Source: Opitutaceae bacterium (GTDB lineage: Bacteria; Verrucomicrobiota; Verrucomicrobiia; Opitutales; Opitutaceae). Taken from it: a stretch of DNA of 64,000 bases. Position numbers and translations under genes: made by a program. The notes beneath the pieces were generated by a model that saw nothing but the letters and a program-made list of their open reading frames with translations, did not search any database and had not been told where the DNA came from. Below are positions 1 to 64,000 of the stretch, in pieces (within the stretch, counting starts at the first letter, position 1; each line of letters starts with the position of its first letter). The stretch covers positions 1 to 64,000 of the forward strand of contig JAUSID010000168.1 in assembly GCA_030648295.1 (NCBI GenBank), in the 5' to 3' direction.

Positions 1-243
1 CGTCACGCCCTCTTCGAGTCGCAGCACGAAGGCCAGGGCGGTGTCGAATTCGTCCCAATAGACCACGTTCCGGCTCGACTGGACAACCTCGGCCAGCACG
101 TAGAAAACCGGAATCAGCGCGAAAGCGATCCAGGCGGCCCACACCAAGTTGCGTGGTTGCAGCCATTTGAATGCCGTCCCGCCAAGCGGATGGCGGGTCG
201 ACGAGGGGGGAAAACTCGAGGAGGGGGCGGCCGGGGCTAACAT
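1..243 (-). CDS. Membrane protein, N-terminal part only (runs off the left edge)
   Basis: Reverse strand from ATG at 243 reads MLAPAAPSSSFPPSSTRHPLGGTAFKWLQPRNLVWAAWIAFALIPVFYVLAEVVQSSRNVVYWDEFDTALAFVLRLEEGVT... with one hydrophobic segment; absent from the ORF track because it is edge-truncated. Confidence 0.65.
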   Translation of the reverse strand, partial: MLAPAAPSSSFPPSSTRHPLGGTAFKWLQPRNLVWAAWIAFALIPVFYVLAEVVQSSRNVVYWDEFDTALAFVLRLEEGVT

Positions 244-566
244 GGAGTTCGAAGCGACGCCTAGACGCGCGTCCAAATGCACGCCGGCCATGATGAGGGC
301 AGCACGGTGGCGGGCCTGCCGGGGATATAAAATACTGGACGGATGGGCATGGACTGCTCGGGGCTTGCGCTGGTTTTTCCCGCCGGGGTTATAAAACGAC
401 ATCGCCCGGCGGGTGGCAGGCAAGACGCAATTTCGCGGAATTGGTTCGCGGAAAATTGCGACCGGCATGCGGGCACGGATTTCCGTGGCGTTTCGCCCGA
501 TTTTTCGCGGCGTACGAAGTGTGATCGAAGCTTTTCAGTTCGCTCGTCGTGAGTAGACTGGCCGCC

Positions 567-1805
567 ATGAAGCGTTTCACCCCGCTCATCCTGATCGCCG
601 TGGTGGTTGTATTGGTCATCGCCCCGCTCGCCTGGGCCGCCAGCGCAACCGCCGCAAGGACCTCGTCCGCCAACCGTCATCCTGGTGCTCCCGTTGCAAC
701 TGCGGTTAGCACGATCACCGGCATCGCGATTTCACCCTTGCTCGGCACCGCCGGCTACGGCGCGTATCAGTGGTTTCAGGCCAAGGACGATGCCGCGCGG
801 GCGAAGCTGCCATGGTACGCGCAGGCCAAATTCTGGTTGCCGGCGCTGCTCATCGTCGGAATCTGTGCGGCAAAGGATTCGTTCGGGGCGACGGTACCAC
901 CGGGGTGGAAAAAGCCACTCGACGTGCTTGAAACGCTGGAGAACAAGCTCAGCGGATTGGTCGCAGCCGGCGCAGTGATTCCGTTCGCCATCGACACCAT
1001 GGCAAAGCTCCTGATCGAACACGACTCGGCGTCACTCGATGGCGGGTTCGCCACGACCGGACTGGCGACGATTCCGTTCGGCGCGATGGACCTCTCCTGG
1101 TTGATCAATCTGCTCACGGTGCCGTTTGGCGTCGCGATCTTCGTACTGGTGTGGCTCGCGTCGCATGCGATCAACGTCCTGATTCTGCTGAGCCCGTGGG
1201 GCGCGATCGATGCCGCGCTCAAGGTTGGCCGCACGGCCCTGCTCGGGTTGATTACCGCCGCCGCGACCACAGATCCGCGCTGGGGCGCGTTGTTCTCCAT
1301 CATCGTGATCATCGTTGCGTATTTCGTCGCCGGATGGGCGTTCCGGCTGACGATTTTCGGCTCGGTGTTCTGCTGGGATTTTCTCACCCGCCGCCGCCGC
1401 CGTTTTTCGCCGGCGCCCGATCGCAACCGGATGTTCGCCGGGGCGAATTTCACCGGTGTGCCCGTGCGCACCTATGGTCACCTCGTGCGACGGGCCGACG
1501 GCCAGCTCGAATTCGCCTACCAGCCCTGGCTTTTCCTGCCGGAGCGCGTCGCGGCCGTGCCGGTCGAGAACGCGTCGCTCGCCGTGGGTAAGGGACTCTT
1601 CTTCTCGAACGTGATCGCCGCGGATGGCCGCACGCTGTTCCTGCTGCCGCCGCGATACCGCGGGCACGAGGATGAGGTCATTCGCGCGTACGCGCTCGGC
1701 GGCGGCATCCGCGACGCGGGACTGCGAAAAGTCTGGGGCGCTCTCCGCGAAATGGTCGGCGGCCGCGCGACCAAGCCACCCGCCCCGCAGCTCGCCCCCG
1801 CGTAG
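567..1805 (+). CDS. Hypothetical multi-pass membrane protein
   Basis: ORF 549..1805; signal-like start MKRFTPLILIAVVVVLVIAPLAWA at 567, several hydrophobic segments. Confidence 0.75.
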   Translation: MKRFTPLILIAVVVVLVIAPLAWAASATAARTSSANRHPGAPVATAVSTITGIAISPLLGTAGYGAYQWFQAKDDAARAKLPWYAQAKFWLPALLIVGICAAKDSFGATVPPGWKKPLDVLETLENKLSGLVAAGAVIPFAIDTMAKLLIEHDSASLDGGFATTGLATIPFGAMDLSWLINLLTVPFGVAIFVLVWLASHAINVLILLSPWGAIDAALKVGRTALLGLITAAATTDPRWGALFSIIVIIVAYFVAGWAFRLTIFGSVFCWDFLTRRRRRFSPAPDRNRMFAGANFTGVPVRTYGHLVRRADGQLEFAYQPWLFLPERVAAVPVENASLAVGKGLFFSNVIAADGRTLFLLPPRYRGHEDEVIRAYALGGGIRDAGLRKVWGALREMVGGRATKPPAPQLAPA

Positions 1806-1880
1806 TCGAATCTTTCTCGTTCCTCTTTCTCTTAATCTTTCTCCCAGCCGCTGGAGAGCTGCGCGCGCGGCGGAGGAGAA

Positions 1881-2076
1881 TTGTACGAAGCCGCTGCTGA
1901 TTGATCTCACGCGGGACGTCGCCGAGAGCCACGACCTCAGCGCCGAGCGACCGGACAAGGTGAAGGAGCTGAAGGCACTCTACGACAAGTGGAACGCGGA
2001 GCAGGAGCCGCCGCGCTGGCTGCCGAGCGACAATCCGGAAAAGCAGGGCAAGGCGAAGGCGAAGAAAAAAGCGTAA
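1881..2076 (+). pseudogene. C-terminal relic of a sulfatase
   Basis: KPLLIDLTRDVAESHDLSAERPDKVKELKALYDKWNAEQEPPRWLPSDNPEKQGKAKAKKKA* matches the typical arylsulfatase C-terminus (L.DL..D..E..+LA...P..V..L...Y..W); no catalytic domain upstream. Confidence 0.6.
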
Positions 2077-2082
2077 CGCTCA

Positions 2083-2179
2083 TCCTGGGAGCGCGGGCGT
2101 CCCGCCCGCAAAGGCGGTCGGCAAAGGCGCGTCCTGCCCGCAACAGCCCGGAGCGGGCGGGACGCCCGCGCTCCCAGGA
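2083..2179. repeat. Family A inverted-repeat element
   Basis: tcctgggagcgcgggcgtcccgcccgc ... gcgggcgggacgcccgcgctcccagga, mirrored ends. Confidence 0.8.
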
Positions 2180-2259
2180 CGAACCGCATCGCGTCGCCGC
2201 GCGCCGAAACATGGCCGCAGCTCGCGCCACGGGCTTGCCGCCTCGCCGACTTTCGCCTG

Positions 2260-3411
2260 ATGCTGCCGCCCATGCCCCTCCCGTCTCGTTACCCCCGGTC
2301 AACATTTCTCCAACTCGCCGCCACGGTGCTGGCGCTCGCCGCCGGCCGCAGCGATCTCGTCGCCGCATCGGGTTCGTCCGCCGAGCAACGTTACCTGTAT
2401 GTCGCCGTGCCCGGCATTCGCAATTATCTCGAGTACGGCGGGCACGGGGTTCTGGTGTTCGACATCGATCGCGGGCACGCATTCGTGCGGCGGATACCGG
2501 CGGCGGGGCTCTCGCCGGAAAAGAAACCGCTCAACGTGAAAGGCGTGGTCGCGAGCGCGGCCACCCGCCGGCTCTATGTTTCCACCACGCAGACACTCAC
2601 GGCGTTCGACCTGATGACCGACAAAATCGTATGGGAGAAGAGATATGAGGGCGGTTGCGATCGGATGGCGCTCTCGCCCGACGGGAAGACGATGTATCTG
2701 CCGTCGCTGGAGAAGGACCACTGGCACGTCGTCGATGCGATGAGCGGCGATGTCATCACCAAGGTCGTGCCGAAGTCGGGCGCGCACAACACGGTGTATG
2801 GGCTGGACGGTAAACATGCGTATCTCGCCGGCCTGAAGTCCCCGCTGTTGCGCGTGACGGACACAACCACGCACACGATTTCAAAGGAGGTCGGGCCGTT
2901 CAGCTCGGCAATCCGGCCCTTCACCGTGAACGGCCGCCAGACGCTCTGCTTTGTGAACGTGAACGGGCTGCTCGGTTTTGAAATTGGCGATCTCCGCACC
3001 GGCCAGAAGCTCCATCGCGTCGAGGTGCAGGGCTTCCAGCTCGGAGTGCCGAAGCGCCACGGCTGCCCCAGCCATGGCGTGGGCCTGACGCCCGACGAGA
3101 AGGAAGTTTGGGTGTGCGATGCGGCGAACCAGCGGCTGCACGTCTTCGACAACACGGTGATGCCGCCGCGGCAGGTGGCGAGCATCGCGGTGCGGGAACA
3201 GCCCGGCTGGATCACGTTCAGCCTGGATGGGAAGCTGGCGTATCCTTCAACCGGCGACATCATCGACGTGAAATCCCGCAAAATCATCGGCGGCCTCCAG
3301 GACGAGACCGGCGCGCAGGTGCACAGTGAAAAGGTGGTCGAAATCCATTTTCGCGGCGGTGTGCCCGTCAGCAACGGAGATCAGTTCGGGATTGGTCGCG
3401 TGATGAAGTAA
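2260..3411 (+). CDS. YncE/YVTN-type beta-propeller repeat protein, exported
   Basis: Signal peptide-like N-terminus and repeated propeller motifs (LSPDGKTMYLPSLEKDHWHVVDAMSGDVITKV; LTPDEKEVWVCDAANQRLHVFD; FSLDGKLAYPSTGDIIDV). Confidence 0.7.
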   Translation: MLPPMPLPSRYPRSTFLQLAATVLALAAGRSDLVAASGSSAEQRYLYVAVPGIRNYLEYGGHGVLVFDIDRGHAFVRRIPAAGLSPEKKPLNVKGVVASAATRRLYVSTTQTLTAFDLMTDKIVWEKRYEGGCDRMALSPDGKTMYLPSLEKDHWHVVDAMSGDVITKVVPKSGAHNTVYGLDGKHAYLAGLKSPLLRVTDTTTHTISKEVGPFSSAIRPFTVNGRQTLCFVNVNGLLGFEIGDLRTGQKLHRVEVQGFQLGVPKRHGCPSHGVGLTPDEKEVWVCDAANQRLHVFDNTVMPPRQVASIAVREQPGWITFSLDGKLAYPSTGDIIDVKSRKIIGGLQDETGAQVHSEKVVEIHFRGGVPVSNGDQFGIGRVMK

Positions 3412-3431
3412 TCGCCAGGAGACGCCCGCGT

Positions 3432-3550
3432 GTAGCAGCCGAGGTCACGAGGCTGGTCGACCGGAAAACCGATCGCAATTTGCCAGCCTCCTTACGTCGG
3501 CTGCTACGAAGTACGTTCGCGTAGCGGCCGAGGTCACGAGACCGGGCCTG
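3432..3550. repeat. Family C inverted-repeat element plus a partial second copy
   Basis: gtagcagccgaggtcacgaggctgg ... ccagcctccttacgtcggctgctac, then gtagcggccgaggtcacgag. Confidence 0.75.
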
Positions 3551-3690
3551 TTTCGCACCTCCGCGTGTGCCCTGCCTCAAATAGCCATTGAGAGACTGCG
3601 TGCCGAGCTACCAAATGACAGATTTCAAGATTCCCCGATCGCTTTGGTTGAGGCGTTGTGCCCCGCGCGCGGCCGCGGGAAAAATGTGGG

Positions 3691-4860
3691 CTAGCACGTG
3701 AGGGCTCGGAGTCCCGTCACGAGCCGGCCCATTCCCTCGCGCGCGGTGTCGCGCTGCAGCGCCCCGTAGGCGACGCGCAGGTGACAGCCGCGCTCCAGTC
3801 CAAACGCGTTGCCCGGGATCACCGCCACCCGGTGTTCGCGAATCAACCGCTCGGCCACCGCGAGCGACGGCACGCTGGTTCGCACCCGCAGCAGGAAATA
3901 AAACGCGCCCTGCGCCGGCGGCACCTCCATCACGCCGTCGGCGGATAGCGGCGCGAGTTCCGCCTGCACGACGCGCCTCACCTCGGTGATCGCGCCGAGT
4001 TTTTCCCGTACGAAATCGGCGCCGGCCGACAGCGCGCCGATGGCGGCATATTGCGAGATCACCGGCGGGCAAATGATCAGCGTGTCCTGAACCTTGCGCA
4101 TCGCCGGTTCGAGCGTCGCGGGGAACACGATCCAGCCAATCCGCCAGCTGGCGAACCCGTACGCCTTCGACATCGAGAAAAGCGAAATGGTGTGCGGTGC
4201 GCTCCCCGGCAACGATGCGGGGGAGAAATGCCTCGAGCCGTCGTACGTGAAATACTCATACGCCTCGTCGTGAAGGTGGAAAATTCCGCGCTCGGCGCAC
4301 AGTTCATTCACGGCCCGCAGCGATTCCATCGGGTATACGGCGCCAGTCGGGTTGTTGGGCGAAACCGTCACGATCGCCCGCGTTCGCGGCGTGATCGCCG
4401 CCCGTAGCGCGCCGACATCCAGCTGGTAATTCGAGTCCGTCGGCACCAGCACCGGCCGGCAGTTTGTCATCGTGACCGCCATCTCCTGGTTGAAGTAGTA
4501 CGGCGTGGGCAGGATGAACTCGTCGCCGGGATCGGCGATGGCGAGCACGGCGTTCATGAACGCCATGTTGCCGCCGGCGGTCACCATCAGCCGGTTGGTG
4601 TCGTCCAGCCGCAGCGCGTTTTCGCTGGTGAGTTTTTCGCCGATACGCGCCAGCAATTCCGGAATCCCGCCGACCGGCTGGTATTTGTGGTTGGCCGGTT
4701 CCGCCTGAAAACGTGCGATCTCACGGCTCACCTGCTCCGGCGGGCCATAACCGACCACTCCCTGCCCCAGCGAGATCGTGCCCGGACAGCTTCGTATCAG
4801 GTCGGCGATGATCGGAATGATGGGCGACTGGGTTGCGCGGAGCCGGAGCGATTCTTGCAT
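3691..4860 (-). CDS. Pyridoxal phosphate-dependent aminotransferase, class I/II
   Basis: ORF 3691..4944, likely start MQESLRLRATQSPIIPIIADLI; motifs NPNNPTGAVYP-type (VSPNNPTGAVY), HDEAYEYF, SMSKAYGFASWRIGW. Confidence 0.88.
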   Translation of the reverse strand: MQESLRLRATQSPIIPIIADLIRSCPGTISLGQGVVGYGPPEQVSREIARFQAEPANHKYQPVGGIPELLARIGEKLTSENALRLDDTNRLMVTAGGNMAFMNAVLAIADPGDEFILPTPYYFNQEMAVTMTNCRPVLVPTDSNYQLDVGALRAAITPRTRAIVTVSPNNPTGAVYPMESLRAVNELCAERGIFHLHDEAYEYFTYDGSRHFSPASLPGSAPHTISLFSMSKAYGFASWRIGWIVFPATLEPAMRKVQDTLIICPPVISQYAAIGALSAGADFVREKLGAITEVRRVVQAELAPLSADGVMEVPPAQGAFYFLLRVRTSVPSLAVAERLIREHRVAVIPGNAFGLERGCHLRVAYGALQRDTAREGMGRLVTGLRALTC

Positions 4861-4984
4861 GGGGCGATTCGCACGATGGCCGGCCGTCAGCAGTCCGTCA
4901 GCCCGAAACGATCCCGATTGAGTCCCTCCAATCCAGTAAACCACTCGTCACTCATGCCTTGATCCCCCGCCGCAAATCTCTCGG

Positions 4985-6418
4985 ATGTGGCCCATGCGCG
5001 CTTTGTCCACCCTGTTTCTTGCCGGCCTGGTTTGCGCCGCGCCGGCTTTTGCCCAGAACCCGAAACCCAACATCGTCTTCATCCTCGCCGACGACCTCGG
5101 GTACGGTGAGCTCGGCTGCTACGGCCAGAAGCTGATCCAGACACCGAACATCGATCGCATGGCGGCCGAGGGCATGCGGTTCACGCAATTCTACGCGGGC
5201 AGTACCGTTTGCGCGCCTTCACGCAGCGTGCTGATGACCGGCCAGCACTTGGGCCACACGCGGGTGCGCGGAAATGCCGGGGGCAATTATGCCTCACAAA
5301 CACTCGGCGCCAGCGACATCACCGTCGCACGCGTGCTCCAGCAATCCGGTTATGCGACGGCGCTCGTCGGCAAATGGGGCCTTGGCGAAGCGGGCTCCAC
5401 GGGCGACCCGCGGAAACACGGTTTCGATTATTTCTTCGGTTACCTCAATCAGACGCACGCGCACAATCACTTCCCGGATTTCCTCTGGCGCAACGGCGAG
5501 AAGGTGAGCCTGCCGAACGACATCGTGCGCGTCGGAACGGTCGAGGGCGCCGGCTATTCCGTCAAACGGGTGGCCTATGGCGATGACAAGTTCGGTGAGG
5601 AGGCGATCGCATTCATCGAACGCAGCAAGGACAAGCCGTTCTTTCTCTACCTGTCGCTCGTCACCCCGCACGCGAACAACGAGCGCGCCCGCGCCCTCGG
5701 CGAAGGCAACGAGGTGCCGGACCACGGGCCCTATGCCGGCAAGCCCTGGCACGACTCGTTAAAAAACCATGCCGCCATGGTGACGCGCATGGATCGCGAC
5801 GTCGGCAGCGTGCTCACGCAATTGAAGCGGCTGAACCTCGACGACCGGACCCTGGTGTTGTTCACGAGTGACAACGGACCGCACAAGGAGGGCGGTCCGA
5901 ACTACGACCCCGCGTTCTTCAACGTGAGCGGGCCGTTGACCGGATTGAAACGCAGCCTGACGGATGGAGGCATCCGCGTTCCGTTCATCGCCCGCTGGCC
6001 GGGTCGGATCAAGCCCGCCACGGAGTCGGCGCACGTGGGGTATTTCGGTGACATGATGGCGACATTCGTGGAACTCACGGGCGGAAAGCGGCCGCCGAAG
6101 CTCGACAGTATCAGCATTGTTCCGACGCTGCTTGGCCGCGGCACACAGCCGAAGCATCCGTATCTTTATTGGGAGTTCTACGAGCAGGGCGCCAGCCAGG
6201 CCGTGTTGATGGACGGCCGCTGGAAGGCGCTCCGGCTGAAAACGCTGACGGCTCCGATCCAGCTTTTCGATCTGGCCAATGACATCGGCGAGAAAACCAA
6301 CGTGGCGGCGAAAAACCCCAAACTCGTGGAGCGCGCGGTGGAGCTGATGAAGACGGTGCGGTTCGACAACGAGCACTGGAAGCTGGCCGCCTCACCGAAA
6401 TCAGCGGCGAAGAAATAG
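4985..6418 (+). CDS. Arylsulfatase-type sulfatase, exported
   Basis: Signal peptide; KPNIVFILADDLGYGELGCYG; formylglycine motif CAPSR (STVCAPSRSVLMTG); GKWGLGE; TSDNGPHKEGG. Confidence 0.93.
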   Translation: MWPMRALSTLFLAGLVCAAPAFAQNPKPNIVFILADDLGYGELGCYGQKLIQTPNIDRMAAEGMRFTQFYAGSTVCAPSRSVLMTGQHLGHTRVRGNAGGNYASQTLGASDITVARVLQQSGYATALVGKWGLGEAGSTGDPRKHGFDYFFGYLNQTHAHNHFPDFLWRNGEKVSLPNDIVRVGTVEGAGYSVKRVAYGDDKFGEEAIAFIERSKDKPFFLYLSLVTPHANNERARALGEGNEVPDHGPYAGKPWHDSLKNHAAMVTRMDRDVGSVLTQLKRLNLDDRTLVLFTSDNGPHKEGGPNYDPAFFNVSGPLTGLKRSLTDGGIRVPFIARWPGRIKPATESAHVGYFGDMMATFVELTGGKRPPKLDSISIVPTLLGRGTQPKHPYLYWEFYEQGASQAVLMDGRWKALRLKTLTAPIQLFDLANDIGEKTNVAAKNPKLVERAVELMKTVRFDNEHWKLAASPKSAAKK

Positions 6419-6462
6419 GAAGCCGCACGCGCCAGGATGCGCTGCCCTTTCGACGGGGTTGC

Positions 6463-6530
6463 CTGGGAGCGCGGGCCTCTGGCCCGCAATGATCGAGTGG
6501 CTGCCGAGAGGCTTGCCGAACGGGCAAGCC
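6463..6530. repeat. Family A fragment followed by ggcttgcc/ggcaagcc hairpin
   Basis: cctgggagcgcgggcctctggcccgcaat; ggcttgccgaacgggcaagcc. Confidence 0.6.
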
Positions 6531-6544
6531 GCTTCACCTCGGTA

Positions 6545-7645
6545 TTACACGCCGACGAACGGCAGCGTGAATGAAAACGTGGCCCCTTGGCCGCGTTCGC
6601 TCATGGCAGAGATATGGCCGCCATGATCCTCGACGATTTTCTTGCAAATGGTCAGCCCGAGCCCCGTGCCGTGCGACTTGCCGTGGGTCGTGAATGGCCG
6701 GAACAACGACTCGGCGATTTCCGGGGCGATGCCCTTGCCCGTGTCCCGGACGTCAACACGAAGGTGATCCGCCTCCCCGGTGAACCGCAGGAAGATTTTT
6801 CCGCCGCTCGGCATCTCGTCGATGGCGTTGTTCAGCAGATTGTAGAAAAGGCGGGAGAGCCGCTGCGGGTTGATTTTCACCTGCACGTTGAGCGGCTGAT
6901 TCTCGAGGATGAGCTTCACGCCGCGCTCGGCCAGCTCCGGCCGCGTCTCCTCGATCAGCGGATCCATGTAACGCGCGAAATCGAGCTCGCGGAGATTCGG
7001 CAACTGCCCGCTCGGCCGGGTGAACTCGATCAGTTCCTGGAGCATGTTGGTCATGCGCTCCACCTGCCGGGCAATCTTGTTCTGCGCCTTTTGCCGCAAC
7101 GGCGGCGACGTGTCGTCGCTGCACGCCGTTTCCGCGGCCAGCCCGATGATCGTGAGTGGATTTTTGAAGTCGTGTACAATCGTACCGGCAAAGCGCCCAA
7201 TTACCGCCAGCCGCTCGGCCTGGACGATCTCCTCGACATACTTGTCGTTCAGCGACCGGATGCGCGCGCTGAAATCGCGGATGATGTTGACCGCCAGCCC
7301 CGGCCGCCGCTCCAGGACCTCCAGCAGCTTGTCGCGATCGAGAAAATGCGTCCTCGTCTCCACCGCCGCGATCGCGCTCGCCGAGCGCGGCCCATCGTCG
7401 AGCACCGCCATCTCGCCAAAAACGTCACCCGGTCCGATCGTCGCCAGGATCCGCGATTCGTCGCGTCCGACTTTGGCGGAAATGTTTACCGAGCCCGACT
7501 CGACGATGTAGCATCCGTCGCCGGGGTCGCCGGCCGAGAAAATCACCTGGCCCGGCGCGAAAATCCGCAGGTGACCTTCCGGCTCGAGCGCCTGCAATTC
7601 CGCGCTGAGCACGCCTGCGAACCGGCTGAGGTTGGAAGCAGCCAT
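6545..7645 (-). CDS. Sensor histidine kinase with N-terminal cyclic nucleotide-binding-type domain
   Basis: FAPGQVIFSAGDPGDGCYIVESGSVNIS...PGDVFGEMAVLDDGPRSASA (CNB-like); FAGTIVHDFKNPLTII (H-box); NLLNNAIDEMP (N), DTGKGIAPEI (G1), HGTGLGLTICKKIVEDHGG (G2). Confidence 0.9.
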   Translation of the reverse strand: MAASNLSRFAGVLSAELQALEPEGHLRIFAPGQVIFSAGDPGDGCYIVESGSVNISAKVGRDESRILATIGPGDVFGEMAVLDDGPRSASAIAAVETRTHFLDRDKLLEVLERRPGLAVNIIRDFSARIRSLNDKYVEEIVQAERLAVIGRFAGTIVHDFKNPLTIIGLAAETACSDDTSPPLRQKAQNKIARQVERMTNMLQELIEFTRPSGQLPNLRELDFARYMDPLIEETRPELAERGVKLILENQPLNVQVKINPQRLSRLFYNLLNNAIDEMPSGGKIFLRFTGEADHLRVDVRDTGKGIAPEIAESLFRPFTTHGKSHGTGLGLTICKKIVEDHGGHISAMSERGQGATFSFTLPFVGV

Positions 7646-7705
7646 TGGACGCCGGCAACGTAGTGGCCAGAGCGAACGCGTAAAGGGAGATGTGGGCCGC
7701 GTCAT

Positions 7706-7858
7706 CACGTGCTGGCGCTATTCAATCTGGGCAACGTGTGCCTGCTCGAGGATCGCGCGACCGAGGCGATGCGATACTTCGAAACCGTAATCGCATTGCG
7801 GCCCGCTCTGACCGTCGCGCAGGATCGACTCGCGCGAGCGCGCAGCGGGACGCCGTGA
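7706..7858 (+). pseudogene. Orphan TPR-unit relic
   Basis: Reads HVLALFNLGNVCLLEDRATEAMRYFETVIALRPALTVAQDRLARARSGTP*, a single TPR plus C-terminal cap with no upstream gene body. Confidence 0.5.
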
Positions 7859-7873
7859 TCGGGCAAATGTTTC

Positions 7874-7919
7874 CGTAGCGGAGCGCCGTGAGCGTTTCGC
7901 CAAATGGCATTCCGCTACG
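7874..7919. repeat. Family D inverted-repeat element (short copy)
   Basis: cgtagcggagcgccgtgagcgtttcgccaaatggcattccgctacg. Confidence 0.65.
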
Positions 7920-7935
7920 TCCACAACGTAGTTGT

Positions 7936-8259
7936 TCAGGCGAAGTTGACGTTGTTGGACAAGCCTTGCTCTCCGGCGTTGGCCAGCAGCGCGAGCAGCC
8001 GGCCGGCTTCGGCTTGATGCGTTTTGCGGCGGAACAGCAGGATCAAACCGGGATGCCTTTCCGTGCCTTGCGCAAGCACGAGGAAGTCCGCGCGATTGCA
8101 CGTGATGAGGATCAGGCCGTGAGCACAGGCGTGCGCCCAGACCGCTGCGTCAGGGGTGTCCGGCGGCAACACTTCGCGCAGCTCGGTGACCTGGTATCCC
8201 CGGGCGCGCAGCACCCGCGCCACGTCGGTGGCCACGTCATGATCGCACAAAAACGTCAC
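7936..8259 (-). CDS. DUF5615-type PIN-like putative toxin
   Basis: MTFLCDHDVATDVARVLRARGYQVTELREV...DAAVWAHACAHGLILITCNRADFLVLAQG: PIN-like D/E pattern; downstream of a DUF433 gene. Confidence 0.7.
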   Translation of the reverse strand: MTFLCDHDVATDVARVLRARGYQVTELREVLPPDTPDAAVWAHACAHGLILITCNRADFLVLAQGTERHPGLILLFRRKTHQAEAGRLLALLANAGEQGLSNNVNFA

Positions 8260-8516
8260 TTTTCGTCGGGCGCGATCTGCTCCGCGACCAAAGCGTCAAT
8301 TTCACCGCGGTGATCTTCGTAGTAGGCCAGACACTCGTAAACCTGCGCGCGCGTCACACCGGAGAAGCTACGGCACACGTCATCCACGCTGGAGCCGAGG
8401 ACGATCAGGGCGACGACATCGTGCACGCCGATGCGCGTGCGCTCGATGATGGTGCGTCCCGAACGCACACCGGGCAGGTTGACGAGATAGCGATAACTGG
8501 TCGATGGCATGGGCAT
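8256..8516 (-). CDS. DUF433-type putative antitoxin
   Basis: Likely start MPMPSTSYRYLVNLPGVRSGRTIIERTRIGVHDVVALIVLGSSVDDVCRSFSGVTRAQVYECLAYYEDHRGEID; 4-nt overlap with the downstream toxin ORF. Confidence 0.72.
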   Translation of the reverse strand: MPMPSTSYRYLVNLPGVRSGRTIIERTRIGVHDVVALIVLGSSVDDVCRSFSGVTRAQVYECLAYYEDHRGEIDALVAEQIAPDEK

Positions 8517-8714
8517 AAGATGAGCGCGGAAGGCGGTGCCGGCAACGTCGGTTTTATCCCGCGGGTGGAAGCGCCGGTGCGCCTCCTTCAAGTCGGCGAT
8601 GGTGAGCCACCGGTAACGCTCGGTCGTGGCGATCAACTTGGGCCCCAAAATTGCCCAAGTGAAACCGTGGTCACCGTCTGGTTGATCGTTTCCATGTTCC
8701 CCAAGACGCCCTCT

Positions 8715-8755
8715 CCATTCGCGTGAATTGGCGTCCATTCGCGGTTGAAAGGAAT
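8715..8755. repeat. Family E repeat (ancestral gcgaatggacgcnaattcgcgtgaat)
   Basis: attcgcgtgaattggcgtccattcgcggttgaaa; related copies at 11150 and 14811. Confidence 0.5.
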
Positions 8756-8815
8756 TGCTCCGGCGGAGCCGTCGCACGCTTTGGATGACTCTGCAGTGAC
8801 TTCCGGCGCGCGCCG

Positions 8816-11053
8816 TTACTTCGCGCCCATTCGTGCCCGCACCCGCTCGAGATTCTCGCGCACACTTGGAAACTTCGGTTGGAGCCGCAAGACCTCCTCG
8901 TAATGTCGCGCCGCGTCGGCGAGCCGGCCGAGTTCGAACAGCGCGCTGCCGAGATTGTGGTGCACCTCGGCGTAATCGGGCCGCACCCGCAGGGCTGCCT
9001 CGTAGTGTTCCACTGCGTCCTGTTGGCGGCCCGACGCCGCGAGCGCATTCGCGAGATTGTAGTGCGCCGCGGCGTATCCCGGTTTCGTTTTCACCGCCGC
9101 CTCATAGTGCGCGATGGCCTCGGGGGCCCGGCGCAGTTCCAGCAGTACGTTCGCGAGGTTGAAATGAGCCTCGGCCATCACGGGGTCGAGTCGCAGCGCC
9201 GCTGCATACGCGCCCACCGCTTCATCTTGAAGCCCGGCGGCCGCGAGCGCGTTGGCGAGATGATAGCGGGTCATCGGCACGTCCGGCGCCAGCTCCGCTG
9301 CTCTTTCGAGATGCCCCACCGCCTCGGAGAACCGCCCCTCGGCGAGATACGCGTTGCCGATGTTGGCATGCGCATCGGCATATTGCGGCTGAAGCCGCAA
9401 CGCCGACGACAGGTGCGCGATGGCATCGTGGCGCCGGCCCTGGCGCAGCAGCAACTCGGCGAAGTGCTCGTGGCCAATCGAGAAATCGGGCTTGAGCTCA
9501 AGCGTCTGTTCGTAGCTCGCGCTCGCGGCGGTGATGTTGCCCGCGCGTTCGTGAGCCCCGGCGAGCATGAAATGCGCCAGCGGGTTCTTCGGCCGCTTCG
9601 CCACCGTGTCGGTCCACAGCGCGATGTCGCTGCGGTAATCGCGGTTGCGCCCGACGGTGAGCAGCACGAATGCGAAAGCGATGACGCCGGCGACCCATCC
9701 GAATGAGCGCGTCCGCACCCCGCCGATTCCGATGCGCGCCGCAGCGACGACGATCATCACGATCACCGCCGCGAGCGGCAGATACATCCGGTGTTCGACG
9801 ATCATCTGCGTTGTTCCCGGCGCGAGGCTGGTTGGCGCGAGGATGCCGAAGAACCACGCGCCCAAAAAGCCGGCGGCGGAGCGCCGCCACAACGCGAGGA
9901 CCGTGGCGGCGAGCAACCCGAGGACGACCGCGACTTGCACCGCGATTTCGCTGAACTCCTCGATCCAGAAGCTCCCGTATTCAAAAACCAATGGGTGCGG
10001 CCAGACTGACAGCCAGAGATAATGCCCGATCGCATTGAACTGCGTCAGCCAGTAATCCCACCAGCGGATCCCCACCCCGAATCCGACCGAGCCACCGCGG
10101 TTGCCGCCGGTCTGGGCGATGAGCCACGCCAGCAGCAGCCACGTGCCCGCGAGCACAACATGGAAAAACCACCGGCGCCGCCACGCCTCGCGAAACGTCC
10201 CCGCGAAAAAAGTCCGGTCGAAGAGCAGCACCATCAACGGCGCCGTCACCATCACTTCCTTCGTCGCCATGCCGAGCAGGCAGACGATCACTGCGAACGA
10301 ATACCAGACGAACGCCGGGGCGGGTGGCAGTCGAGGTGACGAGGCGGGAAAATTCGGCTCACGATCCGGTGAATGCCGCCGTGTCTCCAATGGCTGATCA
10401 TTGTCCGCATCTGCCAGCATCGTCTCGCTGTCATCGGGCACGCTCACTTCGCGCCGCAACGCAACGTGGGACCCGCTGCGCTCGACCGCACGAATGAAGC
10501 CATAGAACGTCAGCAGGTAGAACAGCCCCACGAGCGACTCGGCCCGCTGGACGACATAAGTCACCGACTCCGTCTGCAGCGGGTGCACCGTCCACAAAGT
10601 CGCGACGGTGAGCGCGAGCAAAAGCGGATTGCTGGGAGCGCGACCGCCCCCGGTCGCAACCGCCGGCGTGCGCTCGAGCATGACTGCGTTCCAAGCCAGT
10701 GTTCGCCGCACGATTCCGAAAAGCGTCAACCCCGCCAGGACGTGAATCAGGAGATTGCCGATGTGGTAACCATGGACGGCCGTGCCGCCGGCGGCGTAAT
10801 TGAACGCGAGCGAAAGATTGAGGATCGGCCGGCCCTGGGCGGTGACGTTTGTTGCCGGGCCCGCCAGGACGTTCGTCAGCGGCCAAAGCTTCCGAATGGC
10901 CGGATTCGTCACGATCGACGATGCGTCATCGAAGACGAACGGGGCGTCGAAGGTATTATGATACGCGACGATGGCCGCCACGATGATCGCCGCGACACAC
11001 CACCATGTCCGGTAAAAAGTCGGGGCGGGCGGCTCGGGACGAGGGACGGACAT
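8816..11053 (-). CDS. Multi-pass membrane protein with C-terminal TPR array (TMTC/PMT-like architecture)
   Basis: Hydrophobic N-terminal half, WTVHPLQTESVTYVVQRAESLVGLFYLLTFYGF, C-terminal repeats AHYNLANALAASGRQQDAVEHYEAALRVRPDY. Confidence 0.85.
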   Translation of the reverse strand: MSVPRPEPPAPTFYRTWWCVAAIIVAAIVAYHNTFDAPFVFDDASSIVTNPAIRKLWPLTNVLAGPATNVTAQGRPILNLSLAFNYAAGGTAVHGYHIGNLLIHVLAGLTLFGIVRRTLAWNAVMLERTPAVATGGGRAPSNPLLLALTVATLWTVHPLQTESVTYVVQRAESLVGLFYLLTFYGFIRAVERSGSHVALRREVSVPDDSETMLADADNDQPLETRRHSPDREPNFPASSPRLPPAPAFVWYSFAVIVCLLGMATKEVMVTAPLMVLLFDRTFFAGTFREAWRRRWFFHVVLAGTWLLLAWLIAQTGGNRGGSVGFGVGIRWWDYWLTQFNAIGHYLWLSVWPHPLVFEYGSFWIEEFSEIAVQVAVVLGLLAATVLALWRRSAAGFLGAWFFGILAPTSLAPGTTQMIVEHRMYLPLAAVIVMIVVAAARIGIGGVRTRSFGWVAGVIAFAFVLLTVGRNRDYRSDIALWTDTVAKRPKNPLAHFMLAGAHERAGNITAASASYEQTLELKPDFSIGHEHFAELLLRQGRRHDAIAHLSSALRLQPQYADAHANIGNAYLAEGRFSEAVGHLERAAELAPDVPMTRYHLANALAAAGLQDEAVGAYAAALRLDPVMAEAHFNLANVLLELRRAPEAIAHYEAAVKTKPGYAAAHYNLANALAASGRQQDAVEHYEAALRVRPDYAEVHHNLGSALFELGRLADAARHYEEVLRLQPKFPSVRENLERVRARMGAK

Positions 11054-11080
11054 GTCAGGTGGTGAAGCAGATCAGGAACG

Positions 11081-11183
11081 CGGCTTGGGGAGCAAGCCGC
11101 ACCACGTCGACGACATTTCGACGAAGCAATGTCAATACAGCGAGAAACCACCAATGGACGCGAATGAACGCAAATTCAGGCAG
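11081..11183. repeat. ggcttg/caagcc hairpin plus family E repeat
   Basis: cggcttggggagcaagccgc; accaccaatggacgcgaatgaacgcaaattcag. Confidence 0.5.
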
Positions 11184-11245
11184 CCAACAAAACCTGCGCA
11201 GACCTCCAGCTCGCGCCGGTTCAGCGTCCTGAGATGGGTTGAGAA

Positions 11246-13318
11246 TTACCGGACCGCCACGGTGCCGACGCCATGGATTGCCGGGTAGTCGGTACCCAGT
11301 TTCTGGATGCGAACGGTGACCGTCTCCGCATCACGCCGTGATGCCTTGCTTGGCAGTTCGCAGCGGAATTCGCCGCGCTCGTCGACGCGGGCGGTCCGGC
11401 TCACCCCGTCAATCGCAAGCCGAAATTCGCGGCCGGTTCCCGCGTCACCCTCAATTACGAGTTGCGCGCCCGCGCCCGCCGGCACGGCGAGAGACATCTC
11501 GATGAATCCGTTGGGAAACACGCGATTCCCGGCCAACCGGGCCGGCCGGCCGCCGATCAACCCCGAGTGGCTGGCATGCATATACCGGGCGACGCGGACG
11601 TCGTCCAAAAACCCACCACACACGACAAAGTCCGCGATACCGGGCCGGGCGCGCCAGCGAGCGCGTTCCCGATATTCCGCTTCAAATTCCGGAACCAGCA
11701 GTCGAAGGTGTTCGAGGATCGGCGCGATATACGCGCTCGCGATGCTGTCGTCCAAGGGCTCGGCGGCACCATACTCGTGGCCGCCGCCTGCGTTTTTCAC
11801 GCCCTCGCCCGGAGCCGGTGTCGTGGGCGCGGTGGGCGCAAGTTCGTGCCGCGCGCCTGCGATCGCGGCATCGAGCGACGGATGGTCCGCGCTCCCCTGC
11901 TCCATGTCTTCGAAATAGGCGCCCACAGTGAGGCACCAGTGGCGAATGGCCCGCGTGACGATCGGCGCGTCCCGCCATGCTGCTTCCGCCACCCGATACT
12001 CTGTCTCCGGCAATCGGTCGCGGAACTGGCGAATCGCACGCAGTCCTTCATCGGCGAGTGCCACCGCTCTTTCCTTTTCGCGCAGCAGAGCCTCGCGGGT
12101 TGGCGTCTTACGATCGCCAAGAATTCCCCACATGCCCTGATGATGCGCGAGAGTTTGGCCGGGCTGGAATAGCGACAGGATGCCGCACGCCTTAATCCAT
12201 CTCAGCTCCGGCTGAATCGGAAACGCGTGGAAAATCACATGGCCGTCGATGAAATGCGTCGCCTTCACCATCTCGAGCCCACGCTGCATGAGCGCGACCA
12301 TCTGATCCCGGCACTGCCGCCAGTATGCCGATGCCCACTCGGCCCACACCTCGTCGGCAGTGACGCCGGGTTCCAGGATTGCGCGGTCAAACGCCAGGAG
12401 ATTGATCGCCTGCGTCGACGTGAAGGTGGGATGGCCAATCCGATCGACGCGGATCACATGACGTGCGACTCCCTGCGCCCGCGCATAGGCGACCGACTCA
12501 ATCACACGGGCGGGATCCGGAGCCGGCAGGAACCCGGCGCCCAGGAACTCACCGATGGAATCATATTCGGCCGAAACCGCGCTGCTCCCCGTTTTTCGCA
12601 GATACGGATTGAATTGGAGGAATGGGCTGAAGTCATAGGGCGTGATCTTGGTTTCGATCTCGAACGGATATTCAGCCGGCACCTCCGCCGCACCCGCCAG
12701 GATGTCCTCGTAGTCCTGCGCGATGGAGCCGAAGCTGCGCAGGACGAAACGCTTTCCCCGGCGATGCAGCTCCGCCGCGAATGTCCCGACCACGTGCTTC
12801 ACGACCTCACGCGGCGGGTAGCGGCGCGGGTCCGAATTGTGGATGACCGAGTAATCCGACTCCGTGAGCGTCAGGACCAGCCCGTCCATCTCCGGAACGT
12901 TTTCGAAAAACTCCCGGATCTTCGCCTGCACCAGTCGCTGATAGGTCGCGCCGAGCAGATCGAACTCACCGTTTTCATCCAGGAGCCCGGGAATGTTTTC
13001 CACCACCCGTCGCGGCACCATTACCTCGCGGTGCCAGTAATACACCGGCCGGCCCGACGCATGCGCGAGCGACACGATCTCGCGCAGCAAGGTCACGTTC
13101 TGCTGGATCCGGGACGTGTCCAGCGCAGCGGAGGCCGCTGGATAGTCGCGAAACCAAATCGCGCCATCGAGTCCGCCAAGTGACGAGTGCACTTCGCCGC
13201 AGATTTCGAAACTGTCGACGTGGTAACGCCCGGCGTGCGCGATGACCTCGCGCATGTATCCAGGATCCGGCTTCACCGGATGCATGATCGACCACGTGAT
13301 TTCGGGGCGGGCTTTCAT
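11246..13318 (-). CDS. Uncharacterised protein, possibly TIM-barrel glycosidase-like
   Basis: Likely true start MKARPEITWSIMHPVKPDPGYMREVIAHAGRYHVDSFEICGEVH at 13318; the ORF extension to 13453 is repeat-derived (RHGRLPRQARDPELAERV). Confidence 0.6.
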   Translation of the reverse strand: MKARPEITWSIMHPVKPDPGYMREVIAHAGRYHVDSFEICGEVHSSLGGLDGAIWFRDYPAASAALDTSRIQQNVTLLREIVSLAHASGRPVYYWHREVMVPRRVVENIPGLLDENGEFDLLGATYQRLVQAKIREFFENVPEMDGLVLTLTESDYSVIHNSDPRRYPPREVVKHVVGTFAAELHRRGKRFVLRSFGSIAQDYEDILAGAAEVPAEYPFEIETKITPYDFSPFLQFNPYLRKTGSSAVSAEYDSIGEFLGAGFLPAPDPARVIESVAYARAQGVARHVIRVDRIGHPTFTSTQAINLLAFDRAILEPGVTADEVWAEWASAYWRQCRDQMVALMQRGLEMVKATHFIDGHVIFHAFPIQPELRWIKACGILSLFQPGQTLAHHQGMWGILGDRKTPTREALLREKERAVALADEGLRAIRQFRDRLPETEYRVAEAAWRDAPIVTRAIRHWCLTVGAYFEDMEQGSADHPSLDAAIAGARHELAPTAPTTPAPGEGVKNAGGGHEYGAAEPLDDSIASAYIAPILEHLRLLVPEFEAEYRERARWRARPGIADFVVCGGFLDDVRVARYMHASHSGLIGGRPARLAGNRVFPNGFIEMSLAVPAGAGAQLVIEGDAGTGREFRLAIDGVSRTARVDERGEFRCELPSKASRRDAETVTVRIQKLGTDYPAIHGVGTVAVR

Positions 13319-13323
13319 CCCGA

Positions 13324-13482
13324 GTGGCACGGCCGTCCCGGCCGTGATGGAAAGTTCGAAATGCTTTTCATGGGCGACCCGTTCGGCAAGCTCAGGGTCC
13401 CGAGCCTGTCGAGGGAGACGCCCATGCCGCGGCAAGCACGGGCGTGGGTTCACGGCCGTGGAGTGGCGCCCGTTCGGCGCCA
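13324..13482. repeat. Family B inverted-repeat cluster
   Basis: gtggcacggccgtcccggccgtgatgg ... ttcacggccgtggagtggcgcccgttcggcgcc, plus cgacaggctcgggaccctgagcttgccgaacgg-type spacer (reverse). Confidence 0.7.
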
Positions 13483-14772
13483 GAAATCGGCCATGGCGAA
13501 GAGCGGATTATGCCCGAGGTAATCCGTGCAGGGCTCATTCCGCGCGGTGGGCTTCCGCTTGAGCAACTTCTGCTCGCCGAGGAGCGGATGATAAAATTCC
13601 CAGATCGCACCGGTGCGTTCGAACTGCACCGCCGTCGCGTCCAGCGCCTTTTCCAGGAGCTGGTGCGCGGCGTCGGCACGCCCGTAACGCTCGCAGCCGC
13701 GCGCGGCCCAATACGTCATGCAGTTCCACGCCGGGCCGCGCCACATCCGCAGCTCGAACTTTGGATCCGAAACGCCGACGGTCGCGATCGGGTGCGGCGT
13801 GAAGAACTCCTTCGGGTTGAGCAGGTGTTCGTCGATCACGCGTTTCGCCTGCTCCGGCGTGGCGGCGCCGACGACGACCGGCCACATGCCTTCGAACGCC
13901 AGGTGGCGGCGCGCCGGTTCGCGCACGAGCCACTGATCATAAAAGAATCCCGTCTGGGGATCCCAGAGTTCCTCGCGGATGAATCGGCCGAGCGACGCCA
14001 CCTTGCGCTCCCATTCGCCCGCGGGTTCGCCGAGCTGCCGGCTCCAGCGCGTGGCGTGATCATATAACAGATACAGATGCGAACAGGCGTCGACCGCGGC
14101 CGCGGTGGCCGGCGGACGAAACGCGTAGCGGATGCCCTCGTCCATCCCGCTCTCCCAGGTGTCTTCCTTTTGATCCAAATAGTAAAAGCCGCCGCCCGGC
14201 ACCGACCGCTTCGCCTCGAACCATCCGATCTGCCGGCGCAGCGCGGCGAGGCACTCGCGCCGGAAAGCTTCATCGTGCGTGAGCTCGAGGTAGGCTTCCG
14301 CGGAAACGACCCAGATCGGAGGAAAGCCCTTGAAATTTTTCCAGCTCGCCTTGCCGGCATCGTTGAACAGCACGATGCCCGGGATCAGCCCGTCCGGCTG
14401 CTGCCCCGCGAGCTCGTTGCGGATCTGGTTCCGCACGTGCACCGGCCGCGCGCGCACCGTGTCGAGCCGCTCGTGGGTGAGATCGATGTGCCCAAAGACG
14501 CGACCGTCCTGATAGCCCGGACCGATGGTCTGGTACGGATATTTGAAGTGCGCCAACGCGGGCAGGATGCTACGGCCGTGCAGTTCGGCGAGGTTGAGCA
14601 GCATCGGCCGCCACGCGGGCTTCACCGGCAGCGCCGCCTCCTGCACCAAGGCGTCGCGCAGCGCGCCGCCTTCCTTCGTCGGGAATTCACCCGCCAATGA
14701 AACGCCGTCGATCGCGAGCGTCGCGATGAACAGAGAAGCCGTGCGTGGCAGATTATTAGGCGCGCCGAACAT
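13450..14772 (-). CDS. MGH1/GH63-like alpha/alpha-barrel glycosidase
   Basis: GGGFYYLDQKEDTWESGMDEGIRY, SHLYLLYDHATRW, NPKEFFTPHPIATVGVSDPKF..MWRGPAWNCMTYW; ORF 13450..14805. Confidence 0.72.
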   Translation of the reverse strand: MFGAPNNLPRTASLFIATLAIDGVSLAGEFPTKEGGALRDALVQEAALPVKPAWRPMLLNLAELHGRSILPALAHFKYPYQTIGPGYQDGRVFGHIDLTHERLDTVRARPVHVRNQIRNELAGQQPDGLIPGIVLFNDAGKASWKNFKGFPPIWVVSAEAYLELTHDEAFRRECLAALRRQIGWFEAKRSVPGGGFYYLDQKEDTWESGMDEGIRYAFRPPATAAAVDACSHLYLLYDHATRWSRQLGEPAGEWERKVASLGRFIREELWDPQTGFFYDQWLVREPARRHLAFEGMWPVVVGAATPEQAKRVIDEHLLNPKEFFTPHPIATVGVSDPKFELRMWRGPAWNCMTYWAARGCERYGRADAAHQLLEKALDATAVQFERTGAIWEFYHPLLGEQKLLKRKPTARNEPCTDYLGHNPLFAMADFWRRTGATPRP

Positions 14773-14810
14773 GTTGGGGATGCCTCCGGGTCTGAGTTGG
14801 ATCAATCAAT

Positions 14811-14850
14811 TCAACCGCGAATGGACACGAATGCACGCGAATGAGAAAGC
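14811..14850. repeat. Family E repeat
   Basis: caaccgcgaatggacacgaatgcacgcgaatgagaaag. Confidence 0.55.
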
Positions 14851-14894
14851 GGTCGGCGAACCGTCGCGCTCGCGGACGGATTAGCCGTTCTCCG

Positions 14895-15055
14895 CGTAGC
14901 GGAACGCGTGAGCGTTTCGTCCGGAGGGAGTAACGAAATCCGCTCGGTTCTTCGGCGAAAGCCTCACGGCTTCCGCTACCCTCCGGATCGTCGTTCCCGT
15001 AGCGGAACGCGTGAGCGTTTCGCCGAACCACGACACGCTCACGCGTTCCGCTACC
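14895..15055. repeat. Family D inverted-repeat elements, two copies
   Basis: cgtagcggaacgcgtgagcgtttcg...cctcacggcttccgctac and cgtagcggaacgcgtgagcgtttcgccgaaccacgacacgctcacgcgttccgctacc. Confidence 0.85.
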
Positions 15056-15125
15056 GGCAGGAGAAATTACCATCAAAGTGTCCATGATACGCTCCAACGC
15101 CGGGCGAGATTTCTCCCGCCGCAGC

Positions 15126-16715
15126 TCATTTCCCCGCGGCGATATAATCGCTCAGGATTTGGAAGTTGTAATTGAAGACATTGCTCGCGAGGTAGCGGAA
15201 ACCCTTCTGGAACTTCGGCTGGCCGACGAGCCGGTTGGCGCCGTCGTGCACCGTCACCCAGCGACCTTCGCCGTCGAGCTCCTTCAGGATCCGCCGCACC
15301 TCGGGCTCGAGCTCCGCGCGCGGCCGTGCCGCCGCCGGATCATCCACCCCAACCGTGAACATCTTGCCCTCGGGCGTGAATCGCTGCGTGACCCGGGCGG
15401 AGGGTCGCGGGCTCTGTTGCAGCGCCTCGAACTGCCGGCTCAGCTCATCGAGGTGCTGCGGCTGCTTCCAGCCATAGTGCGACGGCAGGTTCTTGTCACT
15501 GTAACTAAAGTCGTAATACCCGGGTGCGCTCGAGTTGCCGCTGACGCCGGGCTTGCGGGTCATGTAGAGCGCACGGTTCGTCTCCAGCTCGCGGAACCGC
15601 GGCATCCGCCCGTCGGGCAGCACGCAGGTCTTCAGGTAGGCGAGCGCACGCGGAATCGGCGCGAGATACTTTTTGTCGCCGGTGACGAGGTAGACCTTCA
15701 TCAGCGTCTCAATCGCGTCCTCCGACTCGAGACCGCAGATGGCCGGCGGCTCGAATTTCCGCGCCCAGGTGGGCTGCATCTCGAAATTATATTGCTGGCA
15801 CCACGCCGGCTGAGGGTCGGGCATCTGCGCGAGGATGAGAAAGTCGCCCAGTTTCGTCAGCGCCGCCCGGTAGCGCGCGTCACCGTAAGCGTCGATCACG
15901 GTCATCAGCGTGTCGGACACGGTGCCGGCGAGCCCGTCGTTCAACGTGTAATATCGGTAGTACGGCTCGTGCGGCCAGAGCCGCGGCCACTCCTTGGGGT
16001 AGCTTGCCTTGAGAATCGGATGCGGAGCGACCGGCTCCGCCCAGCCTTGCGGGAACGCCCCGATCGGAAACTGCGCCTTCAACAGCGAGCCGAGCGCATA
16101 CTCCGCCGCGCCGTGCACCACCGGGTCCTTGAACTGCAACGCGCGATCGAGCCGCGCCAGGAACTGGATCGAGGACTGCGTCTGGTTGTCGTCGAGCGAG
16201 GAATGATTGGGGCCATCCTTCCGGCCCCTGCCGTTGCGATAGCGGCCCGCGTGGGTTCCCCTCGGGTTGAAATCGATGCGCTGGCTCCAACCGCCCGACT
16301 CCAGCTGTCCGTGAATGAGCGCGCGTCCCGTCTCCTGAGCAGCCTCCAGGAAGAACCGGTCGCCGGTCGCGGCGAAGGCGTCGAGATACGCGCAGCCAAC
16401 GGCCGGCGTCCCCGGCGGCTCGGTGAAGATCTGATCGGGCGTCGCCTCACCCTCGCCCCAGCGCTGCTTCAGATCGGCGGAAACGTAATAGACATAGCCG
16501 CCGCGCGACGCTGCGTGCGTACGGAAAAACGTCGCCGCGCGTTTCAAGCCCGCGGCCGCTTCGGCGCGCAGCGCGGAGTCGGCCGGCGCGCCCCAACCGA
16601 TGTTCGCGGGCGATGCCGCAACTGCCGCAAACGCCATTGCGAATGATGCCATCAGGGAACGACGCGCGCGCGGCGGCGGCGGCGCGGCGGGTTGGGCAAA
16701 GGAGCAGGATTTCAT
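15126..16715 (-). CDS. Pectate lyase, PL10/PelA-like
   Basis: GGYVYYVSADLKQRWGEG, TPAVGCAYLDAFAATGDRFFLEAAQETGRALIHGQLESGGW, SLDDNQTQSSIQFL, pectate lyase-type pattern. Confidence 0.78.
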   Translation of the reverse strand: MKSCSFAQPAAPPPPRARRSLMASFAMAFAAVAASPANIGWGAPADSALRAEAAAGLKRAATFFRTHAASRGGYVYYVSADLKQRWGEGEATPDQIFTEPPGTPAVGCAYLDAFAATGDRFFLEAAQETGRALIHGQLESGGWSQRIDFNPRGTHAGRYRNGRGRKDGPNHSSLDDNQTQSSIQFLARLDRALQFKDPVVHGAAEYALGSLLKAQFPIGAFPQGWAEPVAPHPILKASYPKEWPRLWPHEPYYRYYTLNDGLAGTVSDTLMTVIDAYGDARYRAALTKLGDFLILAQMPDPQPAWCQQYNFEMQPTWARKFEPPAICGLESEDAIETLMKVYLVTGDKKYLAPIPRALAYLKTCVLPDGRMPRFRELETNRALYMTRKPGVSGNSSAPGYYDFSYSDKNLPSHYGWKQPQHLDELSRQFEALQQSPRPSARVTQRFTPEGKMFTVGVDDPAAARPRAELEPEVRRILKELDGEGRWVTVHDGANRLVGQPKFQKGFRYLASNVFNYNFQILSDYIAAGK

Positions 16716-16739
16716 AAGAGCTTGAAAAGAGTGTTGGGG

Positions 16740-16900
16740 GAGCAGCCGACGTCAGCAGGCTGGCGACCGTCGCTTGGAAAAATCCCAGCCTCGTTACCTC
16801 GGCTGCTACATTTTTCGTCTTCCGTAGCAGCCGACGTGAGGAGGCTGGCGTAACCCATTCGAAACCTTGTTCGGCCAGCCTCGTTACCTCGGCTGCTACG
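16740..16900. repeat. Family C inverted-repeat elements, two tandem copies
   Basis: agcagccgacgtcagcaggctggc...cccagcctcgttacctcggctgct and gtagcagccgacgtgaggaggctggc...ggccagcctcgttacctcggctgctac. Confidence 0.85.
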
Positions 16901-16933
16901 GGATCCGGTCGAATTCGAACGCATGGATTCAAC

Positions 16934-19063
16934 TTAGGGCACACTCCGGTTGGACGGCCCCGCCGTTGTAGCCGGACGAACCGGCCCGGCTGGCGTTGCG
17001 GCTCCGGCCTCGAAACGCCAGCTCTTGTCCTCGACCCACGCGCAGTGATTGAAATTGCTGATCCACTCGCGCTCGTGCGCGCGCCGAAACGCAATCAGTC
17101 GCGCCAACGCCTCGCGGCCGCGTTCCGGGGTCGAGGTTGGATCGGAAAGCGTCAGCCCTCGCGAAACTTCCGCGCAGAGTCTCGCGTGCATCAAGCCGTT
17201 GCGCAGAAACCGGACGCGGGCCAGCGCTTCGGAATCGGCCCGCACCGCTGCTTCGGCCTTCGCGAGGGTCGCCTCCGCCGCAGCGAAGGAATCCGCCGGA
17301 TAAATGACGTGCGCCGCCAGCGCCCACGCCCGCCAGCGGGAGGTGTTGTCCTCGAACTGCCGGTTGATTTCCTCGCGCCGCTGCGCCGCATATCGCTCCC
17401 AATAATCGAAGTAGGCTTTGACGTGCGGTGCCGCGGCGCCGAATGCGCCAAAATATTCCGCGAGGAGCTCATCGGCGGCCGCCTGCGGTCGCGTGTGCAG
17501 CCGCATCAGCAGATAGAGGTTGGTTCCCTGTGTGGCCCAGTGACCGGTCAGCGCGTCGTAGTCGGTCGCCTCCATCCCGTGCCGCGCCTGATGCTGGAAC
17601 TCGTCCGCAAACTGGTGCGCGAAAACCAGCGGCATGGTGTAACCGTCGAGGCAGTAATTGCCGCGGGAAAACAGCCGCGCACCCGTTTCGTGCCACTGCG
17701 TCCACTGCTGCTTGAACCAGTCGTGCTCCCCGGCCGAACGCGGGAACCAGCCGGCGGAGGGATACGACCCGACGAGGAGGTGCGAATTGAGCATCGTGCC
17801 CGGACTCGGCGGGTGGAAGTAGTTGAAGTAGTTATACACGACCACGGTCGCTTCCGGATCGATCGCCTCGACCTGCCGTTGCACATCGAGCCAGTAGCGC
17901 ACGTAGCGATCGGTCACGAACCGCGAGCCCATCACCTTGGACTTCGGGGGGTAGAACTTGAGGAAGTCCGCGGGCGGCGGCCCGTCCCAGGCGCGGCAGT
18001 TGTCGCACTCGCACAGGCCCATGATCCCGTTCTCGATCGCATTGACGAACCGGTGCCCGCCGCCCGGATCCGCCGCGCGCCGCTCGCGCCAGAGCTCCAC
18101 GATCTTGCGCCGGAATTCCGGATTCGAGACGCACATCGAATAGTTCGCGCCGGGTTTCGGCGGTCCGCGCCTGCCATTCACGAGCTGAAACCATTCGGGG
18201 TGTTCTTCGCCGTATTTCTTCCACCAGTCGGTGAATGCATGGCCGTAGCTCAGCCGCACGTTCTTGCCCATCCGATGCCGTCGGAGGAAGACCGCCTGAT
18301 CATGGGCATATGCCGCCGCGGCCTCCGGCGTGAAACCGAGTTCCGCCCGCTCGCCCTTGAACGTCAGTCCGCCGCGAACGTTCCGTTGAAAAAACGCCGG
18401 CGAGAAAGTCGTATCCGCGTTTCGCGCCCGCACCGTGCGCGTTTTCGGGACAACCGTTCCCAGTTCACCCGGCCAGAGCCAGCGCACGCCCACGTCACGC
18501 TCGAGCCACTCGTAGACGCCAAACAAGGTCCCGCCAAATGTGCCCGGGTCCAACGGATCGCCCGCGGCATCGCCGCCCGCGATCGTAATCGCGGAATCCG
18601 TCATCCGCAGCACACTCGTTTCGGGCGCGAGTCGCGGCACATCGATGCCGGCGGCGCGCGCGGCGCGCGTGTCACCAATATAGATACAGCCGCCGCGCTC
18701 AGGCCGCCCCGCCGACTCGGACAGGATCGCCAGCCGTGCACCGGTGGCTTTCTCGACGTGATAAACGAGTTCCTCCGCCGCGTAGCGTGCAACCGCCGTC
18801 GGCTGATCCGCGATGACGACCACCACGGCCGCCCGGCTATCCTTCACCACGTCGACGTCGGCGCGCGCGGTGATGGCGAGGCATCCGAAGAGGGCGGGGC
18901 GCACCACCCGCGCGAGCTGACGTAGCGATCGAATCTTCGGCTCAGCAACCGTTGAATGGAGCCGCGGCGCCCCCGCCGCGGCCACAAGCACACCGTTATG
19001 CGATCCGACGCGGCGAGGGCGCCGCGTCTCCAATGAACGACCGGCGTACAAGCTCAACTGCAT
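16934..19063 (-). CDS. DUF4838-type protein, copy 1 (start uncertain; first ~40 codons repeat-derived)
   Basis: ARYAAEELVYHVEKATGARL, LFGVYEWLERDVGVRWLWPGELGTVVPK, strong colinearity with the neighbouring ORF 19083..21041. Confidence 0.78.
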   Translation of the reverse strand: MQLSLYAGRSLETRRPRRVGSHNGVLVAAAGAPRLHSTVAEPKIRSLRQLARVVRPALFGCLAITARADVDVVKDSRAAVVVVIADQPTAVARYAAEELVYHVEKATGARLAILSESAGRPERGGCIYIGDTRAARAAGIDVPRLAPETSVLRMTDSAITIAGGDAAGDPLDPGTFGGTLFGVYEWLERDVGVRWLWPGELGTVVPKTRTVRARNADTTFSPAFFQRNVRGGLTFKGERAELGFTPEAAAAYAHDQAVFLRRHRMGKNVRLSYGHAFTDWWKKYGEEHPEWFQLVNGRRGPPKPGANYSMCVSNPEFRRKIVELWRERRAADPGGGHRFVNAIENGIMGLCECDNCRAWDGPPPADFLKFYPPKSKVMGSRFVTDRYVRYWLDVQRQVEAIDPEATVVVYNYFNYFHPPSPGTMLNSHLLVGSYPSAGWFPRSAGEHDWFKQQWTQWHETGARLFSRGNYCLDGYTMPLVFAHQFADEFQHQARHGMEATDYDALTGHWATQGTNLYLLMRLHTRPQAAADELLAEYFGAFGAAAPHVKAYFDYWERYAAQRREEINRQFEDNTSRWRAWALAAHVIYPADSFAAAEATLAKAEAAVRADSEALARVRFLRNGLMHARLCAEVSRGLTLSDPTSTPERGREALARLIAFRRAHEREWISNFNHCAWVEDKSWRFEAGAATPAGPVRPATTAGPSNRSVP
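18957..19032. repeat. Family F inverted-repeat element
   Basis: tggagccgcggcgcccccgccgcgg ... cgacgcggcgagggcgccgcgtctcca. Confidence 0.7.
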
Positions 19064-19082
19064 GCTGCTATGCGAATCCAGC

Positions 19083-21041
19083 TCACGGATAAAAATCCGC
19101 CGGTTGCTTGGTTTCGCTCGCGAGCTTCCAGCTCAAATCCTCGACCCACGCGTTGTGGCCCAGGTTCGCGAACCACTCGCGTTCGTGTTTGCGGCGGAAC
19201 GCCAGCAACTCGGCCAGTTTCCCCTTGCCGCGTTCAACGGTGGACTCCGGATCGGCCAGCGTGAGTTGCTGCGCCACCTCCGCACAGAGCTTCGCGTGGG
19301 CCAGCCCGGTCTGGAGAAACTCCACCCGCGCGGTCGCCTCGGGGTTGCCCCGCGCCGCGGCGGCGGCCTTCGCCAGCAGCGCCTCGCCCGGGCCGAAGGA
19401 CCCGGCCGGGAACACCCGATGCGGCGCCTTTGCCCATGTCCGCCAGCGGATCGCCACGCGATCGTAGAACACATCGTGGATCAGCTTCCGGTTGTCCATG
19501 GTGTAGCTTTCCCAGTAATCGAAATACGCCTTCACTTGCGACGCCGCGGGGCCGAATCCCGCATAGTAGTCCGCCAGCAACGCGCCCGGATTCGCCTGGG
19601 GGGTCACATGCAACCGCATGAGCAGGTAGAGACTCGGTCCCTGGATGGCCCACTGGCCGGTGAGTGAATCGAAATCGGTCGCGACCATCCCGTTCCTCAC
19701 CCCGTTCTGAAAATCGTCGGCAAACTGGTGCGCGAAGACGAACGGCATGCTGTAGGCGTCGAGGAAGTAGTTTGGCCGGAAAAAGAGGCGCGCCCCGGTT
19801 TTCCGCCAGTCCGCCCACTGCCGCTTGTACCACTCGTGCTCGTCGTCTTTCCGCGGATACCACCCCGCCGACGGGCAGAATCCGAGCAGGATGTTCTCGT
19901 TCAGCTTCACGCCCGAGGTCGGCGCCTGGAAATAGTTGAAGTACACATAACCCACGACCACGACGTTCGGGTTCTCCTTCGCCGCCAGCTGCTGGATCGC
20001 GAGGGCGAAGCGGGCGTAGCGATCAGAGACGAACCGCGTGCCGTAGACCTTGAAGTTCGGCGCGTAGTACTTCATCGCGTCCGGCGGCGTCGGGCCGTCC
20101 CACGCCTGGCACTTTTCGCATTCGCACTGGCCGACGATGTCGTTCTCGACCGCGTTGATGAAGCTCGGCCCCGACGTGCGCTTCGCCCCGCCCTTGTCCC
20201 GCCACAGCTTCACGATCTGCTGGTGCAGGCCGGGGTTCGAGACGCACATCGCGTAGCGCGCTCCCGGCTTCTCCGGCCCGCGCTTGCCCTTGTAGAGCTG
20301 AAACCAGTCCGAGTGCTCCTTGCCGTATTTTTCCCACCAGTCGGTAAACGCGTGGCCGTAGCTCATCTTCTCGCTGCGGCCCATCCGTTGCCGGCGCAGG
20401 AAGACGGTCTGCACCGCGGCGTATTCCTCCGCCGCCTTGGACGTGAATCCGAGGGCCGGATTTCCACTCGTGAATCCGAGCCCCGTCCGGACGTGCCGCT
20501 GGAACAGCTGTGGTGTCACGGTGAGGTCGATCGCGCGCAACGCGATCGTCCGCGTTTTCGGCACATGCGTGCCCAGTTCGCCCGGCCAGAGCCAGCGCAC
20601 ACCCAGCTCCCGCTCCAGCCATTCGTAAACGCCAAACAGCGTGCCGGCCGAGGTGTCACGGTCGAGCGGGTCGCGGTCCTCGTCCTTGCCGACGATGTAC
20701 AGCGCCTTCGCCGTCGCCCGAAGCTGGAATGTCTCGGCGGGCAGCGCTGAAATGTTGATCCCGGTATCGCGCGCCGCGTAGGTGTCGCCGAGGTAGATCG
20801 CCGTGTCGGGCGTCGAATCACACTCGCAAACGATCGGGAGCTTGGCCCCCGTCGCCTTCTCGACGTGATAGACCAGTTCCTCCGCCGCGTACTGAACGAC
20901 GCGAGTTGACTTCTCCGGCAGAACAATTGCCGCCGTGGGCCGGCCGTCCTGCACGATGAACGCGGAGCCGGTGGCGGCGACCGCAGTGGGAGAGAGCAGA
21001 GCCGACGCGAGCAGCGCGGCGCCAAGGAGACGGGCGCTCAC
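19083..21041 (-). CDS. DUF4838-type protein, copy 2, likely GTG start
   Basis: VSARLLGAALLASALLSPTAVAATG signal peptide starts at GTG 21041, forming a GTGA overlap with the upstream receptor stop; QYAAEELVYHVEKATGAKLPIV, LFGVYEWLERELGVRWLWPGELG. Confidence 0.8.
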   Translation of the reverse strand: MSARLLGAALLASALLSPTAVAATGSAFIVQDGRPTAAIVLPEKSTRVVQYAAEELVYHVEKATGAKLPIVCECDSTPDTAIYLGDTYAARDTGINISALPAETFQLRATAKALYIVGKDEDRDPLDRDTSAGTLFGVYEWLERELGVRWLWPGELGTHVPKTRTIALRAIDLTVTPQLFQRHVRTGLGFTSGNPALGFTSKAAEEYAAVQTVFLRRQRMGRSEKMSYGHAFTDWWEKYGKEHSDWFQLYKGKRGPEKPGARYAMCVSNPGLHQQIVKLWRDKGGAKRTSGPSFINAVENDIVGQCECEKCQAWDGPTPPDAMKYYAPNFKVYGTRFVSDRYARFALAIQQLAAKENPNVVVVGYVYFNYFQAPTSGVKLNENILLGFCPSAGWYPRKDDEHEWYKRQWADWRKTGARLFFRPNYFLDAYSMPFVFAHQFADDFQNGVRNGMVATDFDSLTGQWAIQGPSLYLLMRLHVTPQANPGALLADYYAGFGPAASQVKAYFDYWESYTMDNRKLIHDVFYDRVAIRWRTWAKAPHRVFPAGSFGPGEALLAKAAAAARGNPEATARVEFLQTGLAHAKLCAEVAQQLTLADPESTVERGKGKLAELLAFRRKHEREWFANLGHNAWVEDLSWKLASETKQPADFYP

Positions 21042-24000
21042 AGGTCGAACGTGGCCGTGAGGATGAACTGACGCGGGTCGACGATCCGGTAGGCGTTTGG
21101 CGTGCCATCCGGGAACGCGCTCACTGGCTGCAGCCGGCCGCCTTCCTGGATGTTCCGGACATTCAGCTGCACGGTCATGCCCACCTTGTCCGACCAAATC
21201 TTTGTCCGATACGCCGCCAGGAGATCGAAGTAGAACCGGCCCTTGTCGTAAATCGGCCGGTTGCGATCCAGATTGGTGATGATTGCCGGCAGGCTCTGGA
21301 GCCCGTAGTAGCCGATGGAGCCCTTATCCTCCCAACGGACGGCGCCGCCGACATTGAAGTTGCGCAGAATCCGATGCTCGGTGATTCCGCGCAGACGAAA
21401 GTTCGTCGACACGTTGGCGCGATATTTACGCACCTGTGGCAGGCTCTTGCCCACGGTCTGCTGCGCAATCGCCAGCGGGCTGTTCACATTGCCCGGCAGA
21501 TATCTGTCCGGCGTCTGGACGCCGGCATAACTGGTGGTGTACCAGGGCTGGCCCGTCTCCTTGTCGATGAGACTCTGCCAGACCGGCATCCGCTCGTTCA
21601 AATAATCGAGCAAATCCTGCGCGATCGCGGCCTGGATGGTCTCGCTCTCGGTCACGTTGCCCTTGATCGTCCAGTAATTCGTCGGGTTGTAGTAGATCTC
21701 GATTTCCTTGCCTTTGCTGAGCGCGTCCTGGCCCTGCGAAATCGGCAATCCGCCAAAGTTCACGCTGGTCTGAAGCATCTCGAGCACCTGCGGATCCATC
21801 TGCATTTCGCGCGCCACGGCGGCATCGAGTGCGGCACCCGTGAGATTGGGCTGCGTCGCCTGCAGCCACTGCCGCGTGCGCACATCGAGGGCGAAGCTGC
21901 GCGAGTTGTTGCCGTCGAAGACGTCCATTTTCACGCTGCGGGTGGCCAGCGTCGACGAGGTGCCGCTGCGATCGTTCGTGGTCCGCGTGATGAACTGATT
22001 GGCGCGCAGCATGAGTTTGCCGTTGAAGAGATTCAGGCTGAATCCCCAGTCCTCGCCCCTGCCCTGCGGATTCGGCAGCAGCTTTCCGTGCAGGTTGATC
22101 GCCGGATTGGCCGGGATGAAGCTGTCGGACTTGTTCGCATGCCCGCTGAGCCACGGCGTAATCTTCAACACCGCACCCGCCGTCTTCGTCTCGCCTTCGT
22201 TGAACTTGTAGTCGCCCTCCGCCCACTGCTGGTCCCATTCGTAATTGTGCGACATCGCGTCCGGCATCAACTGCGCCGCGATGCCCGCCTTGGTGTAAAC
22301 GCGATCCTTGCGCAGGCCCAGCGTCGTCACCAACCGGTCTTTCAAAAGGTGGCTCTGCCAGACGATGCCCTGGGTCTTCTGGATCTTGAGCGAGTTTTGC
22401 GACCCCGCCGTGCCGTTGGCCGAGGCGGCGAGACCCAGCTGCGTCGGTTCGTTGTTGACCCTTCCCGCGGCAAAATTGCCCCACGTGTAGTTGTGGGTGC
22501 CCGCGACCGAGCCGGTAAAGGGCGCGTGATCCACATTGAACCCCTGGTTGTCGCCCACGAGGTAGAAGCGGTAACTGCGCGAGCCGGTGGGCGACGCTCC
22601 GTCCTGCGGCAGGGTGTCGCCGGGCAGCCGCGAACTGGTGGCGCGCGGCGTGCCCGCCGGCAGCCACGGATGGTCATCGAGCATCGCCAGCTGATAGTAG
22701 AACGCCCGGGACTGGTTGTGCTTATACTCACCGTATCCACTGAACTGGTGCAGCCCGAGCCAGCGCATCCAGCCGTTCTCCTGCCGGAGATCGAGCTTGT
22801 AGGCGAGTTGCGTGCGATAGGTGTCGTTCGTCAGCGGCCGGTCGATCACGTTCGTCTCCGTCATCCCAAAATAGGGTCTCAGGAAAAACGGGTTGGGCGA
22901 CCCGTCGAGCCGTCGCATGTTGGGATCGACGTAGAGGTACGTGGAGCCCGAGCTGCCGGTGGGATAGTCGCGGAACAGCTTGGGCGAGTCCTCGCGGAAC
23001 CAGCCCAGCTGCGCCGCCAGCAGCTGACGCGGCGTATTGAAGAAGAGATGATCAACCGTGACCAGGGAGGTGCCGGTGACCTCGTCGAAGTTGTTCATCG
23101 AGGCGGAATTGATCGTGGACCAATCGTAAAGCGACTTGCTGCTCACCGCGCCGTCGGACGTCCACAGCGGCTGCGTGCGGCGAAGCGTCTGCGGATTCAG
23201 GAGCATGTAATTGTTTCCCGTCTGGTTGTTGCTCGCCGTGGTCGTCAACAACGCGTCCTGCGTCGTTGTGCCGCGCGGCGCGGTCCAGTAGCTCACGCCA
23301 TTCGAGTCGATGTACAACAGCGAGGTGCCGCGGCCGGTGGTCTGGAACGCACTGTTGAACACCGCCGCGCCCGCGTTGATTTGCGGCACGCCGGCGCCGA
23401 GCGTCGACACGGGCTGACCATTGCGATTGACCGGCGAGCCGTTGATGTAGGCCGTGTTCGTCACCGGATCCCAGGTCGGCGCACCCACGGCCACCCACTG
23501 GCTGACGCCGTCGCGCGGCGTGATGCTGTTCGGCCGGCGGCCGTATTGATGGAAATACTGGTAGCTCGCGGAGATGCTGGTCGAGGGGAACGGCCGGTAT
23601 TTGACCATGCCATTGTAGCGCTCGGCCTTCACGCCTGACGGCTGCCGGTTGTATTCCGTCCTTTGGAAAACCTGGCTCAGCCGGATGGCGAGCTTGTCCT
23701 TCAGGAGGACGCGATTGGCGTCGAGGCTTTGGCGATACCCGGCCTCCCCATCGAGCCGGCCAAACAATTCCGCGCGGAGCTGAAGCTCCGTCCGGTTGCG
23801 ACTCAGGTTCGCTGAGGACGGCACGCTGTTGGCGGTGCCGGAGGCGTTGCCGAGCCCGAAAAGATTCGAGTTTGGGCCGCGGCTGATCTCGACCGCATCA
23901 GAGTTGATTGGATCCAGGGGCACCCGGCGGCTGGTTTCGAAGCCGCCGTAGGCGACATTGGCGCTCGTCAGCCCGCGGACACGATTCGCGGTGTTCGGGT

Positions 24001-24532
24001 TGTCCGCGAGATTGTCGCTCGGCTGGAAACTCTGGTTGAACGCGAAGTCGGTATAGTTGCCGGAGCCCTCGGTGCTCGCCTCGTACGCGAAGATGTCGTT
24101 GATATCGAGCATCGCGAAGTCCGCCATCTGCTCCTTCGTCACGACCGTGATCGACGACCCGAGGTCCTCGATCTTCGAGTTGATGCGCGTGCCCGACATC
24201 GTGTTGGCGCCATAGTAGCCGCGGTTGTCGTCGACGACTTCGAACGGCGACATGGTGACCAACTCACCGGAAGTTTCCGGGCGGACCGCGACCGCGGCCC
24301 TGGCATCGTCCGCCTGCTTGGCGGACAACTCTTCGGGGTCGAGCCGGCCATTGCCATTGCGATCGTATTTCGCGAGGTCACCCGGCGAGGGAGTGGCGGC
24401 CTGTACCCACGACGTCGCCGCCAGCGCGAGGGAAAGTGACCCACAGAGAATCGCCTCCCGGGTCCGGGACCGATGACGACGGCTCCGCTGCGGAGTGGAG
24501 GCGGTGGCTTGAATGTTGTTCTCGGGTTTCAT
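21038..24532 (-). CDS. TonB-dependent receptor with N-terminal EF-hand-like motif
   Basis: Signal peptide, KYDRNGNGRLDPEEL, plug region GTRINSKIEDLGSSITVVTKEQMADF, C-terminal aromatic strand RQFILTATFDL. Confidence 0.88.
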   Translation of the reverse strand: MKPENNIQATASTPQRSRRHRSRTREAILCGSLSLALAATSWVQAATPSPGDLAKYDRNGNGRLDPEELSAKQADDARAAVAVRPETSGELVTMSPFEVVDDNRGYYGANTMSGTRINSKIEDLGSSITVVTKEQMADFAMLDINDIFAYEASTEGSGNYTDFAFNQSFQPSDNLADNPNTANRVRGLTSANVAYGGFETSRRVPLDPINSDAVEISRGPNSNLFGLGNASGTANSVPSSANLSRNRTELQLRAELFGRLDGEAGYRQSLDANRVLLKDKLAIRLSQVFQRTEYNRQPSGVKAERYNGMVKYRPFPSTSISASYQYFHQYGRRPNSITPRDGVSQWVAVGAPTWDPVTNTAYINGSPVNRNGQPVSTLGAGVPQINAGAAVFNSAFQTTGRGTSLLYIDSNGVSYWTAPRGTTTQDALLTTTASNNQTGNNYMLLNPQTLRRTQPLWTSDGAVSSKSLYDWSTINSASMNNFDEVTGTSLVTVDHLFFNTPRQLLAAQLGWFREDSPKLFRDYPTGSSGSTYLYVDPNMRRLDGSPNPFFLRPYFGMTETNVIDRPLTNDTYRTQLAYKLDLRQENGWMRWLGLHQFSGYGEYKHNQSRAFYYQLAMLDDHPWLPAGTPRATSSRLPGDTLPQDGASPTGSRSYRFYLVGDNQGFNVDHAPFTGSVAGTHNYTWGNFAAGRVNNEPTQLGLAASANGTAGSQNSLKIQKTQGIVWQSHLLKDRLVTTLGLRKDRVYTKAGIAAQLMPDAMSHNYEWDQQWAEGDYKFNEGETKTAGAVLKITPWLSGHANKSDSFIPANPAINLHGKLLPNPQGRGEDWGFSLNLFNGKLMLRANQFITRTTNDRSGTSSTLATRSVKMDVFDGNNSRSFALDVRTRQWLQATQPNLTGAALDAAVAREMQMDPQVLEMLQTSVNFGGLPISQGQDALSKGKEIEIYYNPTNYWTIKGNVTESETIQAAIAQDLLDYLNERMPVWQSLIDKETGQPWYTTSYAGVQTPDRYLPGNVNSPLAIAQQTVGKSLPQVRKYRANVSTNFRLRGITEHRILRNFNVGGAVRWEDKGSIGYYGLQSLPAIITNLDRNRPIYDKGRFYFDLLAAYRTKIWSDKVGMTVQLNVRNIQEGGRLQPVSAFPDGTPNAYRIVDPRQFILTATFDL

Positions 24533-24570
24533 GGAAGTTTGGAGTTACAAGGCTTGGTCGTGAACGCGCG

Positions 24571-25359
24571 TCATCCCCCGAGGGGGAAAACGGTGAGAAT
24601 CTTCGGGCCGAGACGGCCGAATTGTTTCAACAGGCCGGCGGGCGCGCCGGCATCGGTGATGAAGATGTCGACGTCCGCGAGGGTGCCGGAGCGGGCCAGT
24701 TCCGTCCGGCCGATCTTGGTGTGATCGCAAAGGATGCAGGAGCGATTCGCGATCCGCCGCATCGTCCTGTCGACGCGCGCGAGCCGAAGGTCGGAATTGT
24801 AGATCGCGCCGTCGGTGCCGATCGCGTCGGCCCCCTGAAATGCGATGTCGGCGGAAAACATCTCCAGGCAGTGCTCCGTGACCGGCCCGGTCAGATCCGG
24901 GCTGCCTTCCCGGATGATCCCGCCCAGCAGGATCACCTCAACGTCGGTCGCGTGCTGAAGCTCGGAAGCGACCGCCAGGCTGGGAGTGATGACCGTGAGA
25001 TTCTCGCCGTCCTTCAGCAATGAGGCCAGCTCCAGCGTCGTCGTGCCATTGTCCAGGATCAACCGCTGCCCCGGGCGCACGAGTTTGCGCGCTTCGGCGG
25101 CGATGGCGCATTTCTCCGCGCGGTTCCGCTCGCGACGTTCGCGGTAATCGAACTCGAACATCATCCGCTCCGTCAGCACGGCGCCGCCATGCGTGCGCTG
25201 GATCTGCGACTTGCCTTCGAGCACATCGAGATCGCGCCGGATTGTCATCTCGCTTACCGCGAACTCGCGCGCGAGCTCGACAATTGAAACTCCCGGCTGC
25301 CCCGCAAATCGGTCCCGGATGACCGACTGCCGGACCGCAGAGGGGAGCTTTTTCACCAT
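24571..25359 (-). CDS. DeoR/GlpR-family transcriptional regulator
   Basis: ELAREFAVSEMTIRRDLDVLEGKSQIQRTHGGAV HTH; DNGTTTLELASLL; C-terminal sugar-phosphate sensor domain pattern. Confidence 0.93.
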   Translation of the reverse strand: MVKKLPSAVRQSVIRDRFAGQPGVSIVELAREFAVSEMTIRRDLDVLEGKSQIQRTHGGAVLTERMMFEFDYRERRERNRAEKCAIAAEARKLVRPGQRLILDNGTTTLELASLLKDGENLTVITPSLAVASELQHATDVEVILLGGIIREGSPDLTGPVTEHCLEMFSADIAFQGADAIGTDGAIYNSDLRLARVDRTMRRIANRSCILCDHTKIGRTELARSGTLADVDIFITDAGAPAGLLKQFGRLGPKILTVFPLGG

Positions 25360-25379
25360 GATTTGGCCGTTGTCCCCTT

Positions 25380-25415
25380 CGTGTTATGAAATGTCAAGTT
25401 GTTACCTATTCTCAC
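25380..25415 (-). promoter_or_regulatory. Candidate operator/promoter motif copy 1, upstream of deoR
   Basis: Minus strand: GTGAG-aataggtaacaac-TTGACATT-tcata-ACACG, 20 nt upstream of the deoR ATG; same gapped motif at 28224..28259. Confidence 0.55.
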
Positions 25416-25455
25416 GTGAACGAACATTGCCGGCCGGGCGAACTGACAGCGCCGG

Positions 25456-26799
25456 TCACCGCCCCGGCGGCGGGCCAAAACGTTGATGAAGCCGGACCAT
25501 TGCCCGAGCGGCCGCGTCAATGGTCGGATGAACGCCCGCGGCCGCCGCGGCGAACACCGCCGCCCCGAGGCACGCGCGTTCCGGCGAGGTCGACGTGACG
25601 ATGGGCGTCCCCATGACGTCCGCGGTGAGCGCGAGCCACGCCGCGTTGCGCGCGCCGCCGCCCGTTGCCGCAATGGTACGCGGCAACTGGCCGCGTGAAA
25701 TCCGGGACACGAGTTCGCGCTGGGCGAACGCCATTCGCTCCAGCAATGACCGCACGGCAGCTCCCTGTTGACCGGCAGCGGTGGCGGAGTCTGGCGCGGC
25801 GGCGGCCGTAGACCCGGCGGGCACTGTCGCCGCCTCGGCGATCAACTGGTCAATTGTCCGGCCTGGCGCAAAACGCCGCTGGTATTCCTCCAGCGCGCCC
25901 GCCCCATTGGGATTGAACGCGAGCCGATAGAATCGCCGCCCATCGAAATGGGGACCGTGAAAACATCCTGCGAGGTGCTCCACGCGGTCCACGAGGCACG
26001 TGGCCGCGAGCACGGTCCCGATCGAGATGCTCACATCGGCGAAAACATCCAGTCCCGCACCGATCGCCGCCGCATGATGATCCAGCGCGCCAACGGCGAA
26101 TGGAATTCCAGCCGGCACGCCGAGCAGCCGCGCGGCCTCGCTGCGCGTCCGACCGCACGGAGTTCCCGGCGGCAACGGCCTCGCCAGTCGTCCCGCCTCG
26201 ATCCCAAACCCGGTGAGCGCTTCATCCCACCACCGGCGGTCGTGGAGGTGGTAAAGCCCCAAGAGCGCCGCCGTGCTGGCGTCGCCCACCCGCTCGCCCG
26301 TCAGCGCATGGGTGAAATAATCCGAAATGGTCAGGACGCACTGCGCGCGGGCCCACTGCTCGCGCTCGTGGATCCTCCACCAATGCCATTTTGTTACCGC
26401 GGATTCCGCCGCCACCGTATTGAATCCGACCGCACGCGAAAACGCCGCCGAATTGGAGAACGCCAGATGCTCCGGCGCCGGCGCGGCCCGGGTGTCCGTC
26501 CAGAGAATCAGCGGTGACAGCGGCAGGTCGCCACGATCCAGCAGGATAAACGTATTGGCCTGGGACGAATAAGACATCCCGGCGATGTCCCGCGGTTCCG
26601 CGCCCGCTCGCGTCAACGCCTCCGAAAACGCGCGCCGCAGCAAGGCCCAGAATGTTTCGGCCCCAAGTTCGCTGCGACCAGGCGCGGGCGCGGAGGCTTC
26701 GACCGCCACCCGCCCGAGCCCGCGCAACGTTCCGTTTTCCTCGAAGAGGCCGACCTTGAAATACGACGTGCCAAGATCGACGCCGAGCAACAAGCGCAT
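25456..26799 (-). CDS. FGGY-family carbohydrate kinase
   Basis: MRLLLGVDLGTSYFKVGLFEENG; ATGGGARNAAWLALTADVMGTPIVTS; ERACLGAAVFAAAAAG. Confidence 0.88.
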   Translation of the reverse strand: MRLLLGVDLGTSYFKVGLFEENGTLRGLGRVAVEASAPAPGRSELGAETFWALLRRAFSEALTRAGAEPRDIAGMSYSSQANTFILLDRGDLPLSPLILWTDTRAAPAPEHLAFSNSAAFSRAVGFNTVAAESAVTKWHWWRIHEREQWARAQCVLTISDYFTHALTGERVGDASTAALLGLYHLHDRRWWDEALTGFGIEAGRLARPLPPGTPCGRTRSEAARLLGVPAGIPFAVGALDHHAAAIGAGLDVFADVSISIGTVLAATCLVDRVEHLAGCFHGPHFDGRRFYRLAFNPNGAGALEEYQRRFAPGRTIDQLIAEAATVPAGSTAAAAPDSATAAGQQGAAVRSLLERMAFAQRELVSRISRGQLPRTIAATGGGARNAAWLALTADVMGTPIVTSTSPERACLGAAVFAAAAAGVHPTIDAAARAMVRLHQRFGPPPGR

Positions 26800-26809
26800 G
26801 GCGGGACAA

Positions 26810-28150
26810 TTAAGCGCCGCGTGCGAGCAGCGCGAGCGTCGCCTCGACGAAGCGGTTTCCATTTTCCGGCGCGAACACCGCATTGAGCGCCTCATATCGT
26901 CGCTGCGCCGCGGCATCGGGCGTGACGATGTAGCCCTGGAGTTCGCCGTTCGCCAGCGTGATCAGGTGGGTGCGCGGCGAGCGTGCCTTGAGCGCGAGAG
27001 CATACTCCACGAAAAACTCGCCGGGCCAGCCGACGAACGTCCACGGCCCGATCCGAATCGCCTGGATCTCCGCGGGCGTTCGCGCCGCCAGCGCCGCTTT
27101 CAACCGGCCGTCGGCGGCGGCGCGCGCTAGCTCCGCGGTCTCCTCGGCCCCGAAAACATCACACTCGGCGGTGCGCACGGCGGGCGCAGCCGCACCTTCC
27201 GCCTTGAGCTCCCTGAAGCGCGCGCGCGCCCCGGCGAGCACGCGTTCGGCATCGCCGGGGCCGGGGAACGCGCGCGGCTCGAGTTCGACCCAGCCCTGCC
27301 GCGCGTCCACGCGCGCCTCCGTCGTGAACGAAATCGTCGCGATCGCCGACGCGATCGAGCGGCCGAGGTTTTCCCCGAGCCGTTGCGCCTCCGCCAGCGT
27401 GTTGCCGCGCGTGAAATGCCGCGGGCTCTGGTTTCCCGAAGCGCCGTTGTGATAGAGGATCGGGCAGCCGGCCGGCAGCGCGCCGCGCCGGAGGAAGCTG
27501 CGGGTGAAATGCGGAAAGTCGCCGCTGATCACGGTCGAGTCTTCATGCAGCACCGTCGGATGCATCGCATACACGACCATGCAGCCGAGCGGCTGCCGCG
27601 TCTTCACGCTGCGCGCGACGAGCACGGGAACCTCCGGATCGGCCGGGCCGCGCGGATCATGCCGGTTGGAACCGACGCCTTCCGCACGCGCAACCGCCAG
27701 TCCCACCTCCGCCGGTTCCGCCGCGGTGACCGCGCGGCTCGCCGTCTGCACGATGAGGTCGAGCAGCCGGGCGGCGTATTCGAAATCCGGTTTCGGCACG
27801 ACGGGATCGGCGGCGTTGCCGATCTGGTCCACCAGGACCGGGCCGGAGTGCGTGTGCGTGGCGCTCAGCAGAATGGCGTCCTCACGCACTCCCGTCTTCA
27901 CGGCGATTCGCCGCCGCGCTTCGAGCACCAGCTCGCGCGGCACGAATATCAGATCGTGGGCGAGGAAAAGCGCGGACGCCTCGCCGTCGCTGACGAACAG
28001 CGCCGTGCACTCGAGCGGATCGTGGACGCCCGTGCTGTTGCGCGGCACGTGCGGGTAGCCGAAGAGGAAAACCGATCCCGCCGGTGTGATGTCGGCGGTG
28101 GCTGCGCCCGCAACGAGCCCGGCGCGCGCGGAATCATGGGAGGAACTCAT
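26810..28150 (-). CDS. Neutral/alkaline ceramidase N-terminal domain-like protein
   Basis: AGAATADITPAGSVFLFGYPHVPRNSTGVHDPL...LFLAHDLIFVP...LLSATHTHSGP; EFFVEYALALKARSP. Confidence 0.75.
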   Translation of the reverse strand: MSSSHDSARAGLVAGAATADITPAGSVFLFGYPHVPRNSTGVHDPLECTALFVSDGEASALFLAHDLIFVPRELVLEARRRIAVKTGVREDAILLSATHTHSGPVLVDQIGNAADPVVPKPDFEYAARLLDLIVQTASRAVTAAEPAEVGLAVARAEGVGSNRHDPRGPADPEVPVLVARSVKTRQPLGCMVVYAMHPTVLHEDSTVISGDFPHFTRSFLRRGALPAGCPILYHNGASGNQSPRHFTRGNTLAEAQRLGENLGRSIASAIATISFTTEARVDARQGWVELEPRAFPGPGDAERVLAGARARFRELKAEGAAAPAVRTAECDVFGAEETAELARAAADGRLKAALAARTPAEIQAIRIGPWTFVGWPGEFFVEYALALKARSPRTHLITLANGELQGYIVTPDAAAQRRYEALNAVFAPENGNRFVEATLALLARGA

Positions 28151-28223
28151 CCGGAACGCCGCCGAAAGGACGGCAGCGGCCGACGCTCGGCAGCCCCCGC
28201 CTCGGACGCAAATGTTATTTTTT

Positions 28224-28259
28224 GTGAGAGTGTGTGGTTTCTTGACATTGGGTCACACG
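28224..28259 (+). promoter_or_regulatory. Candidate operator/promoter motif copy 2, divergent intergenic region
   Basis: GTGAG-agtgtgtggtttc-TTGACATT-gggtc-ACACG; identical fixed bases and spacing to 25380..25415. Confidence 0.55.
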
Positions 28260-28346
28260 TTTTGAAACTGCGCGGGTCGTGATCATTCCTTCTTCGCGGC
28301 CCAATTTCATCGTCGCCCACCGGCGCGGTGCCGATCGCAACCTCGC

Positions 28347-29744
28347 ATGTCGCTGATCCCCCCCCCCAACGTCGACGCGTTTTCCACGCTCGAATGGGGC
28401 CGCGTCGATCTCTCCCGCGTGCCCCACGTGCCGGTGCCGCCGCCCGGCCCGCTTTCGCGCGACCAGCACGCGCGCTGCACGCGCTACTTCAAGGGACTGA
28501 GCACCCAGGTGAAGCTGTTTCCCGTCGCCTTCGAGTCCGGCGCCGGCTGTGTCTTGCGCGACGTCGACGGCAACGAATACATCGATTTCTCCTCCGGGAT
28601 TTACGTGACCACCCTCGGCCATTGTCACCCGAAGATCAGCGAGGCGATTGCCCGGTCGGCGTCGCAGTTGATGAACGCACACGACTTCACCACGCCGATC
28701 AAGACGCGGCTGATGGAGAAACTCGCGGAGGTGCTGCCGGGCGACCTGACGGGATACCAGCTCTACGACTCCGGCACGACCGCGGTCGAAGCTGGCCTTC
28801 GCGTGCTTCGCGCCGCGACCGGAAAGCACGAGACCGTGAGTTGCTTCAACGACTATCACGGCAAGACCTACGGCGCGGTGTCGCTCGGCCACATCCGCTC
28901 GCACGTTTACGGCGCGGTGCGTGGCCCCGGCTCGCACATGGTGCCGCGGCCCGACCCGTATCGGCCGATGTGGACGAAGCCCGACGGGTCGATCGACACC
29001 GATCAGTACCTCAGCTTCTACGGCCAGTATCTCGACAAAGGCACGGTTGGCAGCGTCGCCGGTTTCGTGCTCGAGCCGATTCAGGGCTGGGGCGGCTCGG
29101 TCATGCCGCCGGACGATTTCTTCCCGAAGTTGCGTCGCTTCTGCGATGCGCGAAAAATCCTCCTCATGGCCGACGAGGTGCTCACGGGCTGGGGCCGCAC
29201 CGGCAAATGGCTGTGCCTCGAGCACTGGGGCGTCGTTCCCGACGTGGTCACGATCGGCAAGGGCTTCGGTAATGGGTTTCCGGTGACGTGCGTCGCGGTG
29301 CGGGAGCCGTTCAAGGAGAGTTTCGAGTCGATTTCCGCCTCCAGCAGCTACGGCGGCAATCCGATGGCCTGCGCCGCCGCACTCGCCGCCACGGAGGTCA
29401 TCGAGGACGAAGGATTGCTGGCCCATGCCGAGACGCTGGGCGAGATCGCGTTGCGCCGGATGCAGAAGATTCGCGACGCCCACAAGATCGTGGGCGACGT
29501 TCGCGCCAAGGGCTGCCTCATGGGCATAGAACTGGTCAAGGATCGCACCACGAAGGAACCGTTCGATCATGCCGGCACGCTCGTGTACCAGAAAGCCTTC
29601 CGGAAGGGCCTCGCCTGGATTCCCGCCGGCCACATCCTGCGGATGAGCCCGCCGATCGTGATGGATGAGGATACGCTGCTGAAGGGACTCGACCTCATCG
29701 AGGAAGCGATTGGCGAAACCGCGCGCGAGCTCGGCTACAGCTGA
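28347..29744 (+). CDS. Class III PLP-dependent aminotransferase
   Basis: GNEYIDFSSGIYVTTLGHCHPKISEAI; LLMADEVLTGWGRTGKWLCLEHWGVVPDVVTIGKGFGNGFPVTCV. Confidence 0.92.
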   Translation: MSLIPPPNVDAFSTLEWGRVDLSRVPHVPVPPPGPLSRDQHARCTRYFKGLSTQVKLFPVAFESGAGCVLRDVDGNEYIDFSSGIYVTTLGHCHPKISEAIARSASQLMNAHDFTTPIKTRLMEKLAEVLPGDLTGYQLYDSGTTAVEAGLRVLRAATGKHETVSCFNDYHGKTYGAVSLGHIRSHVYGAVRGPGSHMVPRPDPYRPMWTKPDGSIDTDQYLSFYGQYLDKGTVGSVAGFVLEPIQGWGGSVMPPDDFFPKLRRFCDARKILLMADEVLTGWGRTGKWLCLEHWGVVPDVVTIGKGFGNGFPVTCVAVREPFKESFESISASSSYGGNPMACAAALAATEVIEDEGLLAHAETLGEIALRRMQKIRDAHKIVGDVRAKGCLMGIELVKDRTTKEPFDHAGTLVYQKAFRKGLAWIPAGHILRMSPPIVMDEDTLLKGLDLIEEAIGETARELGYS

Positions 29745-29778
29745 TGGATTCGATGCGCACCTGGAGGCTGGATCGAAC

Positions 29779-29978
29779 GTGGCACGGGCGTCTCCCTCGA
29801 CAGGCTCGGGACCCTGAGCTTGCCGAACGGGCCGCCCGTGTTGTTGCGTGGCACGGGCGTCTCGCCCGTGTTTTGGCGGCGCTCCGCGCCGCCCATGGGC
29901 GAGACGCCCATGTCACCTCAATCCCACGGGCGAGACGCCCGTGCCACCACTGATCATGGGCGGAACGCCCGTGCCACC
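29779..29978. repeat. Family B inverted-repeat cluster
   Basis: gtggcacgggcgtctccctcgacaggctcgggaccctgagcttgccgaacgggc; tggcacgggcgtctcgcccgtg; cccacgggcgagacgcccgtgccacc; tcatgggcggaacgcccgtgccacc. Confidence 0.85.
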
Positions 29979-29992
29979 TTCAGGATCGCATC

Positions 29993-30940
29993 ATGAAAAA
30001 ACAGCCCGCCCGGTTCACGTATGCGCCCGCGGAATTCATCCCGTTCCGCGATCGGACGGTGATTGAACGCATCCGGAAGATCAAAAAGGAAGACATCACG
30101 AAGCACTGGAATCCGGCGTTCAAGATCACCGTCATCCCGGATGCCGACGTGGAATTTCTCTGGATGACGGAGATGTTCTCGCGGATCAAAACCGCGATGG
30201 AAGCCGGCCAGCCGCTCGTGATGATCATGCCGAACCCGTGGCCGAACTACCGGCGGCTCGCGTTCCTGATTAACAAGTTTCGCGTGAACTGCCGGCGGCT
30301 GTACACGTTCAATATGGACGAGTACGCGAACGAGAAGGGCGAGATTGCGCCCGAGACCTGGGAGTTCGGGTTCATGCACGCGTTCAAGAAATACTTCTGG
30401 TCGCAGATCGATCCGAAGCTGCGGCCGCCGGAAAAAAACATCCAGGGGCCGACCGACCGGAACATCAGGGACTACGGCCGGATGATCGCGGACCGCGGCG
30501 GCGCCGACGTGTGTTACAGCGGCCCGGGCTGGGCCGGCCACCTCGCCTTCATCGATCCCAACGCGCCAGAGTTCGCGGCCGCCACGCTCGAGGAGTGGAA
30601 GCAAATGGGTCCGCGCGTGTGCACGCTGCACCCGCTGACCATCGCGCAAAATTCGCTCCACGGCAGCTTCGGCATGAGCGGAGATCTCGCCGCCGTCCCG
30701 CCCAAGGCGGCGACGATCGGTCCCGCCGAGGTGATCGCGACGAAGCATCGCCTCGACATTCACGCGATCACGATCGACGGCTCCTTTGCGTCCTGGCAGC
30801 GGTTCACGACCCGTCTCGCCCTGCACGGGCCGGTCACGCCGCTCGTGCCGCAATCGATCCTTCAGACGCTCCGTACCGACGTCTGGGTTTCGGAATCCAT
30901 CGCCGAGAACATCGAACCGCGCTGGGACAAGGGCTATTGA
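29993..30940 (+). CDS. Glucosamine-6-phosphate isomerase (NagB)-fold homologue with altered active site
   Basis: RRLYTFNMDEYANEKGE (NagB NMDEY motif) and GPGWAGHLAFIDP aligning with NagB GVGNDGHIAFNEP. Confidence 0.75.
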   Translation: MKKQPARFTYAPAEFIPFRDRTVIERIRKIKKEDITKHWNPAFKITVIPDADVEFLWMTEMFSRIKTAMEAGQPLVMIMPNPWPNYRRLAFLINKFRVNCRRLYTFNMDEYANEKGEIAPETWEFGFMHAFKKYFWSQIDPKLRPPEKNIQGPTDRNIRDYGRMIADRGGADVCYSGPGWAGHLAFIDPNAPEFAAATLEEWKQMGPRVCTLHPLTIAQNSLHGSFGMSGDLAAVPPKAATIGPAEVIATKHRLDIHAITIDGSFASWQRFTTRLALHGPVTPLVPQSILQTLRTDVWVSESIAENIEPRWDKGY

Positions 30941-31935
30941 GCGACGCCCCGCGATCCGCCGTGCTCATCGACGTTCACAATCATCTCGGCGCGGACCTCT
31001 TCTTCTATCTCAACGGTTTCTATCCCTATGCGCAGGATTTGCCGGCGCTGGTGACCGAGGGTCGCCGGCACGGGATCGATCGCTGGGTGGTGTTCCCGAT
31101 GGTGGCGAATGCGTGGTTCGATCCCGCGGCGATGCGACGCGGCCAGCTTGTCCCCGGCGGACCCGAAAAGGTGCCCTACGCCTTCGAGAATGAGCGGATG
31201 CTCCGCGAAATCTACGAACAGTTTCCGGACTTCGGCCGGTTGACGCTGCCGTTCGTCATGTTCGACCCGATGCGCGAACCGGCGGCGCAGGTCGAGCGGC
31301 TCCGCGAACTGTACTGCGAGTTCCCGTTCCATGGGCTGAAACTCCAGGCGACGATGATCCAGTCCGACGCCGGTGCGCTGCTCGGCGCCGGCCGCTGCCT
31401 GCTCGAACTCGCCGCGGAACTGGATCTGCCGCTCCTGATCCACTCGAGCGTGGCGGCCAACGATCCCTGGTCCGCAGCCGGCCTGCTGCTGCGCATCGCG
31501 ACGTCGGCGCCGCACCTGCGCTTCTGCCTCGCCCACAGCTGCCGGTTCGATCGCGAATACCTCGATCGCGTGGCGGAGCTGCCAAACACCTGGTTCGATT
31601 GCTCCGCGCACCGGATCCACTGCGAGGGCGCGGTGCGCGGGATGCCGTTCATCGCCGCGCCGGCCCGGCGCTTCGCCGCCGATTATCGCGACCCGACCGC
31701 GGTGCTCCGCGCGCTCGCCGCGACGTATCCAGAAAAACTGATCTGGGGATCGGACACCCCGTTCCAGAGTTTCGTCGCGAAGGAGCCCGAGGGGCTCGTT
31801 TCGCTCCGCAGCACCTACGCGGAGGAGATTGGCTGTCTCCGCGCGCTGCCGCCGCCGGTGCAGGCCGCCATCGCGCACGACAACACCCTCGCCTTTCTGC
31901 GGCTAAAAGATCCCGCGATCCTGTCGCGCGACTGA
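30937..31935 (+). CDS. Amidohydrolase-family (TIM-barrel) metal-dependent hydrolase, probable TTG start
   Basis: VLIDVHNHLGADLFF (HxH), HGLKLQATM, LPLLIHSS, LIWGSDTPFQSF; TTGA overlap with the upstream stop; ORF track extends upstream in an unrelated frame. Confidence 0.82.
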   Translation: MSDAPRSAVLIDVHNHLGADLFFYLNGFYPYAQDLPALVTEGRRHGIDRWVVFPMVANAWFDPAAMRRGQLVPGGPEKVPYAFENERMLREIYEQFPDFGRLTLPFVMFDPMREPAAQVERLRELYCEFPFHGLKLQATMIQSDAGALLGAGRCLLELAAELDLPLLIHSSVAANDPWSAAGLLLRIATSAPHLRFCLAHSCRFDREYLDRVAELPNTWFDCSAHRIHCEGAVRGMPFIAAPARRFAADYRDPTAVLRALAATYPEKLIWGSDTPFQSFVAKEPEGLVSLRSTYAEEIGCLRALPPPVQAAIAHDNTLAFLRLKDPAILSRD

Positions 31936-31995
31936 CACGGTCACTTCGTCCATCCGGCCGCGCCTGCAACCCACCAATCCCAGCACCCCCGGCCG

Positions 31996-34026
31996 ATGCC
32001 CAGCCTTCATCCTCTCGATTACGTCATCCTCGCGGCCTACTTCGTTGTCCTGATTGTCCTCGGCAAGGTTTCGGCCAAGCACGCGAAGACCGGCGAAGGT
32101 TTTTTCCTCGCCGGCCGCAAGCTCGGCAAGCTCTACCAGTTCTTCCTCAACTTCGGAAACTCCGTCGCCGCCGCCGACACCGTCAGCACGTCGAGCCTCG
32201 TCTACCAGCACGGCGTCTCCGGCGTGTGGGTCGGGTTCCAGATGATTTTCCTGAACCCGTATTACTGGTTCATGTTTCCGTGGTATCGGCGCGTGCGACT
32301 GACGACGATGGCCGATATCTTCCAGGATCGGCTCGGCAGCCGCCCGCTCGCGCTTTTCTATGCCAGTTTCCAGATCGTCATGGCGGTGGCGGTCTCCATG
32401 GCCTTCGGCAACCTGGTCTCGTACAAAATCTCCGCCGCCCTGGTGACGAAACCCGAGGCCACGTGGACCCAGGGCGAAGCGCAGTCCGTCAGCGGTTATC
32501 GCGAACTCACCCGCCTCGAGAACACGAGGCGCGAGCGGCCGTTGTCGGAACCGGAACAGGGCACGCTCGGCTCCCTGCGCGAGCGGCACACGCGCGGCGA
32601 GTTGAACAACTACGTCACCGCCCTCGAACCGTGGTCCTTCTACATCGTCTACACCCTCGCGGTCGGAATCTACATCGTGCTGGGCGGCATGACTGCAACC
32701 GCGCTCAACGAGTCTTTTCAAGGTGTGTTGATCCTCGTGTTCTCGGTCATCCTGATCCCGGCGGGACTGGCTGCGATTGGCGGCTGGCACCAGCTCGGTG
32801 CGACACTGCCCGACGCGAAACTCAATCTGTTCGGCGCGACCGGCGTGTCGGACTTCACCGGCTGGACGATCGCCGCCGTGTTCTTCGCCACGATTCTCCA
32901 GGCGCACGCGATGCCGCACAACATGAGCATCGCCAGCTCGGCCCGAAACGAATTCGCCGCGCGGTTCGGTGCGGTGGCCGGCACTTTCGGCAAGCGGATC
33001 GTCACGATCATGTGGGCGTTCTGCGGGCTGATCGCGATCGTGATGTTCTCCGGCCCGAACACGCTCGCCGATCCCGACACGGTCTGGGGCACGATGTCCC
33101 GGCAGCTGCTCGGGCCGGGGATGCTCGGCTTGATGCTCGCCGGCGTGCTCGCGGCCAACATGTCGACCGTCGCGGCGCAGGCCATGGCGGTGTCGGCGCT
33201 CTTCGCGCGCAACGTCTACGCGAGCTTCCGCCGCGATGCGACCGATGAAGACGTAGTGCGCGCCGGCCGCCGCACGCTTGTCGTCGTCCTCATCCTCGGC
33301 GTGCTCGTCGCGACCAAGCTTTCCGATGTCTACACCGTCCTCCAGTTCGCGATGACAATCAACGTGCCCTTCGGCGCGTCGATTCTGCTGATGTTCACCT
33401 GGCGCCGCCTCACCGCGCCCGCGGTGTGGACCGCCGTGATCGGCTCCGCCCTGCTCAACATCGTGTTTCCGCTCGTCGCCCAGAATATCCCGGCCCTGCG
33501 CGATCATCCCGCGCTGACGGTGCGCGCGACAGACGCGAACGGACGGCCGCTCGCAGTTTATTTCGAGTCGGTCATCCGCTCCGACTCCAGCAACCCGAAC
33601 AGCCCGCTCCAGGGCCGCGGCCGGCTGCATACCGAATTGCTCGTGCTGCGCGCGGTCGGGGTCGACGTCGCGGGCTTTTCGCCCGGCGGCCGTCTCGCCG
33701 GCCGGTTCCTCGTCGATGCGCTCGTGCCGCTCGTCCTTCTCTTTGGCGTCAGCCTGGTGACACGTGCGCCCGATCGCCGGCTCGTCGAGCAGTTCTACGG
33801 CAAAATGAAAACGCCGGTGGCACCGACGCCCGAACAGGATGTAATCGCAGTGGAGGAAACGCGACGCGACCCCGGCCGTTTCGATCATCAGAAGCTCCGC
33901 CCGAAATCATCGTGGGAGTTCACGCGATGGGACGCCACCGACACGATTGGTTTCGCGGTCAGCTGCCTCGTGACTCTCGTGATCATCGGTGCCTTTCTCG
34001 GTCTGCTGCAACTGGTCCGGATTTGA
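31996..34026 (+). CDS. Sodium:solute symporter (SSS) family transporter
   Basis: DYVILAAYFVVLIVLGKVSAKHAKTGEGFFLAGRKLGKL, multiple TM segments, TDEDVVRAGRRTLVVV. Confidence 0.9.
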   Translation: MPSLHPLDYVILAAYFVVLIVLGKVSAKHAKTGEGFFLAGRKLGKLYQFFLNFGNSVAAADTVSTSSLVYQHGVSGVWVGFQMIFLNPYYWFMFPWYRRVRLTTMADIFQDRLGSRPLALFYASFQIVMAVAVSMAFGNLVSYKISAALVTKPEATWTQGEAQSVSGYRELTRLENTRRERPLSEPEQGTLGSLRERHTRGELNNYVTALEPWSFYIVYTLAVGIYIVLGGMTATALNESFQGVLILVFSVILIPAGLAAIGGWHQLGATLPDAKLNLFGATGVSDFTGWTIAAVFFATILQAHAMPHNMSIASSARNEFAARFGAVAGTFGKRIVTIMWAFCGLIAIVMFSGPNTLADPDTVWGTMSRQLLGPGMLGLMLAGVLAANMSTVAAQAMAVSALFARNVYASFRRDATDEDVVRAGRRTLVVVLILGVLVATKLSDVYTVLQFAMTINVPFGASILLMFTWRRLTAPAVWTAVIGSALLNIVFPLVAQNIPALRDHPALTVRATDANGRPLAVYFESVIRSDSSNPNSPLQGRGRLHTELLVLRAVGVDVAGFSPGGRLAGRFLVDALVPLVLLFGVSLVTRAPDRRLVEQFYGKMKTPVAPTPEQDVIAVEETRRDPGRFDHQKLRPKSSWEFTRWDATDTIGFAVSCLVTLVIIGAFLGLLQLVRI

Positions 34027-34153
34027 GCGCGACGAGTTGAGCTCCTGGGCATCGCGCGGGCGCGCTTGATGGGAGGCTCACGTCCGGTTGAAATGCGGCG
34101 TTTCAGCGCCGGATCGTAATGTCCCTTCTCCACTGAACGTCTATCCTCCCATC

Positions 34154-36727
34154 GTGCGCACCAGCCTCGCCCTCGTTTCCTTTTTCGTCGTCGGCATTTC
34201 TGCCGTTTTCGCCGCATCGACCGCACCGCAGACAGCACCCGCGACGCGTGCGCCAGAGCTGACGATTCTCGGCCCGAATTATCCCCGCGCGTTTTTCTTT
34301 CGCGCCACCGAGGGACAGGCGGCGAACCTGGCGACCAGCTATGAATCCTGGGACGCGGATTTCAGCCGGCTGATGGGGATCATCGGCAAGGCGCTCGACG
34401 AGGAAGTGCTCGGCCGGGAGGCGCGCAACCCGGAGTTTTTCACCCGGTTCAAGCGCGCCCATCCCGAACAGGTGGTGCTGCTTCATTTCAACGGCAACGC
34501 CCGCGACCCGATCTACCACACCGAAAAATATTTCCCGGGCCACTGGATTCACCGTCAGGCCACGATGATCCTCGCCGATGTGCCGGCCCAGAGTGGCGAG
34601 ACCACAATCAAGGTGCGGGACGCGTCCGACTTTCAGGTGAACACGGGCCGCTACAAAAACGCGAACGACGACATCGCGCTTTTCGGTGTCACCCGCGACG
34701 GCCACCACGATTGGAATTATTGCGAGCAGGTGCAGCTGGTCGCCGTGGATCGGCCGGCCGGGACGATTCGCGTTCGTCGCGGCTGCTACGGCACCCGGCC
34801 GCTCGCGTTTAAGGTCGGAGCGGCGCGCGCCGCCGCCCACCAGGCGGAGGGCCCCTGGGGAAGGACGAATCACCTGATGTGGTACTACAACTTCGCCACG
34901 CACTGCCCGCGTGACGCGGAGGGGAAAACCGCGGCGGACCGGCTCGCCGACGACCTCGCCAGCTGGTTCGGTCCGGGTGGGAAACTCGCTGCCTTCGACG
35001 GACTCGAGTTCGACGTCATGCATCACGAGACTCGCGGCGACACCGATGGCGACGGTGAGCCCGACCACGGCGTGATCGACGCCATCAATCGTTACGGTAT
35101 CGGCATGATCGAGTTTGCGCGGCAGCTGCGCACGCGGCTCGGCCCCGCCCGGATCATCCAGGGCGACGGCGCGCTCGGCCCGGGCGGACGGCGTTCGCAA
35201 CGCGCTTTCGGAATCCTCAACGGCATCGAGAGCGAGGGATTTCCCAACCTCCAGGACTGGGCGTTCGACGATTGGTCGGGCGGGCTCAACCGGCACGCGT
35301 TCTGGACCGCGAACGCGCACCCACCGGCCTTCAGCTACATCAACCACAAATGGAACCAGTCGGTTCCGGGCAAACCGGGGGAACACCAGAATCCGGAAGT
35401 GCCTTTCTCCCGCCACCGGCTTTCGTTCGCCGCCGCGCAGTTCACGGACGCCGCCATCTGCTACTCCTTCGCCCCCGCGCGAGATCGCGCCGGCCAGTTT
35501 GGAATCTGGGACGAACTTCGCGGCGGCACGCTACAACGTCCCGGCTGGCTCGGCCGCCCGGAGGGTCCGGCCCTCCACGTCGCCACGACCGCGCCAGATT
35601 TGCTGGCCGGGACGGACTGGGCGCGCCGCATCGGCGGTCCAGTGACGACGCGATCAACCGTCGCCGGCGTGCGGATACAGCCGACCGATTCAACGGCGGC
35701 GCGACTCGGCTTCACGCTCCGCGATCTACCCACGAATGGTCGCGACCTCGTGGTGCAGCTGACCGCGCAGGCGGAAACGCGGGCGGGTTATCCGCGTGAG
35801 ATGGCGCGTTTCCTCGAGTGCGAGTTGGGCGGCGGCGTGCTCAATCTGATCAGGGGCACGCCCGATCAGGTCGGCATCGGGCGGCGCGGCAAACCCGAGA
35901 CGCCACTTCGGCCGGAGACCGGCGCGCGCTTGCAGCCGCAGCCCCGTACGAGCATCGGCGGCCGCACGCTGCCCGCGTATTCGATTCATCCCCCGTACCT
36001 CGACGGCAAAGGTTACGTGTTCTGGACTCGCGACGTCGATGTGCCCGCCGCGGCGGAGCTGCGGTTCTCCATCGGCATGAGTGACCGCGCGCCCGGCCGT
36101 TCCGATGGCGTCTGGTTCAAGGTGCTCGCCGCCGAACTTACCGGCGGACGCGTCGGCCCATTCACCCCGCTGTTCGAACGCAGCACGCAGGCACACGCGT
36201 GGATGCCCTGCACCGTGCCGCTCGAGCGTTTCGCCGGCAAACGCGTGCGCTTGAAGTTCGTCGCCGACTGCGGACCGAAGGACAACGCCACCACGGACCA
36301 GGGCTTCTGGGGCGACGTGAAGATCGTCCGCGCGGGACTTCGGGACACGGACGTAACCTCGCCGGCCCACTCGATGTCGTGGGTGAACGACCGGACGTTC
36401 ACGTCCACGTTTTATTTTCACGACGTGCGCTCGCCGACGGTGGACCTGACCTTCTCGCTCGACGGCGCCGAGTCGGTGACAATCGCCGCGGTCAATGGGT
36501 ACGCCCGGCCCGACACGATGTATCGGGTATTCGAGCACGGCTTGGTGCTCGCGAATCCGTCGCGGCAGTCGGTCACATTCGACCCCGCGACGCTGACACC
36601 CGGCCGGCAATACCAGCGGCTGCAAGGAGTCCCAACGCAGGATCCGCGCACCAACAACGGCGAGCCGGTGACCGGGCCGATCACCCTCGGCGAGCGCGAC
36701 GCGGTGTTTTTGTTGCGAGTGAAGTGA
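34154..36727 (+). CDS. Large exported protein of unrecognised family, possible glycoside hydrolase-like barrel plus beta-domains
   Basis: GTG start followed by RTSLALVSFFVVGISAVFAAS signal; AAFDGLEFDVMHHETRGDTDGDGEPDHGVIDAIN; ORF track 34088..36727. Confidence 0.65.
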   Translation: MRTSLALVSFFVVGISAVFAASTAPQTAPATRAPELTILGPNYPRAFFFRATEGQAANLATSYESWDADFSRLMGIIGKALDEEVLGREARNPEFFTRFKRAHPEQVVLLHFNGNARDPIYHTEKYFPGHWIHRQATMILADVPAQSGETTIKVRDASDFQVNTGRYKNANDDIALFGVTRDGHHDWNYCEQVQLVAVDRPAGTIRVRRGCYGTRPLAFKVGAARAAAHQAEGPWGRTNHLMWYYNFATHCPRDAEGKTAADRLADDLASWFGPGGKLAAFDGLEFDVMHHETRGDTDGDGEPDHGVIDAINRYGIGMIEFARQLRTRLGPARIIQGDGALGPGGRRSQRAFGILNGIESEGFPNLQDWAFDDWSGGLNRHAFWTANAHPPAFSYINHKWNQSVPGKPGEHQNPEVPFSRHRLSFAAAQFTDAAICYSFAPARDRAGQFGIWDELRGGTLQRPGWLGRPEGPALHVATTAPDLLAGTDWARRIGGPVTTRSTVAGVRIQPTDSTAARLGFTLRDLPTNGRDLVVQLTAQAETRAGYPREMARFLECELGGGVLNLIRGTPDQVGIGRRGKPETPLRPETGARLQPQPRTSIGGRTLPAYSIHPPYLDGKGYVFWTRDVDVPAAAELRFSIGMSDRAPGRSDGVWFKVLAAELTGGRVGPFTPLFERSTQAHAWMPCTVPLERFAGKRVRLKFVADCGPKDNATTDQGFWGDVKIVRAGLRDTDVTSPAHSMSWVNDRTFTSTFYFHDVRSPTVDLTFSLDGAESVTIAAVNGYARPDTMYRVFEHGLVLANPSRQSVTFDPATLTPGRQYQRLQGVPTQDPRTNNGEPVTGPITLGERDAVFLLRVK

Positions 36728-36774
36728 CGGCCGGGCCTTTGTGGCCAGCCGGGCTAGCGAGGCTGGCCTTTCCT

Positions 36775-36850
36775 CCCTGGGAGCGCGGGCGTCTCGCCCG
36801 CAACCGGGCAAATCCGAAACGATGCGGGCAGGATGCCCGCGCTCCCAGGG
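36775..36850. repeat. Family A inverted-repeat element (preceded by ggccagcc/ggctggcc hairpin)
   Basis: ccctgggagcgcgggcgtctcgcccgcaac...gatgcgggcaggatgcccgcgctcccaggg. Confidence 0.8.
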
Positions 36851-36861
36851 GAGATCGATCA

Positions 36862-38370
36862 TCACGGCTGCCGCGGGATCCGGTTGAGCGTGTAGTACGC
36901 GTCCGGATGCGCGAGCGGCGCACCCGAGGCGGAACGCACACCATCGGCGCGAAGTTCGTGGACGTACAGCTCCCGCAAACCTTCGACCTGGAGGCGGACG
37001 TGAAGTCCGTCGCTGCTCACCGTCGCAGATGTGATTGCAAGCGGTCGCACGTCGATCTCCGGACTTCCATACGCACTGGAGTACAAGAAAGTGTAGCTCT
37101 TGATCGAATACGATTCAGTCCGTCCGGCACTCTCCGCGTCGACGGGAGAAGTGAACACGAGTTCAAATCCGCCGGGCAGGGCGCGCATTTCACGCAGCGC
37201 GAAGGGTGTCAGGCCAGTCCAGCGCACGCGTTGCAGCCCATAGGAGTGCAGCCCGAGCGACGACCACCCGCGGCTCGTCATACCAACGAAGAGGCTGCCG
37301 TCGTCCCCAAAGAGCACGCGTACCACGCCGGAGGCGAAGCCGGAGAGAAAAGGAAACGCCGCGCCCTGGTATTGGCCGTCGACCTGCTCGAGAAACACGC
37401 GGCTCACCTTCGCATCGGTGAATTCGCCGACGAACAACTGTCCGTCAAACGGTCCGAACTTTCCCGCCTGGTCGCACACCGCGATGTCCGTTCCGCTGCG
37501 GCCCATCTTGTTATAGGGCAGCCAGACCGCCGGCGGTGCCATTTCCGGCACGGCGCGAACCGCGTCAGGGTAGGGAACCTTGTTCGGTACCGGCGCCGAA
37601 AGCTTCACCGGCGAGTCGGGCCTCCGCTGGGGCCCGAGGCCTTCCGGGTTCAGATAAAACGCGCCCCGGCGCAGGTGGTAAATCGGCGTCGCGGGTATCC
37701 ACGTTCCCTGTTGATCCACACAAAACATGTCGCCGGTCGCATTCGCGCCCAATCCGCACGGTGAGCGCATTCCCGCCGCCATCGGCTTGAATGCGGCGTC
37801 CGCGCCAATAATCCCGGCCCAGCCGCGCCACGGGGCGTCATTGTCCGACCGCTCGCCCAGATCGAGATTGAGCGCCACCCACAGATTCCCCGCGCCATCG
37901 CGCTTCGGCCCGTACGTGTAACCATGATACGCGCCGGAGACATTCCAGCCGCGGCAGGCGGTGAGATACTCGTCGGCCACGCCGTCGCCATTCGTGTCCC
38001 GCAGCCGGGTGATTTCGGTACGCTGCGCGACCAGCAGGCCGTCACCATCGCGCATCACGCCCAGCGGCTCATGCAGCCCCGAGGCAAAAAGCTTGTAGGT
38101 CGGCGGCGAGGTGGCCCCGCGCTGCAAACCGTCGATCAACCAGACCTCACCCTTGCGGATCGCGACGGCGAGCTTGCCGTCCGCGGTAAAGTCCATGCCG
38201 CCGACTTCGAGGACAATTCCGTCGCCTGGTTTCCAGTTCGCACTCCGCGATGAAGTCGGCGAGCTCGCCGCCAGGATCGTTTGGATCTCGTACGCCTCGG
38301 TTGCAGTGGCCGCTGCGCCAGTAGCGGTCAGGAGGGTGAGCGAGCCGAGCAGCAAGTAAATTCGTTTCAT
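36862..38370 (-). CDS. PQQ/sorbosone dehydrogenase-like beta-propeller protein, exported
   Basis: MKRIYLLLGSLTLLTATGAAAT; GMDFTADGKLAVAIRKGEVWLIDGL; LLVAQRTEITRLRDTNGDGVADEYLTA; GPFDGQLFVGEFTDAKVSRV. Confidence 0.78.
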   Translation of the reverse strand: MKRIYLLLGSLTLLTATGAAATATEAYEIQTILAASSPTSSRSANWKPGDGIVLEVGGMDFTADGKLAVAIRKGEVWLIDGLQRGATSPPTYKLFASGLHEPLGVMRDGDGLLVAQRTEITRLRDTNGDGVADEYLTACRGWNVSGAYHGYTYGPKRDGAGNLWVALNLDLGERSDNDAPWRGWAGIIGADAAFKPMAAGMRSPCGLGANATGDMFCVDQQGTWIPATPIYHLRRGAFYLNPEGLGPQRRPDSPVKLSAPVPNKVPYPDAVRAVPEMAPPAVWLPYNKMGRSGTDIAVCDQAGKFGPFDGQLFVGEFTDAKVSRVFLEQVDGQYQGAAFPFLSGFASGVVRVLFGDDGSLFVGMTSRGWSSLGLHSYGLQRVRWTGLTPFALREMRALPGGFELVFTSPVDAESAGRTESYSIKSYTFLYSSAYGSPEIDVRPLAITSATVSSDGLHVRLQVEGLRELYVHELRADGVRSASGAPLAHPDAYYTLNRIPRQP

Positions 38371-40451
38371 TGCCACGTGTAGACGAAGCTCAGTTTGCCC
38401 CCCTCACTCCCCTCCTCCTCCTTCGCGCCCACGCCCTCCGGGTGCGCAACGGCGATCGATCGCAACCGCTCCACGTTCCAACGTACGGAACGACGCAGCC
38501 CGCCCGGCACCGGTTCGAACCGTTCCTCCACCGGCACCCCATTGACGGTGAAAAGAAATATCGGCACACCGGTGGCGTCGAGTCGGTAGCCGGAGAAACT
38601 CCGCAGCCCCGGCGGCGCAGCGGGCGCCGGCCATTTCAGCGCGTCGCCCAGCGGTTTCTCGAATGGCGCGAAGCGGCTGAACCACGTTCCATACGCGTCG
38701 AAGAACCGCCCCTTCCAGACCAGCGCGGGCCGCGCCTCGCTCGCATCGTAGGCAAGATGCACGCCGGCGGGGAACCCAACGAGAATCGCATGCGTGCCGA
38801 CATCCTGGAGGAACGTGCGGAGCACGATCGGCCGTTCGGTTGGCACCAGCTCAAACTCCCGTGTCGTCATGGAGGGAAACCCCTCCGGCACGCCGCGGCC
38901 TTCGCGCGCAAACGCCACGATCGAGGCAATCTGGCGATCGGTGTCGCCACCCAGCACCTCGCGATTCGCCGCCTTTCCGTCCGGCCAGAACGACGGCATC
39001 AATGTGCCAGGCCGGTACGCGGCTGGATTCACCAGGTAATCGCGCAGCCAGCGCGGCTGGAGCCGCTGCGCCAGATTTGAAATATCCATGCCCTGAATAC
39101 CCAGCGAAGCCCGGTCGGCCCAGCGATGACACGTGATGCAGCTCACGCCACCGTGCGTGCCGAGCAGCTTGCGGCCCGCTTCGACATCGCCAGCGGGCAT
39201 GGGCCATTCCGGCCCGGCATCCACTCGTGCGAGCAGCGCCGGCAGCTCGGCTACGGCCCCGCCGTAAACCGGCATCCGCGTGTTCAGGTAGGGCCGCACG
39301 CGCACTGCACCCTTCACCGCCTGCTCGAGCCACTTGGGCTGGAGCTTGCGGCCGACGCCGGTCAAGGGCGGCAGATAACGTCCCGTGTCGCCGAGATTGG
39401 GATCGCCCGAAATGTAATCCCTGTGCGCCGCGTCCGGCCCGCCGTTGCCGTCGCGCTCGTGACACGCCGTGCAGTTCAATGCCTGCATGGTCAGTGCGAC
39501 CCTGTGCTCCGCCGGAAGCGTTTCGTCCCGCCGGGCGAGGAACGACTGGAGCGCACGCCGCTGGCTGACGTTGAAGACATAATTGGGCACCCCGGCGGCC
39601 GGCACTTCGGCCAGGCAACCGCCGGCGGGGTCACGTATCGGCGTGACTTGGACGCGCTCCGCCGCCGGCAGATCATGGCACCCGGCACACCACAGCGCGC
39701 CGACCACGTCACGACCACGCGCCGCTTTTTCGCGATTCGGCACAAACGGGTCGAGCTTCGGCGCCTGCTCGCCGTCACTGCCCGGCAGGCCCAACAGGTA
39801 GCTCGCGATATCAATCGCATCCTGTTCCTCCATTTCGATCCGTGGCATTCGTCCATCCGGCCGCGTCTTGAGCGGGTCGCGGATAAAATCGCCGAGAGAA
39901 CTCAGCACATATTTTTCCTCCAGCGACGGAAACACGACCGTGCCGGAAGCGAGCCCGGCGGCAGGCGGCCGGCCTCCGGCAGGGACATAATCGTCCCGCG
40001 GGGCATGACACGCGACGCAACCGATCGTGTGAAACAGAAGTTTTCCGCTCTCGCTGTTCATGTGGCGGATCAACCTGGCGCGCCCCGTGGACTTGGGCGC
40101 CAGCGTTCCCAGGTAATGCACCACGGCCCCGGCATCGGCCGCATCACGGCCCGCGAACAAGCCGGGCATCGATGTTCCGGATCGGTGTTGATCGGGGCTG
40201 GCGATGAAAGCACGCAACCAGTCCGCTTTTTGCCGCGTCGTGACGGTGGTCAGATCGGGCCCGCGACGCGCCGGCAGACCCGTGTCGCCGCCGTGGCAGT
40301 TGGCGCATCCCAGTTCATTATAGAGCAGCCTGCCTCCGGCAACGCCGGCCTCGCCAGCATGGAACCGCTGATGTCCAATGACCACCGGCTCACCGGCCGC
40401 GACGGAGGCGCAGGCCAGCGCGAGCGCGAGGTGGTAAACCGTCCTGCTCAT
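38367..40451 (-). CDS. Multi-heme c-type cytochrome, five CXXCH sites, exported
   Basis: CANCH, CVACH, CAGCH, CTACH, CITCH; signal peptide MSRTVYHLALALACASVAAG; ATGA overlaps at both ends. Confidence 0.88.
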   Translation of the reverse strand: MSRTVYHLALALACASVAAGEPVVIGHQRFHAGEAGVAGGRLLYNELGCANCHGGDTGLPARRGPDLTTVTTRQKADWLRAFIASPDQHRSGTSMPGLFAGRDAADAGAVVHYLGTLAPKSTGRARLIRHMNSESGKLLFHTIGCVACHAPRDDYVPAGGRPPAAGLASGTVVFPSLEEKYVLSSLGDFIRDPLKTRPDGRMPRIEMEEQDAIDIASYLLGLPGSDGEQAPKLDPFVPNREKAARGRDVVGALWCAGCHDLPAAERVQVTPIRDPAGGCLAEVPAAGVPNYVFNVSQRRALQSFLARRDETLPAEHRVALTMQALNCTACHERDGNGGPDAAHRDYISGDPNLGDTGRYLPPLTGVGRKLQPKWLEQAVKGAVRVRPYLNTRMPVYGGAVAELPALLARVDAGPEWPMPAGDVEAGRKLLGTHGGVSCITCHRWADRASLGIQGMDISNLAQRLQPRWLRDYLVNPAAYRPGTLMPSFWPDGKAANREVLGGDTDRQIASIVAFAREGRGVPEGFPSMTTREFELVPTERPIVLRTFLQDVGTHAILVGFPAGVHLAYDASEARPALVWKGRFFDAYGTWFSRFAPFEKPLGDALKWPAPAAPPGLRSFSGYRLDATGVPIFLFTVNGVPVEERFEPVPGGLRRSVRWNVERLRSIAVAHPEGVGAKEEEGSEGGKLSFVYTWQ

Positions 40452-41371
40452 CCCGCCACGGCCTCGCGGCACCTTTCCACGTAATCGCGGGAGCGATTGA
40501 TCGCCGCGGTGATTTCCGCGACCGTCGGGAGAATCGGCACGCCGCGCGGCGTCGGGTGCATGAAGATTTCCACGTAGCCGGCGTAGTGGATGTCGCGCAG
40601 CGCCTTCACGATCTCACGGTAGTCCAGCCCGCCACCGAAACCGGGGAGTTGCTGCAGTTCAATTTCCTTCGTCGTCTTTTTACGGATACCTTCGGAATGC
40701 TCTTGGAAATACATGAACGGGATCTGGCTTGCACCCAGGTCACGAATGAGCGCCGGGATTTGATCGGTCCACGCGTGCAGATGATGGGGCGCAAACGCGA
40801 TGCCGAGCCGCGGCGAGCGGTTGAACTCCGCGAAATAACGCAGCGCGTCCGGGTGATAGAGCAGATGCTTGTCGTGGTTCTCCAGCGCGATGGTGATACC
40901 GTTTTCCTCCGCGCGCTCGGCGTGGGGTTTCATCATCTCGAGAAACTCGCGCACCGCCGTCTTCGCGGCCGCGCCGCTGGGTTCCGACGGTCCCCGGCTG
41001 CCCGTGACGATGATTCCGCCGCCGAACTTTTTCATCCACTCCATCTCCTCGCGCAGTCCGCCCGGACCGAGCGGATACCGCGTGCTCACCCCGAGCTTTA
41101 CCCGGTGCCGCTGAAGCAGGGCGGCAAACGCGCCGTCACCCATTTCCGCGATCTGCTCGCGCTGGTTGCCATGCACGCGGCACCAGATGTCGATCGCTTC
41201 GCAACCCGTCTTCGCGACCTCGGGCAGGATGACGTCGAGCGGCATCTCGCCGTAAATCGCGGACGAGAGAATGTAGCGGAGGTGAAACGCATCGCCGCGT
41301 GCCGCCCGGCAAAGAACGGGCGCCGCGGCGGCGACCGCCAGCGAACGAAGAAAATGTCGGCGGGGAATCAT
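40448..41371 (-). CDS. Sugar phosphate isomerase/epimerase-like TIM-barrel protein, exported
   Basis: MIPRRHFLRSLAVAAAAPVLC (twin-arginine-like); TGCEAIDIWC, GITIALENHDKHLLYHPDAL, GYVEIFMHPTPRG. Confidence 0.82.
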   Translation of the reverse strand: MIPRRHFLRSLAVAAAAPVLCRAARGDAFHLRYILSSAIYGEMPLDVILPEVAKTGCEAIDIWCRVHGNQREQIAEMGDGAFAALLQRHRVKLGVSTRYPLGPGGLREEMEWMKKFGGGIIVTGSRGPSEPSGAAAKTAVREFLEMMKPHAERAEENGITIALENHDKHLLYHPDALRYFAEFNRSPRLGIAFAPHHLHAWTDQIPALIRDLGASQIPFMYFQEHSEGIRKKTTKEIELQQLPGFGGGLDYREIVKALRDIHYAGYVEIFMHPTPRGVPILPTVAEITAAINRSRDYVERCREAVAG

Positions 41372-41419
41372 GCTGAGGGGCGGAGGTGAGGTTTGCTCGT
41401 CGCGCGCGCGGGCGCGACC

Positions 41420-44400
41420 TCAGAATCGGCCGGTGATCCCAAAGTTCACGAATGCGCCGTTGTCGAAGTCGGCATTGGGGCGGCTCCGATCGAAGTAGTA
41501 CCATCTCTGGTGAGCGTTGAACATGTTTTGAAAGTCGCAGTAGATCTCGAGCTTGGGCGAGAAGACGTAGCTGAGGTTCAGATTGGCCGCCGTGCGTTCG
41601 AATTTGTAGCGCAAACGCGAGCGATCGGTGGAATAGCCGACGAGATACGCGCCGGTGTGATTCACGAGCAGCCGCGAGCGAAACTTCCGCCAGGGGAAGC
41701 TCACGCCCGCATTGGCTGTGGTCGGCACGAAGTTGGGCACGAGGTTCGTCGTCCGCGGGCCGGTGGACCCGTAATCACCTTCGGTCGTGAGCCGCGTGTA
41801 GTTCGCGAAGAAACTCGAGCGCCGCAGCACGCCGGGCAGGAACGTGAGCTGCTGCTGATAGCTCAGCTCGATCCCCTGAATCCGCGCCCGGCCGGCGTTG
41901 CGATCCGTGCGGAGGCTGTAGCCGCCATAACTGCCGCCGAAGCCGTTGTCCGGTCCATCGGGCACCGTCTCCCCGCCGAGGGACACGATGAAGTCCTCGA
42001 GGTCCTTCCGAAATACGCCGACCGAAAGCGCACCGACCGATTCGAAATAGTACTCGAGGGTGAAATCGATGTTCTCGGCGAACTGCGGCTTCAGGGCGGG
42101 ATTGCCGACGGTCAGCGTCTGGGTCTGGTCGTTCACGTCCTCGCGCGGCACGAGGTTGGCGAACGGTGGCCGGCCGATGCTGTTCGACCAGTTGGCGCGC
42201 GCGAGCAGCGTGCGGGAAAAATTATAGGTCAGGTACGCGCCGGGAAACGTCTGGCTGTATCGGCCTTCAATCCGCCGCGGATGATCGTAATCCGTTCGCG
42301 CCCGCTGCACCGGATCCGGAATTGCCGCTGCGGTCGCGAGCGTGCGGGCCCGTACGAACCCCTCGCCCGCCACCTGCGTTTCCTCGAAACGCACTCCGGC
42401 GACCGCTCGCAGCTGCCGCCAGCGCGTTCCGCCCATCACATAGGCCGACGACACATCCTCCGTCACGCGCCGTGTGCCGAGAAACGTTCGCGATTCGTCG
42501 TAATATTTATCGGAGAACCAGTGCGACGGGTTGTTTTTCACATGCTCGGCGACATAGCCGACGTGAGTGTATGGGATCGGACCGTTGCGCTGGCTCTCGG
42601 TCGTCTGCACATCCTTGAATTGGAAAATGCTGAGATCGGCGTCATCGCGACCGGTGGCGGGATTGACACCGAGGACTCCGTCCGGCCCCGCGTAGCGCCA
42701 GCGGCGGTCGCCACCGACCTCCTCGGCGATCTGCCGGCGGAACCGGCCGCCGGTCTTGACGTAGTTCGTGCCTCGCGCGTCGAAGCGGTACTTCGCGTTC
42801 AGGGACACACTCTCGAGAATGCAATTACGCTCGTTGTTCCGCTTGTTCAGTTCGCTGTTGGTGTAGTTCTTCAGATCGAAGATGCTCGGGCCGGCCGTCT
42901 GCGTGAAGATCGGCCGCGCCTGGTCGGCGGTCTTGTCGAACGTCCAGCCCACGCCCGTGAGCCAGGTGCGGAAAAAGCCACCGGATCCGATCTTCGGGAG
43001 ATAATGGCCGTCGTTCTGCCGGACCAGGCTCTCCGAATAGGCGGCATCGTAATCCAGCGTGAATTTCGAGTACGTGTGCTCGGCGCCGGCATGGAGCTGC
43101 CGCTGCGAATCCTCGAAGCGATTGCCGTCGGTCTGGAGCTCGAACGTCGAGGCGGGTACGGGGCGCACGTGCGTCACGTCGTTGGTGAAACCGGGTACGA
43201 TGGCATTGTTGCCGATGGGCTGCCCCGCCGCATTCAGGGTCGCGATGTTGCGGGACGTGAAGGCGCGCGTCCGCAGGTATTCGAATGAGCGCTCGTGCGC
43301 GTCGTTGTAGATGCCGTTGAGAAAAACGCGAAAGTTTGGGTTGAACCGATAATCGATCTTCAACGTCGCGCTCTTGTTCATCCGGTTGTTGTAGATATCG
43401 GCCGAGCGGTAATCCCATACATACGCGGGGCTCGTCGTGGTGAACGCGTAGTCCTGCGTCATCTGGATGGCCGTCACGGCGTTCTCGCTGTAGAACAGCC
43501 CGAAGGTGACGCCGAGATTGCGGTCGCCGCCGAACGCGTCGAACACCTCCTGATAGCTGAACGACGTCATCGGGTGAATCGAGTGATGTCGCGTCGCCGG
43601 GTTGTGATCGTAGAACGGAGGCGCCCACTTCGCACCAAAGCGGTAAATCATCCGCCGCTTTTCCTTCATGCTGAGCGGCGAGCGAGTCTTCATGTTGATG
43701 TTTCCGCCGAGCGAATCGGCATCGATGTCGGGCGTCGCCGCCTTCGTCACCTCAATCGTGTCGAAGAACGCGCCGGGGATGCTGTTCGTCCGGAAGTTCC
43801 GGTTCATGCCGCCGGAACTCGCCATCTTGTTGCCGTCGACGGTGACCGAATTGAGCGTGTGATTGGTCCCGCGCACCATCACCTCGCCCACGACGCCCTC
43901 GCCGTTCAGCGCCCCGGCGATGCCCGGCAGACGGATGAGCAATTCGCCCGCCTCGCTGTTGGACAGGTTGCCATAGGCATCGAGCGCGACGACGCTCTTG
44001 ACGCTGTCGGCGTTGCGTTGCGCGGTCAGCGCCGCGGCGCTGCCTTCGCGCTCACCCACCACGCTGAATTTATCGAGCCGGTAGACATCGGACCCGAGAT
44101 CGAACGTGACCTTAACCTGCGCGCCAGGCGCCACGGAGATCAGCCGCTCCTCGCGGTTCAGCCCGATGTAGCTGACGACAATTGCGTGCTCGCCGGCGGG
44201 AAGATCGTCGAGGGAGAAGCGGCCGAGGTTGTCGGTGAGCGTGCGGCGCCCAAGGGCGGGAAGCTCGACCATCGCGCCCTCCAGCAGCGCACGGGTTGCA
44301 CCATTGCTCACTTGGCCGGTAATCCGACTGGTGCCGGACTCGGCGGAAACGGCACGCTGCGCGTGGACCGGCAGTACGTGCAAGCCGGCCGCGAAGATCG

Positions 44401-44446
44401 CCAGCGCAACGAGTGGGAAACTCGCAGGAGAAGGGCAGGGTTTCAT
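41420..44446 (-). CDS. TonB-dependent receptor with N-terminal carboxypeptidase-regulatory-like domain
   Basis: ITGQVSNGATRALLEGAMVELPALGRRTLTDNLGRFSLDDLPAGEHAI; plug NLSNSEAGELLIRLPGIAG; C-terminal NFGITGRF. Confidence 0.9.
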   Translation of the reverse strand: MKPCPSPASFPLVALAIFAAGLHVLPVHAQRAVSAESGTSRITGQVSNGATRALLEGAMVELPALGRRTLTDNLGRFSLDDLPAGEHAIVVSYIGLNREERLISVAPGAQVKVTFDLGSDVYRLDKFSVVGEREGSAAALTAQRNADSVKSVVALDAYGNLSNSEAGELLIRLPGIAGALNGEGVVGEVMVRGTNHTLNSVTVDGNKMASSGGMNRNFRTNSIPGAFFDTIEVTKAATPDIDADSLGGNINMKTRSPLSMKEKRRMIYRFGAKWAPPFYDHNPATRHHSIHPMTSFSYQEVFDAFGGDRNLGVTFGLFYSENAVTAIQMTQDYAFTTTSPAYVWDYRSADIYNNRMNKSATLKIDYRFNPNFRVFLNGIYNDAHERSFEYLRTRAFTSRNIATLNAAGQPIGNNAIVPGFTNDVTHVRPVPASTFELQTDGNRFEDSQRQLHAGAEHTYSKFTLDYDAAYSESLVRQNDGHYLPKIGSGGFFRTWLTGVGWTFDKTADQARPIFTQTAGPSIFDLKNYTNSELNKRNNERNCILESVSLNAKYRFDARGTNYVKTGGRFRRQIAEEVGGDRRWRYAGPDGVLGVNPATGRDDADLSIFQFKDVQTTESQRNGPIPYTHVGYVAEHVKNNPSHWFSDKYYDESRTFLGTRRVTEDVSSAYVMGGTRWRQLRAVAGVRFEETQVAGEGFVRARTLATAAAIPDPVQRARTDYDHPRRIEGRYSQTFPGAYLTYNFSRTLLARANWSNSIGRPPFANLVPREDVNDQTQTLTVGNPALKPQFAENIDFTLEYYFESVGALSVGVFRKDLEDFIVSLGGETVPDGPDNGFGGSYGGYSLRTDRNAGRARIQGIELSYQQQLTFLPGVLRRSSFFANYTRLTTEGDYGSTGPRTTNLVPNFVPTTANAGVSFPWRKFRSRLLVNHTGAYLVGYSTDRSRLRYKFERTAANLNLSYVFSPKLEIYCDFQNMFNAHQRWYYFDRSRPNADFDNGAFVNFGITGRF

Positions 44447-44640
44447 TGGGTGGGGTTGAAAGCAGCTTCAGACCGTCGGGGCGGGCATGGTCAAAAACGG
44501 AGCGAAACCGGCGTGTGACGAGCGAGGTTTGCTCGGAACACACGGTGCGCCGTCACGGCGTTATCGGGGCTCTGGGATCGATTGTCTGCCGGGATGAGAG
44601 GGGTAGCCCGCGGGCGGATCAATGCCCGGGTTGGAAAGCG

Positions 44641-45264
44641 TCACGATGTCGCAGCGGCGACGACGTTTCCGCTGACGACGTTGGCCGCGGCCGGTTTCCT
44701 CGACCGTTCGCGTTCGTCCTTCAACAGCCTGATCCAAGCGCCGAGGTATTTCCCATTATCGTGAAAGGTGCGGCCGCTGACCAAGTTCCCGTCGATCACG
44801 CAGGGCTCATTGACGTAGACGCCGCCGCACACTTCGAGGTCGAACTTGCATTTGGCGACGGTGGCCATGCGGCGGCCCTTGACGCAGCCGGCGCGCGCCG
44901 GGATTTCCACGCCGTGGCACACGCTGGCCACGGGCTTGTTGTGCTCGAAAAACCAGCGGGTCGCGCGGAGCAGGTGTTCGTCTTCGCGGATGTATTCGGG
45001 CGCACGGCCGCCGCTGAAAAAAATTCCGGCGTATTCCGCGGGTTTGATTTCCGCGAACGTGATGGCCGCATCTATGGTGTAGCCCTCCCACTCCTTGGTG
45101 ATGGTCCAGCCGGGTTTCACCTCGTGCATGACCATCTGGTATTTTCGTTTCTCCGGCGCAGCGACCACGGGTTCGAACCCGTCCTCCTGCAACCGGTAGT
45201 AGGGATAAAGCGTGTCGAGCGTTTCGGCGGCGTCTCCAATGATGATGAGCACCTGGTTGAGCAT
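44641..45264 (-). CDS. DJ-1/PfpI-family protein
   Basis: MLNQVLIIIGDAAETLDTLYPYYRLQEDGFEPVVAAP; GIFFSGGRAPEYIREDEHLL; nucleophile elbow ASVCHG. Confidence 0.87.
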   Translation of the reverse strand: MLNQVLIIIGDAAETLDTLYPYYRLQEDGFEPVVAAPEKRKYQMVMHEVKPGWTITKEWEGYTIDAAITFAEIKPAEYAGIFFSGGRAPEYIREDEHLLRATRWFFEHNKPVASVCHGVEIPARAGCVKGRRMATVAKCKFDLEVCGGVYVNEPCVIDGNLVSGRTFHDNGKYLGAWIRLLKDERERSRKPAAANVVSGNVVAAATS

Positions 45265-45342
45265 CGCAGTCCAGTCTAGCCATGAGGCGCCGGCATGGTC
45301 TATGGAGGATCAGCCCGTATTTGTATCGATTCGTCCTGCCCG

Positions 45343-46173
45343 ATGACCCGCAACCGCGATTACCGAGACCCTTTCACTGGCGTGGGCGTGCGCCTTTCGG
45401 GTGATTCCGCCGCCGCCACGGATTTTCTCATTCATGAGGCCGGCTGCCTGCGTTATCGCGACTGGAATCACTGCGGGATCGTCAGCCCGTATTGGCGGTT
45501 GCACCATAACTTCACGACCGGGAACAGCGTGGTGTGCGACCGAAGCGTGTTTCCATTACGCCCAGACGTGGCCGTGCTGACCCCCGCCGGCGTGCGGATT
45601 GACACCTGTGGACCGCGCGTGCTGCTGCACACGTGGATTCATTTCACTCCCACGCGCGGGTATCGGCTTCCCCAACGGGCGCCATTCTCGGTGCGCCTGC
45701 CGCCGCCGCTGCGGGCGCTACTACGGGAATTGGCGGCCGCCTTTCGATCGCGGCGGCCTCGCTCCCATGCGGGCCGCCTGCATCACCTCGGGCAGGCGCT
45801 GCTGCACGGCGTCTTTGCCGGTCTCGACCCGGGAATGTATCGGAGCGTGCCGGCCGACCTGGGGGCGCTGCTGGCGCGCATGGAGAAACATCCGGAGGAG
45901 GATCTGACCGTGTTGGGGCTGGCGCGCATGGCGGGCAGGAGCCGCTCGCGCTTTGCCGCCTGGTTCAAAGCCGCGGTGGACGAGACGCCGGCGCACTACG
46001 TGCAGAGGCTTCGTATTCGTCTGGCGGCTACGCGACTTGGATTCGGCGAGGAGAGCGTGGAGGAGGTCGCCGCGGCGACCGGTTTCGCCAACCGGCACCA
46101 TTTCACGCGCGTGTTCTCGGCGATGACGGGCATCGGTCCGGGTGCGTATCGAAAGCGGCACAAACAGCCATGA
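45343..46173 (+). CDS. AraC-family transcriptional regulator
   Basis: C-terminal LTVLGLARMAGRSRSRFAAWFKAAVDETPAHYVQRLRIRLAATRL...VEEVAAATGFANRHHFTRVFSAMTGIGPGAYRK. Confidence 0.92.
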   Translation: MTRNRDYRDPFTGVGVRLSGDSAAATDFLIHEAGCLRYRDWNHCGIVSPYWRLHHNFTTGNSVVCDRSVFPLRPDVAVLTPAGVRIDTCGPRVLLHTWIHFTPTRGYRLPQRAPFSVRLPPPLRALLRELAAAFRSRRPRSHAGRLHHLGQALLHGVFAGLDPGMYRSVPADLGALLARMEKHPEEDLTVLGLARMAGRSRSRFAAWFKAAVDETPAHYVQRLRIRLAATRLGFGEESVEEVAAATGFANRHHFTRVFSAMTGIGPGAYRKRHKQP

Positions 46174-46195
46174 GCCAGCCCGCGGCGGCCGCGAA

Positions 46196-47392
46196 TCAGC
46201 CGATTGCGCCCTCTTGCTTCAACGTCGCCAGTGCCGCGTCGTCGTAACCCAATTCGCGCAGGATCTCCACCGTATGCTCGCCGAGCTCCGGAGCGAACCG
46301 CCGCGGAATCGGTGGTGTCCCATGCAGCCGGACCGGCGTGCCGGGCAGCCGAAGTTTGCCGGCCTGGTAATGCTCCATGTCGATCACCATGCCATTGGCA
46401 GCGAGCTGCGCATCGTTGATCGCGTCCTCGAGCGTGTTGACCTTCGCGCAGAAAACCCCCTTCGGCTCCAACTCCGCCAGCCACGCCGCGGTCGTTTTTT
46501 CGCGAAACCGCGCCGCGAGCAGCCCGTTGAGCTCCCGGCCGTTCTCCCGCTGCAACGCATGCGTGGCGAACTTTGCCAGCTGCGAGAGATCGCCCAACCC
46601 GATGGCCACACCGATATCCCGCACCGCGTTGTCCGAAAACACCGGCGAAATTTCGATGTAGCCGTCCTCGGTCGCGAACGACTTGTCGACGATCGACTCG
46701 TTCGCGGTGACGCCGGAAACCTCGGTTACGCGGGACGCGTTCATCGCCGCCGGCCCTTCCCACGAGTGCGCGTGAAATGCGACGCTCAGGAGATCGGTCG
46801 TGACCCGCTGACCGCGGCCGGTCCGCTCGCGCGCGAGCAGCGCCATCAGGATTCCCTGCATCAACATGAGCCCGGCGGGGTAGTCCGCCGAAATGCCAGC
46901 GGGAAACGGCGGCTTCGCTGGATCCGGTTGCGTGAACCAACCGGCTTCGGCGCGCGCCATCAAATCGTGACCACCCCGTCCGCGCTCGACCGACGGGCCA
47001 TGATCACCCCAGCCACCGGACGACGCGTAGATGAGCCGCGGGTGTTCGGCCGCGAGGTCGTCGTAGCCGAGTCCAAGCTTTTCCATTACGCCGTTGCGGA
47101 AATTATGCACCACCACGTCGGCGGTGACGATCAGCGCGCGAATCGCGTCCTTGCCCGCCTGACTCTTCACGTTGATCGCAAAGCTGCGCTTGTTCCGATT
47201 GAGCCCGGCAAACGGGAGGCTCACGCCGTTCACGAAAGGCCCCCAGCGGCGGCTCCAGTCGCCCACATCGGGCCGTTCGATCTTGATCACGTCGGCCCCA
47301 TAATCGGCCAGAAGCTGGGTCCCGACCGGACCTTGGTAAACGTGGCTGAAATCGACAACGCGAATGCCGGAAAGGGCGGACGGGGTACTCAT
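46196..47392 (-). CDS. CaiB/BaiF-type CoA-transferase (family III)
   Basis: SALSGIRVVDFSHVYQGPVGTQLLADYGADVIKIERPDVGDWSRRWGPF; LNRNKRSFAINVKSQAGKDAI. Confidence 0.9.
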   Translation of the reverse strand: MSTPSALSGIRVVDFSHVYQGPVGTQLLADYGADVIKIERPDVGDWSRRWGPFVNGVSLPFAGLNRNKRSFAINVKSQAGKDAIRALIVTADVVVHNFRNGVMEKLGLGYDDLAAEHPRLIYASSGGWGDHGPSVERGRGGHDLMARAEAGWFTQPDPAKPPFPAGISADYPAGLMLMQGILMALLARERTGRGQRVTTDLLSVAFHAHSWEGPAAMNASRVTEVSGVTANESIVDKSFATEDGYIEISPVFSDNAVRDIGVAIGLGDLSQLAKFATHALQRENGRELNGLLAARFREKTTAAWLAELEPKGVFCAKVNTLEDAINDAQLAANGMVIDMEHYQAGKLRLPGTPVRLHGTPPIPRRFAPELGEHTVEILRELGYDDAALATLKQEGAIG

Positions 47393-47494
47393 GGGCGCGT
47401 GCCAAGGCCGCGACTGACGGGTTGATTGTCAACCAAAAGTCCCTTGTCTCACGCGGCATCGCCTCGACAGCGTCCCACCCTGCCCGAACACCGC

Positions 47495-48283
47495 ATGTCC
47501 ACCCGCCTCGACACGACCCATGCCGCCTCGGTTTGCACCGTAACGTTGCATCCTCCGGAGGGAAAACCGCCAACGCTTGATCACGCGTTGATGGGCGAGT
47601 TCGAGCGGGCGCTGGATGAAATCTCCGCGCGCACCGATCTTTCGGTCGTCATTTTGCAGAGTGCATCGCCAAAATTTTTCTGCGCCGGCGCGAACCTCAA
47701 GGTGATGGAGACGATCGATCGACAGACCGTCGTCCCGTGGGTGGAGCGCGGACACCGGCTGATGAATCGGATCGAGTCGCTGCCGATGCCCACCGTGGCC
47801 CGCGTGGAAGGATATGCCCTCGGCGGCGGACTGGAGCTGGCCATGGCCTGCGATGTCATCTTCGCCTCGGACAACGCCCGTTTCGGCCAGTCGGAAACGA
47901 AGCTGGGATTCGTCACCGGTTGGGGCGGCAGCTATCGGCTGACGCGACGGGTCGGACTGGCGCGGGCGAAGGAGCTCGTTTTCAGCGGGCGGATTATTGA
48001 AGCGATGGAGGCGGTTCGAATGGGGGTCGCCGAATGGCACGGCAGCGCGGCCGAGCTCGAGCGACGCGTCACGGAATTCGCGAGTGCCGTCGTGGGCAAC
48101 GGTCGTGTCGCGGTCCGGGAAATGAAATCGCTCCTCGAAGGCTGCACGCGCACGTCGCTCGAGGAAAACGCCGCGCTGGAAGCGGCGGCTTCCCAGCGGT
48201 GCCTGATCGAAGGTGACGCGGCGGAGCGGCTGCGGAATTTCCTGCACAAGCGATCCTCCGGCGGGCCCACGGCGCAGAAATGA
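47495..48283 (+). CDS. Enoyl-CoA hydratase/isomerase family protein
   Basis: FFCAGANLKVM; RVEGYALGGGLELAMACDVIFASDNARFGQSETKLGFVTGWGGSYRLTRRVG. Confidence 0.92.
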   Translation: MSTRLDTTHAASVCTVTLHPPEGKPPTLDHALMGEFERALDEISARTDLSVVILQSASPKFFCAGANLKVMETIDRQTVVPWVERGHRLMNRIESLPMPTVARVEGYALGGGLELAMACDVIFASDNARFGQSETKLGFVTGWGGSYRLTRRVGLARAKELVFSGRIIEAMEAVRMGVAEWHGSAAELERRVTEFASAVVGNGRVAVREMKSLLEGCTRTSLEENAALEAAASQRCLIEGDAAERLRNFLHKRSSGGPTAQK

Positions 48284-48326
48284 ATTTTCGCGCCGGCGCG
48301 TCAGCGTTTGCCGGCGTGCGCGCGGT

Positions 48327-49829
48327 TCAATTTGGATCCGCGGCGGGCTCCGGATTACGCGTTCCGATCGCCGAAACCACAGCCGGGCGCGCTCCAAACC
48401 CCAGGCTCACGATGTATCCGATGGTCACGCACACCACGATCCCGACGAGCGAGTAAAGGTAAACGTGCACGCGGGTGTGGCCTTGGAGCCAGTAGAGCGC
48501 GACGGCGCTGGTCAGCGCCCCGGTCATCGCTCCCGCGAGGTTCGCGCGCCGGGTGAAGATCCCGAGGATGAACAGACCGCCGAGGCCACTGCCGGTCAGG
48601 CCCACAATCCGCTGGAACATGTCGAACGCCGACTCCACCCGCATCGTAGCGAGCAGGCACGCGAGGCTGACCGCCACCACGCCCATGCCCGCGGTAATCC
48701 AGCGCGCCAGTCGCAGCCACTGCTGATCGGGCCGGGCCGAGCCGAGCCGCTGGAGGAAATCCGTGACGATCACGGTCGACGTGCTGCTCAAGCTGGTGGA
48801 GATCGCCGATTGCGCCGCCGCGAAGATCCCCGCCATCACCAGCCCGGCCACGCCGGCCGGCAGCTCGTGCGCGATGAAAAACGGCAGGATGGCATCGGGA
48901 CGCGGCAGCCCCTCGAGATTCTGCGGATGAAACCGGTAATACACGAACATCGCCGTCCCCACCCCGAGGAAAATAAACGTGTTGGCCATCGCGACGCCGG
49001 CATTGGTCCACATCGCACGGCGGGCCGCCGGCAAATCCGTGGTGGTCTGGTAGCGCTGGATGATGCTCTGGTCCGAGATGTAGGGCACGATCGTCGTGAA
49101 CATGCTTCCGACCAGGACGACCCATAACGCCGTCGTCGTGTAATCTCCCGACCAGTTCACGAGATGAAACTTGTCGTTTTCCCAGGCCGTGCGGAAGAAC
49201 GTCACCACCCCGCCGTCCAGCCGCACCACGATCAGTACGAAGCTGAGCAGCGCGGCCCCGAGCAGAAAAATCGTCTGCGCGAAGTCCGTCCAGATTACGC
49301 CCTCGATGCCGCCCAACGCCGAGTAGATCGCGCTGAGGACGCCGATCAGCAGGATGCAAACGATGATGTTGAGGTCCGTCACGGCCGAGAGCGCGAGCGC
49401 CGGCAGATAGATCACGAGCGCCATCCGGCCGATTTGAAAAATCACAAACGCCGTCGCGCCGTAGAGCCGCGCGCCCAACCCGAAACGCAGCTCGAGGTAT
49501 TCATAGGCGGACGCGGACTTCAGCCGGTTGAAGACCGGGAGCAGCACGTAAACGACGAGTGGCGCGAGCAGGAGGATCGGCAGGTTGACCCAGAAGACGA
49601 CCCAGTTCTCGGAAAACGCCTTGGCCGGGATCGACATGTACGAGATCGAACTGACGTTGGCCACGCTGATACCCATCACCAGCCAGGGCACGCGACGGCC
49701 GGCGGTGAAATAGTCCACCGTGCTCTTGTTGCGCCGCGTGAACCACACTCCCATCACCAGCGTGGCGACGAGGTACGCGGCAAGGGTGACGTAGTTCAGA
49801 ACCCCGAATTCGATCTTGGTGGTTTCCAT
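48327..49829 (-). CDS. Sodium:solute symporter (SSS) family transporter
   Basis: NYVTLAAYLVATLVMGVWFTRRNKSTVDYFTAGRRVPWLVMGISVANVSSISYMSIPAKAF; multiple TM segments. Confidence 0.9.
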   Translation of the reverse strand: METTKIEFGVLNYVTLAAYLVATLVMGVWFTRRNKSTVDYFTAGRRVPWLVMGISVANVSSISYMSIPAKAFSENWVVFWVNLPILLLAPLVVYVLLPVFNRLKSASAYEYLELRFGLGARLYGATAFVIFQIGRMALVIYLPALALSAVTDLNIIVCILLIGVLSAIYSALGGIEGVIWTDFAQTIFLLGAALLSFVLIVVRLDGGVVTFFRTAWENDKFHLVNWSGDYTTTALWVVLVGSMFTTIVPYISDQSIIQRYQTTTDLPAARRAMWTNAGVAMANTFIFLGVGTAMFVYYRFHPQNLEGLPRPDAILPFFIAHELPAGVAGLVMAGIFAAAQSAISTSLSSTSTVIVTDFLQRLGSARPDQQWLRLARWITAGMGVVAVSLACLLATMRVESAFDMFQRIVGLTGSGLGGLFILGIFTRRANLAGAMTGALTSAVALYWLQGHTRVHVYLYSLVGIVVCVTIGYIVSLGFGARPAVVSAIGTRNPEPAADPN

Positions 49830-49975
49830 GAATCCGATGCTTAGCGAGCCGCCTTATACGGCGGCGCGCAGAGATGGAATATAGCGTTCATGGTTCCCGT
49901 GTTTTTAAACCACAGGCGGCCCGGCCCTCAGCCCGGGCGCTGCCGGCGCGTTCGCGCACTTCAGCGGGTGAAAAA

Positions 49976-52900
49976 TCAGAACGTCCCGCGAACGCCGAGC
50001 GTGAAGTCGGTCCCATACACATCGATCCCCGTGGTCTTCGCGTATTCCGGCGTTTTCGAGCCGAACCGATAGCTGATCTCGGGCGTATCCGTGAGATTGT
50101 TCGCCGTGCCGTAAAACGACAGCCGCTTGGTGAACCGGTACTCGACCTCGGCGCTGACCACGGTGCGGGAGCTCGACCAGTTTCGCGGCACCGTCGGATC
50201 GTCCCCGGGCGCCTCCTGCATCCGGCCCGGCCGGTTGTGCCAGTTCAACCGCGCCGAATATTTCGGCCGGGCGAAGCTCACGCCCCAGTTGTAGATGCGC
50301 GGCGAGTAACGCGAAAAATCGGCGGCATTGGTGCCGGACAGGTTCAGGGCGGTCATGTTGGCGAACACCTGGAGGCTCTCGCCCCAGCGGCCCAGGAAGA
50401 ACAGCGACTGCTTGTAGCTGAGCTCGAGCCCGCGGATCCGGGCATTGCCCACGTTTTCCTTCGTCGAGATGTCGTAACCGGCGAACTCGCCCGGGACGGC
50501 CTCGGGAATCTGGTACTGTTCGAGCCGTTCCGGCGTCACCGGCACGCGGATACCGCCAAAGAAGTTCTTAATCTGCTTCTCAAACACGCCAATCGTGCCG
50601 ACACCCCACTTCGGGTGGTACGACTCCAGCGAGATATCCACGCCGTCCGAGGTCCAGGGCATGAGTCCCGAATTCACGACCGTGATGATCCGGCGATCCG
50701 GCGCGACCGCGGGATCGGGAATCGTGAGCCCCGGGATGATCTCGCGCAAATCGGGCCGTCCGAGCGTCCGCGCATAGGCGGCCCGCACGAGGAAGTTTTC
50801 CGTGATGGTGTAGGTCGCGTTGAGGCTGGGGTAATAATCCTGATACGTTTTCTTCGCGTGGGCGCCGCGATAGACGTAGCGCAACTTCGTCCGCTCGAGT
50901 CCATCCGTCGTGATCGGGATGAGCCCTCCCGTCGCGTTCCGGATATAGTTTCCGTTGGCGTCGCGCAGGAAGGTGCCCGCGATGTTGTCGAGCGGTCCGT
51001 CGCCTTCGTCGAGCGTATGCTCGAACCGCACGCCGGTCACCACCCACAGCTTGTTCTCGAACGCCCGCCAGTCGGCCCGGAGATAGGCCGCGCTGATCGA
51101 TTCCTTGAGGCGCTTGGAGGGACGCACGCTGCCCGAGTACGAGTTCGCCTCGTTGAGGACGAAATACTCGGGATGCTCGCGCATGATATCGTAGATCTTG
51201 GCCAGGCTCACCCACTGCACCTGGTGACCGGGAAAGTAATTCTGCGCTGTCGCCGAATAAACCGGATCGACCACATTGTAGTTGCTCGCCTGGCGAACGG
51301 CCGCCGTCGTGCCCGGACGGAAATCCCACCGGCTGAATTGTTCGCGGTAATCGCGCTCCTGGCTCGCATATTGGACGCCGGTCATCAGCCGGAGACCGTA
51401 TCCGAACTCCCGGGACAATTTCGCCTTGAACCCGAGCTTGCCGTCCGAGCTGTCCGAGGGCCGGCTCACCACGCGGCTGAGCGAGTAAAGGCCTCCGTCG
51501 AAGACGTCGACCGGAACACCGGCGGCGTTCGTCGCGGTGAGGGTATGAGGCAGCGGCGACTTCGGCACCGCCGCATAAAGCCCTTCGCCGCGAAGGACGA
51601 GCCCCGAGAGTTCCAAGTCCACGCGGTTGAAGAAACCCTGATCGATGTCGCGGCGCGCGTTGCGGCTCCGCGAGACGGAGCCATCCGCCTCCAGCTTCCA
51701 GGCCCCGCGCTCGAGGTAATAACCGTAATTCACCTGCACGGTCTTGCTGTTGCTCTGGGCGGTCGCCGGGTTGCCCATCTCCGCCAGGCCGTTGGCCACC
51801 GGTGATCCTTGCACGAGATTCGCGCCCCCGGTTGTGCCGCTGCCGAACTCGATGTTGAGCCGGTTGCGGCTGATGTACGAAACGTTGTCGACGTAGAGGG
51901 CCGATACACGCATGCGGTGGCCGTCGCTGATCCGCCACTGGCTGCCAAACGCGATGTCGGTCGCGCGATAGAGCTGCTCCTGCGCGCCGATCTCCGCGCC
52001 CGCGAGGACATACGTCGAGTCGTTCCAGCGCGTCGAGGCCCCGCGATACTGATAGTTGCGCGTGGCGCTGCCGCCGGAAACGGTGAACGCGAACGCCTTG
52101 TTGACCGGCCGCTCGTAAGCGAACCGCAGGCCGGCTTGCAGCGGCCGGGCCGAAAGCTCCGGCCGGCTGCCGGTCCGCTTGTCGAGCTCGGTCGTTCCGA
52201 AACTCCGGCTGTTGAAGGTGGTGAACACGCGCGCGGTCAACTGCGGCTGTCGGCGTTCAAAGGCATTGCGGCTGATCACGTTGACGGATCCGCCCATCGC
52301 GTTCGCCGGCAGGTCGGGCGTCGGCACCTTGGTGACTTCAATGCGGCTGATGTTGTTGAGGCGCAGCGCCTCCAGCCCGACGGCGCGCGTCGGATTGCCG
52401 TCCGAGCCCATCGCCGGGCTGGCAACATCACTGCCGTCAACGGTCACGAGCGTCGATGCGCCGGGCAAACCGCGAATCGAGATCCCCACGCCGACGTTCG
52501 CCGAGTAATCGGCGGACACGCCCGGGATGAACTTCACGAACTCGGCGATGTTGCCCTCGCCGATGTCGCCAAACTCGTCCGCCGTAACCACATTCTTGAT
52601 ATTCGGCGCGTACCGTTGCTCGTTCAGCGCCACCGCCTGCGCACTCAGCCGCCGTTCCTCCACCGAAAACGCATCGAGCATGGCGACATCACCCGGCTTC
52701 ACGCTCGCGGTGCGCGCATCGAGCTCGAAATCGCGCTGGACGGTGCCGGCGGCTGGTACCGCGACGCGCGCGGTCTGTGTTCCGAGGCCGGTGTATTGGG
52801 CGACGAGCTCCACTTCGCCGGGTGGAACCTGGAGCCGGTATTCGCCGCTCTCATCCGTGAAGGCCTCGATGTTCGTGCCCTTCACCGTCACGCGGGCGGT

Positions 52901-53050
52901 ATTCAAATTTCTGCCGCTGGACGCATTGAAGACGCGGCCACGCACTTCACCGGTGGCGGCAACCTGGGCCTGGGACCAATTCGCAGCGGCAAATATCGCC
53001 ACGCACATTACAAGCATCCGCCGCAGCGCGGCCGGGAGGGGTTGGATCAT
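49976..53050 (-). CDS. TonB-dependent receptor
   Basis: Start MIQPLPAALRRMLVMCVAIFAAANWSQAQ; VRGRVFNASSGRNLNTARVTVKGTNIEAFTDESGEYRLQVPPGEVELV; plug GNIAEFVKFIPGVSADYSANVGVGISIRGLPG; end DFTLGVRGTF. Confidence 0.9.
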   Translation of the reverse strand: MIQPLPAALRRMLVMCVAIFAAANWSQAQVAATGEVRGRVFNASSGRNLNTARVTVKGTNIEAFTDESGEYRLQVPPGEVELVAQYTGLGTQTARVAVPAAGTVQRDFELDARTASVKPGDVAMLDAFSVEERRLSAQAVALNEQRYAPNIKNVVTADEFGDIGEGNIAEFVKFIPGVSADYSANVGVGISIRGLPGASTLVTVDGSDVASPAMGSDGNPTRAVGLEALRLNNISRIEVTKVPTPDLPANAMGGSVNVISRNAFERRQPQLTARVFTTFNSRSFGTTELDKRTGSRPELSARPLQAGLRFAYERPVNKAFAFTVSGGSATRNYQYRGASTRWNDSTYVLAGAEIGAQEQLYRATDIAFGSQWRISDGHRMRVSALYVDNVSYISRNRLNIEFGSGTTGGANLVQGSPVANGLAEMGNPATAQSNSKTVQVNYGYYLERGAWKLEADGSVSRSRNARRDIDQGFFNRVDLELSGLVLRGEGLYAAVPKSPLPHTLTATNAAGVPVDVFDGGLYSLSRVVSRPSDSSDGKLGFKAKLSREFGYGLRLMTGVQYASQERDYREQFSRWDFRPGTTAAVRQASNYNVVDPVYSATAQNYFPGHQVQWVSLAKIYDIMREHPEYFVLNEANSYSGSVRPSKRLKESISAAYLRADWRAFENKLWVVTGVRFEHTLDEGDGPLDNIAGTFLRDANGNYIRNATGGLIPITTDGLERTKLRYVYRGAHAKKTYQDYYPSLNATYTITENFLVRAAYARTLGRPDLREIIPGLTIPDPAVAPDRRIITVVNSGLMPWTSDGVDISLESYHPKWGVGTIGVFEKQIKNFFGGIRVPVTPERLEQYQIPEAVPGEFAGYDISTKENVGNARIRGLELSYKQSLFFLGRWGESLQVFANMTALNLSGTNAADFSRYSPRIYNWGVSFARPKYSARLNWHNRPGRMQEAPGDDPTVPRNWSSSRTVVSAEVEYRFTKRLSFYGTANNLTDTPEISYRFGSKTPEYAKTTGIDVYGTDFTLGVRGTF

Positions 53051-53278
53051 GGTGGTGGGGCCGGAAACGGCGCTTGTGGCGTGTACCGTCGCAGGCGGGG
53101 CTGGACCAAGAAGGCGTCGGAACACGCGCGAATCGTCAAGCCCCGGATGATGCCGGACGATTTTTTTGCGGCGCGACGCGTTCATCGACGCCAAAAAACC
53201 CTTGGCCCGAATGTTGAAACGAACGTCGTACAAACACGAACCGTAGCTACGAGCGTAAGCGCATGGACCGTTCGCACG

Positions 53279-54490
53279 TTACGCCCAGATCGACGGCGTC
53301 GTCGCATACAGGATCGCCTGCTTCGGCTTGCCATGAGACTGCTTGCCGTTGTGCGAACGGTTCACGCCGGTATAAAAAAGATGCCACAGCCCATCGTGGT
53401 GAACGAGACGGCTGTTCGCATAAATCCCGTAGGAATCCACCTCCGACGGTAGTCCTCTCGGCAACCAGGCCTGCCGCAGCGGTCTCTGCCACTCGGTGCC
53501 ATCCGGCGAAAAACACCACTCCAGATCCATCGTCTGCGCTTCGCACCGGTAATGACCAAGCATGCCGACGCAGCCCTGCGGCGTGCGCGTGACGGACAAA
53601 TAATAGAACTGCTGATCCACCGGATCCTGGGCATCGCGCTGGATGATCCGCGCGCGCGTTTCGAAATTCAGCCCGTCCGCCGACGTGTACCGATCAATCA
53701 CGCGGAGCAGCCCCGGGGCATTATCGTGCGCGATGTACGCCGGATCTCCGCGCGGTACCGGCACGAGCCCGACAGAATAGAGCTCAAACGTCCCGTCCGC
53801 CTGCTGATAAATGTTGCTCGCGTCGTTCGAAATCAGCCGGGCCACCGCCAGCGGTTCTTCCACGGGGCGTGCCTTGCTCTTCTGCTTCCGCAGCATGACG
53901 CCGTCCGGCGAGGCCACGCCTTGCGCCGCGCGATCGTTGGGATGGTAGAGCACCGGACGAAGTGGATCGACGACGCGGTAACGCCGGCCATCGTCACTGT
54001 CAGCCGCCAGGTAGCGCAGGATTTCCGGACCATGTGCCCAAAAATAAATCCGGTGCGTCCCGTTGCGCAGCGGAACGTGCACAACCTGCTTCGGCCGCCA
54101 GCCATCGGGAAGGTTGCCCAGCCCGAACGGCGCATCCGGCGCATCACCCGCGGAGCACTGCGCCACAAATTTTCTCATCGGTCCGCCGGGTACCCCCTCG
54201 GCAAACGCGATGCCGCGGCTTTGCGAACCGGTGGCCGTATACCAAATCCGCCAGCGGCCGCCCGGCAGCGGCTCGGCCGGCGACGTGAAACTTTGGATAC
54301 CCGTGCCCTCCCCGTCCTCCGTCGCCTCGAGGACAACCCCGTGTTTCCGCCAGGCCGCCGGCGCACATGGTCTCGGCTGCCCCACGCTCATTGTTCGGTT
54401 TGGCTGCACGCAGCCTGGCGTCGCGCAAAACGCGCCCGCCGCGGCGCCCAGCGTGGTACGGAGAAAAGTGCGGCGATCAGTCTTGTTCAT
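53279..54490 (-). CDS. Exported glycosyl hydrolase-like five-bladed propeller protein (GH32/43-like), twin-arginine-type signal
   Basis: MNKTDRRTFLRTTLGAAAGAFCATPGC; WRIWYTATGSQSRGIAFAEG; DGLWHLFYTGVNRSH; ATGA overlap with upstream oxidoreductase. Confidence 0.7.
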   Translation of the reverse strand: MNKTDRRTFLRTTLGAAAGAFCATPGCVQPNRTMSVGQPRPCAPAAWRKHGVVLEATEDGEGTGIQSFTSPAEPLPGGRWRIWYTATGSQSRGIAFAEGVPGGPMRKFVAQCSAGDAPDAPFGLGNLPDGWRPKQVVHVPLRNGTHRIYFWAHGPEILRYLAADSDDGRRYRVVDPLRPVLYHPNDRAAQGVASPDGVMLRKQKSKARPVEEPLAVARLISNDASNIYQQADGTFELYSVGLVPVPRGDPAYIAHDNAPGLLRVIDRYTSADGLNFETRARIIQRDAQDPVDQQFYYLSVTRTPQGCVGMLGHYRCEAQTMDLEWCFSPDGTEWQRPLRQAWLPRGLPSEVDSYGIYANSRLVHHDGLWHLFYTGVNRSHNGKQSHGKPKQAILYATTPSIWA

Positions 54491-55494
54491 GCGAGTGGCA
54501 GGGGCGGCAGCGCCACCCACGCACGCGTTCGCCAGGAGGCCAGCGCGGCGTCGATGATCTGCATCGAAACAATCGCCTCGTCCGGCGGACTCTCCGGCGG
54601 CCGGCGCCCCGCGACCGCGTCGAGGAAGGCCGTGTGTTCCGCCGCGTACATCGGGTCGCGCTCGACCGGGAATTCCTCCACCGACTCCGACGCGGAGGCG
54701 CGACGGCCGAGCCGCAGCCGGCCGGTGTTGAAATCGAAGAGCGCCCAGCCCTCATCTCCCACGATTTCGTACTCGTGGCGTTCCGGCATCTGCACGTAAT
54801 TGAGGTGAATCGTGGCGAGCAGCGACCGGCGATAATCGCAATTCAACGCGATGAAATTCGGTCGCGACGAAAGTTCCAGCCGGCCGCCCTGGCCGCCCGA
54901 GGCGAAGACGCCGTTCGGGGCGTCACCGAGGAACCAATACAGCAGATCCGGCTGGTGGGTGTAATCCATCAGCAGGGCACCCTCCAGCCGGCTTTGGTGC
55001 CGCGACCGCGAATTCACCAGCGTGATGTACGAGCCGACGCGGCAATGGAAATGGACGAGTTCGCCCAGGCTTCCGGCCGCCACCAGCTCGCGCAGCCGCC
55101 GGAGCCCCGGATTGAAGTGCAGCTGGAAACCAAACGTGAGCACGCGACCGGACGTCGCCGCCGCCCGCCGCATTCGCGCCGCACTCGCCAGCGTGTCAGC
55201 CATCGGCTTTTCGCAGAAAACGTGCGCGCCCGCCTCCAATGCCGCGATCGTTTGCGCGGCGTGCGCGGCGTGCGGCGTCGCGATCAACACGAGCTCGGGC
55301 GCGGTCCCCAGCATCTGCGCGAAGGAACCGTGGATTTTCGCCGGCGGACCGAGATCGGCTTGCGCCGCGGCGATGGCGGCAGGCTCCGCCTCGCACCACT
55401 CGACAATGAGGTCGTCGCGGCGCGCCAGGAGTCGCGCATGCCGCCGGCCGATCGAACCCAGGCCGACGACGACGATGCGAGGCTTCACCGCCAT
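54487..55494 (-). CDS. Gfo/Idh/MocA-family oxidoreductase
   Basis: MAVKPRIVVVGLGSIGRRHARLLARRDD; GAHVFCEKPMADTLASAARM. Confidence 0.92.
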   Translation of the reverse strand: MAVKPRIVVVGLGSIGRRHARLLARRDDLIVEWCEAEPAAIAAAQADLGPPAKIHGSFAQMLGTAPELVLIATPHAAHAAQTIAALEAGAHVFCEKPMADTLASAARMRRAAATSGRVLTFGFQLHFNPGLRRLRELVAAGSLGELVHFHCRVGSYITLVNSRSRHQSRLEGALLMDYTHQPDLLYWFLGDAPNGVFASGGQGGRLELSSRPNFIALNCDYRRSLLATIHLNYVQMPERHEYEIVGDEGWALFDFNTGRLRLGRRASASESVEEFPVERDPMYAAEHTAFLDAVAGRRPPESPPDEAIVSMQIIDAALASWRTRAWVALPPLPLA

Positions 55495-56291
55495 ATCGAG
55501 AAGCCACCGTCGACCACCAGATTCTGCCCGGTCACATAGTCGGACGCCGGTGCCGCCAGGAAAAGCACCGCGCCCTTGAGATCGACGCCGTCGCGGCCCA
55601 TCCGTCCGAGCGGTGTGCGCTCGCCGTAATCGCACACGAAACCTTCCGGCAGATTTCCGCGCGCGAATCCGCCGGGGGAAATCGCATTCACGTGCACGCC
55701 GAGCGGGGACAACAACCCCGCGAGATCGCGCGTCAGCCCAATGACACCCGCCTTGGCCGCCGCATAGTCGATCGGCTGCCCCTTCATGTCGTTCTTCTCG
55801 TAGATGCGGCGATCGCGGCCGACCAGCCCCGCGACCGACGCAATGTTGATAATCTTCCCGCTGCCCTGCTTCGCCATGATTCGGCCGACCTCCTGGCAGC
55901 AGTGGAGCACTCCGAGCAAATTGCTCTGCACCATATCGACGACATCGGCCGGGTCGCGTTGGAAGAGCAGCGCCGGCGTCTGACCTGATCCGCCGCCCGC
56001 ATTGTTGACCAGAATATCAATCCGGCCCTTCCACGTCATGGCCGCGGCGACAGCGGCCGCGACGCGGCTGTGCTCCCGTTGATCCAGTTCGATCGCAAGC
56101 GTCTCTCCGTGGTGTTTCTCCCGGAGGGACTCCGCCGCCTTCTGCGCGCTCGCGAGTGTGCGCGAGGTGACGATCACGGCCGCGCCCGCCTCCGCCAGCG
56201 CATCCGCCATGTCGTAGCCAAGATTGCGCGCGCCGCCGGTGACCAATGCAATTTTACCGTCGAGCCGAAACAGCGCAGGGAGACTGTGCAT
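55485..56291 (-). CDS. SDR-family short-chain dehydrogenase/reductase
   Basis: FRLDGKIALVTGGARNLGYDMADALAEAGAAVIVTSR; ILVNNAGGG; YAAAKAGVIGLTRDLAG; NAISPGGFARG. Confidence 0.94.
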   Translation of the reverse strand: MHSLPALFRLDGKIALVTGGARNLGYDMADALAEAGAAVIVTSRTLASAQKAAESLREKHHGETLAIELDQREHSRVAAAVAAAMTWKGRIDILVNNAGGGSGQTPALLFQRDPADVVDMVQSNLLGVLHCCQEVGRIMAKQGSGKIINIASVAGLVGRDRRIYEKNDMKGQPIDYAAAKAGVIGLTRDLAGLLSPLGVHVNAISPGGFARGNLPEGFVCDYGERTPLGRMGRDGVDLKGAVLFLAAPASDYVTGQNLVVDGGFSIWR

Positions 56292-56373
56292 CGCCTTTCA
56301 GCTGTCCGCGCGTCCGCGCGCCGACAACCAAAAACCGCGAGCTCGATCACGCCAAGTAGAAAAGCGCCGTCTT

Positions 56374-56450
56374 TGTAGGAACCTGCTCGCAGGCGATTTC
56401 ACTGCGGAGAAAGGACAACGGTTCGAATCGCGTGCCAGCACGCTCCTACA
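56374..56450. repeat. Family G inverted-end repeat
   Basis: tgtaggaacctgctcgcaggcgatttc...gcgtgccagcacgctcctaca. Confidence 0.6.
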
Positions 56451-56597
56451 TCAATGCCAGTTGGGCTCATCGTGACGCCGACGCAGAATTAGATCCAATT
56501 CAGACCGGAGGCCGCGCTCGCGACGATTTCGTGATTTGCCCTTGCCAGCCGACCCGCCCGCCGGGCCTCATCGGCTGCCGTCGGTTTCACCCACTCC

Positions 56598-58184
56598 ATG
56601 GCGCTTCCCTTTTTTGTTTCCCGGCGTTGCGTGTTGCCTCCGAACTCCATGAGGCGGCACCGCAACGCTCGAATCATTGCCGGTCTTCTCGTCGGTTTGC
56701 CCGCGTTACCGCTCCTCGCCGCTACCGCACCGGGGGCCCTACGCGTGCCTCGCGGGATGCCCCAGCTGTTCGTCGACGACGCGCTGATCGAATCGCAGTC
56801 CGACTTGAAACGGATGCTGCACCAGCCGATCAAGGACAACGGCGGCAATGCGCCGCTGATTGTTCCGGCCAAAGGAAAAGATCTCCAGGCGTATGGCTCG
56901 ATTGTATACGATCCGCGGATCGGGAAATACGTGATGTTCGTCCGCGAACACATCGGCGGCGGCGGATTCTTTCTCGCGACCTCCTCCGATGGCCTGCGCT
57001 GGGATCAAACCGATCGCGCCCGCCTCGTCCCCGTCAGCTTCGCACCCGATGTCGAACCTGATCCGGGGTTCGGCGCGCGCCGCGGTCTGGATCTCTTCTC
57101 GTGCCACTACAACGCGAAGGATGCGGAGTATCCGTATCAGGGCTGGCTGTTTTACGCGAATTACGGGTTGGACAAGGAAGGGACCTACTTCGTCCGCTCG
57201 CGCGATGGCCGCCAGTGGGAACGCGGCCGGCAGATCGTCAGCTCGTACGCCGGCAAGGGCGACACCAGCAGCCACACCATCCAGCAGGATGGCAAGACGG
57301 TGAATGGACCGGGCGACGTGACGATTTTCTCCTACGATCCGCTGGAGGATCGCTACCTCGGCATCTTCAAGTTCTATCGCGAGACCGGTCGCGACCGCGG
57401 CGCCAACGGCTACCGTTCGCGCGCCTACCTGTTCCTCGACCGACTCGACGCCCCCGTCGATGCCCGGCGAATTCAACGGATCGCACTCCTGCCGGCTGGC
57501 GCGCAGGCGAACGGCGACACGCCGTATGACGAGTACTACGCCTCGACCGCGTGGCGATACGGCTCCCACTGGCTCGGCGGACTGAAGATTTATCATGCGC
57601 GTGCCGATTACCCGTATTCGGCTGCCGGATGCGCGTTCCTGAAATTCGCGGCGAGCCGCGATGGGCTCAATTGGGCGAAGGTGCCGTTCGACAATGATGC
57701 CGGGGTGTCGGAAGTCTTTTTGGGGAACGGCCCCGAGGGCGGCAACCGGGCGCAGAATGACGGCGGCTACATCTGCGAATTCAGCCAGGGCCCGCTTCGG
57801 ATCGGCGACGAGTTGATTTACTATTACAGCGCGACCTCGTTCGGCAAAAGGTCGTCCCCCGAAACCAGAATTACCGGCGGCGGCATCTTCCGCGCGCGGC
57901 TCCGCGTGGATGGATTCGTGTCCGTCGACTGGGGCACTCTCACCACGCGACCGCTGGCGTTCGCGGGCGATCAGTTGCGCGTCAACAGCACCGGGCAACT
58001 CACGGTCGACGTTCTCGACGCGGCCGGAAAAACCCTTGGCCGCGCCGAGGTGTCGGGCGACTCGATCGGTCACGCCGCCTCCTTCGACGGCAAATCGCTG
58101 CGCGACGTGGCCGGCCCGTCCCCGGTGCGGCTGCGTTTCATCGTGCCGCCGGAAAGCCGGCTCTACTCCTTCACCGCGAACTGA
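56598..58184 (+). CDS. GH32/43-like propeller protein, paralogue 1
   Basis: PQLFVDDALIESQSDLKRMLHQP; GKYVMFVREHIGGGGFFLATSSDGLRW; C-terminal module QLRVNSTGQLTVDVLDAAGKTLGRAE..PVRLRFIVPPESRLYSF. Confidence 0.7.
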   Translation: MALPFFVSRRCVLPPNSMRRHRNARIIAGLLVGLPALPLLAATAPGALRVPRGMPQLFVDDALIESQSDLKRMLHQPIKDNGGNAPLIVPAKGKDLQAYGSIVYDPRIGKYVMFVREHIGGGGFFLATSSDGLRWDQTDRARLVPVSFAPDVEPDPGFGARRGLDLFSCHYNAKDAEYPYQGWLFYANYGLDKEGTYFVRSRDGRQWERGRQIVSSYAGKGDTSSHTIQQDGKTVNGPGDVTIFSYDPLEDRYLGIFKFYRETGRDRGANGYRSRAYLFLDRLDAPVDARRIQRIALLPAGAQANGDTPYDEYYASTAWRYGSHWLGGLKIYHARADYPYSAAGCAFLKFAASRDGLNWAKVPFDNDAGVSEVFLGNGPEGGNRAQNDGGYICEFSQGPLRIGDELIYYYSATSFGKRSSPETRITGGGIFRARLRVDGFVSVDWGTLTTRPLAFAGDQLRVNSTGQLTVDVLDAAGKTLGRAEVSGDSIGHAASFDGKSLRDVAGPSPVRLRFIVPPESRLYSFTAN

Positions 58185-58210
58185 CGTTCTCCCCGGGTAT
58201 CCATCTTATC

Positions 58211-59806
58211 ATGCCGTTATCCAACCCCCGCTCGCTCGTACCCGCGCTCCACCTCACCCTGCTCATCGTTGCCGCCAGCCCGTTGATTGGCCAGGAGCCC
58301 CTGGTCGTCGGCAATCGCCGGCAGCTGCTGCTCGATGAGACGCTCGTCCAGCTGCGAAAGGGAGTTGATTTCGTCGTGCACTCGCCGCGCAAAACGGGCG
58401 ACATCATTCTCGCGTCCGAGCCGGGGTTGTCGCTCGGCGGCTATCACTCCGTGCTGTTCGACGCCGGCCGCTATCACCTCTGGTACAGCGTCGAGGGATG
58501 TGTCCTCTACGCCCGGTCGACCGATGGCATTCACTGGGAGAAACCGAACCTGAACCTCGGCGGGACGGCGCGCGCAGATGGCTTGGTCAACCCGCCCAAC
58601 CTCGTGATCGGCCGTGGGGTCGGCGGCGTGAAAGGCGGCACGCACGGACTGATGGTGTTCGTCGATCCGAAGTCGGGCCCGGACGAACGATTCAAACTCG
58701 TCTTCAACCCGCACGAGTTCGAAAGCCAGCTCCAGATTTTTTCCTCGCCGGATGGCATCCATTGGAAGCACGCGCACCGCAACGTGGTCACGTTTGATCC
58801 AGAGGTGAAACCCAATCACCTCGATTCACAGAACGTGATTTTCTGGGATGAACGAGTCCAAAAGTATGTCGCTTACTTCCGGAAAAATGTCCGCGACCCT
58901 GGCCCGGGTGGCGCGAAAATCCCGCGCACCCGCGCGGTGGCGCGCGCGGAGTCCGCCGACCTGCGCTTCTTCGCCAAGGCGGACGAAACCACCGTCGTGC
59001 TCAGGGCCGACCCCGACAATGTCGTGAAACCCGCTGCGGCGAAGGAGGGCTGGACGCTGCTGGATGTCTACACCAGCGGCGCCATCAAATACCCCTGGGG
59101 CGATGCCTACCTCGCCTTCCCCACCGAGTACTACCACTACGGCGCGCAGGTGGCGGAGTTCCGCCCTGATTCGCCGGTCAACGCGGGCGCGGTCGACACG
59201 CGGTTCGCCAGCAGTCGCGACGGGATCGCGTGGCAACGCTACGACCAGCGCGCATTCGTCGGCGTCGGCATGAAGGGCGAGTTCGACTCGAAACGAATCT
59301 ACATGGTCTACGGCATCGTGCCGGCCAACAACGACCGCGAGCTTTTCATGTACTACATGGGAACGAGCGAGACGCACGGCTGGGATCGCGACGATCGCAA
59401 CAACCGGCTCCTCATGTCCGCGGATCTGGCACCGATCGGCCCCAGTGTGATCAGCCGCGTGGTACTGCGGCGCGACGGGTTTGTCTCCGCCCGAGCGGGA
59501 TTCAAGGGCGGCGAGTTCACCACTCCCGTGCTGCGGTTCTCCGGTGACCAGTTGCTTCTCAATGTGAACACCGGGGCGGCGGGTGAACTGCGCGTTGAAG
59601 CCCTGGATCCCTCCGGCAAACCGTATCCAAACTTTGCGCTCACGGACTGCGACCTCGTCCACACGGCGAACGAGATCAACCGGATCGTGAAGTGGAAGGG
59701 CAATACGTCGTTGAGCGCACTCGCCGGCAAGCCGGTCCGGCTGCGCTTCGTCCTTCGCGATACCGATGTCTACGCCTTCCAATTCGCCGAGCGGGGCGGG
59801 ATCTGA
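58211..59806 (+). CDS. GH32/43-like propeller protein, paralogue 2
   Basis: LLLDETLVQLRKGVDFVVHSPRKTGDIIL; YHLWYSVEGCVLYARSTDGIHWEKPNL; C-terminal module QLLLNVNTGAAGELRVEALDPSGKPYPNF..GKPVRLRFVLRDTDVYAFQ. Confidence 0.7.
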   Translation: MPLSNPRSLVPALHLTLLIVAASPLIGQEPLVVGNRRQLLLDETLVQLRKGVDFVVHSPRKTGDIILASEPGLSLGGYHSVLFDAGRYHLWYSVEGCVLYARSTDGIHWEKPNLNLGGTARADGLVNPPNLVIGRGVGGVKGGTHGLMVFVDPKSGPDERFKLVFNPHEFESQLQIFSSPDGIHWKHAHRNVVTFDPEVKPNHLDSQNVIFWDERVQKYVAYFRKNVRDPGPGGAKIPRTRAVARAESADLRFFAKADETTVVLRADPDNVVKPAAAKEGWTLLDVYTSGAIKYPWGDAYLAFPTEYYHYGAQVAEFRPDSPVNAGAVDTRFASSRDGIAWQRYDQRAFVGVGMKGEFDSKRIYMVYGIVPANNDRELFMYYMGTSETHGWDRDDRNNRLLMSADLAPIGPSVISRVVLRRDGFVSARAGFKGGEFTTPVLRFSGDQLLLNVNTGAAGELRVEALDPSGKPYPNFALTDCDLVHTANEINRIVKWKGNTSLSALAGKPVRLRFVLRDTDVYAFQFAERGGI

Positions 59807-59835
59807 GCCGCCGCTCAATCAGGACGAGCGGAACC

Positions 59836-62400
59836 TCACTCCGGCAGCTCCATCAGCCGGAGCGGGCTCACGTAGGTGATGGTGTAGTTGTTGAGCGACA
59901 GCCGCCGGTCCTCGACGCGGAGCCGCAGGTCGAGCGCGCCGACGCCATCGGGGATTTTGGGCAGCCGGATCATGAACCAGTCGCCCCGCTCCGGGATCTG
60001 GCCGAGGTCGTGTTCCCACAACACTTGATCGCCCCAAATCAGCTGGATGAATCGGTAACCAGCCCATCGATACGGCACCATCGTGTTGGAAAAAAGATCC
60101 TTGTTGGTGCTGCTGATGCCCAGCAGCAGCCCGAGCCGGTCCCGCCGACCCGAGACGGGCACGCTCGCGGGCAGCTCGGCATATTCGCCGATCTCCCCGG
60201 GCACCTTGCGGGAGGCCGCGAAGACGGCGGCCTCGATCCCCTCGTGCCGGTACAATCCCGCGATCCAGTCACCCGCGAACTGCGGCTGCGCGCGCGGCAG
60301 GGTCGTCGCGAGCAGCCGGTTGCTGGTCTGCCAGCGGCCGATCCCCCACTCCAGCGGCGGCGCAGCGAAACTCGCGACCATCGTCTTCGTCGGCACGATC
60401 CGGTTGTAGTCGACGATCCGTTCCGCGAGCTGTTTTTCGCGAGCCGCCGTCAATGCCTTCCATCCGTCGAGGTCGAGTGCTGCGCGACGCCGCCACCAAG
60501 TCACATATTTTTCCGTCTGCGCGAGCGACGGCAGCGCCTTCGCGATCCGTTCCAGCTCGCGAGTGACGCGAGCGCGGGCGTCCGTCGCGACGCGCGCACT
60601 CGTTTCCGTGTCATTGGCATACAGGGCCGCGAGAATCCGCCGCTGCGTTTCCGGCCACCACTCCTCGGGAAAATCGAGTTCCGCCGCCGAGCGATGAGTC
60701 GCGAGCTCGCGCCGCATCGGTTCAAGGTAGGCCGGCTTCAAATCCGCTGCGTCGATCACCGTGTCCCGCTCGGCTCCGACCGCGACGCGATCGAGCAGCG
60801 TGCTCAGGTTTGCCGCGAGCTGGCGCGCCGCCGTCCGGTCCGCTGGCCGGCGCAGCCGCGGCGGACTGGCGGGCACCTCCTCGCTGTCCTTGTGCGGATG
60901 CCGGTGGAACGCGAAAAGCTCCTGGAGCTTGTCATCGAACTCCGCCGCGGCCGTCGCCTGGCCCTCGCCAAACACCAGTCCATAGATCCGGCGCCGCAGC
61001 GCGTTCCAGTCATGTTGCCGCGGATTCCACGCCCACCAATTGATCACCGGCACGACGTAATGACGGCCGAGGCTGTTCCCTCCCCAGGGCATCGCGGCTT
61101 CGAGGCACTCGCCGCCCACCGCGAGCTGCGCGTAATCCGGTGCGCTCCAGCCGAGCGACAGCGGCGGCAGCCCGGTGTAGCCCTGCGGCGTGAACAGCCG
61201 CGGCCAGTTGTGCCACCACGAGGGTCGCACCTTCAGTCCCGCGGCCTGCGCCTCGGCCTGCCCCTCCACCGAGGGCACTGCCGTCCAGAACCACAACGCG
61301 GTTTTCATTCCGGGGAGGGCGAGCAGCTTCCGGTTGAACTCCGTGTTGATTTTTGGATACGAGCCTTTCGGCGGCGTAATCGCGATCAGGTGGCCCCCGA
61401 TTTCCCGCGCGCGGCCGAGGTCGAGGACCTGCTGCGTCAGACCGACCGGATCCTCGCCGGGCCCCTTGTCGTCGAACGACAGCCACAACCCATCGGCGCC
61501 GAGCCCGAGCAGCTCGCGAAACGTCGCCATCACCTTCGGGTAGTCCTTCGCCGGCACGCCGCAATTCACCGTGGCGTACACCACGAGCCCGCGGCGATGC
61601 GCCTGCCGCACGGCCTCGCCGATCTCCGCCGAATCCAGTTTCTCACCGGGCTCGAACGCGTAGATGCCGCTGCGCAGGTCGATGAAGTTGACCCGTGACA
61701 TCGCATAGATGTCCAACTCCTGCGGCCGCAGGTAGTGCTTCACCATCGTCTGGGGCCGGCCGCGCCACGGAATAACCGGCCGGTCGCGCACCGTGGCCGG
61801 GAGGAGCGAGAGCCGGTCGCCGCTTCGGCGCAGCATCTGCGCGAGCGTATCCTGCCCGTACATCGCGCCGCGGGCGTTGCTGCCGCCGACGATCACGTGT
61901 GTTCGATCCGCGGATACAATGGTCTCGATCACATATCCGTCCGGCCCCGGCGAGGTGGCGCCCAACTCGATTCGCCGCTCGGTGCAGAGCCGGTCGAGGA
62001 GCTGGCACGTCGACCGCTGTCCGATCACCACGACGGTGCGATGGCCGATTTGTTCCCCGCCTTCGCGCACGACGGGCCAGTCTTGCTTGAACCGCTTCGT
62101 CACGAATTCCCGCAACAAGCGCGCGCCCTCCTGCTCCGGCTCGGCCGCATTCCGGCCAATCACGATCGCAACGGAACCCGGCGGCAACGGAATCTCCGTT
62201 TCCGCCCACCGCACTTCGCGCGGTGGAGGTACGAGTATCGGCGGAGACTCCGCGCGTACGATCGACGCGAGAATACCGGCCAGCCCCGCGGCCATCCAAC
62301 CGGCGCCTCGCCGCCAGCCCACTCGGCTATGACGAACGATGCGGGGATGGAGAACGTGATTCGGTGCGGCGAGGAAGAGCAGCCAGGTCAATGAATTCAT
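59836..62400 (-). CDS. GH20/GH84-like hexosaminidase-type glycoside hydrolase
   Basis: PILVPPPREVRWAETEIPLPPGSVAIVIG; YVIETIVSADRTHVIVGGSNARGAMYGQDTLAQMLR; GLWLSFDDKGPGEDP. Confidence 0.72.
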   Translation of the reverse strand: MNSLTWLLFLAAPNHVLHPRIVRHSRVGWRRGAGWMAAGLAGILASIVRAESPPILVPPPREVRWAETEIPLPPGSVAIVIGRNAAEPEQEGARLLREFVTKRFKQDWPVVREGGEQIGHRTVVVIGQRSTCQLLDRLCTERRIELGATSPGPDGYVIETIVSADRTHVIVGGSNARGAMYGQDTLAQMLRRSGDRLSLLPATVRDRPVIPWRGRPQTMVKHYLRPQELDIYAMSRVNFIDLRSGIYAFEPGEKLDSAEIGEAVRQAHRRGLVVYATVNCGVPAKDYPKVMATFRELLGLGADGLWLSFDDKGPGEDPVGLTQQVLDLGRAREIGGHLIAITPPKGSYPKINTEFNRKLLALPGMKTALWFWTAVPSVEGQAEAQAAGLKVRPSWWHNWPRLFTPQGYTGLPPLSLGWSAPDYAQLAVGGECLEAAMPWGGNSLGRHYVVPVINWWAWNPRQHDWNALRRRIYGLVFGEGQATAAAEFDDKLQELFAFHRHPHKDSEEVPASPPRLRRPADRTAARQLAANLSTLLDRVAVGAERDTVIDAADLKPAYLEPMRRELATHRSAAELDFPEEWWPETQRRILAALYANDTETSARVATDARARVTRELERIAKALPSLAQTEKYVTWWRRRAALDLDGWKALTAAREKQLAERIVDYNRIVPTKTMVASFAAPPLEWGIGRWQTSNRLLATTLPRAQPQFAGDWIAGLYRHEGIEAAVFAASRKVPGEIGEYAELPASVPVSGRRDRLGLLLGISSTNKDLFSNTMVPYRWAGYRFIQLIWGDQVLWEHDLGQIPERGDWFMIRLPKIPDGVGALDLRLRVEDRRLSLNNYTITYVSPLRLMELPE

Positions 62401-62446
62401 TCAGGCAAATCGGGTTTCAGCGCCGCGAGCGCACCGTGGTACACGT

Positions 62447-64000
62447 TCACTTCTTCGGTGTCGGAGCCGCCGCGGCCTCGGTCGCAAAAAATGCTTCGGC
62501 GCCCTGCGCGGCCACGGCCTTAATCTCCGCGGGTGCGAGCGCACGTCCCAGCACGACGATATCGTCGAGGTTGCCGTTGAACTGCTCGTCGCTGCCGAGA
62601 TCGGCGTCCTCACCCACCAGGAGATCGCGCGCCAGCCTGATCGGCGCGCCCCCCGGCAGCCAGCCCTCGCCCACCGGCTCGCCATCAAAATAAAACCGCA
62701 CGTGCCCCTCGTCGTACGTAACGGCGAGGTGGTGGTATTTTTCCGACTGCACCGTGATCGGATCCGAAAGCAGCGGGATGCCGTGTGCGATCAGCCGGAG
62801 ACCGGACAGCACCCGCCCGCTCGGATCGTAATCGAACACCAGTTCGGATCCGTTCACCGGCCGGTTGCCGTTATACGCACTGAACAACCGGGCATGCTTC
62901 CGCTCCGTGCTCCGCGCCATCAGCGCCAGCGTGAATGTCCGGCCCAGCTCCGCCGTTCCGGAAATCTGCAGCGTGTTCAGCGGCCGCCAGGGCGAGGCGA
63001 CCGCAACCGACTGACGTCCGCGCCCCGCGTTCTTCTCCTCGCGATCGATCTTGCTCGTGCCGAGGAACCGCAACTCATGGCGCGGCGCCGACGCGATCGC
63101 ATTGGGGACGACCTTGCCGTTTGCCTTTTCAAACGTGAACAGCGCCGCGAGCTTCGCGGGCGCAGGTTGCTCCGCCACCCGAACGGCATCGCCCGCATGA
63201 AAGGAATACAGCGACGCGTTCTTCAGCCAGAACCGCAGCTTCAGCGGCCCGGCCTGCGCCGGCAGTTCGTCATGTTCCTGCCATGACACGACCTGGTCGA
63301 TGCCGTCGCCGCGCGGTTCGTTGAACTCGCGCCGGCGGTATCCGGGCAGCACCCGGTCGTTGGCATCGAGAACCTCGACCTGCACCAGTCCCTTCGCCGC
63401 CTCGCAGTTGAGGCGAAGTATTCCCGTCAGCCCAAGCAGCGGCTTCGTGACGACCGAACCGGGGTTGTCGTCGCCATCGAGCGAGGCGAAACCGTCCGCG
63501 CGCAGCGTCCCCATCCCGACCGCCGAATGAAACGGCAGGTAATCATGCAGGCCGTCGTATCCGGAATAGTATACGCGCAGCTCGTCGCCCACGCGCAGGA
63601 GCGAGGAACCGACATCGAGCATGCCGTGATCCCAGCTCCGCTTCGGGCCCGTTTCCAGGATCGGGGGCCGGTCACCATCCTGCCGCCGCCAGTGCACTCC
63701 GTCCCGGCTCGTCACCAGCTCGATGAAAATCGGCCCGTGGAAATAGCCCTCGTCGTCCTCCGCCCGGTAAATCGAGAGCAGCCCGATATACATGTTCTGA
63801 TACGGGAAAACGGAGCAGCGGTAGAAGTGCGTGCGCTGGATCGAGCCCGGCGGAGCCCAGCGATCGTCGAAATCGTCCGGCGCCATCACCAGCCGGAGCG
63901 CCGGCCAGGATTCGAAACGCGTCTCCTCGCTGAAACCGATCCCGCGCCGGCGCAGTCCGTTCACCCCCACATTCACCTTGGCGTATCCACGATAGCGATT
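62447..64000 (-). CDS. Propeller-type protein with C-terminal LamG-like domain (runs off the right edge)
   Basis: Minus frame stays open past M at 63976 (NRYRGYAKVNVGVNGLRRRGIG); FTLALMARSTERKHARLFSAYN..YHHLAVTYDEGHVRFYFDGEPVGEGWLPGG..FNGNLDDIVVLGRALAPAEIKAVAAQG. Confidence 0.72.
   Translation of the reverse strand, partial: NRYRGYAKVNVGVNGLRRRGIGFSEETRFESWPALRLVMAPDDFDDRWAPPGSIQRTHFYRCSVFPYQNMYIGLLSIYRAEDDEGYFHGPIFIELVTSRDGVHWRRQDGDRPPILETGPKRSWDHGMLDVGSSLLRVGDELRVYYSGYDGLHDYLPFHSAVGMGTLRADGFASLDGDDNPGSVVTKPLLGLTGILRLNCEAAKGLVQVEVLDANDRVLPGYRRREFNEPRGDGIDQVVSWQEHDELPAQAGPLKLRFWLKNASLYSFHAGDAVRVAEQPAPAKLAALFTFEKANGKVVPNAIASAPRHELRFLGTSKIDREEKNAGRGRQSVAVASPWRPLNTLQISGTAELGRTFTLALMARSTERKHARLFSAYNGNRPVNGSELVFDYDPSGRVLSGLRLIAHGIPLLSDPITVQSEKYHHLAVTYDEGHVRFYFDGEPVGEGWLPGGAPIRLARDLLVGEDADLGSDEQFNGNLDDIVVLGRALAPAEIKAVAAQGAEAFFATEAAAAPTPKK

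Follow-up and report, generated by a model that had tools for sequence, protein, structure and literature searches.

The 64,000-nucleotide stretch analysed here (the window) carries two closely matching sequences in separate promoter regions, one just upstream of a deoR gene and the other between a ceramidase-like gene and a divergently transcribed aminotransferase gene. The question raised by this locus is whether both are operators of the DeoR protein encoded beside the first of them. An earlier note had described an exact gapped motif, GTGAG-N13-TTGACATT-N5-ACACG, at 25380-25415 on the minus strand and at 28224-28259 on the plus strand, with spacers matching at 5/13 and 1/5 positions; the motif and both spacer counts were reproduced, as was the distance of 20 nt between the former copy and the deoR ATG (25359). 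The note had seen no third full copy, and this holds for the entire genome to which the window belongs (an assembly of 9.1 Mb in 294 contigs, 96.6% complete): at 0-1 mismatches only these two copies occur. A scan allowing for more mismatches, which the note had proposed, gave as next best two places at 2 mismatches, and the matches with 2-3 mismatches are scattered. In the window, shuffled sequences lead one to expect 0.02 matches at ≤3 mismatches.

The features of the locus are collected in Table 1. The deoR product possesses the N-terminal HTH_DeoR domain (PF08220; E 1.2e-12, 47.8 bits against a cut-off of 21) and the C-terminal DeoRC domain (PF00455; E 6.5e-45, 153.4 bits against a cut-off of 31.8) by which the family is defined, and the stretch DNGTT is present in its sensor domain. 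The nearest NCBIfam models are GlpR_Halo and AgaR, both under cut-off. The cluster's NagB-like enzyme recalls amino-sugar catabolism, as would be in keeping with AgaR (NF040755), but the window protein, at 169.4 bits, stays under the 260-bit cut-off of this model. The NagB-like protein itself is under every curated cut-off and has no Pfam match at 0.001; since it is 64-88% conserved across the clusters of relatives, it probably represents a distinct subfamily. The ORF at 30940-31935, also part of the rightward operon, has no NCBIfam match, and its start (DVHNHLG) resembles by eye that of a metal-dependent amidohydrolase.

Table 1. Features of the deoR locus, in window coordinates
Feature	Position	Strand	Remarks
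deoR, DeoR/GlpR-family repressor, 262 aa	24571..25359	-	HTH_DeoR and DeoRC sensor domain
Operator 1 (predicted)	25381..25427	-	ATGTTC-N5-CGTGAG-N13-TTGACA-N5-TAACAC; 21 nt upstream of deoR ATG
TTGACA, inner right half-site of operator 1; candidate deoR -35	25392..25397	-	Invariant in site alignments
FGGY carbohydrate kinase	25456..26799	-	PF00370/PF02782; downstream of ceramidase-like gene, order kept in relatives
Neutral/alkaline ceramidase-like gene	26810..28150	-	PF04734, E 2e-13; divergent from aminotransferase
Operator 2 (predicted)	28212..28258	+	ATGTTA-N5-TGTGAG-N13-TTGACA-N5-TCACAC; divergent ceramidase/aminotransferase intergenic region
TTGACA, inner right half-site of operator 2; candidate aminotransferase-operon -35	28242..28247	+	Invariant in site alignments
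GAAACT, weak -10-like hexamer	28264..28269	+	16 nt after TTGACA; A2 and T6 present
Class-III aminotransferase, first gene of rightward operon	28347..29744	+	PF00202, E 1.2e-90
NagB-like (glucosamine-6-phosphate deaminase-like) gene	29993..30940	+	TIGR00502, E 1.3e-11, under cut-off
Sodium:solute symporter	31996..34026	+	PF00474, E 5.1e-27; probably in rightward operon

Phylogenetic footprinting of deoR upstream regions, also proposed in the earlier note, revealed that the element is kept in relatives. When the 180 nt upstream of deoR were aligned for 13 loci (the window's own and 12 loci in 11 relatives, the proteins being 72-82% identical), the flanks had diverged and a single gap-free block of 47 bp was retained 19-23 nt before the deoR start codon. 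Its consensus is ATGTTA-N5-TGTTCG-N13-TTGACA-N5-TAACAT, an imperfect palindrome of four half-sites in which two direct-repeat arms face each other. Each arm consists of ATGTTA/C followed by TGTTC/TGTCA, and in the 13 aligned sites ATGTTA and TGTTC are 10 bp apart, within the 10-11 bp period of direct-repeat operators. The dyad axis lies at column 24 (mean match probability of 0.443 versus ≤0.344 for other axes). Since the facing arms are built of 10-bp direct repeats, the four half-sites would lie on about one face of the helix. The length of the spacer differs by one in two sites, that of the aminotransferase in relative G022 (48 bp in total) and that of locus L109 (46 bp), and the phasing of the half-sites is therefore not absolutely fixed.

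The gapped motif is thus a partial view of this larger element. Its three fixed blocks occupy columns 13-17, 31-38 and 44-48, and the outer left half-site, ATGTT, ca. 10 nt further upstream and identical in both window copies, had been missed. The two 47-bp copies in the window are identical at 30/47 positions. When the non-coding segments of the cluster were shuffled 200 times, 0.5% of the shuffles attained this value, and in the actual sequence the most similar pair has 31/47. Taken alone, the similarity of the pair is only modestly unusual (ca. 0.005) and too weak for the claim, and the case is therefore made by comparison across species.

A weight matrix trained only on the deoR sites of relatives, when applied to the window, gave its highest score to operator 1 (42.4 bits) and its second highest to operator 2 (34.9 bits), with -2.0 bits for the next place not overlapping these. 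Genome-wide, a sequence-only model (R2) built from 16 sites of relatives recovered operator 1 at 28.5 bits (E 1.5e-5) and operator 2 at 21.4 bits (E 0.0027), and gave no other match at E ≤ 10 across the 9.1 Mb. The 15 columns which are invariant among relatives show 0 mismatches at both operators and nowhere else in this genome, all other matches having two mismatches; the backwards control gave 0.

The element travels with the repressor gene. When the DeoR protein was used to search 99 relatives, the 12 loci in 11 genomes mentioned above were found, after which identity dropped to <40%. With model R1, which includes the window's own sites, scores of >19 bits were found only in the 11 genomes with a deoR orthologue, the other 88 relatives reaching ≤17.5 bits. 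A held-out set was drawn from a separate scan of GTDB genomes and comprised five loci from Opitutaceae and other Verrucomicrobia MAGs (L103, L104, L105, L107 and L109), none of which was used in training; L106 and L108, shown by their training sites to repeat G004 and G056, were left out. The site was present just upstream of deoR in 5/5 of these, with the spacer of L109 one base shorter, and in the same scan DeoR homologues at 30-39% identity had no such site at deoR. A conserved operator at the gene's own promoter, as expected of autoregulation, is accordingly found at the 13 deoR loci and in the entire held-out set, and at least 16 related bacteria have the element next to this repressor gene. 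The earlier note had held that many genomic copies, or a lack of conservation in relatives, would speak against a DeoR operator; neither was observed.

The cognate protein of a true operator could be another one, either a DeoR paralogue or a different factor linked to the cluster. The genome encodes at least three further DeoR homologues (32-37% identity), and co-occurrence is also compatible with another regulator travelling with the cluster. We nevertheless consider this quite improbable: the site tracks this particular orthologue (12/12 relative loci, 5/5 held-out), more distant DeoR homologues are without it, the gene order of the cluster is otherwise variable, and a second deoR in G022, on a separate contig, has a site of its own (L039:9551-9597). 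Immediately after this second gene comes a gene for a TonB-dependent receptor, resembling that which adjoins deoR in the window.

As to gene order, most relatives have kinase - ceramidase - operator - deoR - aminotransferase, with one operator common to the divergent genes. A close aminotransferase orthologue lies near deoR in 10/11 relatives; the 11th, G026, is represented by a 3.9-kb contig which ends inside deoR and displays the left part of the usual order. Separation of deoR from the aminotransferase is seen in the window and in G022, where the site is present at both promoters, the second (aminotransferase) site of G022 being that with the longer spacer. L104 has the layout of the window, with one site at deoR and another between aminotransferase and ceramidase. 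An operator copy is kept at both promoters in G000, G022 and L104, operator 2 has positional counterparts in the latter two, and in the window, G022 and L104 the same operator is found at the linked ceramidase/aminotransferase promoter, as expected of a regulon. A different split is seen in G032, where the ceramidase gene is away from deoR and has its own site upstream (L100:1501-1547, corresponding to G032:C2:11811-11857). This site keeps ATGTTA/TGTTCA/ACA/TAACAT and reads CTCACA instead of TTGACA; neither deoR nor the aminotransferase was seen in the direction in which TTGACA would point. A 424-aa ORF of G022, uroporphyrinogen-decarboxylase-like by eye, also has a weaker operator-like site close to its start (L101:1501-1540; C22:621696) and is possibly an unlinked member of the regulon.

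The window's split layout probably arose by rearrangement. Such an origin, the single operator between ceramidase and deoR in most relatives and the modest pairwise similarity would all agree with a recent duplication (for example, deoR moved with a copy of its promoter) or with chance resemblance, there being no maintained shared site. The spacers have diverged with the half-sites kept, however, and G022 and L104 likewise have sites at both positions, which leaves this explanation with a negligible probability. A shared origin of the two copies is possible, but their maintenance needs selection.

Since the element is palindromic, it might instead act as a hairpin in a transcribed leader rather than as a DNA site. 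The 5-nt stretches between the half-sites pair in 36% of cells, no better than in slid controls, and in the half-site pairs it is the letters that are conserved, with no more than 2 double-changed cells. With TTGACA as the -35, the element would moreover be upstream of the transcript. Because the bases between the half-sites do not covary, the hairpin is disfavoured, and for lack of covariation support we rejected it as extremely improbable.

The inner right half-site requires separate consideration. TTGACA is invariant in 15/15 aligned sites and in 6/6 held-out sites, and in every case it lies on the coding strand of the gene that follows, whereas the half-site mirroring it varies (TGTTCG, TGTTCA, CGTTAG or TGTGAG). 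A -10-like A-N3-T is found 16-18 nt after TTGACA in 10/15 sites (shuffle mean of 1.2) and at the corresponding position in 3/6 held-out sites (p 0.016), both counts coming from related and hence dependent sequences. At the deoR site of the window the -10 match is poor (GACAAC, no T6), and a scan for standard consensus sigma-70 promoters found no pair in the region. The CTCACA of G032 is a natural control, although a single one, and suggests RNA polymerase as the source of the extra constraint upon TTGACA. TTGACA likely serves as a -35 and, if this is right, deoR transcription would start near its start codon.

It could be argued that the element is a promoter and nothing else, in which TTGACA is the -35 and the rest of the shared bases are upstream promoter context. 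TTGACA is indeed the most strictly conserved hexamer and always aimed at deoR or the aminotransferase, and a weak -10-like sequence follows it in the majority of sites. But strong conservation extends to the outer and inner left half-sites (ATGTTA and TGTTC), which lie 14-30 nt ahead of TTGACA and form a mirror image of the right side, the relocated ceramidase site of G032 keeps its half-sites without TTGACA, and strong sites occur solely with a deoR orthologue. We therefore regard a promoter alone as very improbable. The earlier note had considered two readings, an operator for autoregulation by DeoR or a promoter containing a -35, and the evidence favours both together: across genomes the element accompanies deoR orthologues, and it recurs at the ceramidase/aminotransferase promoter where this is split from deoR, and the orientation of its invariant hexamer agrees with an embedded -35.

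Judged from these comparisons of sequence, it is highly probable that both copies are operators of the window's DeoR, which would regulate its own gene and control the catabolic operons, with TTGACA likely doubling as the -35. In the absence of inducer a DeoR oligomer would cover the 47-bp element; from the number of half-sites, four, this would be a pair of dimers or a tetramer, as in the B. subtilis DeoR, which belongs to a different family (SorC). As the inner right half-site would be the -35 of the downstream gene, the bound repressor would block RNA polymerase. At operator 1 this would result in autoregulation of deoR, and at operator 2 in repression of the aminotransferase operon and, on the other side, of the divergent ceramidase-kinase operon. 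The effectors of DeoR-family regulators are typically phosphorylated pathway intermediates (PMC12632272), and binding by DeoRC of such a compound, which the FGGY kinase may produce, would release the repressor. The kinase gene is predicted to belong to the regulon by way of operator 2.

The half-sites of E. coli GlpR and DeoR are TGTTCG and TGTTAGAA, and their operators are palindromes shorter than the present one, of which a promoter often has several. The protein family (DeoR/GlpR) and the half-site core TGTT(A/C) are common to those systems and the present one, whereas the element described here joins both types of half-site in one long palindrome. The predicted motifs of RhaR, a DeoR-family regulator of rhamnose catabolism, consist of two imperfect direct repeats with a period of 10-11 bp (PMC3870299). 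RhaR resembles the present case in being a local, sugar-type regulator and in a repeat period matching that of each arm; it differs in its target genes, and the present element has a pair of such arms in facing orientation, with four half-sites in 47 bp. In C. bescii, 12/12 LacI- and DeoR-family regulators examined have sites in 5' UTRs or overlapping promoter elements, which was read as repression (PMC8579813). The B. subtilis DeoR binds as a tetramer, a dimer of dimers, to a 39-bp operator at -60 to -21 which overlaps the -35 region (PMC11229326). A like overlap is predicted for the element studied here, but despite its name that protein is not of the DeoR/GlpR family, and its operator is asymmetric.

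These findings do not change the general picture of gene regulation; the type of circuit is ordinary, and the two-armed geometry a modest, somewhat unusual variation. They do provide, for Opitutaceae-like Verrucomicrobiota, a well-supported and directly testable predicted regulon (one repressor, two operators and no third copy in the genome examined), and they join as one pathway an unnamed catabolic cluster of FGGY kinase, ceramidase-like hydrolase, class-III aminotransferase, NagB-like enzyme and sodium symporter. The operator geometry, together with the natural splits of the cluster, makes this a clean case for separating the constraints due to a repressor site from those due to a -35. Literature searches found no paper combining DeoR, Verrucomicrobia and operator, and nothing on direct repeats of GlpR, AgaR or UlaR. 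A bolder proposal, which we put forward tentatively and consider doubtful, is that the element defines a distinct class of DeoR/GlpR operator, with two facing arms of 10-bp repeats, an inner half-site fused to the -35 and a bound tetramer, that the number of arms evolved across phyla, a single arm being found in locus L110, and that the class controls an undescribed ceramidase-like/kinase/aminotransferase/NagB-like pathway.

L110 comes from a Planctomycetota MAG with the same gene set and a DeoR 53% identical to that of the window. The arm, ATGTTCGTTTGTGTTAG, lies upstream of deoR (4860-4876) without a facing arm or TTGACA, and a TAGTAT hexamer overlaps with its end. The NagB-like gene contains a second match resembling an arm (2333).
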